From: Moraxella sp.
Lineage (GTDB): Bacteria > Pseudomonadota > Gammaproteobacteria > Pseudomonadales > Moraxellaceae
Length of the DNA stretch: 41,484 bases
Assembly: GCF_030525845.1 (NCBI RefSeq)
Contig: NZ_JAUNDY010000015.1
Location: 1-41,484, forward strand
Reading direction: 5' to 3'
The position numbers and the translations under genes were made by a program. Shown here piece after piece: positions 1 through 41,484 of the stretch; the stretch's first letter is position 1, and every line of letters begins with the position of its first letter. The notes below the pieces were generated by a model. It did not search any database. It was given only the letters and a program-made list of their open reading frames with translations, and was not told the DNA's origin.

Positions 1-1
1 T

Positions 2-3000
2 AGAAAACAAGCTGAGGAGGAAGCCAGAAAGAAAGCCGAAGAAGAGGCAAAACGCCAAGAAGCTGAACGCCTACAAAAAGAGCAAGCCGTTCTTGACAAG
101 GTTAATAAAGCCATCGCTGCCACCAAAAATGCAGCGGATGCTCTTGCCAACGCCCAAAACACGGCAAATACCGCAACAGGTCAAGCAAGCAACATCGCCA
201 CCGCCCAAGATGCAATTAATAACGCCAACACCGCCTACCAACAGGCAAACAACGCCATCAACGAGGCTAGCACCGCCCTATCCCAAGCCGAGCAGGCTTT
301 GCAAGATGCCAAAAATGCCAATGCCAGCGATGAAGTTATCGCCAAAGCCGAACAAGCTGTTGCTGACGCTCAAAATGCCATCGCTGACGCTCAAAATGTT
401 CGCACCCAAGCTGACAATGCTCGCAAATTAGCAGAACAAACTCAGCAGGCTGAAAAAGAAAAAGCAGAACAAGAGCAAGCTCAAAAAGAGCAAGCAGAAA
501 AAGACAAACTCCAACAAATCATTAACACAGCAAATACCGCTCAAAACACAGCAAATAACGCTTTGACCGATCTAAATAACGCCAAAGCACTTGCTGATAC
601 CGCAGATACTCAGTCTCAAAAGCTCATTACTACCGAGCAGGCACTAGATAACGCCCAAAAAGCTCTGACAGATGCAACTGCTGCCGAAAAAATCGCCCAA
701 GAAGCACTTGACAAGGCAAAACAAGCTCTGGTAGATGCTGAGGCTGTTAGTGCTGACAACGAAGCAATTACAGCCGCCAAAAATGCCGTAGCTAAGGCAG
801 AAGAAGCCCTGCAAGTTGCTCAAACCATCAAAACCCAAGCAGAAGGCATCAGCGAGCAGGTTGCAACCACCGAAGCCAAAGCCTATGTCGCCCCTATCAA
901 AGACGACATCATCAAGCAAAACAAACCTGATTACACTCGCACGACATCTGACAAGCTCATTGCTGCCCAACCTACACCTAGCGCTGACACCCTGACAGGC
1001 TACGCCGTCATGGATGACATGGTAGATGGTGAGGTTATTACCAATAAAACAGAGGCATTTTATGGTCTAAATCAACTTGATTATGCCAAAAAACTCCATG
1101 AACTCAAAACCACCATCGACACCACCGATTTGGCGGTTGGTATTATTGATACTGGCATAGACCCCAACAACTCTGATATGGTAGGGGCAAACCTTAGTGG
1201 CAACAACCTAGTCGCTTGCTCAGATGGCAGTCTAGGCACCCCGTGCATAGAGTCTTACGACTACACCAAATTTACCCCAGACCACCCACACGGTTCTCAG
1301 ATGGCTGCTATTATCGCAGGCAATAACGGCATGACCAATGCCACGATTTATTCATACTCCGATGGTCATGACCCACAAACACTTAGCGAATTTGCAGGCA
1401 ATAACGATAATGAGTTTATTGCCATGTCCAGAATTTACGACCAAAGCGGTGGCAAAGCTAAAATATTTAACAACTCATGGGGTTATATTTCTGAATCTGC
1501 CGACAAGGATGAATGGCTAACGTACGCCAAAACTCTTACCAATGGTACAGATACCGAAAATAGCCGAGACATCAGCGTACGTGCCATTCACGACCTTATC
1601 ATAAATAAAGACGCTCTACTTGTCCATGCCACAGGCAACGAGGGCGAGAACGACACTTATGGCGAACGCCTAATTCCTACGCTAAACCCCGAGTTTAAGC
1701 GAGGATTTTTGGCAGTGTCTGCCCCTCGTGAGGACTTTGCCGAAGCCAACCACTGTGGACGAGCTGCCGAGTGGTGTGTGTCCGCCCCCTCTACTTCGTA
1801 TAGCTACAAAAACAGTAGCGAACCAGAATACTATCAAGGCACCTCGCCTGCCACCGCACGTGTTACAGGCACCGCCCTATTGGTCAAGGGGGCTTATCCA
1901 TGGATGAAAAACAAAAACTTGGTCGAGAGTATTTTAAGTACTGCCAAAGACTTTGATGACATTAAAGCTGCAAACCCTACCTATCAGTCGTTACAAGTAG
2001 TGCCAGAAACCGCACTAGACCCCAATAAAGAAACCTACGTTTCCGAAGATGAAAATGGCAATAAGGTATTCCTCCAAGCTGTTGATACGGCATGGCTTAA
2101 CCGCACCATCGTCAATAACATCGGTGGCAAAAACATCACTCACGAAAGTGGCTGGGGCTTACTTGATACAGTCGCCGCCACACAAGGCTATGGTGGATTC
2201 TACTGGAATGATGTTGAGTTAGATACCACAGGTACAGATGTATCGGTATTTTCAAATAACATCAAAGGCGATTTTGGTTTTACCAAAGCAGGTAGTGGCA
2301 AACTTGTCCTCACAGGCGACAACACCTATAAGGGCGACACCATCATCAGCGGTGGCACCCTAGAAATTAACGGCAATAATAGCGCCTCCACTGTTCAACT
2401 CCAAAACGGCGAGCTGACCGGTTATGGCACATCAGGTAGTGTCGTACAAACAGGCGGTGCGGTAAATAACGAGGGCAATCTTACCATCGATGGCAACTAT
2501 ACGATGAATGAGAATGCCACCTTTAAAGCCAAATTTGGTAACCTCCTTACCGTAACCAATCAAGCAAAAGTCGCTGGCACACTCGACCTGTACGATGAAG
2601 TCCAGCAAACCGAACCACTTATTACCGCCTCAGGTTCAAAAACCACCGTACTTAGAGCCAAAGAGCTTAGTGGGGAGTTTACCAATGCCAAATCCAGTAA
2701 CGCCCTATTTGACATCATTAAGGTGGAATATAGTGGCACGGTGGGGCAAGACGGCGTAACCACACCAAACGCCACCCAAAAAACAGACGTGGTCGTTAGC
2801 GCCAAGCGTAACGAACTAAGTAGCGTAGGTAGCAGCGCCTCGCAAAGTGCAGGACGTGCCACCGTTGAACGTAATCTTGATAAGGTACTAACTTCACTAG
2901 ATATCAAAGACAGCGCAGGCACGCTGACCGCTAGCGAAAAAGCCTTTGCCACAAACCTTGCAAACGTTGTTTCATCTGTTACCAACAAAACACTACTTAG

Positions 3001-3937
3001 CACAACTGGCACGCCTGCCGTGATTGACAATCGCTACAACGAAGCGATGTTCGGCTTTGATCCAGCATTTTATGCCAATAACGCCGTACACACCATCGAA
3101 CAAAGTAACACTCAGGCCACCAATTTTGCCAAAAGTATGGCGGATAACCCAAATGGCTTATGGCTAAACAGCACCTACCAAGAGTACGCACTTGAACTGC
3201 CAAGTAGCGATAGCGAGCGTGAGGTACGCAACCAGAGCATTGGCGTTGCCAAGACAGGCGAACGTGTGGGTGCTGGTTTACAGCTTGATTTGGGTCGTCT
3301 AGATTTAGACGAGCGAAATGGTAGCACCAAACACAGCGTAGACACTAATGCTGTTGCCTTGACATTGGGTGTAAGCACCGACATCGCCCAAAAAGCCAAA
3401 GGCACATTGTGGGCAAAAGCAGGCGTCCTAGAAAGCCAAGCCCAAAACAACACTCGTGATAAGCACAAATATGACGGCAATATCTATGCTGGCGGTGTTC
3501 ATGTAGGCACAACCTACTCGCCTAGTGGCAATGTCAAAATCAAGCCCTATGCAGGTGTAAGCTACCACCAATATCAGCACAAAAGCGGTGCGTTTGATGA
3601 TGGGGTCAGCCTCATCAAGGACATTGATGCAACACGCTGGCAAGGTACTGTGGGTGTGGATACCGAGTATCAAATTAACCCACAATGGCAAATCAAGGCA
3701 GGCATTCAATACGATAACGCCTTTGAACAAGATGCCAAAGTTACCAGCTCCTATACAGGTACCGACACCAATCTTGACTTTGATGCATGGGATACAGGCA
3801 AAGACAAAATCCAAGCCACCATCGGCACAAGCTATCAGATTGACTCACGCAACCGTATCAGCCTAGATTATGAACACTTTGAGAGTGAAAAATCAGACGG
3901 CGACCGTGTGCAACTGACCATATCCAGCCGATTCTAA
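2..3937 (+). CDS. S8 subtilase autotransporter with N-terminal coiled coil (5' truncated)
   Basis: The frame is open from base 2, so the gene starts before the window; 1311 residues are visible. Residues 1 to about 290 (numbered from the first codon seen) are rich in Ala, Gln, Glu, Lys and Asn and read as a long coiled coil. A subtilisin-like domain follows, with Asp383 in GIIDTGID, His430 in HPHGSQ and Ser615 in GTSPATA, so the catalytic triad is complete. Around 757-793 is a passenger-associated repeat (GSGKLVLTGDNTY...GGTLEING). About the last 260 residues form the type V autotransporter beta-barrel, ending in Phe (ISSRF). In this family the barrel inserts in the outer membrane and the protease is displayed or released to process surface proteins (NalP, SphB1 and Ssp are relatives). 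The signal peptide is not visible. A coiled coil ahead of the protease is unusual in my knowledge of the family. The substrate is unknown. Confidence 0.93.
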   Translation, partial: RKQAEEEARKKAEEEAKRQEAERLQKEQAVLDKVNKAIAATKNAADALANAQNTANTATGQASNIATAQDAINNANTAYQQANNAINEASTALSQAEQALQDAKNANASDEVIAKAEQAVADAQNAIADAQNVRTQADNARKLAEQTQQAEKEKAEQEQAQKEQAEKDKLQQIINTANTAQNTANNALTDLNNAKALADTADTQSQKLITTEQALDNAQKALTDATAAEKIAQEALDKAKQALVDAEAVSADNEAITAAKNAVAKAEEALQVAQTIKTQAEGISEQVATTEAKAYVAPIKDDIIKQNKPDYTRTTSDKLIAAQPTPSADTLTGYAVMDDMVDGEVITNKTEAFYGLNQLDYAKKLHELKTTIDTTDLAVGIIDTGIDPNNSDMVGANLSGNNLVACSDGSLGTPCIESYDYTKFTPDHPHGSQMAAIIAGNNGMTNATIYSYSDGHDPQTLSEFAGNNDNEFIAMSRIYDQSGGKAKIFNNSWGYISESADKDEWLTYAKTLTNGTDTENSRDISVRAIHDLIINKDALLVHATGNEGENDTYGERLIPTLNPEFKRGFLAVSAPREDFAEANHCGRAAEWCVSAPSTSYSYKNSSEPEYYQGTSPATARVTGTALLVKGAYPWMKNKNLVESILSTAKDFDDIKAANPTYQSLQVVPETALDPNKETYVSEDENGNKVFLQAVDTAWLNRTIVNNIGGKNITHESGWGLLDTVAATQGYGGFYWNDVELDTTGTDVSVFSNNIKGDFGFTKAGSGKLVLTGDNTYKGDTIISGGTLEINGNNSASTVQLQNGELTGYGTSGSVVQTGGAVNNEGNLTIDGNYTMNENATFKAKFGNLLTVTNQAKVAGTLDLYDEVQQTEPLITASGSKTTVLRAKELSGEFTNAKSSNALFDIIKVEYSGTVGQDGVTTPNATQKTDVVVSAKRNELSSVGSSASQSAGRATVERNLDKVLTSLDIKDSAGTLTASEKAFATNLANVVSSVTNKTLLSTTGTPAVIDNRYNEAMFGFDPAFYANNAVHTIEQSNTQATNFAKSMADNPNGLWLNSTYQEYALELPSSDSEREVRNQSIGVAKTGERVGAGLQLDLGRLDLDERNGSTKHSVDTNAVALTLGVSTDIAQKAKGTLWAKAGVLESQAQNNTRDKHKYDGNIYAGGVHVGTTYSPSGNVKIKPYAGVSYHQYQHKSGAFDDGVSLIKDIDATRWQGTVGVDTEYQINPQWQIKAGIQYDNAFEQDAKVTSSYTGTDTNLDFDAWDTGKDKIQATIGTSYQIDSRNRISLDYEHFESEKSDGDRVQLTISSRF

Positions 3938-3944
3938 TCCCAAC

Positions 3945-3972
3945 AAAAAACGGTTCTGATGAACCGTTTTTT
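3945..3972. terminator. Bidirectional rho-independent terminator
   Basis: CGGTTC and GAACCG arms surround a TGAT loop, with an A6 run before and a T6 run after, so it can stop transcription from both sides. It lies between the convergent autotransporter and TSUP permease genes. Confidence 0.85.
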
Positions 3973-3984
3973 ATGTCTGTATTT

Positions 3985-4746
3985 TTATAAAATCCGAATG
4001 CCCTGAATGAGTGCATAAATCCCCAACGCCAAAAGCACCACCGAAATCACATGCCCAAAAACTTCTTGGGAAAGTCTATTCCGCACCTTTGACCCCAGAT
4101 ACACAAATACCATAGAAATGGCAATCACAATACCCAGCATTGCCATTTGTTTTTGGCTAAACTGCATGATGAGTGGCGTGAGTGTAAATAGCTGAATAAC
4201 TTTGGTAATCAAAATACTCATGTTATTGATGATGACCATGTCTTGTTTTTGGCGGTCAGTCCCCAAAAGATAAATCATCAAAAACGCCACAATCGCATTC
4301 GTAACACCACCAACCACACCCACAATAAATCCTGCGATGGACATGGTTTTTTTGTCTTTTTTAAATTTGATTTTAAATTTGCTGTATTGGGTGGCGATAT
4401 AGACAATCAGCGTAACACCCAAAAAGATTTTTAAATAACTGTCAGGGAAAAGCAACAACAACCGAACGCCAACCAATCCCCCCAAAAAGCTCATGACAAA
4501 TAACCAAAAATACTCTTTGCCGTATTTAATCATATTGCCAATAATCGTGCCACCCGTACGGAGCATGATGAGGTTTAAAATAATACACGGCACGATGACC
4601 ATCGCCACTGCAATTTTTAAAGGGTAAAAACTGGCAATAATCGCCGTACCAACAATGGGATAACCAAACCCTGCCACCCCATGAAGCAATGCCCCAAGCA
4701 CAAAAAATACCATGATAATCCAATCATGGGTTTCAAAATCAAACAT
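3985..4746 (-). CDS. TSUP (TauE/SafE) family membrane permease
   Basis: A 253-residue hydrophobic protein with about eight membrane segments. It has the glycine-rich repeats of the TSUP family near each half (LHGVAGFGYPIVGTA and GFIVGVVGGVTNAI). The family exports or imports small sulfur or organic anions across the inner membrane (sulfite, sulfoacetate, thiosulfate); the substrate cannot be read from sequence. I chose the ATG at 4744-4746 because AGGTGG sits five bases upstream. The frame extends to a TTG at 4774-4776, but that has no ribosome binding site. The gene converges on the autotransporter and shares its terminator. Confidence 0.8.
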   Translation of the reverse strand: MFDFETHDWIIMVFFVLGALLHGVAGFGYPIVGTAIIASFYPLKIAVAMVIVPCIILNLIMLRTGGTIIGNMIKYGKEYFWLFVMSFLGGLVGVRLLLLFPDSYLKIFLGVTLIVYIATQYSKFKIKFKKDKKTMSIAGFIVGVVGGVTNAIVAFLMIYLLGTDRQKQDMVIINNMSILITKVIQLFTLTPLIMQFSQKQMAMLGIVIAISMVFVYLGSKVRNRLSQEVFGHVISVVLLALGIYALIQGIRIL

Positions 4747-4879
4747 AAGCCACCTATTGACATTCAAAGATGGCAAATTATCGCAAAATTATCATAAAAA
4801 GTAATATTCATGATTTTCTACCTTATATTCTAAAAATGAATAAACAAGAACCCAAACCACACCAACCCACTTTTTGCAC

Positions 4880-4911
4880 AAAAAAATAACACCCCAAAGG
4901 TGGGGCGTTAT
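4880..4911 (-). terminator. Terminator of mdh
   Basis: Read on the minus strand, AACGCCCCA and TGGGGTGTT form a stem with one G.U pair around a short loop. It is followed by a run of seven T, just after the mdh stop codon. Confidence 0.8.
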
Positions 4912-4928
4912 CAGATAAATTCACCAAA

Positions 4929-5915
4929 TTATAGCAAATGAGCAATCGCATCACGCTCTTCGGTCAGCTCTTTTAGTGTAATATCAATACGTTCTTGGCT
5001 AAATGTGTCAATTTCTAAGCCTTGAACGATTTTGTATTCACCGTTTTCGCAGGTAACAGGGAAGCCAAACATCACACCCTCTGGAATACCATAAGAGCCA
5101 TCCGATGGGATACCCATGGTTACCCATTCACCGTTTGTACCCAATGCCCAATCACGCATATGGTCAATGGCAGCATTGGCAGCAGAAGCAGCAGACGATA
5201 GACCACGAGCCTCAATGATGGCAGCACCACGCTTACCAACGGTCGGTAGGAACACATTGGCGTTCCATTCTTGGTCGTTAATCATCTCTTTAACAGACTC
5301 GCCATTGATGGTGGCAAAACGATAGTCAGCGTACATGGTTGGGCTATGGTTACCCCAAACGGTCAAGTTTTTGATGTCTTTGACCGCTTTGCCTGTTTTT
5401 TTGGCAACTTGGGTCAAGGCACGGTTGTGGTCAAGGCGTAGCATGGCGGTGAAGTTTTTCGCTGGCAAATCAGGGGCAGACTTCATGGCAATGTAGGCAT
5501 TGGTGTTGGCAGGGTTACCAACCACCAAAACTTTGACATCACGGCTGGCGTGGTCGTTTAGGGCTTTGCCTTGTACGGTGAAGATTTTGGCGTTTTCTTG
5601 CAAAAGGTCGGCACGCTCCATGCCCGGTCCACGAGGTCTAGCACCCACCAGTAGGGCATAATCAGCATCTTTGAACGCCACATTTGGGTCGTCTGTACCA
5701 ATCACATCGTGCAAAAGTGGGAATGCACAGTCATCAAGCTCCATAATTACGCCTTGTAGGGCTTGCTGAGCTTTTTCGTTAGGAATTTCAAGAAGTTGTA
5801 GAATGACGGGTTGGTCTTTGCCCAGCATTTCGCCAGAGGCAATGCGAAACAGTAGGCTATAACCGATTTGACCTGCGGCACCAGTTACCGCAACACGAAC
5901 GGGTTGTTTACTCAT
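4929..5915 (-). CDS. mdh: Malate dehydrogenase (NAD-dependent)
   Basis: A 328-residue cytoplasmic TCA-cycle enzyme that oxidises malate to oxaloacetate with NAD. The N-terminal Rossmann loop [11 protein letters not shown], the [13 protein letters not shown] substrate-binding segment, [16 protein letters not shown] and the catalytic-histidine region WGNHSP are all present. Length and motifs fit the cytosolic-type MDH subfamily found in many beta- and gammaproteobacteria, not the E. coli 312-residue type. AAGGAT lies eight bases before the ATG. It stands alone, with its own terminator, downstream of the minus-strand MNIO operon. Confidence 0.97.
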
Positions 5916-6090
5916 AATACTATCCTTAAAAATTGGGGAATAATTTTGCGATTAAAAACCATTTAAAATCTGCAAAATCGCCCTAGTTTAGCACTTTTTT
6001 GGGGTGCTTGCAAAGGTTTTTTGCTGTCTGTCGCCACGCAAATTGGGCTTTTATGAGTTTTATTGTTATTTATGAATGCTAGTGCCTTCA

Positions 6091-6276
6091 TTATTCCTCT
6101 TTATGCTTTTTGATAATTTGTTTTAAGGTTTGATTGTTTTTATCAAATTGTTTGCAATTTGGGCACATCATCAAATGAAATTTCAGCGTGATTTTTTGCG
6201 ACCATGTTAAAGGCTCTTCTTGCGACAAACTTGCAAGCTGGGTAATTTTTTGGCAATTTTTTAGTTGTTTCATCAT
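6091..6276 (-). CDS. Zinc-finger anti-sigma-like peptide (ZAS, HX3CX2C)
   Basis: A 61-residue protein with His34, Cys38 and Cys41 in FHLMMCPNC, the HX3CX2C motif of zinc-binding anti-sigma factors, and a further Cys8 that could complete the metal site. It has no membrane segment, so it would be a cytoplasmic, redox-sensitive type of anti-sigma. It follows the ECF sigma gene directly: the sigma TAG stop lies inside this gene's ribosome binding site (AGGTGG), followed by tandem ATGATG. That coupling is typical of sigma/anti-sigma pairs. An earlier GTG at 6282 is possible. Family knowledge suggests oxidation or metal exchange at the Cys residues releases the sigma factor; this is inference here. 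Confidence 0.75.
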   Translation of the reverse strand: MMKQLKNCQKITQLASLSQEEPLTWSQKITLKFHLMMCPNCKQFDKNNQTLKQIIKKHKEE

Positions 6277-6282
6277 ATCCAC

Positions 6283-6870
6283 CTACACAAACCATTTTGC
6301 CGACAAACACATTTGCAACCTTAATCTTGCCCTGTATAATAATACATATAAATTTTGACGAGTGATGTTTAGGTTTTGGCAAATCTCATCACTGCCTAAT
6401 TCTATATACTCTTTCATTAAAAAAGCCCTTGCCTGTTCTTTGGGTAGATTTTCTAAACATATTTCAAGTACTTGCCAAAATTCATTATTTTCAGCATTGT
6501 GATGAGGGTTTTGCCAACTGTCATCAAACGCATTGGGAGAGACGCCTTGTTGCCAATGCCCAATTTCATCAAACAGTGTGGCCAAAAACATTTCATCATC
6601 ATATTCATCATTGATTTGACTTAGATGGGTATATCTTTTATTTTGGCGAATAAAGTCAGCAATTTTATTTTTTAAAATGGCAAAAACCCAAGTTTTAAAG
6701 GTAGATTTACCCTGAAAACTATCAGCATATTTTAAAGCATTTACCAGAGCATCTTGGACGACATCTTTGGCATGTTGTTCGTTGTCAAGCTGATTATAAG
6801 CAAAAGAAAACATGGACTCATATATTTCCTCCATACCGTCTTTATCAAAATGATGTAAGTTATTTGTCAT
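6283..6870 (-). CDS. ECF-type RNA polymerase sigma factor
   Basis: 195 residues with sigma region 2 (helices around residues 15-80, including FKTWVFAILKNKIADFIR) and region 4 (about 137-185, LPKEQARAF and ITRQNLYVLLYRARLRL), joined by an acidic linker. No region 1 or 3 is present, so it is a group 4 (ECF) sigma. The start overlaps the end of the DoxX gene by 11 bases and the stop abuts the zinc-finger anti-sigma gene, so all are one transcript. Sigma factors of this type are often found with DUF692/DUF2063 operons. It most likely activates the operon's own promoter near 11744-11773. Confidence 0.88.
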   Translation of the reverse strand: MTNNLHHFDKDGMEEIYESMFSFAYNQLDNEQHAKDVVQDALVNALKYADSFQGKSTFKTWVFAILKNKIADFIRQNKRYTHLSQINDEYDDEMFLATLFDEIGHWQQGVSPNAFDDSWQNPHHNAENNEFWQVLEICLENLPKEQARAFLMKEYIELGSDEICQNLNITRQNLYVLLYRARLRLQMCLSAKWFV

Positions 6871-7498
6871 TGTTCACTTTCTTAAAAACCCAATAATCAA
6901 TACTCAAAAACCGTCCTGCCCCATAAATAATCAACACCAAAAGCATGATAAAATAAGTCATGCCAAACTCAATGCCGTTATTTAAAATGACAAAATTACC
7001 AGTTTCGGTAAGCCAATCATAATTGCCGTGCGTTTGCAGGATTTCACGGGCTTTATTTAGTCTTTGAGCTGCTTGTACTGAGTTGTCCAAACTTGCTTGA
7101 CCAAAACCACCAAAAAGCTGGGCAATGCTTGTGCTAGGGTCGGTAGGGGTAATGGCATGCCAGCCGTTTTTGAGATGCACCGTCATCATCGCCACCGCCA
7201 TAGTGATGGCAAGCATTATACCAAATAAGCGAGTTGCCAACCCAAAAAGTAGTGCCACACCGCCCACAAGTTCGGCGATAATCACCACAACCACCCAAAA
7301 TGATGCAAAAGGCAGTCCAAGTCCCCACTCACTATTACCAAACCAATTGACCGTACTCTCAAAATTTTGATATTTATTTAGCCCTGCCATGATAAATACA
7401 GGAGCAAGATATAAACGAATGACAAAAAGTGCCAATACGTCAAAACTTTTTAATCTATCAGTCAAAACCAAATAATGATGTGTAAATTTTTTTATCAT
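6860..7498 (-). CDS. DoxX-family membrane protein of the MNIO operon (HvfD-like)
   Basis: 212 residues with about four membrane helices. It opens with a short cytoplasmic segment followed by VIRLYLAPVFIMAGLNKYQNF, which matches the DoxX start pattern (R...G..K...F). The ATG at 7496-7498 overlaps the TGA of the DUF2063 gene (ATGA), showing translational coupling; this is preferred over an in-frame ATG at 7514-7516. Compared with a typical 130-150-residue DoxX there is a loop of roughly 50 residues between helices 3 and 4. DoxX proteins accompany DUF692/DUF2063 pairs in many proteobacteria. Their biochemical role is unclear; a redox or export role at the inner membrane is inference. Confidence 0.82.
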   Translation of the reverse strand: MIKKFTHHYLVLTDRLKSFDVLALFVIRLYLAPVFIMAGLNKYQNFESTVNWFGNSEWGLGLPFASFWVVVVIIAELVGGVALLFGLATRLFGIMLAITMAVAMMTVHLKNGWHAITPTDPSTSIAQLFGGFGQASLDNSVQAAQRLNKAREILQTHGNYDWLTETGNFVILNNGIEFGMTYFIMLLVLIIYGAGRFLSIDYWVFKKVNNDK

Positions 7499-8280
7499 GA
7501 ATGCTCCACATAACATACTTGATTATCAATCATGGTCGTCATTAATTCATCAAATGAAGAGTCAATCATGGATAACACCTCATCATTTAATTCAAAAGTT
7601 TTTTGTAATGCGTCAAGCAATTCATCACGATGAATATAAACAACACCTTGATTTGCTTTTTCTTGCAAAAATGTCAAAACCACAAAACTAAGCTGATTGA
7701 TACTCATAAAAGCGGTTTTATGTTTATCATCATTTTTGCGGTAGACAATGATAAAATTAGGCTGTTTTTCTTTTGGTAAAAAAGATACACCAATATCAGA
7801 TACCGCCCATTCATAATATAAAATTTGAACCGTTGGATTCATCAAGATGGTGTGATGATTATCTATTAGACAAGGTTTGGGATTGGTATTTGGCAGATTA
7901 TCTACATACAGCTCAATCCATTCATAATGGGCAAGCTCTCCCAAAAATAAAGGCAAATCAAATCTTGATAGTACCTCATCGGTCAAATACGCCACAAACT
8001 GTTCGTTAATCTGACTAAAATAGGGGCTTGCCATGTCACCATGTTTGAGAAAATCTTTGATGAGATTTTGCCAAATTTCTATTCCAAAATGATTTTGGAC
8101 GATTTGGCGACATATGGGAAAACATTGATTGACAAAGCCTGAAACATTATTATAAATCAAACTTTGGTATAACCTACCGACACGATTTGGCACATTATCT
8201 GTGTCATCATGGCGTTGTTTACGAATATAATCACCAAATTGACTCTGAAAAGCACGCAGATTGGGAATTTTGTCAATCAT
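7495..8280 (-). CDS. hvfC: DUF2063 partner protein of the MNIO (HvfC/BufC-like)
   Basis: 261 residues. The N-terminal 90 or so carry the DUF2063 pattern, with an FQSQFGDYIR start and QSLIYNNVSGFVNQCFPICRQIV. The C-terminal part is a more variable alpha/beta domain. In characterised systems this protein pairs with the DUF692 enzyme and helps it bind the precursor peptide. The gene starts two bases after the stop of the MNIO gene and overlaps the DoxX gene by ATGA, so the proteins are probably made in fixed ratio. No catalytic residues are expected. Assignment rests on the N-terminal pattern plus gene order. Confidence 0.85.
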   Translation of the reverse strand: MIDKIPNLRAFQSQFGDYIRKQRHDDTDNVPNRVGRLYQSLIYNNVSGFVNQCFPICRQIVQNHFGIEIWQNLIKDFLKHGDMASPYFSQINEQFVAYLTDEVLSRFDLPLFLGELAHYEWIELYVDNLPNTNPKPCLIDNHHTILMNPTVQILYYEWAVSDIGVSFLPKEKQPNFIIVYRKNDDKHKTAFMSINQLSFVVLTFLQEKANQGVVYIHRDELLDALQKTFELNDEVLSMIDSSFDELMTTMIDNQVCYVEHS

Positions 8281-8282
8281 TT

Positions 8283-9188
8283 TTATGCCAATTTAAAGGT
8301 GGACTGATATTTGTGTTTTTGTTGGACTTCACGGATAAAATTCACTTCACTAATGAGTTCGCCAAGCTCTGGGAAGTTAAAATCACGCTCCAAACAAGTA
8401 GGGATTTTATCAGCCGTTTTACCAGTTTTGTCAAAAATCAGCCCATAAGCGTCATTTAACAACTCCCAAACACGCTCCACCACGCTGTCGCCATGCGTAT
8501 CCACAATCAATCCATCATCATCCACATAATGTCCTGCCACGTGCAAATAGCAGGTGCGTTCAAGAGGTAATTCACGCAGATACTGATGTGGGTCAAAACC
8601 AAAATTTTGGCTATTGACAAAAATGTTATTGACATCTAAATGCAGCAAACAATCCGCCTCCGCCACCACTGCCGAGATAAACTCACTATCCGACATCTGG
8701 CTTTGGGGTGGTAGATAATAGTACGAGGCATTTTCTATGCCGATTTGGGTGCCCAAAATGTCTTGGACTTGTTTGATGCGATCAGCCACCCAAAATACCG
8801 CCTCATCAGTACAAGGAATGGGCAACAAGTCATACAAATGCCCTTTATCATCACTGCACCAAGACAGATGTTCGGTAAACAGATTCATGCCATGCGAGTG
8901 CATGAACTGCTTGATGTTTTTGACGTGAGCGACATCAAGCTCTTTTGATGAGCCAATGGACAATGACAAACCATGACAAATAAAATCAAAACGCTCGGTA
9001 TAGGCTCTTAATGTTTTATCAAAACGTCCGCCCATTTGCCCTGCCGAATTAATCCAGTTTTCGGGCGAAACTTCAAAAAAATCAATCTGATTTAGATGAT
9101 GAACCGCATTTATGTCATCAAATGACATTTGGGGCAATAACTCACGGCGAAAACCCAAGCCTGCACCAGATAAAGTTTTGTTTGTCAT
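8283..9188 (-). CDS. hvfB: DUF692 multinuclear non-heme iron oxygenase (MNIO, HvfB/BufB-like)
   Basis: 301 residues spanning a full DUF692 TIM barrel. Putative metal ligands and their contexts are His72 (ICHGLSLS), Glu106-His107 (FTEHLSW), Glu152-Asn153 (GIENASYY), Asp185-Asn187 (HLDVNN), His216 and His220 (LHVAGH), Asp230-His232-Asp234 (DTHGD) and Glu268 (LERDF), in the expected order and spacing. The family uses two or three iron ions and oxygen to rewrite cysteines in ribosomally made peptides, forming oxazolone-thioamide or thiooxazole groups that bind copper. The likely substrate is the EGKCG-rich peptide at 11274-11690, encoded first in the same gene run. The ribosome binding site is weak (GGAAAA). 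Confidence 0.93.
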   Translation of the reverse strand: MTNKTLSGAGLGFRRELLPQMSFDDINAVHHLNQIDFFEVSPENWINSAGQMGGRFDKTLRAYTERFDFICHGLSLSIGSSKELDVAHVKNIKQFMHSHGMNLFTEHLSWCSDDKGHLYDLLPIPCTDEAVFWVADRIKQVQDILGTQIGIENASYYYLPPQSQMSDSEFISAVVAEADCLLHLDVNNIFVNSQNFGFDPHQYLRELPLERTCYLHVAGHYVDDDGLIVDTHGDSVVERVWELLNDAYGLIFDKTGKTADKIPTCLERDFNFPELGELISEVNFIREVQQKHKYQSTFKLA

Positions 9189-9204
9189 GGTTTATTTTTT
9201 CCAA

Positions 9205-9414
9205 TTATTGAGGTTTATTATCATCGCTGTGGCACGTTTTACAAGTACTCATGCCCAAAAGATGATAAATGGGACAAAAATTAATCAAACCTGTCAAAAG
9301 TGGTACAAGTCCAATCACGCCCCACCAAGAACCAAAGGCAACACCCAAGCCAATAATGACCACACCCAAAACGATGCGTGCGATTTTGTCAGGTTTACCG
9401 ACATTGATTTTCAT
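9205..9414 (-). CDS. DUF2892 / YgaP-like transmembrane peptide
   Basis: 69 residues with an opening typical of DUF2892 (MKINVGKPDKIARIVLG) and two membrane helices separated by a Trp-Gly turn. The C-terminal half contains NFCPIYHLLG and CKTC. In E. coli YgaP the same domain is fused behind a rhodanese domain. Here it is a separate gene that starts nine bases after the stop of a rhodanese gene (9424-9810), with AGGGG as ribosome binding site. A role in sulfur or redox handling at the inner membrane is inferred from that link. The CxxC at the end could carry a persulfide or metal. Confidence 0.82.
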   Translation of the reverse strand: MKINVGKPDKIARIVLGVVIIGLGVAFGSWWGVIGLVPLLTGLINFCPIYHLLGMSTCKTCHSDDNKPQ

Positions 9415-9423
9415 GGCAATCCC

Positions 9424-9810
9424 CTAGCGGTAGCCTTGTTTGACCAAATCTTCATAACCACCATGATTGACCACATTGGTATAACCCATACCAATCAAAG
9501 TCTGGCGAGCGGTCTCGGCACGTCTGCCACTACGGCAATATAGGTTGATAGGAGCGTTTTTGTTGGGTTCTACACTTGCGATTTGGCTTGCGATTTTATC
9601 CACTGGGATATTTAGGCTGCCTTTTAGATGTCCTGCGTTAAACTCATCGGCAGTACGCACATCAATCCACACACCTTTAGCTTTGGGTTTGACATCTTGC
9701 ACACTTTGACTTTGGGCAGGTTTGACAGTCTGAGCGTTGGTGGTTTGGGCGTTGGCACACGCACCAAGAGCAAACGTGCTTGCGATGATGATAGGAATGT
9801 ATTTTTTCAT
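9424..9810 (-). CDS. Exported single-domain rhodanese, probable lipoprotein
   Basis: 128 residues. The N-terminus KKYIPIIIASTFALGAC is a signal peptide ending in an LGAC lipobox (Cys18), so the protein is likely lipidated and periplasm-facing. A rhodanese domain covers about residues 45-128, with DVRTADEFNAGH and the active loop CRSGRR (Cys92). Such domains carry sulfur as a cysteine persulfide. The ATG at 9808-9810 has AGAGGTG upstream and is preferred over an extension to 9834. It lies between the RclA-like and DUF2892 genes in one tight run. It may supply or remove sulfur during oxidative or copper stress, which is inference. Confidence 0.85.
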   Translation of the reverse strand: MKKYIPIIIASTFALGACANAQTTNAQTVKPAQSQSVQDVKPKAKGVWIDVRTADEFNAGHLKGSLNIPVDKIASQIASVEPNKNAPINLYCRSGRRAETARQTLIGMGYTNVVNHGGYEDLVKQGYR

Positions 9811-9846
9811 AAAACACCTCTGATTTAAAGTCATGTCGTTTAAAAA

Positions 9847-11163
9847 TTAAAATTGAGCAAACAAATCGTTGAGTGCTTCGCTGATGGTTGGGTGAGTAAA
9901 TATTTGATTTTTAAAATAATCTGCCGTAACACCGTTATCCATAGCCAATTTAAATAAGTTGATAATCTCATGAGAGTCTTCGCAAAACAATGTAACGCCC
10001 AAAATCTCACGGCTGTCTTTATCAATAATCGCTTTTAATAGACCGTCTGTCTCCCCTGTGATTTTGGCTTTGACGACATTGACGGCTGGCATGGTGGCAA
10101 CGGCATAATTTTTACCGCTTTGTTTTGCTTGATTTTCATTCATGCCGATTTGTGATAATGGCGGTGTGATGAAAACGCTGGTAGGAAAAACCTGACGGTC
10201 GCTGGTGTGCCGTGTGCCATCGCCATACAGATGGTTGGCGATGATGCGATAATCGTCAAGCGAGATATAAGTAAACTGCGGTGAACCTGCCACATCGCCC
10301 ATCGCCCAGATGTTTTCTGCTGCTTTGAGTGTCTCATCACACACGACATGACCACGCTCTGTTAGTTTGACGCTCGTGTTTTGTAGGTTTAGTGCGTCTG
10401 TATTGGGTCGTCTACCCATAGCAACAAGCACCGCATCTGCCGGCAGAGTCATCTTGTCGGTGATGACATCGGTATGAGTGTCAAAATGCTCAAATTTTTG
10501 CAAATTTTGCCCCAAATGTAGCTTGATACCACGCCGATCTAAAAGTCCAAACACGATTTGGCGTACATCATCATCAACACTGGGTAAAAATTGGTCAAAT
10601 TTCTCAATAAGCGTTACCTCACTGCCAAAATTGGCATACATAAAGGCAAACTCTAAGGCGATAAATCCTGCACCAATGATGACAAGTCGCTTGGGGGCTG
10701 TGTTGGCACTTTTGGATAAATTTAACAGCCCTGTACTGTCATGAATGCGTAAGCCGTCCACGCCTGCCACCTTTGGCATGACAGAGGTCGCCCCTGTGTT
10801 GATAAAAATCCTCTGGGCATGCACACGCTGACCTGTGGAAAGCTCTACGGTGTGATTGTCAATAAAACTTGCCTGTGCATTTACTACCGTAACATGAGAC
10901 AAATCATCAAGTCGCTTAAAATTGGCTTCACGCAACGCACCAATCAGCTTGTCTTTGTTTGTCATGGCGGTGGCAAAATCGGTGTGCTTTCCTTCAAAGA
11001 TGAGCTTTTTGGAAGGGATACAGCCGACATTAATGCACGTACCACCATACATTTGGGCAGATTGCTCCACCAAAATGGTCTCTTCACCATGTACATTAAA
11101 CAATCCTGCAAGCGTTTTGCCTGCCTTGCCAAAGCCAATGATTAGGTTTTTGGTCTGTATCAT
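9847..11163 (-). CDS. rclA: RclA-like pyridine nucleotide-disulfide oxidoreductase
   Basis: 438 residues of the class I flavoprotein disulfide reductase family. FAD-binding GFGKAGK near residue 10 is followed by the redox pair Cys43 and Cys48 in GGTCINVGCIPSK. The NAD(P)H-binding GAGFIALEFA comes later and the C-terminal HPTISEAL carries the active-site His-Glu. The GFGKAGKTLA start and MYGGTCINVGCIP spacing agree with E. coli RclA as I recall it, rather than with lipoamide dehydrogenase or MerA, which has an N-terminal metal domain. RclA protects against reactive chlorine species and reduces Cu(II) with NADH. ATG at 11161-11163, with GGGTGA upstream, is preferred over the adjoining GTG. It sits between the MNIO precursor and the maturation genes. 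Confidence 0.85.
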   Translation of the reverse strand: MIQTKNLIIGFGKAGKTLAGLFNVHGEETILVEQSAQMYGGTCINVGCIPSKKLIFEGKHTDFATAMTNKDKLIGALREANFKRLDDLSHVTVVNAQASFIDNHTVELSTGQRVHAQRIFINTGATSVMPKVAGVDGLRIHDSTGLLNLSKSANTAPKRLVIIGAGFIALEFAFMYANFGSEVTLIEKFDQFLPSVDDDVRQIVFGLLDRRGIKLHLGQNLQKFEHFDTHTDVITDKMTLPADAVLVAMGRRPNTDALNLQNTSVKLTERGHVVCDETLKAAENIWAMGDVAGSPQFTYISLDDYRIIANHLYGDGTRHTSDRQVFPTSVFITPPLSQIGMNENQAKQSGKNYAVATMPAVNVVKAKITGETDGLLKAIIDKDSREILGVTLFCEDSHEIINLFKLAMDNGVTADYFKNQIFTHPTISEALNDLFAQF

Positions 11164-11196
11164 CACACATCACCCAATGATTTTGTTGAAAAATTT

Positions 11197-11260
11197 AAAA
11201 AAGCCCCAGAGCAAGGACGAAATACGTCCAAGCCCCAAAATAAACCGTTTGTTTGGTTTA
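11197..11260 (-). terminator. Attenuator-like hairpins between precursor and rclA
   Basis: On the minus strand, just after the hvfA stop, there is a TAAACC/GGTTTA hairpin (11241-11260). A second hairpin follows with arms GGACG and CGTCC (11215-11229), an outer GGGC/GCTC pairing, and a run of six T at 11197-11202. Only about 34 bases remain before rclA, leaving little space for a separate promoter. It probably lets part of the transcription through and keeps the precursor in excess. Confidence 0.6.
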
Positions 11261-11273
11261 CAGCTTTGTTAGA

Positions 11274-11690
11274 TTATTTGGCGCCACCACAGCTGGCTGA
11301 GGCGTTTTTATCCGTGCTAGCACCACAGCTTGCCGAAACTGTTTTATCCGCACCAGCATTTGCACCACATCCTGCGTTGGCAGATTTGTCAGCACTGGCT
11401 TCTGCACCGCACTTACCCTCACCGCATTTGCCTTCGGCGGTTTTGTCGGTCATGGTAGCACTGCACCCTGCTTCACCACATTTTCCCTCGCCACATTTGC
11501 CTTCGGCAGTCTTGGTGTCAGTGGCAGTGTTAGTTTCAGGTTGGGCAGTACTTGCAGGTTGGGTTTTTTCGGCGTTTTGGTAGCCTTGTTCCATGGGCTT
11601 AGCTTCGGCTTTTTCTTCGCCACAAGCGGTTAGGGTAGTCGCCAAAAGACCTGCCATGGCAAGCCCTGTGAGTTTTTTGGTGTTTGACAT
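11274..11690 (-). CDS. hvfA: EGKCG-motif RiPP precursor (HvfA/oxazolin-like), Cys-rich exported peptide
   Basis: 138 residues. The signal peptide ends in an LTAC lipobox (Cys23), so it may be a lipoprotein. A spacer rich in Glu, Thr and Gln follows. Then come four EGKCG motifs in two tandem pairs at residues 63-72 and 86-95, an EAGC at 73-76, and three degenerate [AS]CG sites at Cys108, Cys122 and Cys134. EGKCG repeats are the hallmark of the Haemophilus HvfA/oxazolin precursors, whose Cys residues are converted by an MNIO into copper-binding groups. The MNIO and its partner lie in the same gene run. The start is one of tandem ATGs at 11693 and 11690; I chose the second because GGAGA then has normal spacing. 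Alternative reading: a plain Cys-rich metal-buffering lipoprotein. Confidence 0.85.
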   Translation of the reverse strand: MSNTKKLTGLAMAGLLATTLTACGEEKAEAKPMEQGYQNAEKTQPASTAQPETNTATDTKTAEGKCGEGKCGEAGCSATMTDKTAEGKCGEGKCGAEASADKSANAGCGANAGADKTVSASCGASTDKNASASCGGAK

Positions 11691-11743
11691 CATATTCTCC
11701 AAAGTTAAAAAATAAGTCATCATAAAACCGCTTTATGATGATA

Positions 11744-11773
11744 CTTAGACGTAGTAAGTGTAATTTTCTTACA
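11744..11773 (-). promoter_or_regulatory. ECF-sigma-like promoter for hvfA operon
   Basis: On the minus strand, TGTAAG (11768-11773) and CGTCTA (11746-11751) are separated by 16 bases. The -10 CGTC and -35 with GTAA core are typical of ECF sigma promoters. The distance to the hvfA start (about 55 bases) is suitable. The operon's own ECF sigma factor (6283-6870) is the obvious candidate to use it. Confidence 0.6.
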
Positions 11774-11790
11774 AAAAAATTTCAAAATTA

Positions 11791-11828
11791 TGGCAGGATC
11801 AATGGTTTTTACGCCAAAAACCCTGCCA
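11791..11828 (-). terminator. Terminator of the ion-transporter operon
   Basis: Nested stem: TGGCAG pairs with CTGCCA at the base and GGTTTTT with AAAAACC inside. T-rich sequence follows on the minus strand. It isolates the hvfA operon from transcription arriving from the transporter gene. Confidence 0.7.
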
Positions 11829-11848
11829 TTTTATCATTGGGCAGACAC

Positions 11849-13171
11849 TTAAAAATATCGCCACACCAAATAACCGTGTGCCATCGCAATCATGATAAGC
11901 ATGAGTGGGAAAGCGTATTTGGTAAACTGTATCATAGAAATGGGCTGTTTGGCTTTTTCGGCAAAGCCTGCCACCGTCAAGTTGGCAGACGCACCGATGA
12001 GCGTGCCGTTACCCCCCAAACACGCCCCCAGTGCCAACGCCCACCACACAGGGCTAAATTCTGTACCTTCTGGCATCTGAGTTTGGGCGGTGTGTAGCAG
12101 TGGAATCATGGTTGCCACAAACGGAATATTATCCAAAAATGACGACAAAATCGCCGACACCCAAAGCACCATCAGTGCCATTTTGACGACATCGCCACCT
12201 GTAATATTCATCAGTTCATTACCAAGTAAATCAAGTAGCCCACTATGTTCTACCGCACCGACAATGATAAACAGCCCCATAAAAAAGAAAATCGTTACCC
12301 ACTCCACTTCGCCAAAAGCATGGTGGATTTTTTCGGCTTGATGTTCTGCATTCTCACCGCCAAACGCCAACAGCATCAGTAGACCTGCCCCTGATAGTGC
12401 CATCGTGCCAGGCTCAATGCCCAGTCCATGACCCACAAAAAACCCAATGATCACAAGGGTAAACACAAAGGCACATTTTTTGAGCAATGTCACATCGGTA
12501 ATGGCATCACGCTCGTTAAACTGCATGATTTGGGAGCGAGCTTTTGGAGTGGTTGTCAGATTTTTGGCAAACATCATCACCAGTATCGCTGTGATGACCG
12601 CCAAAATGACCACCGCAATCGGTGCCATATGAATGACAAAATCGCCAAAGGTAAGATGAACTTTTGAGCCAATTAAGATGTTAGGCGGGTCGCCAATCAG
12701 CGTCCCTGCCCCACCAATGTTGGACGCCAAAATGGTGGAAAACAGATAAGGAAACGCCTTGATGCCAAGCTGCTCGGTAATCAGTAGCGTTACAGGCGTG
12801 ATGAGTAGTACGGTGGTAACGTTGTCCAGCAACGCCGAAAAAAGTGCCGTGATGACGATAATCATCGCCAAAATCCCCACAGGACTTGCTTTGACAAGCT
12901 TAGCAGAGCAAATCGCCACGTATTGAAACACACCTGTCCTTGCGGTAATACTGACCAAAATCATCATGCCGATGAGTAGCCACAGCGTGTTCCAGTCCAC
13001 TTTGGCAAGGGCTTCGTGCTGATTTAACAGCCCCAGATAAATCGCCAAACACGCACCGAGTATCGCCACAACCGCACGGTTGATTTTTTCGGAAATTAAA
13101 AAGCCATAAACAATAATAAGTAGTATGCCTGACAGCCACATATGGGCTGAGGCGTGATTTAGTAAGTCCAT
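11849..13171 (-). CDS. IT-superfamily ion transporter (NhaD/ArsB-like)
   Basis: 440 residues, about 11-12 membrane helices in two related halves. The diagnostic re-entrant motifs are LLDNVTTVLLITPV and SNIGGAGTLIGDPPN in the first half, and SSFLDNIPFVATM and CLGGNGTLIGASAN in the second. These are typical of the ion transporter superfamily that includes NhaD Na+/H+ antiporters, ArsB and the P-permeases. Which ion moves cannot be read directly, although the GDPPN segment favours the NhaD/P-permease branch. A CBS-domain gene ends 21 bases upstream on the same strand and is probably co-transcribed, suggesting nucleotide-sensing control of transport. Confidence 0.82.
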   Translation of the reverse strand: MDLLNHASAHMWLSGILLIIVYGFLISEKINRAVVAILGACLAIYLGLLNQHEALAKVDWNTLWLLIGMMILVSITARTGVFQYVAICSAKLVKASPVGILAMIIVITALFSALLDNVTTVLLITPVTLLITEQLGIKAFPYLFSTILASNIGGAGTLIGDPPNILIGSKVHLTFGDFVIHMAPIAVVILAVITAILVMMFAKNLTTTPKARSQIMQFNERDAITDVTLLKKCAFVFTLVIIGFFVGHGLGIEPGTMALSGAGLLMLLAFGGENAEHQAEKIHHAFGEVEWVTIFFFMGLFIIVGAVEHSGLLDLLGNELMNITGGDVVKMALMVLWVSAILSSFLDNIPFVATMIPLLHTAQTQMPEGTEFSPVWWALALGACLGGNGTLIGASANLTVAGFAEKAKQPISMIQFTKYAFPLMLIMIAMAHGYLVWRYF

Positions 13172-13192
13172 CTTTATAATCTCAATCTTGGG

Positions 13193-13657
13193 TTAAACTT
13201 GGGTCAAATGATTAACAAGCACCTTGATGGTAATAATACCCTCAAAGCGACCAGAAACCTTGTCGGTAACAACGACATGGGCATGATGGTCATGCAAAAT
13301 ATGAATCGCTTCCATGATGGAGCTGTCCGCATGACAAATCGGCACATTGGTCGTCAAGTGTTTGTCAATCGTCTGATGACCGATGTCGTCCAATTTTGCA
13401 CGCAATTCTTCTATGCTGGTACGCATAAAATTCAAATCCACCAGTTTTTTGCCCATGTTGATGGATACCGCTTGCGGAAGCAAAAGATTGAGAAGGGTAA
13501 GTGTAGAAAAAATCCCCAAAAATCGCCCATTTTCATCAACCACAGGCAAATAACGCACGTTATGCTCTTGGGCAATGGCAAGTGCTTGATTAAAGGTACA
13601 ATCAGGCTGCAAAGTGATGGGGGTTTTTACCATGATGTGTTCGCACAGTGTTTTCAT
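13193..13657 (-). CDS. Tandem CBS-domain protein
   Basis: 154 residues forming one pair of CBS motifs. The first runs from about residue 8 to 60 (ITLQPDCTFNQALAIAQEHNVRYLPVVDENGRFLGIF) and the second from about 100 to 150 (CHADSSIMEAIHILHDHHAHVVVTD...GIITIKVL). No catalytic domain is attached. CBS pairs bind adenine nucleotides and usually control a partner enzyme or channel. The gene is directly upstream of the ion transporter, so it probably regulates that transporter as a separate subunit. AAGGAT lies a few bases before the ATG. Confidence 0.85.
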   Translation of the reverse strand: MKTLCEHIMVKTPITLQPDCTFNQALAIAQEHNVRYLPVVDENGRFLGIFSTLTLLNLLLPQAVSINMGKKLVDLNFMRTSIEELRAKLDDIGHQTIDKHLTTNVPICHADSSIMEAIHILHDHHAHVVVTDKVSGRFEGIITIKVLVNHLTQV

Positions 13658-13841
13658 GGGTTATCCTTGTTGATTGATATGGCAATCGCCACAAACACAA
13701 GATTAACACTGTTTTTAACGTTCAGTAACTCTTTGATTTAACTCAAAAAACCTAACATACGTTAAAAGCAACGTTAATTTATTTAACTAACGCACTCATT
13801 ATACACCCGCCCACACCCACCTTTCAAGTTTTAATCTCATG

Positions 13842-13869
13842 AAAAAAACTGCCCCATTTGAGCAGTTTT
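13842..13869 (-). terminator. Terminator of slt
   Basis: AAAACTGC and GCAGTTTT arms (13845-13852 and 13862-13869). On the minus strand a run of seven T follows, immediately after the transglycosylase stop codon. Confidence 0.85.
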
Positions 13870-13881
13870 GTTTGTGGTAAA

Positions 13882-15876
13882 TTACCAAGATGGCGATACT
13901 GTTCCCATACGCTGACTGATGGGCGTATAATTTCCCAACAACACACCATAAATGGTGGCATTTTCCATGACATGCTTGACGTATTCTTTGGTTTCGTTAT
14001 AAGGAATGGCTTCGACATATTGGTCAGCACTGATACTGCCGTGCTTAGGCAGCCATTTTTTGGCGGCATTTGGTCCTGCATTATAGCTGGCGGTTGCCAC
14101 AGCGATATTACCAGTTTTTTGATATAAATCACTCAAAAACCACGCACCATAACGAATGTTGGTATCAGCATTCATCATATTTCCCACACTCTCGCCCATG
14201 CCACGAGCAATTTGTTTGGCAGTATTTGGCATGATTTGCATAAGTCCGCCAGCACCTGCCCCTGAGCGAGCATTGGGCTGAAAGCGACTTTCTTGGCGAA
14301 TAATGCCATAAGTCCACGCAGGGTCAATACCCACACGCTGGCTGTACGACATTACACTACCTTGATAAGGCGTGGGGTGGCTGATGGCGGCGGCACGCAC
14401 AGGAGAATTTTGCATCGCATGAATACTGCGACTATACACGCCCATGTCGTGAGCTTTTTTGGCAGCAGCAAGTACCAAATGATGGTCGCCTGCTTGGGTG
14501 GTAGTACGTACCGCCCAGTTCCATTCACGCTGGATATGCTCCATGCTTGCCCCACTCTCCATGAGCTTAAAGGCACGAGCAAAATCGGCATTTTGCATGA
14601 CACGCTGTGCATCACGCCCGCTAATGTTTGGCATACCGATACCGCCAATGTCATTGGCTGTCAGTGCCATACCTAGTCTATCACGAGCAAGCAGTCCATA
14701 ATAACCCACTTGCTTGGTAAGATTTTGGTAGATTTGTCGTGCTTGCTTATTTTTGCCTGTTTGCTCATAGGCACGAGCCAGCCAATATTGCCACACATTT
14801 TCATTTGCCTTTGTTTGACTCATCGCACCGATGGCATTTGCCACGTCCGCCCATTGGCTAAAATAAATGCTCGCTTGGGCGTAATCCTCCGCTTCCTCAA
14901 AATTAAACGGCTCACCTAGGCTGTTTCTAAACCAAGTTACCGCCTCGATATTAAATCCATCATCAGTATTCATGTTCATGCGTTTAACGGCGATACTGCG
15001 GTAAGCGTAACGGCGAGCCATGTCTGAGATGAGTTTTTGGCGACGAGTGTTATCAAGATTGATGTCATAGCTCAACTGATTGGCTGCCTCCCAATACGAA
15101 CGATGAGCAATTTGGCTGATGGCGTAGACGTATAGGTATTGATTTACCTCGCTATAAGGCATGTTGTTAAATTGGGTCAAAAACGCATTGGGGTTTGACT
15201 TAATGCTTGAAAGCGTGCCATAGTCAATCGATAGACCCAAATGTCTTGCCAGATTAACAATGTCAGCACTTTTATCAAGCGGTGGTCGCTTCGAGGATAG
15301 CTGACGACCATCGATGCGCATCATGCGAATGAGCTGTTCGTGGCGGTCGGTGCGTGTAATGTGCTGATGGTTTGCCATCTCATAGGCGAGCTTATCACAC
15401 AGTGATTGCTCGATACGGGTGTTTGTCCAGACGTTTTCTTTTTGGGTTAAGGCACGAGCATCATGAATGTTATTGTAGCCAAGAGCAATGGCACACGCCT
15501 CAGAAGCATCGGCATTTTCGATGTTTTGGGCGACCGCTCGCACGCTGGCATAGTCGCCTTGGCGAGCCTTTTCTTCAGCATAATCCGCCACCAATTTTTC
15601 ACTGATGACATGGCTTGGGTATTGACGCACGAAGTTATTGATGGTGGCAGGGTCTTGATAGGAAATGTCGCCATTTAGTCGCCAGTAGGTTGGGTACATG
15701 GCAAAGAGCGAGCCTTGCATGTTTTGTTCGTACTGATACATGGCATTGGGGTTTGATTTTTGGCGTTCAGCTTCCAAAAATTGATAAACACTACTATCAT
15801 AACTGTAATCCTGATTGGCACAAGCCATCAAGGATAACCCAAGCACCGACAAAGACAAATATTTTTTTGACATCAT
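13882..15876 (-). CDS. slt: Lytic murein transglycosylase, Slt70-like lipoprotein
   Basis: 664 residues. The N-terminus ends in an LMAC lipobox, so the enzyme is likely anchored in the membrane facing the periplasm. A long alpha-helical region with TPR-like repeats (about 40-480) precedes the C-terminal SLT lysozyme-like domain. That domain has the catalytic Glu529 in IIRQESRFQP, then GAGGLMQIMPNTA and ASYNAGPNAAKKW. It cleaves peptidoglycan glycan strands, giving 1,6-anhydro ends for wall turnover. E. coli Slt70 is of similar size but soluble, so the lipobox is a difference. AGGAC precedes tandem ATGATG at 15871-15876. The start could be either ATG. Confidence 0.9.
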   Translation of the reverse strand: MMSKKYLSLSVLGLSLMACANQDYSYDSSVYQFLEAERQKSNPNAMYQYEQNMQGSLFAMYPTYWRLNGDISYQDPATINNFVRQYPSHVISEKLVADYAEEKARQGDYASVRAVAQNIENADASEACAIALGYNNIHDARALTQKENVWTNTRIEQSLCDKLAYEMANHQHITRTDRHEQLIRMMRIDGRQLSSKRPPLDKSADIVNLARHLGLSIDYGTLSSIKSNPNAFLTQFNNMPYSEVNQYLYVYAISQIAHRSYWEAANQLSYDINLDNTRRQKLISDMARRYAYRSIAVKRMNMNTDDGFNIEAVTWFRNSLGEPFNFEEAEDYAQASIYFSQWADVANAIGAMSQTKANENVWQYWLARAYEQTGKNKQARQIYQNLTKQVGYYGLLARDRLGMALTANDIGGIGMPNISGRDAQRVMQNADFARAFKLMESGASMEHIQREWNWAVRTTTQAGDHHLVLAAAKKAHDMGVYSRSIHAMQNSPVRAAAISHPTPYQGSVMSYSQRVGIDPAWTYGIIRQESRFQPNARSGAGAGGLMQIMPNTAKQIARGMGESVGNMMNADTNIRYGAWFLSDLYQKTGNIAVATASYNAGPNAAKKWLPKHGSISADQYVEAIPYNETKEYVKHVMENATIYGVLLGNYTPISQRMGTVSPSW

Positions 15877-16016
15877 AAGTCCTATCAATTAACACAAAAT
15901 CCTGCTTAGATTAACAAAATAACTTTACTCACAATTTAAGCAGTTGTATAAAAGTTGTAAAATTTGACAGACGTACACTTATCTTAGGTTAAAGGTACAA
16001 GTGCAACCCCAAAAAA

Positions 16017-19000
16017 TCAATCCTCCAAATACTTCTGTGCCTCCTCCAAATTCACCGTTACCAAACTAGAAATGCCCGCCGTTGGCATGGTAATGCCTTT
16101 TAATTCGTGGGCGGTTTGCATGGCAAGTTTGTTATGGCTGATAAAAATAAACTGCACGCTGTCCGCCAGCTCATGAATCAGACTCGTAAACCGTCCCACA
16201 TTGGCATCGTCAAGGGGTGCGTCCACTTCGTCCAGTACGCAAAACGGAGCGGGGTGCTGTTTGAAAATCGCAAAGATGAGCGACAAGGCGGTGAGCGTTT
16301 TTTCACCACCTGACAGCACACCAAGCCGTGAATTTTTCTTGCCTTTGGGCTGTGCCATGAGCACAAGACCCGCTCGCCATTTGTCGGCTTTGGGTAGCGA
16401 TTCATCGTCCATGAGCGTCAAACTCGCCTGCCCACCGCCAAACACCTTGCTAAATAAAGTATTTAGCTCGCCATTGACCGCATCAAGCATGTTTAAAAAG
16501 AGCGTTTTGGTCTTTTCGTCTATCGCCCGTATCGCATCTTTGAGCTTATCCATGCTATCGGTAATGTCTTTGATTTGGTTGTCCATAGGCGATACCCGAC
16601 TTTCAAGCTCGGCAAGCTCCGCCACCGCCGTTAGGTTGACCGCTCCGATTTTATCGAGTTCGGCTTTGATGTCGCTTAGGCGTTTACTATGGTCGGTGAA
16701 AGTAGGCGGTTTGTGAGCGAAGTCATGGAGCGTGGACGGCAGGTTAAAATTCTCATCATAAGAGAGCATTTGCTCGCCCAAATCCGCGAGGCGACTTTGT
16801 GCCACCGCCACGTCTGCACTAATTTGGGTGGCGTGGGCTTGGGCGGTGGCGACTGCTGTATGAGCGTCCGTGAGCTTTTCTTGGAGCTCGCCATGTACGA
16901 TTTGCAACGCCTTGACCTGCGATTCGTGTTCATCGCTTTGGACTTTTAACTCCGCCGTTTGTGATTTGGCAAGTTTGAACGCTTGTTCTAGCGTAGGGAG
17001 CTGGGCGATGAGCGATTCGTCTTTGGCATAAGTGGCTTGAATGTCTTGTTCGGCAGTTGCTAGGGCAAGTTTTGCCATGTCAAAAAGCTTGGTTTCGTGG
17101 GCTTGTTTTTGCAATAATGACTGATTTTGCAAAGTCAAAGCATTGACTTTATCATGACATTCTTTGATGACACGGTTTAAATGCTCCACCTGTCCGCCCA
17201 GCACCGTCATGATGTCGGTGGCAGTTTGTAGCTCTGGTAACAGTTTGGCAAGCTCGCTCTCGCTTTGGCGGATTTGTTCGTCAAATTTGAGCCTATCGCT
17301 GTCATGCTCGGCTTTTTCGTCATCAAGGCGTGCTTGATTTTGGGCTATCATCTCAGCTTTGAGCGTATGATTTTTTAGGGCGGATTCGGCACGCAACAAC
17401 GCCTGCTCCGCCCCATGCTTTTTGTTGATGAGCGTGGCACGCTGGGCAACCCGTTCATCAAGGGTGATTTTAAGGCAAGATTCATCGGCTGTTAAGTTTT
17501 TGAGCGTTTGTGATTTGCTTTCCATGTCACCCTCGAGCGTGTCCAGCTCACTTTCTAGGTCGGCAAGGCGTGCCAAATGCTCGGTTTTTTGGCTTAAAAA
17601 ATCACTTCTCGCCCCAAATTTACTGGCAGACACCACCCCAAATCGCCCCACAATCCAGCCTGTTTTGGTTAGGATAATTTTGTCATCTGCCACGCTTGGC
17701 ACGCCCTGCCCTGTGTACAGATAGACGTTATCAAACAAGGCAAGTTTGGGGCGGTCAATAAGTGCATTTACCGCCAACAAGTCGCCTTCACTCACGGCAG
17801 TACTTTGGTTAAGGGTACTTGGGTAAAAAATGGCAGTGGGTTTTTGGCTGTCTGTCTCCACAATGTCATGACAAGAAACATCGCCCAATTTACCATCTAG
17901 CCAAAACCCCAAAAATCCGTCCAGCACCGCCCCAAAGTCTTTGCCCATTTTGCTTAGACTAATTACGTCTTTTAATTGCTGTAACTGCTCATGGCGGGCG
18001 TGGTCGGCTTGGGCGGTGGTGGTTGTTTCGCCTGATTTTTTGGGTGGGTAGACGAGCTTGTGCAGGGCATCGTATTCGCCCGTCAGACTGGCATGGCGTT
18101 TTTCTAGCGTGGCAAGCTCGGCTTTGGTCGTGGCGACTTTTTGGCTAAGTTCGTCCAGCGTGCGTTTGTCATCGTCAAGCTGTATTTCATCAATGGCAAG
18201 CGTCAAGCCATCAATCTCACGAGCAAGCGTTTGCACTTCGCCTGTGTCAGTTTGGATACTGTCAAGGGCGGTTTTTTCGCTAAGTAGGTCATCTTGGCGT
18301 TTTTGCCATTTTTGTAAGCTGGCAACCAGACGCTGTTTGCCCGACAAGGCAAGCTGTTTTTGAGTGTCTAGGGCTTGGCGAGTGGTGGTGAGCTTGTCCA
18401 CGTCTGCACGGGCGTTTTGCCATGTGTGCTGAACGCTGGCAAGCTCGCTTTGGTGGGTCGTTAGCACCGTTTGTACTTCGCTTAACTCTGGGGCAGTGTC
18501 GGTCAGGGTTTGGGCGATTTGGTCAAGCTCTCTTTGGGCGGTTTCCATGCTCGTGCGAGCGTCTTTTTGGGCTTGGAGCAGGCGGTTTAATTTATCATCG
18601 GATTGGCTAAGTTCTTGATTGACTTTATAAAAATTATGCTCCGCCGTCTGCTCTGCCATGCGTGCGTTGTGGTATTTGTCCTTAGCGTCATCTTTGAGCC
18701 ACACCGCTTGGGCGATTTGTTCGCTTTTTTGGTCAAGAGCTTGGCGAGCTTTGGCGACATTTTGTTCAAGCGTGGCAAGTAGTTCGGTGGATTTGTGATG
18801 TTCGGCTTCTTTTTGCCCCACCAGTTTCCACGTCTCAAACATCCGCTCCAAAAGCGTACTTTGGGAAATGGCGGTCATCTCTTGGTGTAGCACTTCGTAG
18901 CGTTTGGCGGATTCGGCTTGCTTGATGAGTGTTTTTTGTTGTTTTTTAAGCTCACTTTGCAAATCGGTCAGACGTTCCAAATTATCCCGAGCGTCATCTA

Positions 19001-19559
19001 GCTGTTTTTGCGTCTCAATCCTGCGAGCCTGATAGCGAGATACGCCTGCCCCCTCCTCGATGAACGCCCGCAATTCCATAGGGCTAGATTCCACAATCCG
19101 CCCAATCATGCCCTGCTCAATCACCGCATAACTTCTCGCTCCAAGCCCCGTCCCCAAAAACACATCCACCACATCACGGCGACGCACTTTTTGACCGTTG
19201 ATAAAATAATCCGATTTGCCCTCTTTGGTCACTTGACGGCGAAGGGTCAGCTCTTGATATAGGTTTAGGGCATGGCGAATGCCTGTACTCTCATCTTGGG
19301 TATGCTCAAAGGTCAGCTCCACGCTGGCAAGCGATTTGCCTGCTCGTCCCTCCACCCCTGCAAAGATGACATCACTCATCGCTCCGCCACGAAGCTGTTT
19401 GGCAGAGGTTTCACCCAGCACCCAGCGAATCGCATCGATGACGTTGGATTTGCCACAGCCGTTAGGTCCTACGATGGCGGTGATGTCGTGCTTGAAAGTG
19501 AAAGTTGTGGGGTTGGCAAAGGATTTAAAGCCAGCAAGTTTTAGGGATTTTAGACGCAT
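16017..19559 (-). CDS. smc: Chromosome segregation protein SMC
   Basis: 1180 residues, the usual SMC length. Walker A GPNGCGKS is at residues 31-38. Long coiled coils lie on either side of a hinge near residues 500-650 (FGAVLDGFLGFWLDG). The C-terminal head has the ABC signature LSGGEKTLTALSL and Walker B FCVLDEVDAPLD. SMC dimers with ScpA and ScpB load onto DNA and compact and separate chromosomes. Presence of Smc rather than MukB is normal for Moraxellaceae. The gene is followed on the same strand by slt after 140 bases. No scpA or scpB is in the window. Confidence 0.97.
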   Translation of the reverse strand: MRLKSLKLAGFKSFANPTTFTFKHDITAIVGPNGCGKSNVIDAIRWVLGETSAKQLRGGAMSDVIFAGVEGRAGKSLASVELTFEHTQDESTGIRHALNLYQELTLRRQVTKEGKSDYFINGQKVRRRDVVDVFLGTGLGARSYAVIEQGMIGRIVESSPMELRAFIEEGAGVSRYQARRIETQKQLDDARDNLERLTDLQSELKKQQKTLIKQAESAKRYEVLHQEMTAISQSTLLERMFETWKLVGQKEAEHHKSTELLATLEQNVAKARQALDQKSEQIAQAVWLKDDAKDKYHNARMAEQTAEHNFYKVNQELSQSDDKLNRLLQAQKDARTSMETAQRELDQIAQTLTDTAPELSEVQTVLTTHQSELASVQHTWQNARADVDKLTTTRQALDTQKQLALSGKQRLVASLQKWQKRQDDLLSEKTALDSIQTDTGEVQTLAREIDGLTLAIDEIQLDDDKRTLDELSQKVATTKAELATLEKRHASLTGEYDALHKLVYPPKKSGETTTTAQADHARHEQLQQLKDVISLSKMGKDFGAVLDGFLGFWLDGKLGDVSCHDIVETDSQKPTAIFYPSTLNQSTAVSEGDLLAVNALIDRPKLALFDNVYLYTGQGVPSVADDKIILTKTGWIVGRFGVVSASKFGARSDFLSQKTEHLARLADLESELDTLEGDMESKSQTLKNLTADESCLKITLDERVAQRATLINKKHGAEQALLRAESALKNHTLKAEMIAQNQARLDDEKAEHDSDRLKFDEQIRQSESELAKLLPELQTATDIMTVLGGQVEHLNRVIKECHDKVNALTLQNQSLLQKQAHETKLFDMAKLALATAEQDIQATYAKDESLIAQLPTLEQAFKLAKSQTAELKVQSDEHESQVKALQIVHGELQEKLTDAHTAVATAQAHATQISADVAVAQSRLADLGEQMLSYDENFNLPSTLHDFAHKPPTFTDHSKRLSDIKAELDKIGAVNLTAVAELAELESRVSPMDNQIKDITDSMDKLKDAIRAIDEKTKTLFLNMLDAVNGELNTLFSKVFGGGQASLTLMDDESLPKADKWRAGLVLMAQPKGKKNSRLGVLSGGEKTLTALSLIFAIFKQHPAPFCVLDEVDAPLDDANVGRFTSLIHELADSVQFIFISHNKLAMQTAHELKGITMPTAGISSLVTVNLEEAQKYLED

Positions 19560-19701
19560 GAGATGAGCTGATGATAAAAAAGGGGTATTTTAACAAAAAT
19601 TAGGGAGATTGGTAAGGGAGATTATCAAGTCCATAAAGCCACCTGCACAAAAAACCGCCCAATTTAATGACAGACCAGCCCCAACCTCTTTTATCCAAAA
19701 T

Positions 19702-19731
19702 AAAAAGCACACCCCAAAAGTGTGCTTTTTT
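19702..19731. terminator. Terminator between TSUP permease and smc
   Basis: AAAAAGCACAC and GTGTGCTTTTTT arms around a 7-base loop. Directly after the stop of the minus-strand TSUP gene; T tracts on both strands. Confidence 0.85.
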
Positions 19732-19743
19732 ATCATCACTAAT

Positions 19744-20550
19744 TTAACCCAACAATCCTTTATAAATCAACTGACACCCCACCACCATGAGCAAGCACCC
19801 AAAGGCTTGTTTGAGTGTCTTGGCAGGTAAGACGTGAGCCAATTTCGCTCCCACTTTTGCCATGACAAAGCTACAAATACTGATGCTGATAAACGCCCCA
19901 ATGTGGATAAAACCCAGCGTGCCAGCCACATCAAGCTCAGAAACCGCCCCACGCCCAAACCAAATAAATCCAAGCGTACCAGCGATGGCAATTGGCAAAC
20001 CACACGCCGATGATGTACCCACCGCCTGTTTCATGGGTAAGCCACTACCTGACAGATACGGTACAATTACCGTTCCCCCACCAATCCCAAAAATCGCCGA
20101 CAACGAACCGATCAGCGTACTGATGATGCCTTGCATATAGGGCTTAGGAAGTCTGCTGTTGGGATTTTCTTTGTTGGGGAAAAAGAGCATTTTAATCGCC
20201 GCCAGCACCGCTCCACCACCGATGATGGCTTGCAGGGATTGACCGTTAATCATGGTCGCCACCCACGCTCCGACAAGCGAACCCACCACCAAGCCAACCA
20301 CCATGTTTTTGAACACATCCCATCTGACACCGCCACGCTTATGATGAGCCGACATGGAGCTGATGGAAGTCAAAATAATGGTGGCAAGTGCCGTTCCCAC
20401 CGCCACATGCGTCAGGACATCGACAGGCATACCATACGCCCCCAAAATCCACACAAGGGCTGGCACGATAATGAGACCCCCACCCACACCAAACAGCCCT
20501 GCACACACGCCTGCAAACGTCCCTGCAATCACAAACCACAAATACATCAT
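19744..20550 (-). CDS. TSUP (TauE/SafE) family membrane permease, second copy
   Basis: 268 residues, about eight membrane helices. The paired family motifs CAGLFGVGGGLIIVPAL near the N-terminus and SAIFGIGGGTVIVPYLSG in the middle are much closer to the TSUP consensus than in the gene at 3985-4746. It is predicted to move a small sulfur-containing or organic anion through the inner membrane; the substrate is not known. AGGAG lies eight bases before tandem ATGATG. The gene is divergent from birA, sharing a short intergenic region of about 60 bases. Confidence 0.88.
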   Translation of the reverse strand: MMYLWFVIAGTFAGVCAGLFGVGGGLIIVPALVWILGAYGMPVDVLTHVAVGTALATIILTSISSMSAHHKRGGVRWDVFKNMVVGLVVGSLVGAWVATMINGQSLQAIIGGGAVLAAIKMLFFPNKENPNSRLPKPYMQGIISTLIGSLSAIFGIGGGTVIVPYLSGSGLPMKQAVGTSSACGLPIAIAGTLGFIWFGRGAVSELDVAGTLGFIHIGAFISISICSFVMAKVGAKLAHVLPAKTLKQAFGCLLMVVGCQLIYKGLLG

Positions 20551-20609
20551 TTTACATACTCCTAAAAATTTGTGCTATTATAGCCCAATTTTTTGTGAAT
20601 TTTAACCCT

Positions 20610-21464
20610 ATGCCCCATTTTTTAACACCCACCGCCCACACCCATGTTCAGTGTACAGGCAGTACCAATACCGACCTTATCCGCGCCATCACGGGCGGCA
20701 CGCACCCCCACAACCTGCCCCATCTGTACACCGCCGACCACCAGACGGCAGGACGGGGGCAACACGGACGCTCGTGGGTCAGCGGGGCGGGCAATGTGTT
20801 TTTGTCTTTATATGTTCCCATAAGCAAAGGACGATTTGATTTATGCCAATTATCAGGCTTATTGTCGCTGGCGGTGGGTTATCAAATCGCTCATTTGGAC
20901 ATTATTCAGCACATCAACCAAATTCGCACCCAGAATAACTTACCCCTAATTGGTGTTAAATGGGCGAACGATGTCGGTTTTTATGATGATAAATTACATT
21001 GTTTTAAAAAATTGGCAGGGATTTTGATTGAACCTGTCTTTAAACAATTAAACGACAAAAATACCCTTGTGGGCGTGGTGATTGGCATTGGTTTAAATGT
21101 CGGTCATTCGCCAGAGATTAAGGATGGGCTATATCAAGCGACTTGTTTGCAAGATTTAACGGCTGATTTAACTTTATCCGCCAAAGATTTATACATTCCA
21201 ATAGCAAACGCCATTTTTAAGGCGGTGGAGATTTGTAATGCTTGCCAAAACCCAAATTATTTAACCCACTTTATTAATCATTTTAACCAAGCCCATCTTT
21301 TACAGGGTAAGAATGTGTCTATTTTTATTCAAAATAATATGACTGACATTGCTAATGAAGGTCAATGTATTGGTATTGGTAATAATGGCGAATTGTTATT
21401 AGAAAATAACAATGCCATTACGCCCATTTATGCAGGAATGGCAAAAATAGAGAGAAAGTTGTAA
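20610..21464 (+). CDS. birA: Biotin-[acetyl-CoA-carboxylase] ligase
   Basis: 284 residues. The ligase core is evident: STNTDL near the start, the biotinyl-AMP loop GRGQHGRSW, then VFLSLYVPI, KWANDVG and AGILIEPV, with a small C-terminal SH3-like domain. The enzyme activates biotin and attaches it to the carrier protein of acetyl-CoA carboxylase. The N-terminal DNA-binding domain of E. coli BirA is absent, so this version should not act as a repressor. I took the ATG at 20610; a GTG 15 bases earlier is possible, and neither has a clear ribosome binding site. coaX lies downstream, a common pairing. Confidence 0.93.
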   Translation: MPHFLTPTAHTHVQCTGSTNTDLIRAITGGTHPHNLPHLYTADHQTAGRGQHGRSWVSGAGNVFLSLYVPISKGRFDLCQLSGLLSLAVGYQIAHLDIIQHINQIRTQNNLPLIGVKWANDVGFYDDKLHCFKKLAGILIEPVFKQLNDKNTLVGVVIGIGLNVGHSPEIKDGLYQATCLQDLTADLTLSAKDLYIPIANAIFKAVEICNACQNPNYLTHFINHFNQAHLLQGKNVSIFIQNNMTDIANEGQCIGIGNNGELLLENNNAITPIYAGMAKIERKL

Positions 21465-21481
21465 GGTGCGTATTACGCACC
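21465..21481. repeat. Perfect palindrome GGTGCGT-ATT-ACGCACC
   Basis: Seven-base arms around a 3-base centre, immediately overlapping the end of birA and upstream of coaX. No T run follows, so it is not a standard terminator. It resembles short intergenic palindromes dispersed in many genomes. Confidence 0.6.
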
Positions 21482-21574
21482 GTGTTGGAGTTTGGATTGT
21501 AATGGCACACAATACACATTTACGCCCAAAACAAATTTTTGCTACTTTTTAACTTATCGTTTAAGGAAATTTTA

Positions 21575-22297
21575 ATGAAAAAATTATGGCTAGACTTAGG
21601 CAATACCCGCCTAAAATATTGGATTATGGACAATGACACCATCATTGCCTTTGACGCTCGTGAACACCTAAAAGCCCCCAATGAATTGTTGCTTGGGCTA
21701 CTTGGCACTTTGGCAAGTTTTGAGCCTGAATTTGTTGGCATTTCTAGCGTGCTTGGCGAAAAAATCAACACCGCCATCACCGAGACTTTGCAAGGCTTTG
21801 CCGTGCCGTTTGAATTTGCCAAAGTCAATGCCGACCACCCTCTGTTAAAGAGTCATTACGATCCCAATCAGCTTGGCGTGGACAGATGGCTACAAATGCT
21901 CGGGGCGGTGGACAGCACTCAAAAACAATGTGTGGTCGGCTGTGGCACGGCTTTGACCATTGATTTGATTGATAGGGGCGTGCATTTGGGCGGTTATATC
22001 CTACCCAATGTCTATATGCAACGCCACGCCTTGTATGCAGGCACTCAGCAGATTGCGGTTAAGGCAGGGCGGTTTGACAGCGTAGAGCTTGGGCGGACGA
22101 CTTTTGATGCGGTCAATCACGGTGTACTGTTTGGCGTGGTCGGGGCGGTGCGAGCCATCATGGCGGATTATCCTGACTTTACCATCACGCTGACGGGCGG
22201 TGGGGCAAATATGCTCAATGCTCAATTTGATGGCACATTATCCGTGCAAAAAGAGCTACTCTTAGATGGGCTAAAACGCTACTTTTGTGTGGTGTAG
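21575..22297 (+). CDS. coaX: Type III pantothenate kinase
   Basis: 240 residues of the ASKHA fold: DLGNTRLKYW (phosphate loop) at the start, GVDRWLQMLGA in the middle, GCGTALTIDLID, and LTGGGAN near the end. It phosphorylates pantothenate, the first step of coenzyme A synthesis, in the cytoplasm. CoaX enzymes need a monovalent cation and are not inhibited by CoA. The start at 21575 is supported by AAGGAA upstream; the frame extends 12 codons further without support. It follows birA on the same strand, as in several beta- and gammaproteobacteria. Confidence 0.95.
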   Translation: MKKLWLDLGNTRLKYWIMDNDTIIAFDAREHLKAPNELLLGLLGTLASFEPEFVGISSVLGEKINTAITETLQGFAVPFEFAKVNADHPLLKSHYDPNQLGVDRWLQMLGAVDSTQKQCVVGCGTALTIDLIDRGVHLGGYILPNVYMQRHALYAGTQQIAVKAGRFDSVELGRTTFDAVNHGVLFGVVGAVRAIMADYPDFTITLTGGGANMLNAQFDGTLSVQKELLLDGLKRYFCVV

Positions 22298-22352
22298 CAC
22301 ACACCATCAAAAGCACCCTATGTCTCACACAGGGTACTACTCATTAAGAAAA

Positions 22353-22832
22353 CTAGTTTCTACATGGGTTGGGAGTATACTTTTCTTTCCAATTGCTACC
22401 ATTAGCATCTACTTCACATGACCAGCTGCCATCGGCATCGCGTATCATGGAAATCTGAGCACCTTTTAAAGCAACATAAGACTGCTTGCCAAATTCAGCC
22501 GTCAGCTTCTCAAATCTATCGCCATTAATGGTAATACTAGCAATATATACCAGATTAGATGCTGGGTCTTCTGTAATACCAACATATTCATAAGAATCAT
22601 TAGATTCAGCTTGAGCAGGGTCTAGCGTAGGCAATCGACCATTAAATAGGATTGAATCAATGGTTGTGCGAGCAGCGCTGATCTCATAGTGAACACGGGT
22701 TACCTGAGCTTTGGCGACATAATCTTGATACATGGGTAGTGCTATGGCTGCCAATATACCAATGATAGCAATGACAATCATTAATTCAATTAATGTAAAG
22801 CCTTTTTGGGCTAAATTTGAATAAGTTTGCAT
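22353..22832 (-). CDS. Type IV pilin (secondary/minor pilin next to TfpX/Z gene)
   Basis: 159 residues. An 11-residue leader ending in KG precedes FTLIELMIV, so prepilin peptidase would leave a Phe-started protein of 148 residues with the conserved Glu5. The hydrophobic helix is nearly identical in protein sequence to pilA at 34086. The globular part differs strongly, ending in a two-cysteine loop (WSC...NPC). It is divergent from a TfpX/TfpZ-type gene with only 67 bases between the start codons. A good sigma-54 promoter lies in that gap and in the tfpX start. Its codon use is ordinary, unlike pilA, suggesting lower expression. It may be an alternative major pilin or a minor pilin. Confidence 0.9.
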
Positions 22833-22861
22833 TTTAACTTCATAAAAAGAACGGTATTTGC

Positions 22862-22867
22862 TATAAT
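22862..22867 (+). promoter_or_regulatory. Extended -10 promoter for the TfpX/Z gene
   Basis: TGC-TATAAT with TTCATA 17 bases upstream (22839-22844). It lies inside the region where the opposite-strand sigma-54 promoter would start transcription, so the two promoters overlap. The start codon at 22900 has no evident ribosome binding site. Confidence 0.5.
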
Positions 22868-22870
22868 TGA

Positions 22871-22886
22871 AGCAATTTTCGTACCA
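22871..22886 (-). promoter_or_regulatory. Sigma-54 promoter for the secondary pilin
   Basis: On the minus strand TGGTACG-AAAA-TTGCT matches the -24/-12 consensus TGGCACG-N4-TTGCW with one difference; the GG and GC are correctly spaced. Transcription would begin near 22860, and the pilin ATG is at 22832. PilR, the probable activator, is encoded at 25230-27065. Confidence 0.8.
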
Positions 22887-22899
22887 ACTTTGACAATCC

Positions 22900-23601
22900 A
22901 TGAAAACTTTTTATAAATTACCACTTAAATCCAAAATAAAAGCTATGAGTGTTCACTTTTCTATATCACTTTTAGTCTTTTTGATGGCGGCAAGCTGGGT
23001 GTATTTTTGGGCATACCCATCTTTTTATTTTAGCATGACAGGGGCAGTGCAGGGGCTAACACTGGTTTTTTTGGTGGATGTGGTACTAGGTCCCTTGCTG
23101 AGTTTTTTGGTTTATAATCCCGCCAAGCCCAAAAAAGAAATTATCTCAGATTTTGCCATCATCGGCATGGTGCAACTGAGTGCATTAGTCTACGGACTAA
23201 ACACACTCTATCAAGAAAAACCCTCTGCGGTCATCGTCTACCCCAATAGCTCCGCTACCGTTGTTGGATATAGGGAACTTGCAGATTTTCCACAGCTAGG
23301 AGGCTTATCCAAATACAGCACACTAGGGACACTACCAGTAGCAGTGTATTACCCCTCAAAAAAAGGCGATGATTATATTCCTTTAAGCGAAGCAATAGAC
23401 GTCCTAAACTCCACTGACATCGCCACGCGAAAAAACATACAGATGTCCAGCCCTGACGATGTGAATACATTGAACGATATTGAGACCAAGCACGGTAGAG
23501 TCTATGTTATCGGCTTGATGGCAAAGTATAATGGTGCTTACATTGTCCTTGACAAAAACCTGCAATACCTAACCAAATTTGGCGAAAAACCCATTTCATA
23601 A
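22900..23601 (+). CDS. TfpX/TfpZ-family type IV pilin accessory protein
   Basis: 233 residues. There are about three membrane helices in the first 110 residues (one from about 20 to 40, then a long [25 protein letters not shown] segment, then one near 85-103), followed by a periplasmic domain of about 120 residues. The [16 protein letters not shown] segment is typical of TfpX/TfpZ (FimB-like) proteins. These are encoded beside pilin genes and support assembly or modify their own pilin. Here the neighbour is the divergent secondary pilin, so that is its probable client. A terminator hairpin follows the stop. Confidence 0.85.
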
Positions 23602-23603
23602 TA

Positions 23604-23629
23604 AAAAGCCACTTATACAAGTGGCTTTT
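23604..23629. terminator. Bidirectional terminator
   Basis: AAAAGCCACTT and AAGTGGCTTTT arms with a 4-base loop. It separates the convergent TfpX/Z and sulfatase-fold genes. Confidence 0.8.
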
Positions 23630-23645
23630 AACAGCATCAACAACT

Positions 23646-25205
23646 CTAATCTTTTACCTTAAAATGTACCCAAGATACATCTTGCCATTGTAAATAAGGA
23701 TGTATGGGATGTCTGGTAAATATTGGTGGCATGTGGTCGCCTACCACAATCACTTCCACACCTCTCATCTCAGGTTTTTCAAGCAATTTACTCAGCCCAT
23801 CAAAGTATTGAGCTTCTAGGCGAAAGTTATTACAGATATCGCCTTTGGGTATGCCATATTTATCACAATCAAATCGAGGATTAACCATGTCTTTTTCAGG
23901 AAAAGATGCGTGGCTGGTAAGCGTCAGCCAATAAAAGAATAATTTATTCCCATTATTTTCTTTAAATTCTTTGGCCACTACATCAAACATCTCGCTATCG
24001 CACACCCCATTAAAGGCAGTGCAGTGTTTGAGGTGATTGTAATTTTCAGCAAAAATAGTCTTATCAAAACCCATCTTAGGATACAAAAAGTTGCGTTCGT
24101 AAATAGAACTAAATCCTGCGTGCATACCGATGGTTTGATAACCTTGTTTGCGTAGACGATTTGGCAAGCAATCAGCAAAAGGTTTATCATCTAAACGACT
24201 AAACGCATAACCGCTTTCCACATCTAACTGACAAAGCTCTCGTAATTCCCCCTCAACAGTCGCTCCTGCAAACCCAAAATATCCTACATCCAAAAAATCA
24301 AAATTATCACGATGAGCATATATCCCTGCCAAAATATCTTTTTGGGCATTACTATCTCGTGCTACACCCCAAGATTCCGCCACAATCAGCAACATTTTGT
24401 CAGATAATTGACGTGGTACATCATCGCCAATATCCACACCCTTGTCGCCAAGCACTCGTCTATCGGTATCAGCCGTTACCAACGGACGACTTTCAGGCTC
24501 CACAATACCTGACTTAACCGCTCCAAAATGATGTGAAATATACGCCACATCAATAAGTATCATTTGTGGAACTTGATTAAAATACCCCGCAAATCCACTG
24601 TCAGCAACATGACGATAGCGTTTGTATTGACTATGGATATAAAAATAATCCGACTGTGCAAAACGCTCTCCAGAGACACCCATGTAGCGAAACTCATTAA
24701 AATTGGTGTAACCCCACACCCCAATAACTGCCCACACCACCACATATAAAAACGACCATTTCTTGATAAACCAACGTCTTGACAGCCATATCATTAGCAC
24801 AGGCATAAGAAAAATATACCCTACCACAACCCCAGTCATGACCATATAACGTAAGGGGGCATTTACCAAAAATGGTGCCAATGAGATAGCGGCAGAAATA
24901 TCTAAAAACGGAAATAACTGCATTGCCATCATCATTGCATCAATAAGTACCGCCACCACAAATGACAATGTGCCAACCCATTTCGCCAGACGATGCGGAA
25001 TTGCCCACAAAATACAGATCGCTAAATAATCTACATTAATGATAGGTCTAGCAATGCCTGTCAAATACGCACCCACCAAAAACAACACATTGGACAATAA
25101 CACAAAAATTAACGCCAAACCCAAACTACGATAATCAGGTCTAATCTGATAATCACGGGTCAGCCAATTTGATGGCTTAGTTTGTTTGGAAAAAATATCT
25201 GTCAT
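23646..25205 (-). CDS. Sulfatase-fold membrane phospho-transferase
   Basis: 519 residues. About five membrane helices occupy the first 170 residues and a periplasmic alkaline-phosphatase-superfamily domain the rest. Motifs visible are LLIVAESWG (metal-binding Glu), Thr316 in AGATVEGELRELC as the likely nucleophile, SHASFP and VVGDHMPP (metal-binding Asp-His). Several Cys pairs (CTAFNGVC, CDKYGIPKGDIC) suggest periplasmic disulfides, as in EptA. The layout matches phosphoethanolamine or phosphoglycerol transferases that decorate lipid A, glycans or pilins. The gene starts 24 bases after the pilR stop, so the target might be pilin or lipooligosaccharide; this is inference from position. The start at 25205 is preferred to a GTG two codons earlier. 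Confidence 0.78.
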   Translation of the reverse strand: MTDIFSKQTKPSNWLTRDYQIRPDYRSLGLALIFVLLSNVLFLVGAYLTGIARPIINVDYLAICILWAIPHRLAKWVGTLSFVVAVLIDAMMMAMQLFPFLDISAAISLAPFLVNAPLRYMVMTGVVVGYIFLMPVLMIWLSRRWFIKKWSFLYVVVWAVIGVWGYTNFNEFRYMGVSGERFAQSDYFYIHSQYKRYRHVADSGFAGYFNQVPQMILIDVAYISHHFGAVKSGIVEPESRPLVTADTDRRVLGDKGVDIGDDVPRQLSDKMLLIVAESWGVARDSNAQKDILAGIYAHRDNFDFLDVGYFGFAGATVEGELRELCQLDVESGYAFSRLDDKPFADCLPNRLRKQGYQTIGMHAGFSSIYERNFLYPKMGFDKTIFAENYNHLKHCTAFNGVCDSEMFDVVAKEFKENNGNKLFFYWLTLTSHASFPEKDMVNPRFDCDKYGIPKGDICNNFRLEAQYFDGLSKLLEKPEMRGVEVIVVGDHMPPIFTRHPIHPYLQWQDVSWVHFKVKD

Positions 25206-25229
25206 AAACACTCGCTACAAAATGTCAAA

Positions 25230-27065
25230 CTACTGCAACGCCTCATCATCGTCATCAATCTCTAACTTTTTCATGCGATAACGCAATGAACGAAAGGTCA
25301 TGCCCAGAAGTTTGGCGGCTTGGGTTTTGTTGCCACCTGATTGTTGTAATGCAGTATAAATCAGCTGACGCTCTTGTTCTAATAGATAGGCTTCTAGACC
25401 CTCTTTGGGTAACTCCCCCAAAGCCTCATGAGGGATTTTTGAGGGTTTGTCAGGCTCATGCTTGGCAGATGGCGTAGATATAGGCATGCCATAGTTGGCA
25501 GAACCGCTGATGTGCAGACCTTGTGCAGTAGGCTTAATGTCTTTATTGCTGTCTTTATGCTCTGTCTTGATGGCATGAGTGTGATAAGTGGGGCGCTGAT
25601 CCTGATAAGGCGATGTTTTTGTTGGGCTGACATCAATCCGCTTTGATGGTAACACTTCTTCTGTTGTGGTCGCCTCATGAGGCACATCTTCAATATCCTC
25701 CGCCAAGCCATCTAGATGTTCTAGCTCAACGTGTACATCGTCCAGCATAAGATGGTGTGCATCAATCTCATCGCTATCACTTAGTGTAACAGCACGCTCT
25801 AAGATGTTGCGAAGCTCCCTGACATTACCCTTAAAATTATGATAAGTTAATGCGTCAATGGCGTCATCAGTCAAAGTCAGTCCATCAAGCCCCCAATCTT
25901 TGGCAATTAAATCCAAAAAATGGTTGGCAAGCATGGGAATATCATCTCGGCGGTCGTTTAGCGTCGGGAGCTTGACTTCGATAACATTAATACGATAATA
26001 CAAATCTTGGCGAAATGCACCTTGTTGAACCAACGCCGCCAAATCCTTATGTGTGGCACAAACGATACGAATATCCACTGGGATTTCTTTAGTGTCGCCA
26101 ATGGCACGCACGGTTTTTTCTTGGATGGCACGTAACAGCTTAACTTGCATGGCGAGCGGTAAATCCGCCACTTCATCTAAAAATAACGTACCCCCATCTG
26201 CCTGCTGAAACAATCCCATTTTATCGGAGGTCGCCCCTGTAAAACTACCCTTTTTATGTCCAAAAAACTCACTTTCCATCAGCTCTGAGGGTATCGCTCC
26301 ACAGTTTACGGGGACGAAGTTACCATCACGACGACCGCTAAGGTCATGAATCAATCGAGAGACAACTTCTTTACCTGTGCCAGAACCACCCCACAAAAAC
26401 ACAGGGGCTTGCGAGCGAGCGAGTTTTTTGATGGTAGCACGAAGCTGTTTCATGGGTCTAGAATCGCCAATAAGCCTACCATCAAAGATATCTTCGTTAC
26501 CCGCAAAAGTAGGCTGAGGTGCTGTCCGCTTTGGGGCTGATGCAGGCAAACTGGATGTATAAGAATGGGTCGTTTGAGACGACTTAGGTGCCACCTTAGG
26601 CAAAGGAGAAGTGCCAGCAGAAGATGGCGTGCTTATATCTGGTTTTTCTGCGTATTCTTTGGTGTTGTTATCGCCCACCATACTGTCTTTGGATATACTA
26701 TTGACTTTTAGGGCGGACTGAGCCAACTGACGCAAGCGTGGCAAATCAAGCGGTTTGTTAACAAAATCAAACGCCCCTATCTTCATCGCCTCAATGGCGG
26801 TATTGACATCACCATGTGCGGTAATCACCGCCACAGGTGTGGTGGTATTTTTGGCAACCATCTGCACAATATCCATGCCAGAACCATCAGGCAAGGCAAG
26901 GTCAGTTAAGCAAAAATCATAATAATTTTGTGCCAAAAAATCCTTGGCAGTAGCGACATCATAGGCGATGTGCGTATCCACACCCATTTTATTTAAGGTG
27001 ATTTGCATAAGGCGACATAGGTCAGCTTCATCATCAATAATTAGGGCAAGTGGTTTATTTTGCAT
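25230..27065 (-). CDS. pilR: Sigma-54-dependent response regulator PilR
   Basis: 611 residues. A receiver domain (about 1-120) has phosphoacceptor Asp55 in CLTDLALPDG. A low-complexity linker follows. Then comes an AAA+ domain with Walker A GGSGTGKE, the sigma-54-contacting loop GSFTGAT (a variant of GAFTGA) and Walker B GGTLFLDEV. The C-terminal Fis-type helix-turn-helix reads NKTQAAKLLGMTFRSLRYRMKK. It activates sigma-54 promoters, classically pilA. Two low-complexity insertions make it longer than the roughly 445-residue Pseudomonas PilR: one between receiver and AAA+, one before the HTH. Next upstream is pilS. The start at 27065 is preferred; an upstream TTG in frame is unlikely. Confidence 0.93.
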   Translation of the reverse strand: MQNKPLALIIDDEADLCRLMQITLNKMGVDTHIAYDVATAKDFLAQNYYDFCLTDLALPDGSGMDIVQMVAKNTTTPVAVITAHGDVNTAIEAMKIGAFDFVNKPLDLPRLRQLAQSALKVNSISKDSMVGDNNTKEYAEKPDISTPSSAGTSPLPKVAPKSSQTTHSYTSSLPASAPKRTAPQPTFAGNEDIFDGRLIGDSRPMKQLRATIKKLARSQAPVFLWGGSGTGKEVVSRLIHDLSGRRDGNFVPVNCGAIPSELMESEFFGHKKGSFTGATSDKMGLFQQADGGTLFLDEVADLPLAMQVKLLRAIQEKTVRAIGDTKEIPVDIRIVCATHKDLAALVQQGAFRQDLYYRINVIEVKLPTLNDRRDDIPMLANHFLDLIAKDWGLDGLTLTDDAIDALTYHNFKGNVRELRNILERAVTLSDSDEIDAHHLMLDDVHVELEHLDGLAEDIEDVPHEATTTEEVLPSKRIDVSPTKTSPYQDQRPTYHTHAIKTEHKDSNKDIKPTAQGLHISGSANYGMPISTPSAKHEPDKPSKIPHEALGELPKEGLEAYLLEQERQLIYTALQQSGGNKTQAAKLLGMTFRSLRYRMKKLEIDDDDEALQ

Positions 27066-27161
27066 AGTTTTTCCAAATTTTATACACACCAACACGCTTG
27101 CGCGCAACAAATATTACAAATCTAACCTTATTATAAAACATCTGGCAACTTTTTGGCAAAA

Positions 27162-28877
27162 TTAACCGCTAACAGGTGCACCAGAGACGATTAAACGAAA
27201 ACAGCTCATGTTATTTTCACGAAAATAGCGGATTTTTGCTTGATTAGCTTCACTAAATGACTGCGACAAATAAAGCCCAAGTCCCGTGCCTTTTCGGCTG
27301 GTGGTAAAAAATGGATTAAATAAATTAGGTAAATCCTGTTCACTAACCCCATCGCCATAATCTAGCACATCAATAAACGCCCCTGAGACTGTCTTAGTGA
27401 GGCGAATCTTGACATCGCTATCATCAAACTGATGAATGGTGTGACGCAAGGCGTTATTTATCAAATTAGTCATGACCTGCTCTAAATGCCCCACATCAAA
27501 ATAAAACGGCATGGGTACGTCCTCGCCCACCACCATGACTGATTCACGAGGATAATGTTCGTCCACAAACTGTTTAGCCCAAACACATGCATCTAATAAC
27601 GATTGAACAGGCATTGCTTGGCGGGACAAGCTCAGCACATCAGAGATGATGGTATTGACACGCTTGGTCTGCTGATAAATCATCTGATAATACTCAGCAT
27701 TGACATCATTGTCATCCGCATCTTCAATAAGCAGTTCACTTGCGGTACTGATGGCCGCCAAAGGATTGCGAATTTCATGAGCGATACTGGCAGAGAGCTG
27801 ACCTAGACTGGCAAGTTTTAGCTGTTGAGCTTGGCTTTGTTCTCGTCTTAAATCCTCAATCACCAAAATCTGCCCTTGATCAAGCAAAGGCTTTGAACTC
27901 ACACGCAGTTTATCCACCGCATGCACAAGGTCATTATCTGTATCAGACATCATTTGTGGGGTAGCATCATAGATGAATTCAGCAGGATGTTTGGCACTAA
28001 CGCTACGATACCAACCGATGAGACTTGGGTGATTTTTAATGAGTGTGCGAGACAGCTCTAAGGCCTGTGCCTGACTGCCATACTCTTCATTGACAGACAA
28101 ACCAAGCATTTGCTGGGCGGTGTCATTTATCATGACGATGTTTTTGTCGTGGTCTAGCACGATGATGCCATTTACCATGTTTTTGACAACCGCTTGATTG
28201 ATGGCGTGCAATTTTTCAACTTCTTCGGCATGCAATAAAAGTGATTGCTCAGTTTTTGCAAGACGCTGGGAAATTGACCAACTTAAAAACCCCACTGCCA
28301 CCAAACTAACCGACAGCAACAAACTGTCATTAATACTCAACAAATCTTTATCGGCAGGACCATCAAAAATCAGATGAAAAAACTGGTGGTGCAATATTGA
28401 TAACACCACAAGCACCGTGATGATGTTCGACTTGTTAAGTGGCAACAGCATATAGCTTGTGGCAATAACCACCATGTAGAGCAAAATAATCTGAAAATCG
28501 CTAATTTGGCTGTATATAATGCCAAGCATTAAAAAAACTACATCTACCACAAAACCCACAAATAACTGTGTTCGTACCTTTTTTCGAAACAAAAAAAAGA
28601 CAATCAACAAAAACAGCGAAACCGCCACATACAGCCCTAGACTAAGCTGTTCGATGACGCTTGGGGTAGTTACTACGCCCGCCTTATGGCTATTTAGCAC
28701 AAGATTGGTCATTACCAAAAAGGAGGCAATGACAAAACGATACACGCCATAAATAAGCCCAAGCTGACGCAGTCTGGCACTAGATATGAGTGCCTCGTCT
28801 CGGATATTAAAACGCCACAGTCTTCGTATCCATGTCGCTTGGCGTTTTAGGGGCAAAACTCGTGATGAAGTACTCAT
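27162..28877 (-). CDS. pilS: Sensor histidine kinase PilS
   Basis: 571 residues. Six membrane helices lie in the first 210 residues, then a PAS domain (MVNGIIVLDHDKNIVMIND), the H-box SIAHEIRNPLAA with His367, and an ATPase domain with LINNALRH (N-box), DYGDGV and GTGLGLYLS. This matches PilS, which senses pilin in the inner membrane and controls PilR. The start codon overlaps the stop of the upstream GacA-type gene (ATGA), so translation is coupled. pilR follows after 96 bases. Confidence 0.93.
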   Translation of the reverse strand: MSTSSRVLPLKRQATWIRRLWRFNIRDEALISSARLRQLGLIYGVYRFVIASFLVMTNLVLNSHKAGVVTTPSVIEQLSLGLYVAVSLFLLIVFFLFRKKVRTQLFVGFVVDVVFLMLGIIYSQISDFQIILLYMVVIATSYMLLPLNKSNIITVLVVLSILHHQFFHLIFDGPADKDLLSINDSLLLSVSLVAVGFLSWSISQRLAKTEQSLLLHAEEVEKLHAINQAVVKNMVNGIIVLDHDKNIVMINDTAQQMLGLSVNEEYGSQAQALELSRTLIKNHPSLIGWYRSVSAKHPAEFIYDATPQMMSDTDNDLVHAVDKLRVSSKPLLDQGQILVIEDLRREQSQAQQLKLASLGQLSASIAHEIRNPLAAISTASELLIEDADDNDVNAEYYQMIYQQTKRVNTIISDVLSLSRQAMPVQSLLDACVWAKQFVDEHYPRESVMVVGEDVPMPFYFDVGHLEQVMTNLINNALRHTIHQFDDSDVKIRLTKTVSGAFIDVLDYGDGVSEQDLPNLFNPFFTTSRKGTGLGLYLSQSFSEANQAKIRYFRENNMSCFRLIVSGAPVSG

Positions 28878-29509
28878 GCACTAACCAACCCATAACGCAT
28901 GGCAAGATGGGTCAGCTTCACATCTGAATCCACACCCAGCTTCTCAAAGATGCGATAACGATAAGTATTGACTGTCTTGACACTCACAAATAAACTCTGA
29001 GCAATCTCGCTGGCACTTTGGCAGTTTGCCACCATCAAAGCCACCTGCTTTTCACGCTCAGATAAGGCATCAAAAGGGTTTTGCTTTTTATCTAGCACGC
29101 TTTGGGCAAGCGCATCAGCGATCTCATGACTAAAATACTTCCCTCCCAACGCCACTTTTTTGATGGCGACTATCATCTCATTAATAGGTGTACCTTTTGT
29201 GATGTAGCCATTTACCCCCGCCTTAATGAGCATCGAAGGATAAGGTTCTGCCACCATGCTAGACACCGCAAGTACCTTGATGTTGTCGTCATGTTGTTTA
29301 ATGCGTCTGGTCGCCTCCACACCGCCGATGTTTGGCATATTGACATCAAGTAGCACCACATCAGGACATAGCTTTCGTGCCAACGCCACCGCACTCTCGC
29401 CACAATCCGCCTCGCCAACCACCTCAATTTGCACATCATCACAAAGCATACGACTGATACCCATGCGAACAAGCTCATGGTCATCAACGATAAGCACTTT
29501 TATCGTCAT
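28874..29509 (-). CDS. gacA: NarL/LuxR-type response regulator, GacA/UvrY-like
   Basis: 211 residues. The receiver domain has acidic pocket VDDHELVR and Asp55 in LLDVNMP. The C-terminal LuxR helix-turn-helix contains LSEREKQVALMVANCQSASEIA and SVKTVNTYRYRIFEKL, a pattern very close to GacA. In relatives GacA is phosphorylated by GacS and drives small RNAs that sequester CsrA/RsmA. It is first in a minus-strand run with pilS and pilR and overlaps pilS by four bases. AAGGTGGG lies six bases before the ATG. No gacS is present in the window. Confidence 0.85.
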   Translation of the reverse strand: MTIKVLIVDDHELVRMGISRMLCDDVQIEVVGEADCGESAVALARKLCPDVVLLDVNMPNIGGVEATRRIKQHDDNIKVLAVSSMVAEPYPSMLIKAGVNGYITKGTPINEMIVAIKKVALGGKYFSHEIADALAQSVLDKKQNPFDALSEREKQVALMVANCQSASEIAQSLFVSVKTVNTYRYRIFEKLGVDSDVKLTHLAMRYGLVSA

Positions 29510-29928
29510 TTTTGCCCACCTTATCTAAAATTACCGCAATCATGCACAATCAAACACCCAAAACACACCATTTGGTGTAAAAATTGCAACAATAAACTCG
29601 GCACATTGTTTAAGCTGACAATTGTAACAACTAAACACCGAAGTCGCAATTCTTTTGCCAAGATTTTTCATCACCGTCATGGCATTAAAGCCAAACCAAT
29701 GGCTTATTTGTGAAGTTTTTGATAGATTTATTTACAAATTTACTCCAAAAACGACAGGTATTAGCATAACAAGCACATTTTATTGTGCTAGAATATAGCT
29801 TTTAGGCATTTTCGCCACCAACGAACGAGCATACTCACTGCCCTTGACGGATAATGCGGAGTATGGGACTTTTTGAGGACGATACCACATCACCTCAGGG
29901 TACAAACAAACAAATGGGAGTGCAATCC
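29510..29928. promoter_or_regulatory. Divergent intergenic region gacA / pbpG
   Basis: About 420 bases without a gene. It holds a perfect ACACCA-TT-TGGTGT inverted repeat (29565-29578) on the gacA side and an AGCACA/TGTGCT inverted repeat (29772-29789). The latter overlaps an extended -10 (TGC-TAGAAT, 29786-29794) reading toward pbpG. A leader of roughly 130 bases follows, in which CATACTC (29830-29836) can pair with GAGTATG (29859-29865). The remainder is AT-rich with nothing I recognise. Confidence 0.5.
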
Positions 29929-31041
29929 ATGAAAAACATCTTAAAGAACAATCACACAAGACAACTTGGTTTACTTTCTCTTTGCATGTTATCTACGGTA
30001 GCAGTCCCTGCCCATGCGTTTTTGGTAGACAAAAGCCAACAAAAAACCATCTACATCGGTAAAGGCGACGCTCAAAGCATGCAGGCGGTGCAAGTACAAG
30101 AAATCCCAAACGCCCAGCCAAGTCGCAGTTACGTTAACACCACCCCAACCAATCAAAGCTACACCACCACCCAAATTACCCAAAAACCACTGCCAGCAGG
30201 TAGTAGTTCTCAGCCCTTCCCTATCCAACCCATCTACGGTAGCACTGCCTCCTCAGCCTACCAGTATGGCGAACAGCTTGCTATCAGCACTCGCTCTGCT
30301 GCCGCTGTGGTGTTTGACCTACAAACAGGACAGCCCATTTACCAAAAAAACGCTGATGCGGTTCGCTCCATTGCCTCCATCAGTAAAGTCATGACAGCGA
30401 TGGTATTGCTGGATGCTGGGCTGGACATGCGTGAGGAGATTGTGCTGGTAGCTTCTGACTTTAACGGTGCCAAAAAAGCCAGCTCTAATTTACGTGTTGG
30501 CGACCGCATGAGTCGTAGCGAGTTCATGCTACTTATGCTTATGAAATCCGAAAACCCTGCCGCCAAAGCCCTAGCACGTACCTATCCAGGCGGCTATGAT
30601 AACTTCATCTGGCAAATGAACCAAAAAGCCCAAAGTCTAGGCATGTACCAAACCAACTACGCCGATGCCTCAGGGCTTGACCCACGCAACCGCTCATCTG
30701 CCAACGACCTTGTCAAGATGATGCGTGCCGTGAACTCCGACCCACGTTATCATACCGTGCGTAACTTCTCCACCGCACCAAGTTATGATTTTTACATCAA
30801 TAACTACAACTCAGGTTCACGCACCTATAAGGCCAATAACACCAGTCGTCTGGTACGTGCAGGAGGACACCCCATTGGCGTTTCTAAAACAGGCTTTATC
30901 CGTGAAGCAGGCTACTGCTATGTGATGGAAACTCACGTCAATAATCGCCCTGCGGTGGTGGTGTTACTCGGTGCCAGTGCCAATGATGCTCGCTGGGACG
31001 ATGCCAACAATATCTTGACACAGTTGGCTTATCGTTACTAA
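29929..31041 (+). CDS. pbpG: D-alanyl-D-alanine endopeptidase (PBP7-type, S11)
   Basis: 370 residues with a cleavable signal peptide (VAVPAHA). The penicillin-binding motifs are Ser150-x-x-Lys153 (SISK), SEN at about 207-209 and KTG at about 320. The KSENPAAKALARTYPGG segment matches PBP7/PbpG endopeptidases more than DacA or DacC, and there is no C-terminal amphipathic anchor. These periplasmic enzymes cut peptide cross-links in murein. About 100 residues between the signal peptide and catalytic domain are low-complexity (Gln, Thr, Ser, Pro). The ATG at 29929 has GGGAG eight bases upstream; the frame is open 75 bases further without support. Confidence 0.87.
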   Translation: MKNILKNNHTRQLGLLSLCMLSTVAVPAHAFLVDKSQQKTIYIGKGDAQSMQAVQVQEIPNAQPSRSYVNTTPTNQSYTTTQITQKPLPAGSSSQPFPIQPIYGSTASSAYQYGEQLAISTRSAAAVVFDLQTGQPIYQKNADAVRSIASISKVMTAMVLLDAGLDMREEIVLVASDFNGAKKASSNLRVGDRMSRSEFMLLMLMKSENPAAKALARTYPGGYDNFIWQMNQKAQSLGMYQTNYADASGLDPRNRSSANDLVKMMRAVNSDPRYHTVRNFSTAPSYDFYINNYNSGSRTYKANNTSRLVRAGGHPIGVSKTGFIREAGYCYVMETHVNNRPAVVVLLGASANDARWDDANNILTQLAYRY

Positions 31042-31061
31042 ATACGACGCTAAGATACACT

Positions 31062-31088
31062 AAGACCCAAATTTTTGGGTCTTTTTTT
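31062..31088 (+). terminator. Terminator of pbpG
   Basis: AAGACCCAAA and TTTGGGTCTT arms followed by T5. Confidence 0.88.
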
Positions 31089-31135
31089 ATGGTAAATCTT
31101 GTATAATAATCACAACCAATGACAGCAAACATACC

Positions 31136-31777
31136 ATGTCCGCCCCAAAACTCTACCTACTAACCAGTGATGACGACATCACTACCCTATGCGATAAGCT
31201 AACACGCGTCTTTGATACAGGTATTGTCTCCTTGTTGCAGATTCGCCGTCAGCATACCGTTCATGCCTACGACCTCATCACACTCTACCAAGAAACCGAA
31301 ATCCTCATCAGCCTTGCCGACAAATACAACATTCCCACCGTCATCAACGAAAACCTAGAACTCGCCTGCCACTTTAATACAGGACTGCACCTTGCCAGCA
31401 CAGGTAGTGTCAGTCTTGCTCGTGAACTGCTCGGCAATGATGTGTTTATTGGGCGTAGCTGTTATGATGATGTGGCAGTCTTTAAAGAAGCCAAAAAAGA
31501 AGGGGCAAGCTATGGCACGATGGGGGCGATGTTTGGCACTATCTCAAAACCCCTGACCAAACTCGTCAGCCCCAAAGCCCTACTACGTGCCTCCCAAGTT
31601 GATTTACCATTATGTCTTGTCGGCGGCATTTCACTAAGCAATCTTAACACATTGCGTCAAAACACAGGTGATATTCCCATTGAATATCTCGCCATTACCA
31701 CAGATATTTTACAGCACAGCACAGATACCATCGGCGAAAAATGCCGAGCATGGCGTGATTATCTGGAATACTGGTAG
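31136..31777 (+). CDS. ThiE/TenI-superfamily protein
   Basis: 213 residues of the thiamine-phosphate-synthase TIM-barrel fold: LQIRRQ near residue 36, VINENLELA, GLHLAST, IGRSCYDD, YGTMGAMFGTISKP and LVGGISLSNL. These line up with ThiE motifs, but important ones are altered. The GQxD after GLHL is missing and the GxSxH site reads GRSC. It may therefore be a TenI-like or Nudix-associated branch rather than a working thiamine phosphate synthase. No other thiamine genes are nearby. It lies alone between pbpG and pgk. Confidence 0.7.
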   Translation: MSAPKLYLLTSDDDITTLCDKLTRVFDTGIVSLLQIRRQHTVHAYDLITLYQETEILISLADKYNIPTVINENLELACHFNTGLHLASTGSVSLARELLGNDVFIGRSCYDDVAVFKEAKKEGASYGTMGAMFGTISKPLTKLVSPKALLRASQVDLPLCLVGGISLSNLNTLRQNTGDIPIEYLAITTDILQHSTDTIGEKCRAWRDYLEYW

Positions 31778-31819
31778 TATTCAAATATAAAATACCACCA
31801 TTTTTAAAATCTATAAAGT

Positions 31820-31848
31820 TTGGGAAATGCCAAAAATTATGCTAAAAT
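31820..31848 (+). promoter_or_regulatory. Promoter of pgk
   Basis: TTGGGA (31820-31825), 17-base spacer, TAAAAT (31843-31848) preceded by TGC (extended -10). The leader of about 75 bases has two small inverted repeats (CCATA/TATGG and TGGCA/TGCCA). Confidence 0.65.
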
Positions 31849-31926
31849 GACCGCCATACTGTTCTATGGCAATGAAATAGCATGCCAATTTGGTTTGACA
31901 GCTACCACACCAAAAAGGAAATTTTT

Positions 31927-33126
31927 ATGAGCATTACCTATTTATCTGACCTTGACATCACAGGTAAAACCGTACTGATTCGTGAGGATTTGAACGTACC
32001 CATCAAAGACGGTGTCATCACAAGCGATGTACGTCTACAAGCATCATTACCCACCATTCAAGCCTGTTTGGATAAGGGAGCAGGCGTGATTGTCTGTTCG
32101 CATTTGGGCAGACCCACCGAAGGCGAGAGCGAGGCGAAGTATTCGCTTGCTCCGATTGCCACGTATTTGGCGGATAAATTAGGCGTGAATGTGGCGTTTA
32201 GCACCGATTATTTGGATAATGGCGTGTCAGTCAAGGCAGGCGAAGTGGTACTGCTTGAAAATGTCCGTTTCAATATCGGCGAAAAGAAAAATGCTGCCGA
32301 ACTTGCCAAAAAATACGCCGATTTGTGCGACATTTTTGTCATGGACGCTTTTGGTACAGCTCATAGGGCCCAAGCCTCAACCGAAGGGGTGATTCGTGCG
32401 TGCGTGGCAGACGGTAAGATAGTTTGTGCAGGCAACTTATTATCTGCTGAGCTTGATGCGTTGTCCAAAGCTCTTGATAACCCTGCCAAGCCCGTACTAT
32501 CTATCGTGGGTGGCTCAAAAGTCTCCACCAAACTTGATGTACTAAACAGCCTTGCGACCATTTGCGACAGCATTTTGGTGGGTGGGGGCATTGCCAATAC
32601 CTTTTTGGTGGCGAGTGGTAAAAATGTCGGTGCGTCCCTGTACGAGCCTGATTTGGTGGAAACCGCCAAAGACATCATGACCAAAACCGAGATTTTGCTC
32701 CCCACACACGTGGTGGTGGCAGATAAAGGACAAATTGATTTTGAGGACTTTTTGGGGTCGCTTGCTAATGCTACCGCTACCGTCAAATCCGTTGATGAGA
32801 TTGGCGATAATGACATGATTTTAGACATTGCCCCAGAGTCCGCCCAAGTGCTGGGCGAGGCAATTAAGTCTGCCAAAACCATTTTGTTTAATGGTCCTGT
32901 GGGTGTGTTTGAAGTGGATAAATTCGGTCAAGGCACACAAATCATCGCTCAGGCGGTGGCGGATAGCGAAGGATTTAGCATTGCAGGTGGTGGCGATACA
33001 CTTTCTGCGATTGACAAATATGGCGTGGCTGACCGCATTGACTATCTGTCCACAGGAGGTGGGGCGTTCTTGGAGTTTGTGGAAGGCAAACCACTACCTG
33101 CCATTGTCGCCCTAGACATCGCTTGA
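31927..33126 (+). CDS. pgk: Phosphoglycerate kinase
   Basis: 399 residues. The N-terminal signature [10 protein letters not shown] is followed by SHLGRPTEG and the helix [15 protein letters not shown]-terminal nucleotide-binding motifs include [28 protein letters not shown] and [10 protein letters not shown]. The enzyme transfers the high-energy phosphate of 1,3-bisphosphoglycerate to ADP in glycolysis, or the reverse. AAGGAAA precedes the ATG; 15 upstream in-frame codons have no support. Its own promoter and terminator make it a single transcription unit. Confidence 0.97.
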
Positions 33127-33142
33127 TAATACAGCCCTCTTT

Positions 33143-33180
33143 ACGCAACAAAACGTTTGTTATTTTTTGTTGCGTTTTTT
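33143..33180 (+). terminator. Terminator of pgk
   Basis: ACGCAACAAAA and TTTTGTTGCGT arms with an 11-base loop, followed by a T run. Confidence 0.85.
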
Positions 33181-33268
33181 ATTTTACACTTGCCAAATAC
33201 CGTCATTCTGCTACAATTAGCCATCATACACCATTAGAGCCTCTAAGCTCTTATATTTGGAGATAGAC

Positions 33269-33550
33269 ATGCAAAAATCCCTCATCATCGCCCTGCTTGC
33301 CACTTTTGCACTAAGTGCCTGTACAGACAAGCCAGCCCCAGAGAGTGCCGAGCCAAAGACACCGACCGAAGTTGTCGCTACCGAAGCCGAAGCCGCCGCT
33401 AACGACACCGCTCCTAGCGACACCACCGAGCCGACACTTGATGAAGCTCAGACCAATGAGACTACCACAGACCAGCCAAGTGCAGACAGCGAGCCAGCCA
33501 ACACAGAACAAACCGCCGAGCAAAAAGCCCCAGAAGACCAAAAATACTAA
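33269..33550 (+). CDS. Small acidic lipoprotein of unknown function
   Basis: 93 residues. The signal peptide KSLIIALLATFALSAC ends in a perfect lipobox (LSAC, Cys at about 17). The rest is low-complexity, rich in Ala, Glu, Thr, Pro, Asp and Gln, with no Cys and no recognisable domain, so it is probably disordered. GGAG lies six bases before the ATG. A strong terminator follows at once. I do not recognise the family; a membrane-tethered disordered linker protein is the most that can be said. Confidence 0.75.
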   Translation: MQKSLIIALLATFALSACTDKPAPESAEPKTPTEVVATEAEAAANDTAPSDTTEPTLDEAQTNETTTDQPSADSEPANTEQTAEQKAPEDQKY

Positions 33551-33566
33551 TCCTCTTATCTCATCT

Positions 33567-33607
33567 ACCCCCGAATCCACCCAGCGGATTTGGGGGTTTT
33601 GTTTTTT
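33567..33607 (+). terminator. Terminator of the small lipoprotein gene
   Basis: ACCCCCGAATCC and GGATTTGGGGGT arms (one G.U pair) with a T-rich tail. Confidence 0.88.
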
Positions 33608-33640
33608 TGACGCACTAAACTACCATTATTAGTACCCAAC

Positions 33641-33791
33641 TGACAAATTTTGCCTTGTCTGACATAAAATTTTAGCAACTTAAAAAATTTGTCAGTGTCA
33701 AAAATTGACGTCATGCCCAAAATTATCCCAAAATCCCCCCAAAATATTCACATGACAAAAATTGTCAGCCAAAAATCGCCCAGAAATGACA
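33641..33791. promoter_or_regulatory. Cluster of TGACA/TGTCA half-sites upstream of pilA (candidate PilR sites)
   Basis: Seven TGACA or TGTCA words occur within about 150 bases (33641, 33660, 33690, 33696, 33753, 33763, 33787). They include the palindromes TGTC-T-GACA (33656-33664), TGACGTCA (33706-33713) and TGACAA-AAA-TTGTCA (33753-33767). They lie about 185-350 bases upstream of the sigma-54 promoter of pilA, a usual distance for an upstream activator such as PilR. The rest of 33608-34085 is AT-rich, non-coding and contains four copies of TCGCCCA. Confidence 0.55.
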
Positions 33792-33973
33792 AAAATGAGT
33801 ACATGTGTAGATTTTTTAATTCGCCCAAGACGACAAAAAATCCAAATATATGGATATTTTTTAGTCAATCTTAAAAATAACACTCAAAAATATAAAAATT
33901 TTGGCGAAAATTCATACAATTTTCCCATTTCTTGCCAAAAGTCGCCCAAAACTGCCATCATCGCCCAAAAAGT

Positions 33974-33989
33974 TGGCATGGCACATGCA
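33974..33989 (+). promoter_or_regulatory. Sigma-54 promoter of pilA
   Basis: TGGCATG-GCAC-ATGCA fits TGGCACG-N4-TTGCW with two differences, keeping the invariant GG (-24) and GC (-12). Transcription would begin near 34000. AAGGAG is placed before the pilA ATG at 34086. Confidence 0.78.
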
Positions 33990-34085
33990 ACATTATAAGC
34001 GTCAGGTTAGCAAATATACTTCATCAACTTGCTAATCGCTTAATCTAAACTTGGGCAATACCGCCCCACTACTAAGGAGTTCACT

Positions 34086-34562
34086 ATGAACGCTCAAAAA
34101 GGTTTTACCCTTATCGAACTAATGATTGTTATCGCCATCATCGGTATCCTAGCTGCCATCGCTCTACCAGCATACCAAGACTACATCTCTAAGTCTCAAT
34201 CTACTCGTGTAGTAGGCGAGCTAGCTGCTGGTAAAACTGCTGTTGACGCTGCTCTATTCGAAGGCAAACAACCTGTCCTAGACCCATCATACGAAGGCAC
34301 TAGCCAAGAAGACGTAGGTCTTACTACTACTGGTGGCAACCCACGTTCTAACTTGATGAGTTCAGTAGAGCTAACTGGTTTCGAAACTAACGGTGAAGGT
34401 ACTATCGTAGGTACACTAGGCGGTAAAGCGAACAAAGACATCTCTGGTGCTACCATCACTCAATCTCGTGCTACTGACGGTGTATGGACTTGCACAGTAG
34501 ACGGTTCAGGTGCTGCTAAATACAAAGACAAGTTCATCCCAACTGGTTGCACTAAGCCTTAA
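34086..34562 (+). CDS. pilA: Type IV major pilin PilA
   Basis: 158 residues. The six-residue leader MNAQKG and cleavage before FTLIELMIV give a mature pilin of 152 residues with Glu5, the long N-terminal helix and a C-terminal disulfide loop (WTC...TGC). The sequence strongly resembles the pilins of Moraxella bovis. Codon use is sharply biased (GCT, GGT, ACT, CTA, CGT), as for very highly expressed proteins, and differs from its neighbours. It stands alone between a sigma-54 promoter with upstream activator-like sites and a strong terminator. It forms the pilus fibre used in adhesion, twitching and DNA uptake. Confidence 0.96.
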
Positions 34563-34582
34563 TATTATCTAGCAATAGATAT

Positions 34583-34612
34583 AAAAACCACTCCGAAAGG
34601 GGTGGTTTTTTT
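34583..34612. terminator. Terminator of pilA (bidirectional with ctpA)
   Basis: AAACCACTCC and GGGGTGGTTT arms with a GAAA tetraloop and a T7 tail. The complementary strand also ends in T residues and faces the end of ctpA. Confidence 0.88.
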
Positions 34613-34695
34613 ACACGCACGAAACTTAATTTTACCGCCACTAAAAAGACCCAAACAGAGACTTACATTCAAGCTGATATATTAAAAACACGACA

Positions 34696-36084
34696 TCAAA
34701 ATCCCCCCACAGGAGCAAAGCTAATCCCAGTATCAAGCTTGGCACCGTCCATCAGCATGACCGCCCAAGACAGCCACACATCATCATGCCCCGCCACGTC
34801 CATTGTGCCGTCATTGGCTATTTGACGGGGTTTATCATCAAGCGATACATCAGGTATGACCCCCACTCCATCAATTTGTTTGCCATCAGCGGTCAAATAG
34901 TGAGCTGTTGTCATCTTTACCGCCTGACCGTCGCCCAATGGAATGACCGACTGCACCGAGCCTTTACCGTAGCTGGTCTCGCCGACCACGAGTGCTCGCT
35001 TGGAGGATTGCAGGCTACTGGCTAGCACCTCAGCGGCAGACGCTGAATAGCGATTTTGCAGTATCATCACAGGTAGCTCGATGAGCAGGGGCGAGCCTTC
35101 GGTTTTTAGTTCACGCTCCACCCCTTGCCGTCCTACCACTTGTACTACTGTCTGATTTCGCATGAATAATGATGCTACCGCCCCCGCCGACTCCAATACA
35201 CCCCCCGGATTATTTCGCAAATCCAAAATCACGCCAGAAATAGGCACGCCCACCAATCCCAAACTCTCCAAAATCTGCTGACGGGTGTTGTTTTGAAACA
35301 CAGGCAGTTTAATTACCGCCACGCCATCAATGATGGTCGTTTCAACATTGCTTTTAATGACTTCGTTTCGCTGAACCGAAAGCCGTCTCTTATTACGTCC
35401 TGCATTTGAGATGACAACATCTACCTGAGTACCTGCAATACCGTTTAATAGTTGTAACACATCACTGCTACTTTGGAATTCACTTAGCTTGGTATCGCCA
35501 ATTTGGTGTAGATAGTCGCCCACCCTAATGCCAGCACGTTTGGCAGATGAACCCTCCTCCACCTGCGTTACCACCCAGTGAGCCTCTGATGCCTGATAAC
35601 TTGCCGACACGCCAATGTTTGCCACATGACCTGATGTGAATGATTGCAGATTGTTAAATGCCTCTTTATCCAAAAATTCTGCATGACTATCAAGCCCTGT
35701 CATCATACCCTTGATGGCATAGCGAAATAACGCCTCATCGCCCACTTCCTCAACATAATCACGACGCACCAAATCCACCACCGACACAAACGTCTTTAAG
35801 GTATTTGGCGACACCGCCCCAAGTGGCACACGCCCATGATGAAGCCCATCAATACCATGCAAGGGATTGGGTTTGGCTTCTAGCACGTCCAGATTGGGTG
35901 TTTCGTGTACTGACGACATATCATCGCCATCATCATGACCATCGCCATAACCAAACAGGTTGGCAACTTTTAAGATGGGTGTGCTAATGACGTTTGATAA
36001 ATTGGCATGAGCCGATGTACCAAGCATGAGTGCCATCACAGACGCTAGGATAGTTTTTGAAAAATAGGCACGATAAAAGGTCAT
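34696..36084 (-). CDS. ctpA: Carboxy-terminal processing protease (S41)
   Basis: 462 residues. A signal peptide (LGTSAHA) leads into a helical N-terminal part, a PDZ domain (about residues 150-235, VEEGSSAKRAGIRVGDYLHQIGD) and the S41 domain. That domain has LDLRNNPGG, the serine-containing RYSASAAEVLASSL and the lysine in ETSYGKGSVQ; these form the Ser-Lys dyad. It is a periplasmic protease that trims C-termini of envelope proteins and often controls murein hydrolases. It starts 72 bases after gpmI on the same strand and is probably co-transcribed. Confidence 0.92.
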   Translation of the reverse strand: MTFYRAYFSKTILASVMALMLGTSAHANLSNVISTPILKVANLFGYGDGHDDGDDMSSVHETPNLDVLEAKPNPLHGIDGLHHGRVPLGAVSPNTLKTFVSVVDLVRRDYVEEVGDEALFRYAIKGMMTGLDSHAEFLDKEAFNNLQSFTSGHVANIGVSASYQASEAHWVVTQVEEGSSAKRAGIRVGDYLHQIGDTKLSEFQSSSDVLQLLNGIAGTQVDVVISNAGRNKRRLSVQRNEVIKSNVETTIIDGVAVIKLPVFQNNTRQQILESLGLVGVPISGVILDLRNNPGGVLESAGAVASLFMRNQTVVQVVGRQGVERELKTEGSPLLIELPVMILQNRYSASAAEVLASSLQSSKRALVVGETSYGKGSVQSVIPLGDGQAVKMTTAHYLTADGKQIDGVGVIPDVSLDDKPRQIANDGTMDVAGHDDVWLSWAVMLMDGAKLDTGISFAPVGGF

Positions 36085-36156
36085 GACGATTCCTGATTAG
36101 ACAATAACCAAAAGCGGATAAATTCACACAACATGCAAATTTATCCGCCCAACCAA

Positions 36157-37713
36157 TTAAGCTTCTACAAGCAAGCTCTCGCCTGTCATTTCGTTTGGCT
36201 TATCAAGCCCCATCAAATGTAAAATGGTCGGTGCAACATCGCACAGCCGTCCACCGCCACGCACACTCACTTGTTTGTCGCCCACATAGATAAACGGCAC
36301 AAGCTCTGTGGTGTGTTGGGTATGCACTTGTCCACTTTCATAATCCATCATCTGCTCGCAGTTACCATGATCTGCCGTGATGAGTAGATGTCCACCCATC
36401 TCACGCACCGCAGAGACAATCTCGCCGATACAGGTATCCACCGCTTCGACCGCTTTAACCGCCGCCTCGAATACCCCTGTATGCCCCACCATGTCGCCAT
36501 TGGCGTAGTTGATGATGACCACGTCAAATTCGCCTGACAAAATGGCTTCTTTGAGATTATCAGTAACTTCGAACGCACTCATCTCAGGCTTTTCATCATA
36601 GGTTGTAACTTTTGGGCTGTTGACCAAAATGCGTTTTTCGCCATCATAAAGTTCCTCACGTCCGCCACTAAAAAAGAAACTCACGTGCGGATATTTTTCA
36701 GTTTCGGCGATACGAAGCTGAGTTTTGCCGTTGTTTTGCAAATATTCGCCCAACGTATTGGCAAGGCTTGTTGGATAATAAGCCACAGTGGTTTTGGGGT
36801 TGTTTTCAAGCTCATCGGAGTATTTTGTCATCATCACAAAGGCGGATAGCTCAGGTATAGATTTGCGTTCAAACCCATCAAAATCCGCACTCACAAAGGC
36901 TTGGCTGATCTCTCTGGCACGGTCGGCACGGAAATTGACAAAAATCACGCCATCGTTATCGGCAATCACGCCATTATCATCGATGATGGTCGCTTGTACA
37001 AATTCATCGGTCTCATCTGCCTCATACGCCATCTGTATGGCATGGCTTGCGTTATTGGCTTCACGCACCGCTTTGGCAGTAGTCAAAAGGTCATAGGCAC
37101 TTTGCACTCGCTCCCAACGCTTGTCTCTGTCCATCACAAAAAACCGCCCAATGACGCTTGCGATTTTGGCTTCACAGACATAAGTGGCGTTAAGCTCGCT
37201 CAAATATTCTTCTAAATCCACCACATACTCATCAGCGGATTTGGGTGGTGTGTCTCGTCCGTCCAAAAAGGCATGGATAAATACTTGGGTTGCCCCTTGC
37301 TCTACCGCAAGGCGTGCAGTCGCCTTGATGTGGTCGATGTGAGCATGCACACCCCCATCAGAGAGCAAGCCCAAAATATGCACCGCCCCTTCGTTTTCTA
37401 CGGTATTTTTGACGGCATTTACCAAAACTTCGTTGTTGAAAAATTCGCCTGTCCCAATGTCATTCATGATGCGAGTGGAGTCTTGGAACAAAATCCGTCC
37501 CGCTCCTAGATTCATATGCCCCACTTCGGAGTTGCCAAACTGACCATCTGGCAAACCCACGTCCATGCCAGAGCCTGAAATCAGACCATTGGGGCAACTT
37601 GCCATCAAAGCGTCCAAATTGGGAGTTTTTGCGGCATAAACAGCGTTATCTTGTGGGTCTTCACGATGTCCGACACCGTCCAAAATCATCAATACGTGAG
37701 GAATTTTTTTCAT
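36157..37713 (-). CDS. gpmI: 2,3-bisphosphoglycerate-independent phosphoglycerate mutase
   Basis: 518 residues, the normal length. Metal-binding Asp12 lies in MILDGVGH and the phosphorylated Ser62 in [25 protein letters not shown], the late metal-binding HTG and [11 protein letters not shown] motifs are also present. The enzyme interconverts 3- and 2-phosphoglycerate in glycolysis and gluconeogenesis with two manganese ions. AAGGG precedes the ATG. It leads a likely two-gene unit with ctpA. Confidence 0.97.
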
Positions 37714-37819
37714 AATAAACCCTTAAAAAATAAAACTCTTTTCCCATTTTATCACAAAATACCCCCATTTAGCACCGTCAAAATCGCCAAAATTTTTAAA
37801 ATTTACAATTTTATTCGCC

Positions 37820-37848
37820 TTGAAAATTTTACAAATTTGTCGTACAAT
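37820..37848 (+). promoter_or_regulatory. Promoter of 6S RNA
   Basis: TTGAAA (37820-37825), 17-base spacer, TACAAT (37843-37848), seven bases upstream of the inferred RNA start. Confidence 0.75.
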
Positions 37849-37854
37849 AAAAGT

Positions 37855-38034
37855 ACTGGAACACTCGCCAGTTGAGCGTACACCTGAGCCGATAATCTTA
37901 CTTCTAGGGTGATGACTTTTTGTTGTGGTGTGTATGCCCGCATCGTTTGATGTATCGGGAAACCTTAAACAACATTGATTTACCCGCCTTGAACCTCATG
38001 GTTCATGGTCAATCCTTGACAGCGGTGTTTCGGT
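37855..38034 (+). ncRNA. ssrS: 6S RNA
   Basis: About 180 bases. The ends pair over ten base pairs (37855-37864 with 38025-38034, including two G.U pairs). Conserved gammaproteobacterial 6S segments occur in order: CCTGAGCCGATA, a central stem arm ending GCCCGCATCG, the ACCTTAAA segment and CCTTGAACC with the following GGTTCATGG. The RNA mimics an open promoter and binds sigma-70 RNA polymerase in stationary phase. No cyclo-ligase gene (ygfA), its usual neighbour in enterobacteria, follows. T-rich sequence follows the 3' end. Confidence 0.88.
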
Positions 38035-38115
38035 TTTATTTTCGTTTTAAGTAATTGATTTTTATAGTGATATTTTTTTATTTTAAAAAATTGGTAAATT
38101 TTTTTAAATTTTTGC

Positions 38116-38143
38116 TTGACAAATATTTTAAAATCTATATAAT
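38116..38143 (+). promoter_or_regulatory. Promoter of tRNA-Asn
   Basis: Consensus TTGACA (38116-38121), 16-base spacer, consensus TATAAT (38138-38143). Confidence 0.85.
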
Positions 38144-38170
38144 ACGCAATCACTTGATACGACAAGTTAT

Positions 38171-38246
38171 TCCCCAATAGCTCAGTCGGTAGAGCATCGG
38201 ACTGTTAATCCGTGTGTCCCTGGTTCGAGCCCAGGTTGGGGAGCCA
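38171..38246 (+). tRNA. tRNA-Asn (anticodon GTT)
   Basis: 76 bases with encoded CCA. The acceptor TCCCCAA pairs with TTGGGGA, the discriminator is G, the anticodon GTT is at 38204-38206 and the T-loop reads GGTTCGAGCCC. Confidence 0.97.
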
Positions 38247-38251
38247 TATTC

Positions 38252-38284
38252 AAAAGCCTTTCTTGATAGAGAGGCTTTTTTTAT
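38252..38284 (+). terminator. Terminator of tRNA-Asn
   Basis: AAAAGCCTTTCT and AGAGAGGCTTTT arms (one mismatch) around TGAT, followed by a T run. Confidence 0.75.
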
Positions 38285-38300
38285 TTATCAAATTTTACTC

Positions 38301-38328
38301 AAAAAAATAGATTGGCTCACACCAATCC
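38301..38328 (-). terminator. Terminator of the YrbG-like gene
   Basis: On the minus strand GATTGG and CCAATC arms with a 6-base loop and a following T7 run. Confidence 0.75.
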
Positions 38329-38342
38329 ATTTTTACCATTCG

Positions 38343-39305
38343 TCATGCCATTACCGACATCGCAAGATATGCCGTATAAGCAACAAAAGTCGCCATCAAA
38401 ATACCGCCCGACAAACGCCCAAGTTTTTTGGTTGAACCTGCCAACGCCATCAAACACATGACGAACAACACAAGCGTAACACCGCTCATGACCACGATAT
38501 CACGTTTTAAGATTTCATCGGCGACACTGATGGGAGCAATCAAGCCTGCCACACCCACCACCGCAAGCGTGTTAAAAATGTTCGAACCAATGACGTTACC
38601 CAGTGCCATTTCATCTTCGCCCTTGCGTGCTGCCATCACAGATGAGATAAGCTCAGGCAAGCTTGTTCCCACCGCCACAATAGTAAGTCCAATAATAATC
38701 TCCGACATGCCAAAGCTTTTGGCAATCTCCACCGCCCCCCACACAATAAAACGTGAACTGATGACAAGCACCGCCAACCCCCCCACGAGCTTAGCGATGG
38801 ATTTTGGTACATTGACCGCATCGCTTTGGATAAGCTCATCTGTGGCTTCATGACCGCCTTTTTTTGCAAAATACATCTGCAAAATCAAAATAGCCGCCAA
38901 AAGCACGCACAAAATAACACCATCTGTAAACGAGATGGTTTTGTCAAGAAGCAGCACCACCGTCAAAGCCGTTACCCCCAAAAGAAGCAAAAAATCGCCT
39001 TTGACGAGCTTTTGCTGGATAAAAAGCGGACTGATTAATGCCGTCGCCCCAAGCACAAGCGTGATATTAACAATATTTGAACCATAAGCATTGCCAAGTG
39101 CCAGCCCAGCACTGCCCGATAATGCCGATAAAACAGACACCACAATCTCAGGGGCAGACGTACCAATCCCCAAAATTAGCATACCAATCAAAAACTTAGG
39201 CATGCCAAACTTAACTGCCGCCGCCGATGCACCATCGATAAAATAATCGGCACTGTAAACCAAAAAAACGAGCCCTATCACGGTCGCCAAAACTGCAAGA
39301 AGCAT
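38343..39305 (-). CDS. yrbG: CaCA-family Na+/Ca2+-type antiporter (YrbG-like)
   Basis: 320 residues, about ten membrane helices in two inverted halves. Each carries the alpha-repeat motifs: GIGTSAPEIVVS and GNAYGSNIVNI in the first, AVGTSLPELISS and GNVIGSNIFNT in the second. These bind the exchanged cations. Start: the ATG at 39303-39305 gives MLLAVLA...YSADY, which resembles the start of E. coli YrbG, and has GCAGG upstream. The frame extends 11 codons to 39338 without a ribosome binding site. It converges on tRNA-Asn. Confidence 0.87.
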   Translation of the reverse strand: MLLAVLATVIGLVFLVYSADYFIDGASAAAVKFGMPKFLIGMLILGIGTSAPEIVVSVLSALSGSAGLALGNAYGSNIVNITLVLGATALISPLFIQQKLVKGDFLLLLGVTALTVVLLLDKTISFTDGVILCVLLAAILILQMYFAKKGGHEATDELIQSDAVNVPKSIAKLVGGLAVLVISSRFIVWGAVEIAKSFGMSEIIIGLTIVAVGTSLPELISSVMAARKGEDEMALGNVIGSNIFNTLAVVGVAGLIAPISVADEILKRDIVVMSGVTLVLFVMCLMALAGSTKKLGRLSGGILMATFVAYTAYLAMSVMA

Positions 39306-39475
39306 GAAAACCTGCCAGATAAAATAAAAGTCAACCATTCTACATTGTTTTTTTTGTTTTCGCCATATGGCTTTTAAAAAAATAAAAAGATATTTTTACC
39401 CCTTAATTACCGCCTTGATTTTTATCAGCCGACAAGCATATAATTGACTATTTACCACCCAATAAGGAAACCCAT

Positions 39476-40567
39476 TTGAGCATCACACGCACCCTCACTT
39501 TTGACCTCGCCCCCTTTGAGCTTCGCACCCTACTTGGCGAATACAACATCCATTTAAAATACCTCCAAGACCGCCTTGATGTCAGCATTGTTCATCGTGG
39601 CGACAGCTTTATACTCACAGGCGAGCTGATGGCGGTGGAGCGAGGCGAATATGTCATGACTGAGCTTGCTGAGCTTGCCAAAAGTCAAGACAACATCACA
39701 GGCGAGGAGCTACACCTGCTCATTCAGGCAAGCCTCGCCAGAGAAAACACCGCCCCCCAAACCACCCAAACCCACACCCCCATCAGCCTATCCACCCGCA
39801 AAGGCAAAATCACGCCCAAAGGACACAATCAAGCCGAATACATTCGTAACATCTTACTCTCAGACATCAGCTTTGGCGTTGGGCCTGCGGGGACGGGCAA
39901 AACTTATCTGGCGGTGGCGGTGGCGGTGGACATGTTAGAGAGGGGCGAGATTGAGCGGATATTGCTGGTGCGTCCTGCGGTGGAGGCTGGCGAAAAATTA
40001 GGCTTTTTACCAGGCGATTTGACCCAAAAAATTGACCCCTACCTACGCCCCCTATATGATGCCCTTTATGAAATGCTGGGCTTTGAAAAGGTAGGTAAAC
40101 TCATTGAACGCCAAGTCATTGAAATCGCCCCGCTTGCCTACATGCGTGGGCGGACTTTGAACAATTCTTTTGTTATCTTAGACGAAGCCCAAAATACCAC
40201 GCCTGAGCAGATGAAAATGTTTTTAACACGGCTTGGCTTTGGCTCTCGTGCGGTCATCACAGGCGACACCTCACAGGTGGATTTGCCTCGTGGACATAAG
40301 TCAGGACTTGCAGAGGCACTTGATATTTTGGCAAATATTGAGGACATTCACATCACACGATTTAACTCAAAAGATGTGGTGCGTCATCATCTGGTACAAA
40401 AAATCATCGAGGCTTATGATGCTCATGAGGTAATTGCAAACCAAATTGAAAACGAAAAAGCCCAAATCCGCAAAAAACAACGTGAAAAACAAGAGCTTGA
40501 CCGTACCCTAAACGCCCTTGCCTTTTTAAACAACATCAAAGATAACAAGGAGGCTCATGATGAATAA
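39476..40567 (+). CDS. ybeZ: PhoH-family ATPase (YbeZ)
   Basis: 363 residues. A short N-terminal KH-like region precedes the P-loop domain: Walker A GPAGTGKTYLA, LVRPAVEAGEKLGFLPGD, Walker B VILDEAQNT and ITGDTSQVDLP. YbeZ is an ATPase that works with YbeY in rRNA processing. It starts at a TTG (39476): AAGGAAA lies five bases before it and no ATG is near. ybeY overlaps its end by 8-11 bases, so they form an operon. Confidence 0.93.
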   Translation: MSITRTLTFDLAPFELRTLLGEYNIHLKYLQDRLDVSIVHRGDSFILTGELMAVERGEYVMTELAELAKSQDNITGEELHLLIQASLARENTAPQTTQTHTPISLSTRKGKITPKGHNQAEYIRNILLSDISFGVGPAGTGKTYLAVAVAVDMLERGEIERILLVRPAVEAGEKLGFLPGDLTQKIDPYLRPLYDALYEMLGFEKVGKLIERQVIEIAPLAYMRGRTLNNSFVILDEAQNTTPEQMKMFLTRLGFGSRAVITGDTSQVDLPRGHKSGLAEALDILANIEDIHITRFNSKDVVRHHLVQKIIEAYDAHEVIANQIENEKAQIRKKQREKQELDRTLNALAFLNNIKDNKEAHDE

Positions 40568-41111
40568 TGTCGCCATCAGCTTTGCCGATGAGGTGGCAGA
40601 GCTTGAAAGCCTACCCATTTACCAACATGATGTATTGACCGCCACGCTCAATCACGCCCTTGCCGTCATGGGTGATAAAATCAAAGGCGGATTATTGTTG
40701 TCCTATTATGTTTTTGAGGAGCATTTTACAGGCGAGGACTGGACAACCCTACCTAAGTCGCTTGACATCTATGTTTGTGGCACGATTGAGGGGCGAGAGC
40801 TTAACCTTGACGCTCGTGGCAAAGACTACGCCACCAATATTTTATCCTACCCAAGCGACATACCGAGCGATGTCTGTGTGATGATGAATAATATACCACT
40901 GGGCGAGCTTGTGATTTGTCATGAGGTGCTGGTGCGTGAGGCAGACGAGCAAGGCAAAACCGTCAGCGACCATTTTACTCATCTGCTGGTGCATGGCATT
41001 TTGCACCTACTTGGGTTTGACCATGAACTTGGACAAGCCGAGCAGGACGAAATGGAGGGATTTGAGATTGAGATTTTGGCAGGGCTTGGGGTTGGCAATC
41101 CCTATGAATGA
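40557..41111 (+). CDS. ybeY: Endoribonuclease YbeY
   Basis: 184 residues (183 from the second ATG). The zinc motif HGxLHLxGxDH is seen as HGILHLLGFDHE near residue 145, and LSYPSD and GELVICHEV precede it. YbeY matures the 3' end of 16S rRNA and takes part in ribosome quality control. AAGGAGG precedes tandem ATGATG, which overlaps the end of ybeZ. A hairpin follows. Confidence 0.93.
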   Translation: MMNNVAISFADEVAELESLPIYQHDVLTATLNHALAVMGDKIKGGLLLSYYVFEEHFTGEDWTTLPKSLDIYVCGTIEGRELNLDARGKDYATNILSYPSDIPSDVCVMMNNIPLGELVICHEVLVREADEQGKTVSDHFTHLLVHGILHLLGFDHELGQAEQDEMEGFEIEILAGLGVGNPYE

Positions 41112-41150
41112 CAAAATTTCATCATACCCCAAAACAAAATAAACCAACAA

Positions 41151-41186
41151 CGCCCCCAACCGCCCACGTTTAGGGGGTATTTTTAT
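41151..41186 (+). terminator. Probable terminator of ybeZ-ybeY
   Basis: CCCCCAAC and GTTTAGGGGG arms (small bulge) followed by a T-rich tail. The following bases to about 41272 are AT-rich with no gene seen. Confidence 0.55.
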
Positions 41187-41272
41187 ATCAAAAACCACAA
41201 ACGACATTGGTTCAAAAAACACCACACCTTTATAACAAATCCATAAATAACACGGGTTGTTTGTTATTGACA

Positions 41273-41484
41273 AGGGGCCCGGCCCCCCGCGCGGGGGGGG
41301 CGCGGCGCGGTCCCGGGCCGGGTCGGGCGGCGCCACCGCCCCCGGTCCGCACGTCCCCGTCCCTGCGCCCTGTGGGGTGCAACGGCGGCGCTCAGCCGGC
41401 CAGCGGGTGCGCCAGCTCGTCCTCGCGCATCCGCCCGGCCCACAGGGCCACCAGCCCCAGCGCCGGGGTCAGCAGGGCCACGAT
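41273..41484. other. GC-rich foreign sequence, probable chimeric contig end
   Basis: Composition switches within a few bases from AT-rich Moraxella-like sequence to almost pure G and C, with runs such as GGCCCGGCCCCCCGCGCGGG. No transition, repeat or mobile-element end marks the boundary. Codon use of the fragment inside fits a high-GC actinobacterium. Sequencing or assembly artefact is the simplest explanation. Confidence 0.75.
41392..41484 (-). CDS. C-terminal fragment of a membrane protein from high-GC DNA
   Basis: On the minus strand a frame is open from the window edge for 30 residues to a TGA at 41392-41394. It reads as a hydrophobic segment (IVALLTPALGLVALWAG) and a charged tail (RMREDELAHPLAG). 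G or C fills nearly all third positions, as in actinobacteria. It is too short to name. It probably does not belong to the chromosome of the rest of the window. Confidence 0.4.
   Translation of the reverse strand: MVALLTPALGLVALWAGRMREDELAHPLAG

What the first reader, a model, noticed from the sequence alone, without database searches (positions are those of the whole stretch)
6091..11773. Complete self-contained MNIO RiPP operon with its own ECF sigma/anti-sigma pair
Seen: nine minus-strand genes, most overlapping or within a few bases, encode an EGKCG precursor, RclA-like flavoprotein, exported rhodanese, DUF2892 peptide, DUF692 enzyme, DUF2063 partner, DoxX protein, ECF sigma and ZAS peptide. 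Known: DUF692/DUF2063 pairs modify Cys in HvfA/oxazolin and bufferin precursors to make copper-binding groups. Inference: this is a stress-induced copper-chelating RiPP system extended by three redox/sulfur genes placed between precursor and enzyme. The combination with RclA and a split YgaP is one I do not know as a described unit.
Basis: partly seen in the sequence, partly recalled or inferred. Interest (0 to 1): 0.85.

Follow-up and report, generated by a model that had tools for sequence, protein, structure and literature searches.

The report
Copper-binding peptide operon with oxidant-defence genes
A small bacterial operon appears to make a membrane-anchored copper-binding peptide and, in one group of related species, has taken in genes for coping with immune-type oxidants, so copper control and oxidant defence may be switched on together by one stress sensor.

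Summary
The nine genes are there, at the stated coordinates and in the stated order. Six form a known type: an oxazolin (HvfA/EGKCG, "captophorin") RiPP operon (hvfA, hvfB, hvfC, hvfX) with an ECF sigma and a ZAS anti-sigma. Between hvfA and hvfB lie an RclA-like flavoprotein, an exported PspE-like lipoprotein rhodanese and a DUF2892 membrane peptide; "split YgaP" fits only the last.

The linkage was tested. In the genus, 10 of 22 genomes carry hvfB; 6 of these 10 (about three lineages) keep all nine genes in order, in three sets of flanks, with the extra genes under purifying selection. One more species has only the rhodanese in the slot; one sister-genus cluster has only DUF2892. An ECF-type promoter motif precedes hvfA in 10 of 10 and matches once in the window's own genome. 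The linkage is local: it was found in 6 of 348 family genomes.

Most likely this is an oxidant-induced operon joining a lipidated copper-binding peptide to RclA-type detoxification. Whether the extra genes act in maturation or in parallel is open; inducer, chemistry and copper binding are inferred from relatives. New variant of a known kind.

The parts
11745..11773 (-). ECF-type promoter motif TGTAAG-N17-GTCTAA, 80 bases before the hvfA ATG at 11693 (50 before the longer-frame ATG at 11723)
   Evidence: Only match to TGTAAGN{14,18}GNCTAA in the own genome, 94% complete; backwards control has 4. Same pattern upstream of hvfA in 10 of 10 hvf genomes of the genus
11274..11693 (-). hvfA: EGKCG precursor, 139 aa, 9 Cys, four EGKCG motifs, lipobox LTAC (Cys24)
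   Evidence: NF050137 49 bits over cut-off 19.5; NF050188 36 bits below cut-off 95; motif positions; lipobox
11164..11273 (-). hvfA-rclA intergenic stretch with a terminator-like hairpin; possible attenuator (inferred)
   Evidence: Fold -29.7 kcal/mol, no shuffle control; terminator-like stem at 11218-11203 followed by a T run, but such sites are not more common in the region than in shuffles (6 against mean 5.5)
9847..11163 (-). RclA-like pyridine nucleotide-disulphide oxidoreductase, Cys43/Cys48 (CINVGC)
   Evidence: NF040477 532 bits, cut-off 740; best solved relative 6KGY, E 2.5e-125 (that 6KGY is E. coli RclA is recalled); Cys positions
9424..9810 (-). Exported lipoprotein rhodanese, PspE-like, lipobox LGAC (Cys18), active loop CRSGRR (Cys92)
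   Evidence: PF00581; NF007627 78 bits below cut-off 102; PspE 2JTQ E 1.9e-17; positions
9205..9414 (-). DUF2892 / YgaP-like TM peptide, 69 aa
   Evidence: PF11127, 77.4 bits
8283..9188 (-). hvfB: MNIO (DUF692) RiPP maturase
   Evidence: NF003818 376 bits over cut-off 360; 3BWW E 4.8e-64; DVNN and DTH motifs present
7495..8280 (-). hvfC: DUF2063 / RRE partner protein
   Evidence: NF050145 176.5 bits over cut-off 142; PF09836 and PF22106
6860..7498 (-). hvfX: DoxX-family membrane protein
   Evidence: NF050144 218 bits over cut-off 80
6283..6870 (-). ECF sigma factor
   Evidence: TIGR02943 215 bits over cut-off 162
6091..6282 (-). ZAS-type anti-sigma peptide, 63 aa
   Evidence: NF052368 65 bits over cut-off 50; C-X25-H-X3-C-X2-C

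Best explanation
This is one oxidant-induced, self-controlled operon. An oxidant is sensed by the zinc-binding ZAS peptide, which releases the ECF sigma; the sigma reads a promoter in front of hvfA (inferred from relatives). HvfB with HvfC then modifies the cysteines of the EGKCG repeats, most likely to 5-thiooxazoles, and the peptide is exported and lipidated at its lipobox, giving a membrane-anchored periplasmic copper buffer (inferred from HvfA, FonA and NedA). The RclA-like flavoenzyme works in the cytoplasm on the same insult (HOCl/HOSCN plus copper). The lipoprotein rhodanese and DUF2892 handle oxidised or sulfane sulfur at the envelope. Shown here: anatomy, conserved order, conserved promoter motif, purifying selection. 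Inferred: inducer, chemistry, copper and the role of each extra gene.
For: Core families over curated cut-offs. Nine-gene order kept in 6 of 10 hvf-bearing genomes of the genus, in three sets of flanks. One clade of linked RclA, 100/98. dN/dS of rclA 0.13-0.19, rhodanese 0.19-0.33, DUF2892 0.14-0.22. ECF-type motif before hvfA in 10 of 10, a single match in the own genome, no sigma-70-like match on the operon strand in the hvfA-rclA gap. A related motif before unlinked rclA in 2 of 7 loci looked at. In H. influenzae a four-gene cluster of the hvf families is induced by HOCl through RpoE2 (PMC7907618, passages). E. coli RclA protects against HOCl plus copper (PMC7527725, abstract) and is a HOSCN reductase (PMC12096828, passages). 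A lipidated EGKCG RiPP was made from Neisseria dentiae genes (PMC12636315, passages).
Against: The three genes are dispensable for an hvf operon: G011, G014 and G021 have none in the cluster, G016 only the rhodanese. Outside the clade no linkage was found. RclA and HvfB co-occur only weakly across 348 genomes (8 have both, Fisher p 0.012; genus p 0.08), and genomes are not independent. The RclA-like protein is below the RclA cut-off. DUF2892 of G005 is split over two frames. A terminator-like hairpin lies between hvfA and rclA, and sigma-70-like matches in the region exceed shuffles (27 against mean 15.3, sd 3.9), one of them just before hvfB (9244-9217) and one overlapping the ECF motif, so internal or extra promoters are possible. 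The ECF pattern is less common genome-wide than its backwards control (36 against 116 in 22 genomes). No expression, mass or metal data exist here.
Confidence: 0.65

Rival explanations
1. The extra genes take part in making the RiPP. HvfB/HvfC need reduced HvfA thiols and a mixed-valent iron cluster, and the inducer is a thiol oxidant; the RclA-like flavoenzyme, placed between precursor and enzyme, keeps HvfA cysteines and HvfB iron in the workable state, while the rhodanese and DUF2892 act on sulfur at the envelope.
For: HvfBC activity needs reductant both for the iron cofactor and for HvfA thiols (PMC13419390, section 18); the terms 'physiological reductant' and 'reductase' have 0 occurrences in that paper's main text. 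The genes lie exactly between hvfA and hvfB in 6 of 6 nine-gene loci; the slot is used repeatedly (rhodanese in G016, DUF2892 in G607b, DUF2798 in G005 and G002).
Against: Four of 10 hvf clusters of the genus do without RclA. Published HvfABC gave fully modified peptide on co-expression without an added RclA (PMC13419390 passage; PMC12668002 passage), although E. coli, the likely host, has an rclA of its own. RclA and the rhodanese occur together without hvf in G020 and G609.
Confidence: 0.17
2. Two separate defences share one promoter. The rclA-rhodanese module is an oxidant-detoxifying unit of the family that was captured by the hvf operon for its ECF promoter; it has nothing to do with copper or the peptide.
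For: An unlinked rclA-rhodanese pair exists in G014, G020, G607 and G609, with a DUF302 gene in front in G014, G607 and G609; a DUF302 gene of the same family lies upstream of hvfA in G005 and G017. An ECF-like motif stands before unlinked rclA in G607 and G609.
Against: The retained order in three sets of flanks with the extra genes inside, not after, the RiPP genes; the published link of RclA with copper (PMC7527725).
Confidence: 0.3
3. The extra genes are recent chance passengers without function at this place.
For: DUF2892 of G005 split over two frames; linkage confined to one clade.
Against: dN/dS well under 1 over dS of about 0.4-1.3; full-length open frames of rclA and rhodanese in 6 of 6; block kept through changes of flank.
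Confidence: 0.05

Closest known systems
hvf operon (oxazolin) of nontypeable Haemophilus influenzae
   Same: HvfA/B/C/X, EGKCG repeats (PMC13419390); RpoE2-dependent induction by HOCl of a cluster of the same families (PMC7907618; that the two clusters are the same is my reading)
   Different: There the sigma/anti-sigma pair lies in another gene region, and no RclA, rhodanese or DUF2892 is named in the operon in the passages read; here all are in one operon
Neisseria SigE DoxX gene cluster and Neisseria dentiae NedABC
   Same: ECF group 13 with ZAS anti-sigma, DoxX cluster (PMC7907618 passages); NedA is a lipidated EGKCG RiPP made in E. coli (PMC12636315 passages), so a lipobox on such a precursor is known
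   Different: No RclA, rhodanese or DUF2892 named in the passages read
fon/captophorin and Buf_EGKCG clusters
   Same: MNIO plus DUF2063 partner plus EGKCG precursor, often DoxX; copper binding (PMC12668002, PMC12452194; passages and one section)
   Different: Extra genes named there for EGKCG clusters are oxidored_molybd or ferric reductase types; rhodanese, RclA and DUF2892 have 0 occurrences in the main text of PMC12452194
rclABC of Escherichia coli
   Same: RclA-like flavoprotein with Cys43/Cys48, reactive-chlorine theme
   Different: No DUF1471 (RclB type) or DUF417 (RclC type) gene among the nine; ECF sigma in the operon instead of RclR; protein below the RclA equivalog cut-off
YgaP (rhodanese plus TM in one chain; recalled)
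   Same: DUF2892 is the YgaP-like TM family (PF11127)
   Different: Rhodanese is a separate exported lipoprotein nearest to PspE among named small rhodaneses

Membership tests
HvfA/EGKCG (oxazolin, captophorin) RiPP operon | MNIO enzyme of the HvfB family | tested here: met
   NF003818 376.1 bits, cut-off 360; iron-ligand motifs as in 3BWW
HvfA/EGKCG (oxazolin, captophorin) RiPP operon | DUF2063/RRE partner HvfC | tested here: met
   NF050145 176.5 bits, cut-off 142
HvfA/EGKCG (oxazolin, captophorin) RiPP operon | Exported precursor with paired EGKCG repeats | tested here: met
   NF050137 49 bits, cut-off 19.5; four EGKCG motifs; export signal judged by lipobox pattern only. The narrower equivalog NF050188 is not reached (36.3 bits, cut-off 95)
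HvfA/EGKCG (oxazolin, captophorin) RiPP operon | Cys converted to 5-thiooxazole; copper binding | not testable with these tools
   needs co-expression, mass spectrometry and metal assays
ECF sigma with ZAS anti-sigma (group 13 type) | ZAS motif C/H-X23-26-H-X3-C-X2-C next to an ECF sigma | tested here: met
   C-X25-H-X3-C-X2-C (motif as given in PMC7907618); TIGR02943 and NF052368 over cut-off. Group 13 itself was not tested
ECF sigma with ZAS anti-sigma (group 13 type) | Release by oxidants | not testable with these tools
   H. influenzae rpoE2 is oxidant-induced and held by HrsE (PMC7907618, passages); not measured here
RclA | NCBIfam equivalog score | tested here: not met
   532.4 bits, cut-off 740; filed as RclA-like only
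RclA | CxxxxC pair and full-length sequence relation | tested here: met
   Cys43/Cys48; 6KGY E 2.5e-125 over residues 6-436
RclA | HOSCN and Cu(II) reductase activity | not testable with these tools
   enzyme assay needed
HOSCN reductase MerA (NF041853) | NCBIfam equivalog score | tested here: not met
   485.5 bits, cut-off 650
YgaP | Rhodanese and TM domain in one chain, or two halves of it | tested here: inconclusive
   TM half met (PF11127); rhodanese carries a lipobox and is nearest to PspE among named small rhodaneses; no chain named YgaP among 46 sequences up to E 5
PspE | NCBIfam equivalog score | tested here: not met
   78 bits, cut-off 102 (NF007627)

The most novel reading that the evidence does not exclude
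A RiPP that is induced by thiol oxidants carries its own oxidant shield: the RclA-like enzyme (with the rhodanese and DUF2892) keeps HvfA cysteines and HvfB iron usable while the cell is under HOCl/HOSCN attack, so that the copper-binding peptide can be made when it is needed. RclA would then be a functional part of a RiPP pathway, and copper and hypothiocyanite defence would be one system.
Probability: 0.17. Interest if true: 0.78.

Novelty: new variant of a known kind. Interest (0 to 1): 0.55.

Why it matters
Copper-binding EGKCG peptides and RclA have both been tied to reactive chlorine and copper, but separately. Here they lie in one operon with its own sigma factor, the RclA-like gene set inside the RiPP genes and kept there by selection. 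That gives a natural test of whether the peptide's job is copper control during oxidant attack, and of what keeps HvfB/HvfC working in an oxidising cell. The range of gene orders in one family (core only, plus rhodanese, plus DUF2892, all three) also shows how a RiPP operon can take in stress genes.

Tried and rejected
Rejected: "split YgaP" for the rhodanese part. Rejected: direct descent of the linked rclA from the unlinked G014/G607-type rclA; the tree puts the linked copies with the unlinked G015 copy and two Prevotella rows instead, although part of the gene order is shared. Rejected: a partnership of the rhodanese with DoxX as the rule, since G016 has the rhodanese but no DoxX in the cluster.

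Led nowhere, or against the reading: Rfam on 5850-11900 gave 0 matches at gathering threshold. Plasmid searches gave hvfB and rclA relatives only below 60% identity (353 and 386 records; 20 rows of each seen, none opened). In the 39 RclA loci of genome contigs (flanks of up to 10 kb, often shorter) tblastn found no HvfA, HvfB, HvfC or HvfX at E 0.01; L060 has a weak ECF match (23%) and L055 and L056 have a rhodanese within 1 kb of rclA. The ECF pattern is not enriched genome-wide: 36 matches in 22 genomes against 116 for the pattern read backwards; its weight lies in its place. Of the 8 unlinked rclA loci of the family I looked at 7; 5 of the 7 lack the relaxed motif before rclA, though in G015 the contig ends 135 bases upstream; G689 was not fetched. 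The whole-genome protein searches scored at most 4 first-look candidates a genome for RclA, so a true RclA could have been missed.

Rows left out: the RclA tree used 13 of the 39 genome-contig loci (L050-L062); its script would have dropped copies under 380 aa. The rhodanese tree left out 2 external rows, and 8 of its 19 rows stood in no group. The HvfB tree used 19 loci, not the six more distant ones (G434, G479, G619, G605, G731, G517). Only 11 of the 81 hvfB-positive family genomes outside the genus were looked at in their neighbourhoods or 21 beyond HvfB itself as listed there: G607, G654, G665, G677, G695, G699, G700, G705 and six distant ones, and G022, G024, G025, G031, G032, G033, so 20 of 81 in all (the number 11 is superseded by this list). 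No structure was predicted and no fold search run.
Full report
WHAT IS THERE. The nine genes exist as described, with gaps of 110, 36, 9, 16, 2, -4, -11 and 0 bases in transcription order. Six match curated families over their cut-offs: HvfB, HvfC, HvfX, the EGKCG precursor domain, the ECF sigma (TIGR02943) and the anti-sigma. The precursor has 139 residues, nine cysteines, four EGKCG motifs and a lipobox LTAC at Cys24; a lipobox pattern is found in HvfA of 8 of 10 hvf genomes of the genus, all six nine-gene ones among them. The rhodanese has a lipobox LGAC and the loop CRSGRR; the RclA-like protein has the CxxxxC pair at 43/48; HvfB has the DVNN and DTH motifs that hold iron-site ligands in relatives (ligands as named for HvfB in PMC13419390, section 23). 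The RclA-like protein is below the RclA cut-off (532 of 740 bits) and below that of the HOSCN reductase MerA (485 of 650), so only "RclA-like" is claimed.

SURVEY OF THE GENUS. Of 22 genomes held for the genus, 10 have HvfB over the cut-off. All nine genes in the same order are found in 6 of these 10: G000 (the window), G001, G002, G005, G017 and G018. Four of the six (G002, G005, G017, G018) are close to each other, so they count as about three lineages. G016 has the rhodanese alone between hvfA and hvfB, and no hvfX in the cluster; G011 has none of the three and no hvfX; G014 and G021 have the core with hvfX only. Flanks of the block (gene names are my readings of the translations): in the window an mdh-like gene downstream and an arsB-like gene upstream; in the other five an rnhB-like gene downstream, with a DUF302 gene upstream in G005 and G017 and an RtcB-like gene upstream in G001, G002 and G018. 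G005 and G002 carry a further small gene, DUF2798, between hvfA and rclA. DUF2892 of G005 is split over two frames.

SELECTION AND DESCENT. Pairwise dN/dS (four pairs each) is 0.13-0.19 for rclA, 0.19-0.33 for the rhodanese and 0.14-0.22 for DUF2892, against 0.05-0.08 for hvfB. The linked RclA copies form one clade (100/98), with the unlinked copy of G015 next. HvfB of the nine-gene genomes forms a group (93/94) with G016 next (89/83), and the rhodaneses inside hvf clusters, G016 included, form a group against those beside unlinked rclA (92/96) in a poorly resolved tree (2 of 16 inner branches starred). This fits either stepwise gain or gain followed by loss. One of two hvf clusters of G607, in another genus of the family, has DUF2892 alone in the same slot.

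REACH. In 348 genomes of the family, 14 have RclA at E <= 1e-90 and 91 have HvfB at E <= 1e-40; 8 have both (Fisher p 0.012, genomes not independent; p 0.08 in the genus) and 6 have them linked. In 369 genomes drawn from the class only the window's own genome has RclA at that level; these searches scored at most four candidates a genome for RclA. In 39 RclA loci from genome contigs no HvfA, B, C or X was found nearby. As far as seen, the linkage is a trait of one clade.

PROMOTER. Upstream of hvfA lies TGTAAGAAAATTACACTTACTACGTCTAA. The pattern TGTAAGN{14,18}GNCTAA, made from these promoters, has one match in the own genome, this one (the backwards control has four). In the genus it matches upstream of hvfA in 10 of 10 hvf genomes, among 36 matches in all; the backwards control has 116. 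One more match lies near a contig end of G003, beside a relative of the gene that flanks hvfA in G021, and two lie before an ICMT-family gene in G016 and G011. A relaxed form stands before hvfA in 7 of 7 clusters looked at in genus g9, in 2 of 2 of G607 and in 3 of 6 more distant clusters (L171, L173, L175), and before unlinked rclA in G607 and G609 but not in five other unlinked rclA loci. The relaxed form occurs 25 times in 406,107 bases against a simulated mean of 8.0. G609 has no close ECF relative, so there the motif may be a relic or serve another sigma. Sigma-70-like matches in the region also exceed shuffles (27 against 15.3), so other promoters are not excluded.

THE UNLINKED MODULE. 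A DUF302 gene, rclA and the rhodanese stand together without hvf genes beside them in G014, G607 and G609; G020 has rclA and rhodanese; in G013 a DUF302 gene and the rhodanese adjoin, with rclA 2-3 kb away on the other strand. A DUF302 gene of the same family also lies next upstream of hvfA in G005 and G017; in G000 its relative is on another contig. So parts of what joined the hvf operon resemble an older stress module of the family, although the linked rclA belongs to another branch than these copies.

WHAT IS KNOWN. In H. influenzae a four-gene cluster of the hvf families is induced by HOCl in an RpoE2-dependent way, with a ZAS-type anti-sigma (PMC7907618, passages). HvfB/HvfC turn HvfA cysteines into copper-binding 5-thiooxazoles, and need reductant for both iron and thiols (PMC13419390, abstract, sections 4, 18 and 23 and passages). 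EGKCG products bind copper and are proposed as captophorins (PMC12668002, passages and section 10). A lipidated EGKCG RiPP has been made from Neisseria dentiae genes in E. coli (PMC12636315, passages), so the lipobox here is a known variation. RclA is a Cu(II) reductase that protects E. coli against HOCl plus copper (PMC7527725, abstract and passages) and a HOSCN reductase (PMC12096828, passages). The published landscape of MNIO clusters names two other extra gene types for EGKCG clusters, and the words rhodanese, RclA and DUF2892 do not occur in its main text (PMC12452194, passages). Literature searches: DUF692 with rhodanese 0 papers; MNIO with rhodanese 0; two of RclA, rhodanese, DUF2892 3 papers, none on hvf by title; Moraxella with DUF692 2 papers, listing only; two of RclA, thiooxazole, bufferin, DUF692, HvfB 25 papers, 15 listed, none of those with RclA beside DUF692, HvfB or thiooxazole. 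All this is for the held open-access library only.

READING. Best reading: one oxidant-induced operon that couples a lipidated copper-binding peptide with RclA-type detoxification. The core identity I hold at about 0.9; that the extra genes serve the same stress, about 0.65; that they act in the making of the peptide itself, about 0.17. The values given for the rivals are not exclusive of the best reading, since the parallel-defence and the maturation readings are narrower forms of it. Novelty: new variant of a known kind.

Noticed in passing
L158, L159, L160, L161, L165, L167 (genus g9): Six of seven hvf clusters looked at in genus g9 carry two tandem EGKCG-type precursors, one with a lipobox and one with an ordinary signal peptide; in the seventh (L166) I saw only the lipobox type.
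   Followed up: partly
L139:3398-4890 and L140:3239-4771: In G016 and G011 the ECF-type motif also stands before an ICMT-family membrane methyltransferase gene followed by a PhzF-family gene (families tested for G016 only), a possible second target of the sigma.
   Followed up: partly
window 11274-11693 and HvfA relatives: GYQN follows the signal peptide of HvfA in 10 of 10 hvf genomes of the genus, mostly as PMxxGYQN, and in part of genus g9; it may be the recognition site for HvfC (seen by eye).
   Followed up: no
L163:6595-6792: DUF2892 alone sits between hvfA and hvfB in one of two hvf clusters of G607.
   Followed up: partly
L036:9757-10015 and L037:3900-4159: A DUF2798 gene lies between hvfA and rclA in G005 and G002 (Pfam run on the G005 copy only).
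   Followed up: yes
L102:6948-7697, L104:5421-6386, L105:1323-2102: The lipoprotein rhodanese also occurs beside an AhpD-like (CMD family) gene in G007, G003 and G021 (CMD tested for G007 only), which hints at a general redox role.
   Followed up: no
L098:6043-8265: In G020 the unlinked rclA-rhodanese pair is followed by a cytochrome b561-family gene.
   Followed up: no
Described only.
   Followed up: no
L043 (G003:C13, about 35,084-36,618): Two neighbouring MNIO-family matches below the HvfB cut-off, probably of another MNIO type.
   Followed up: no
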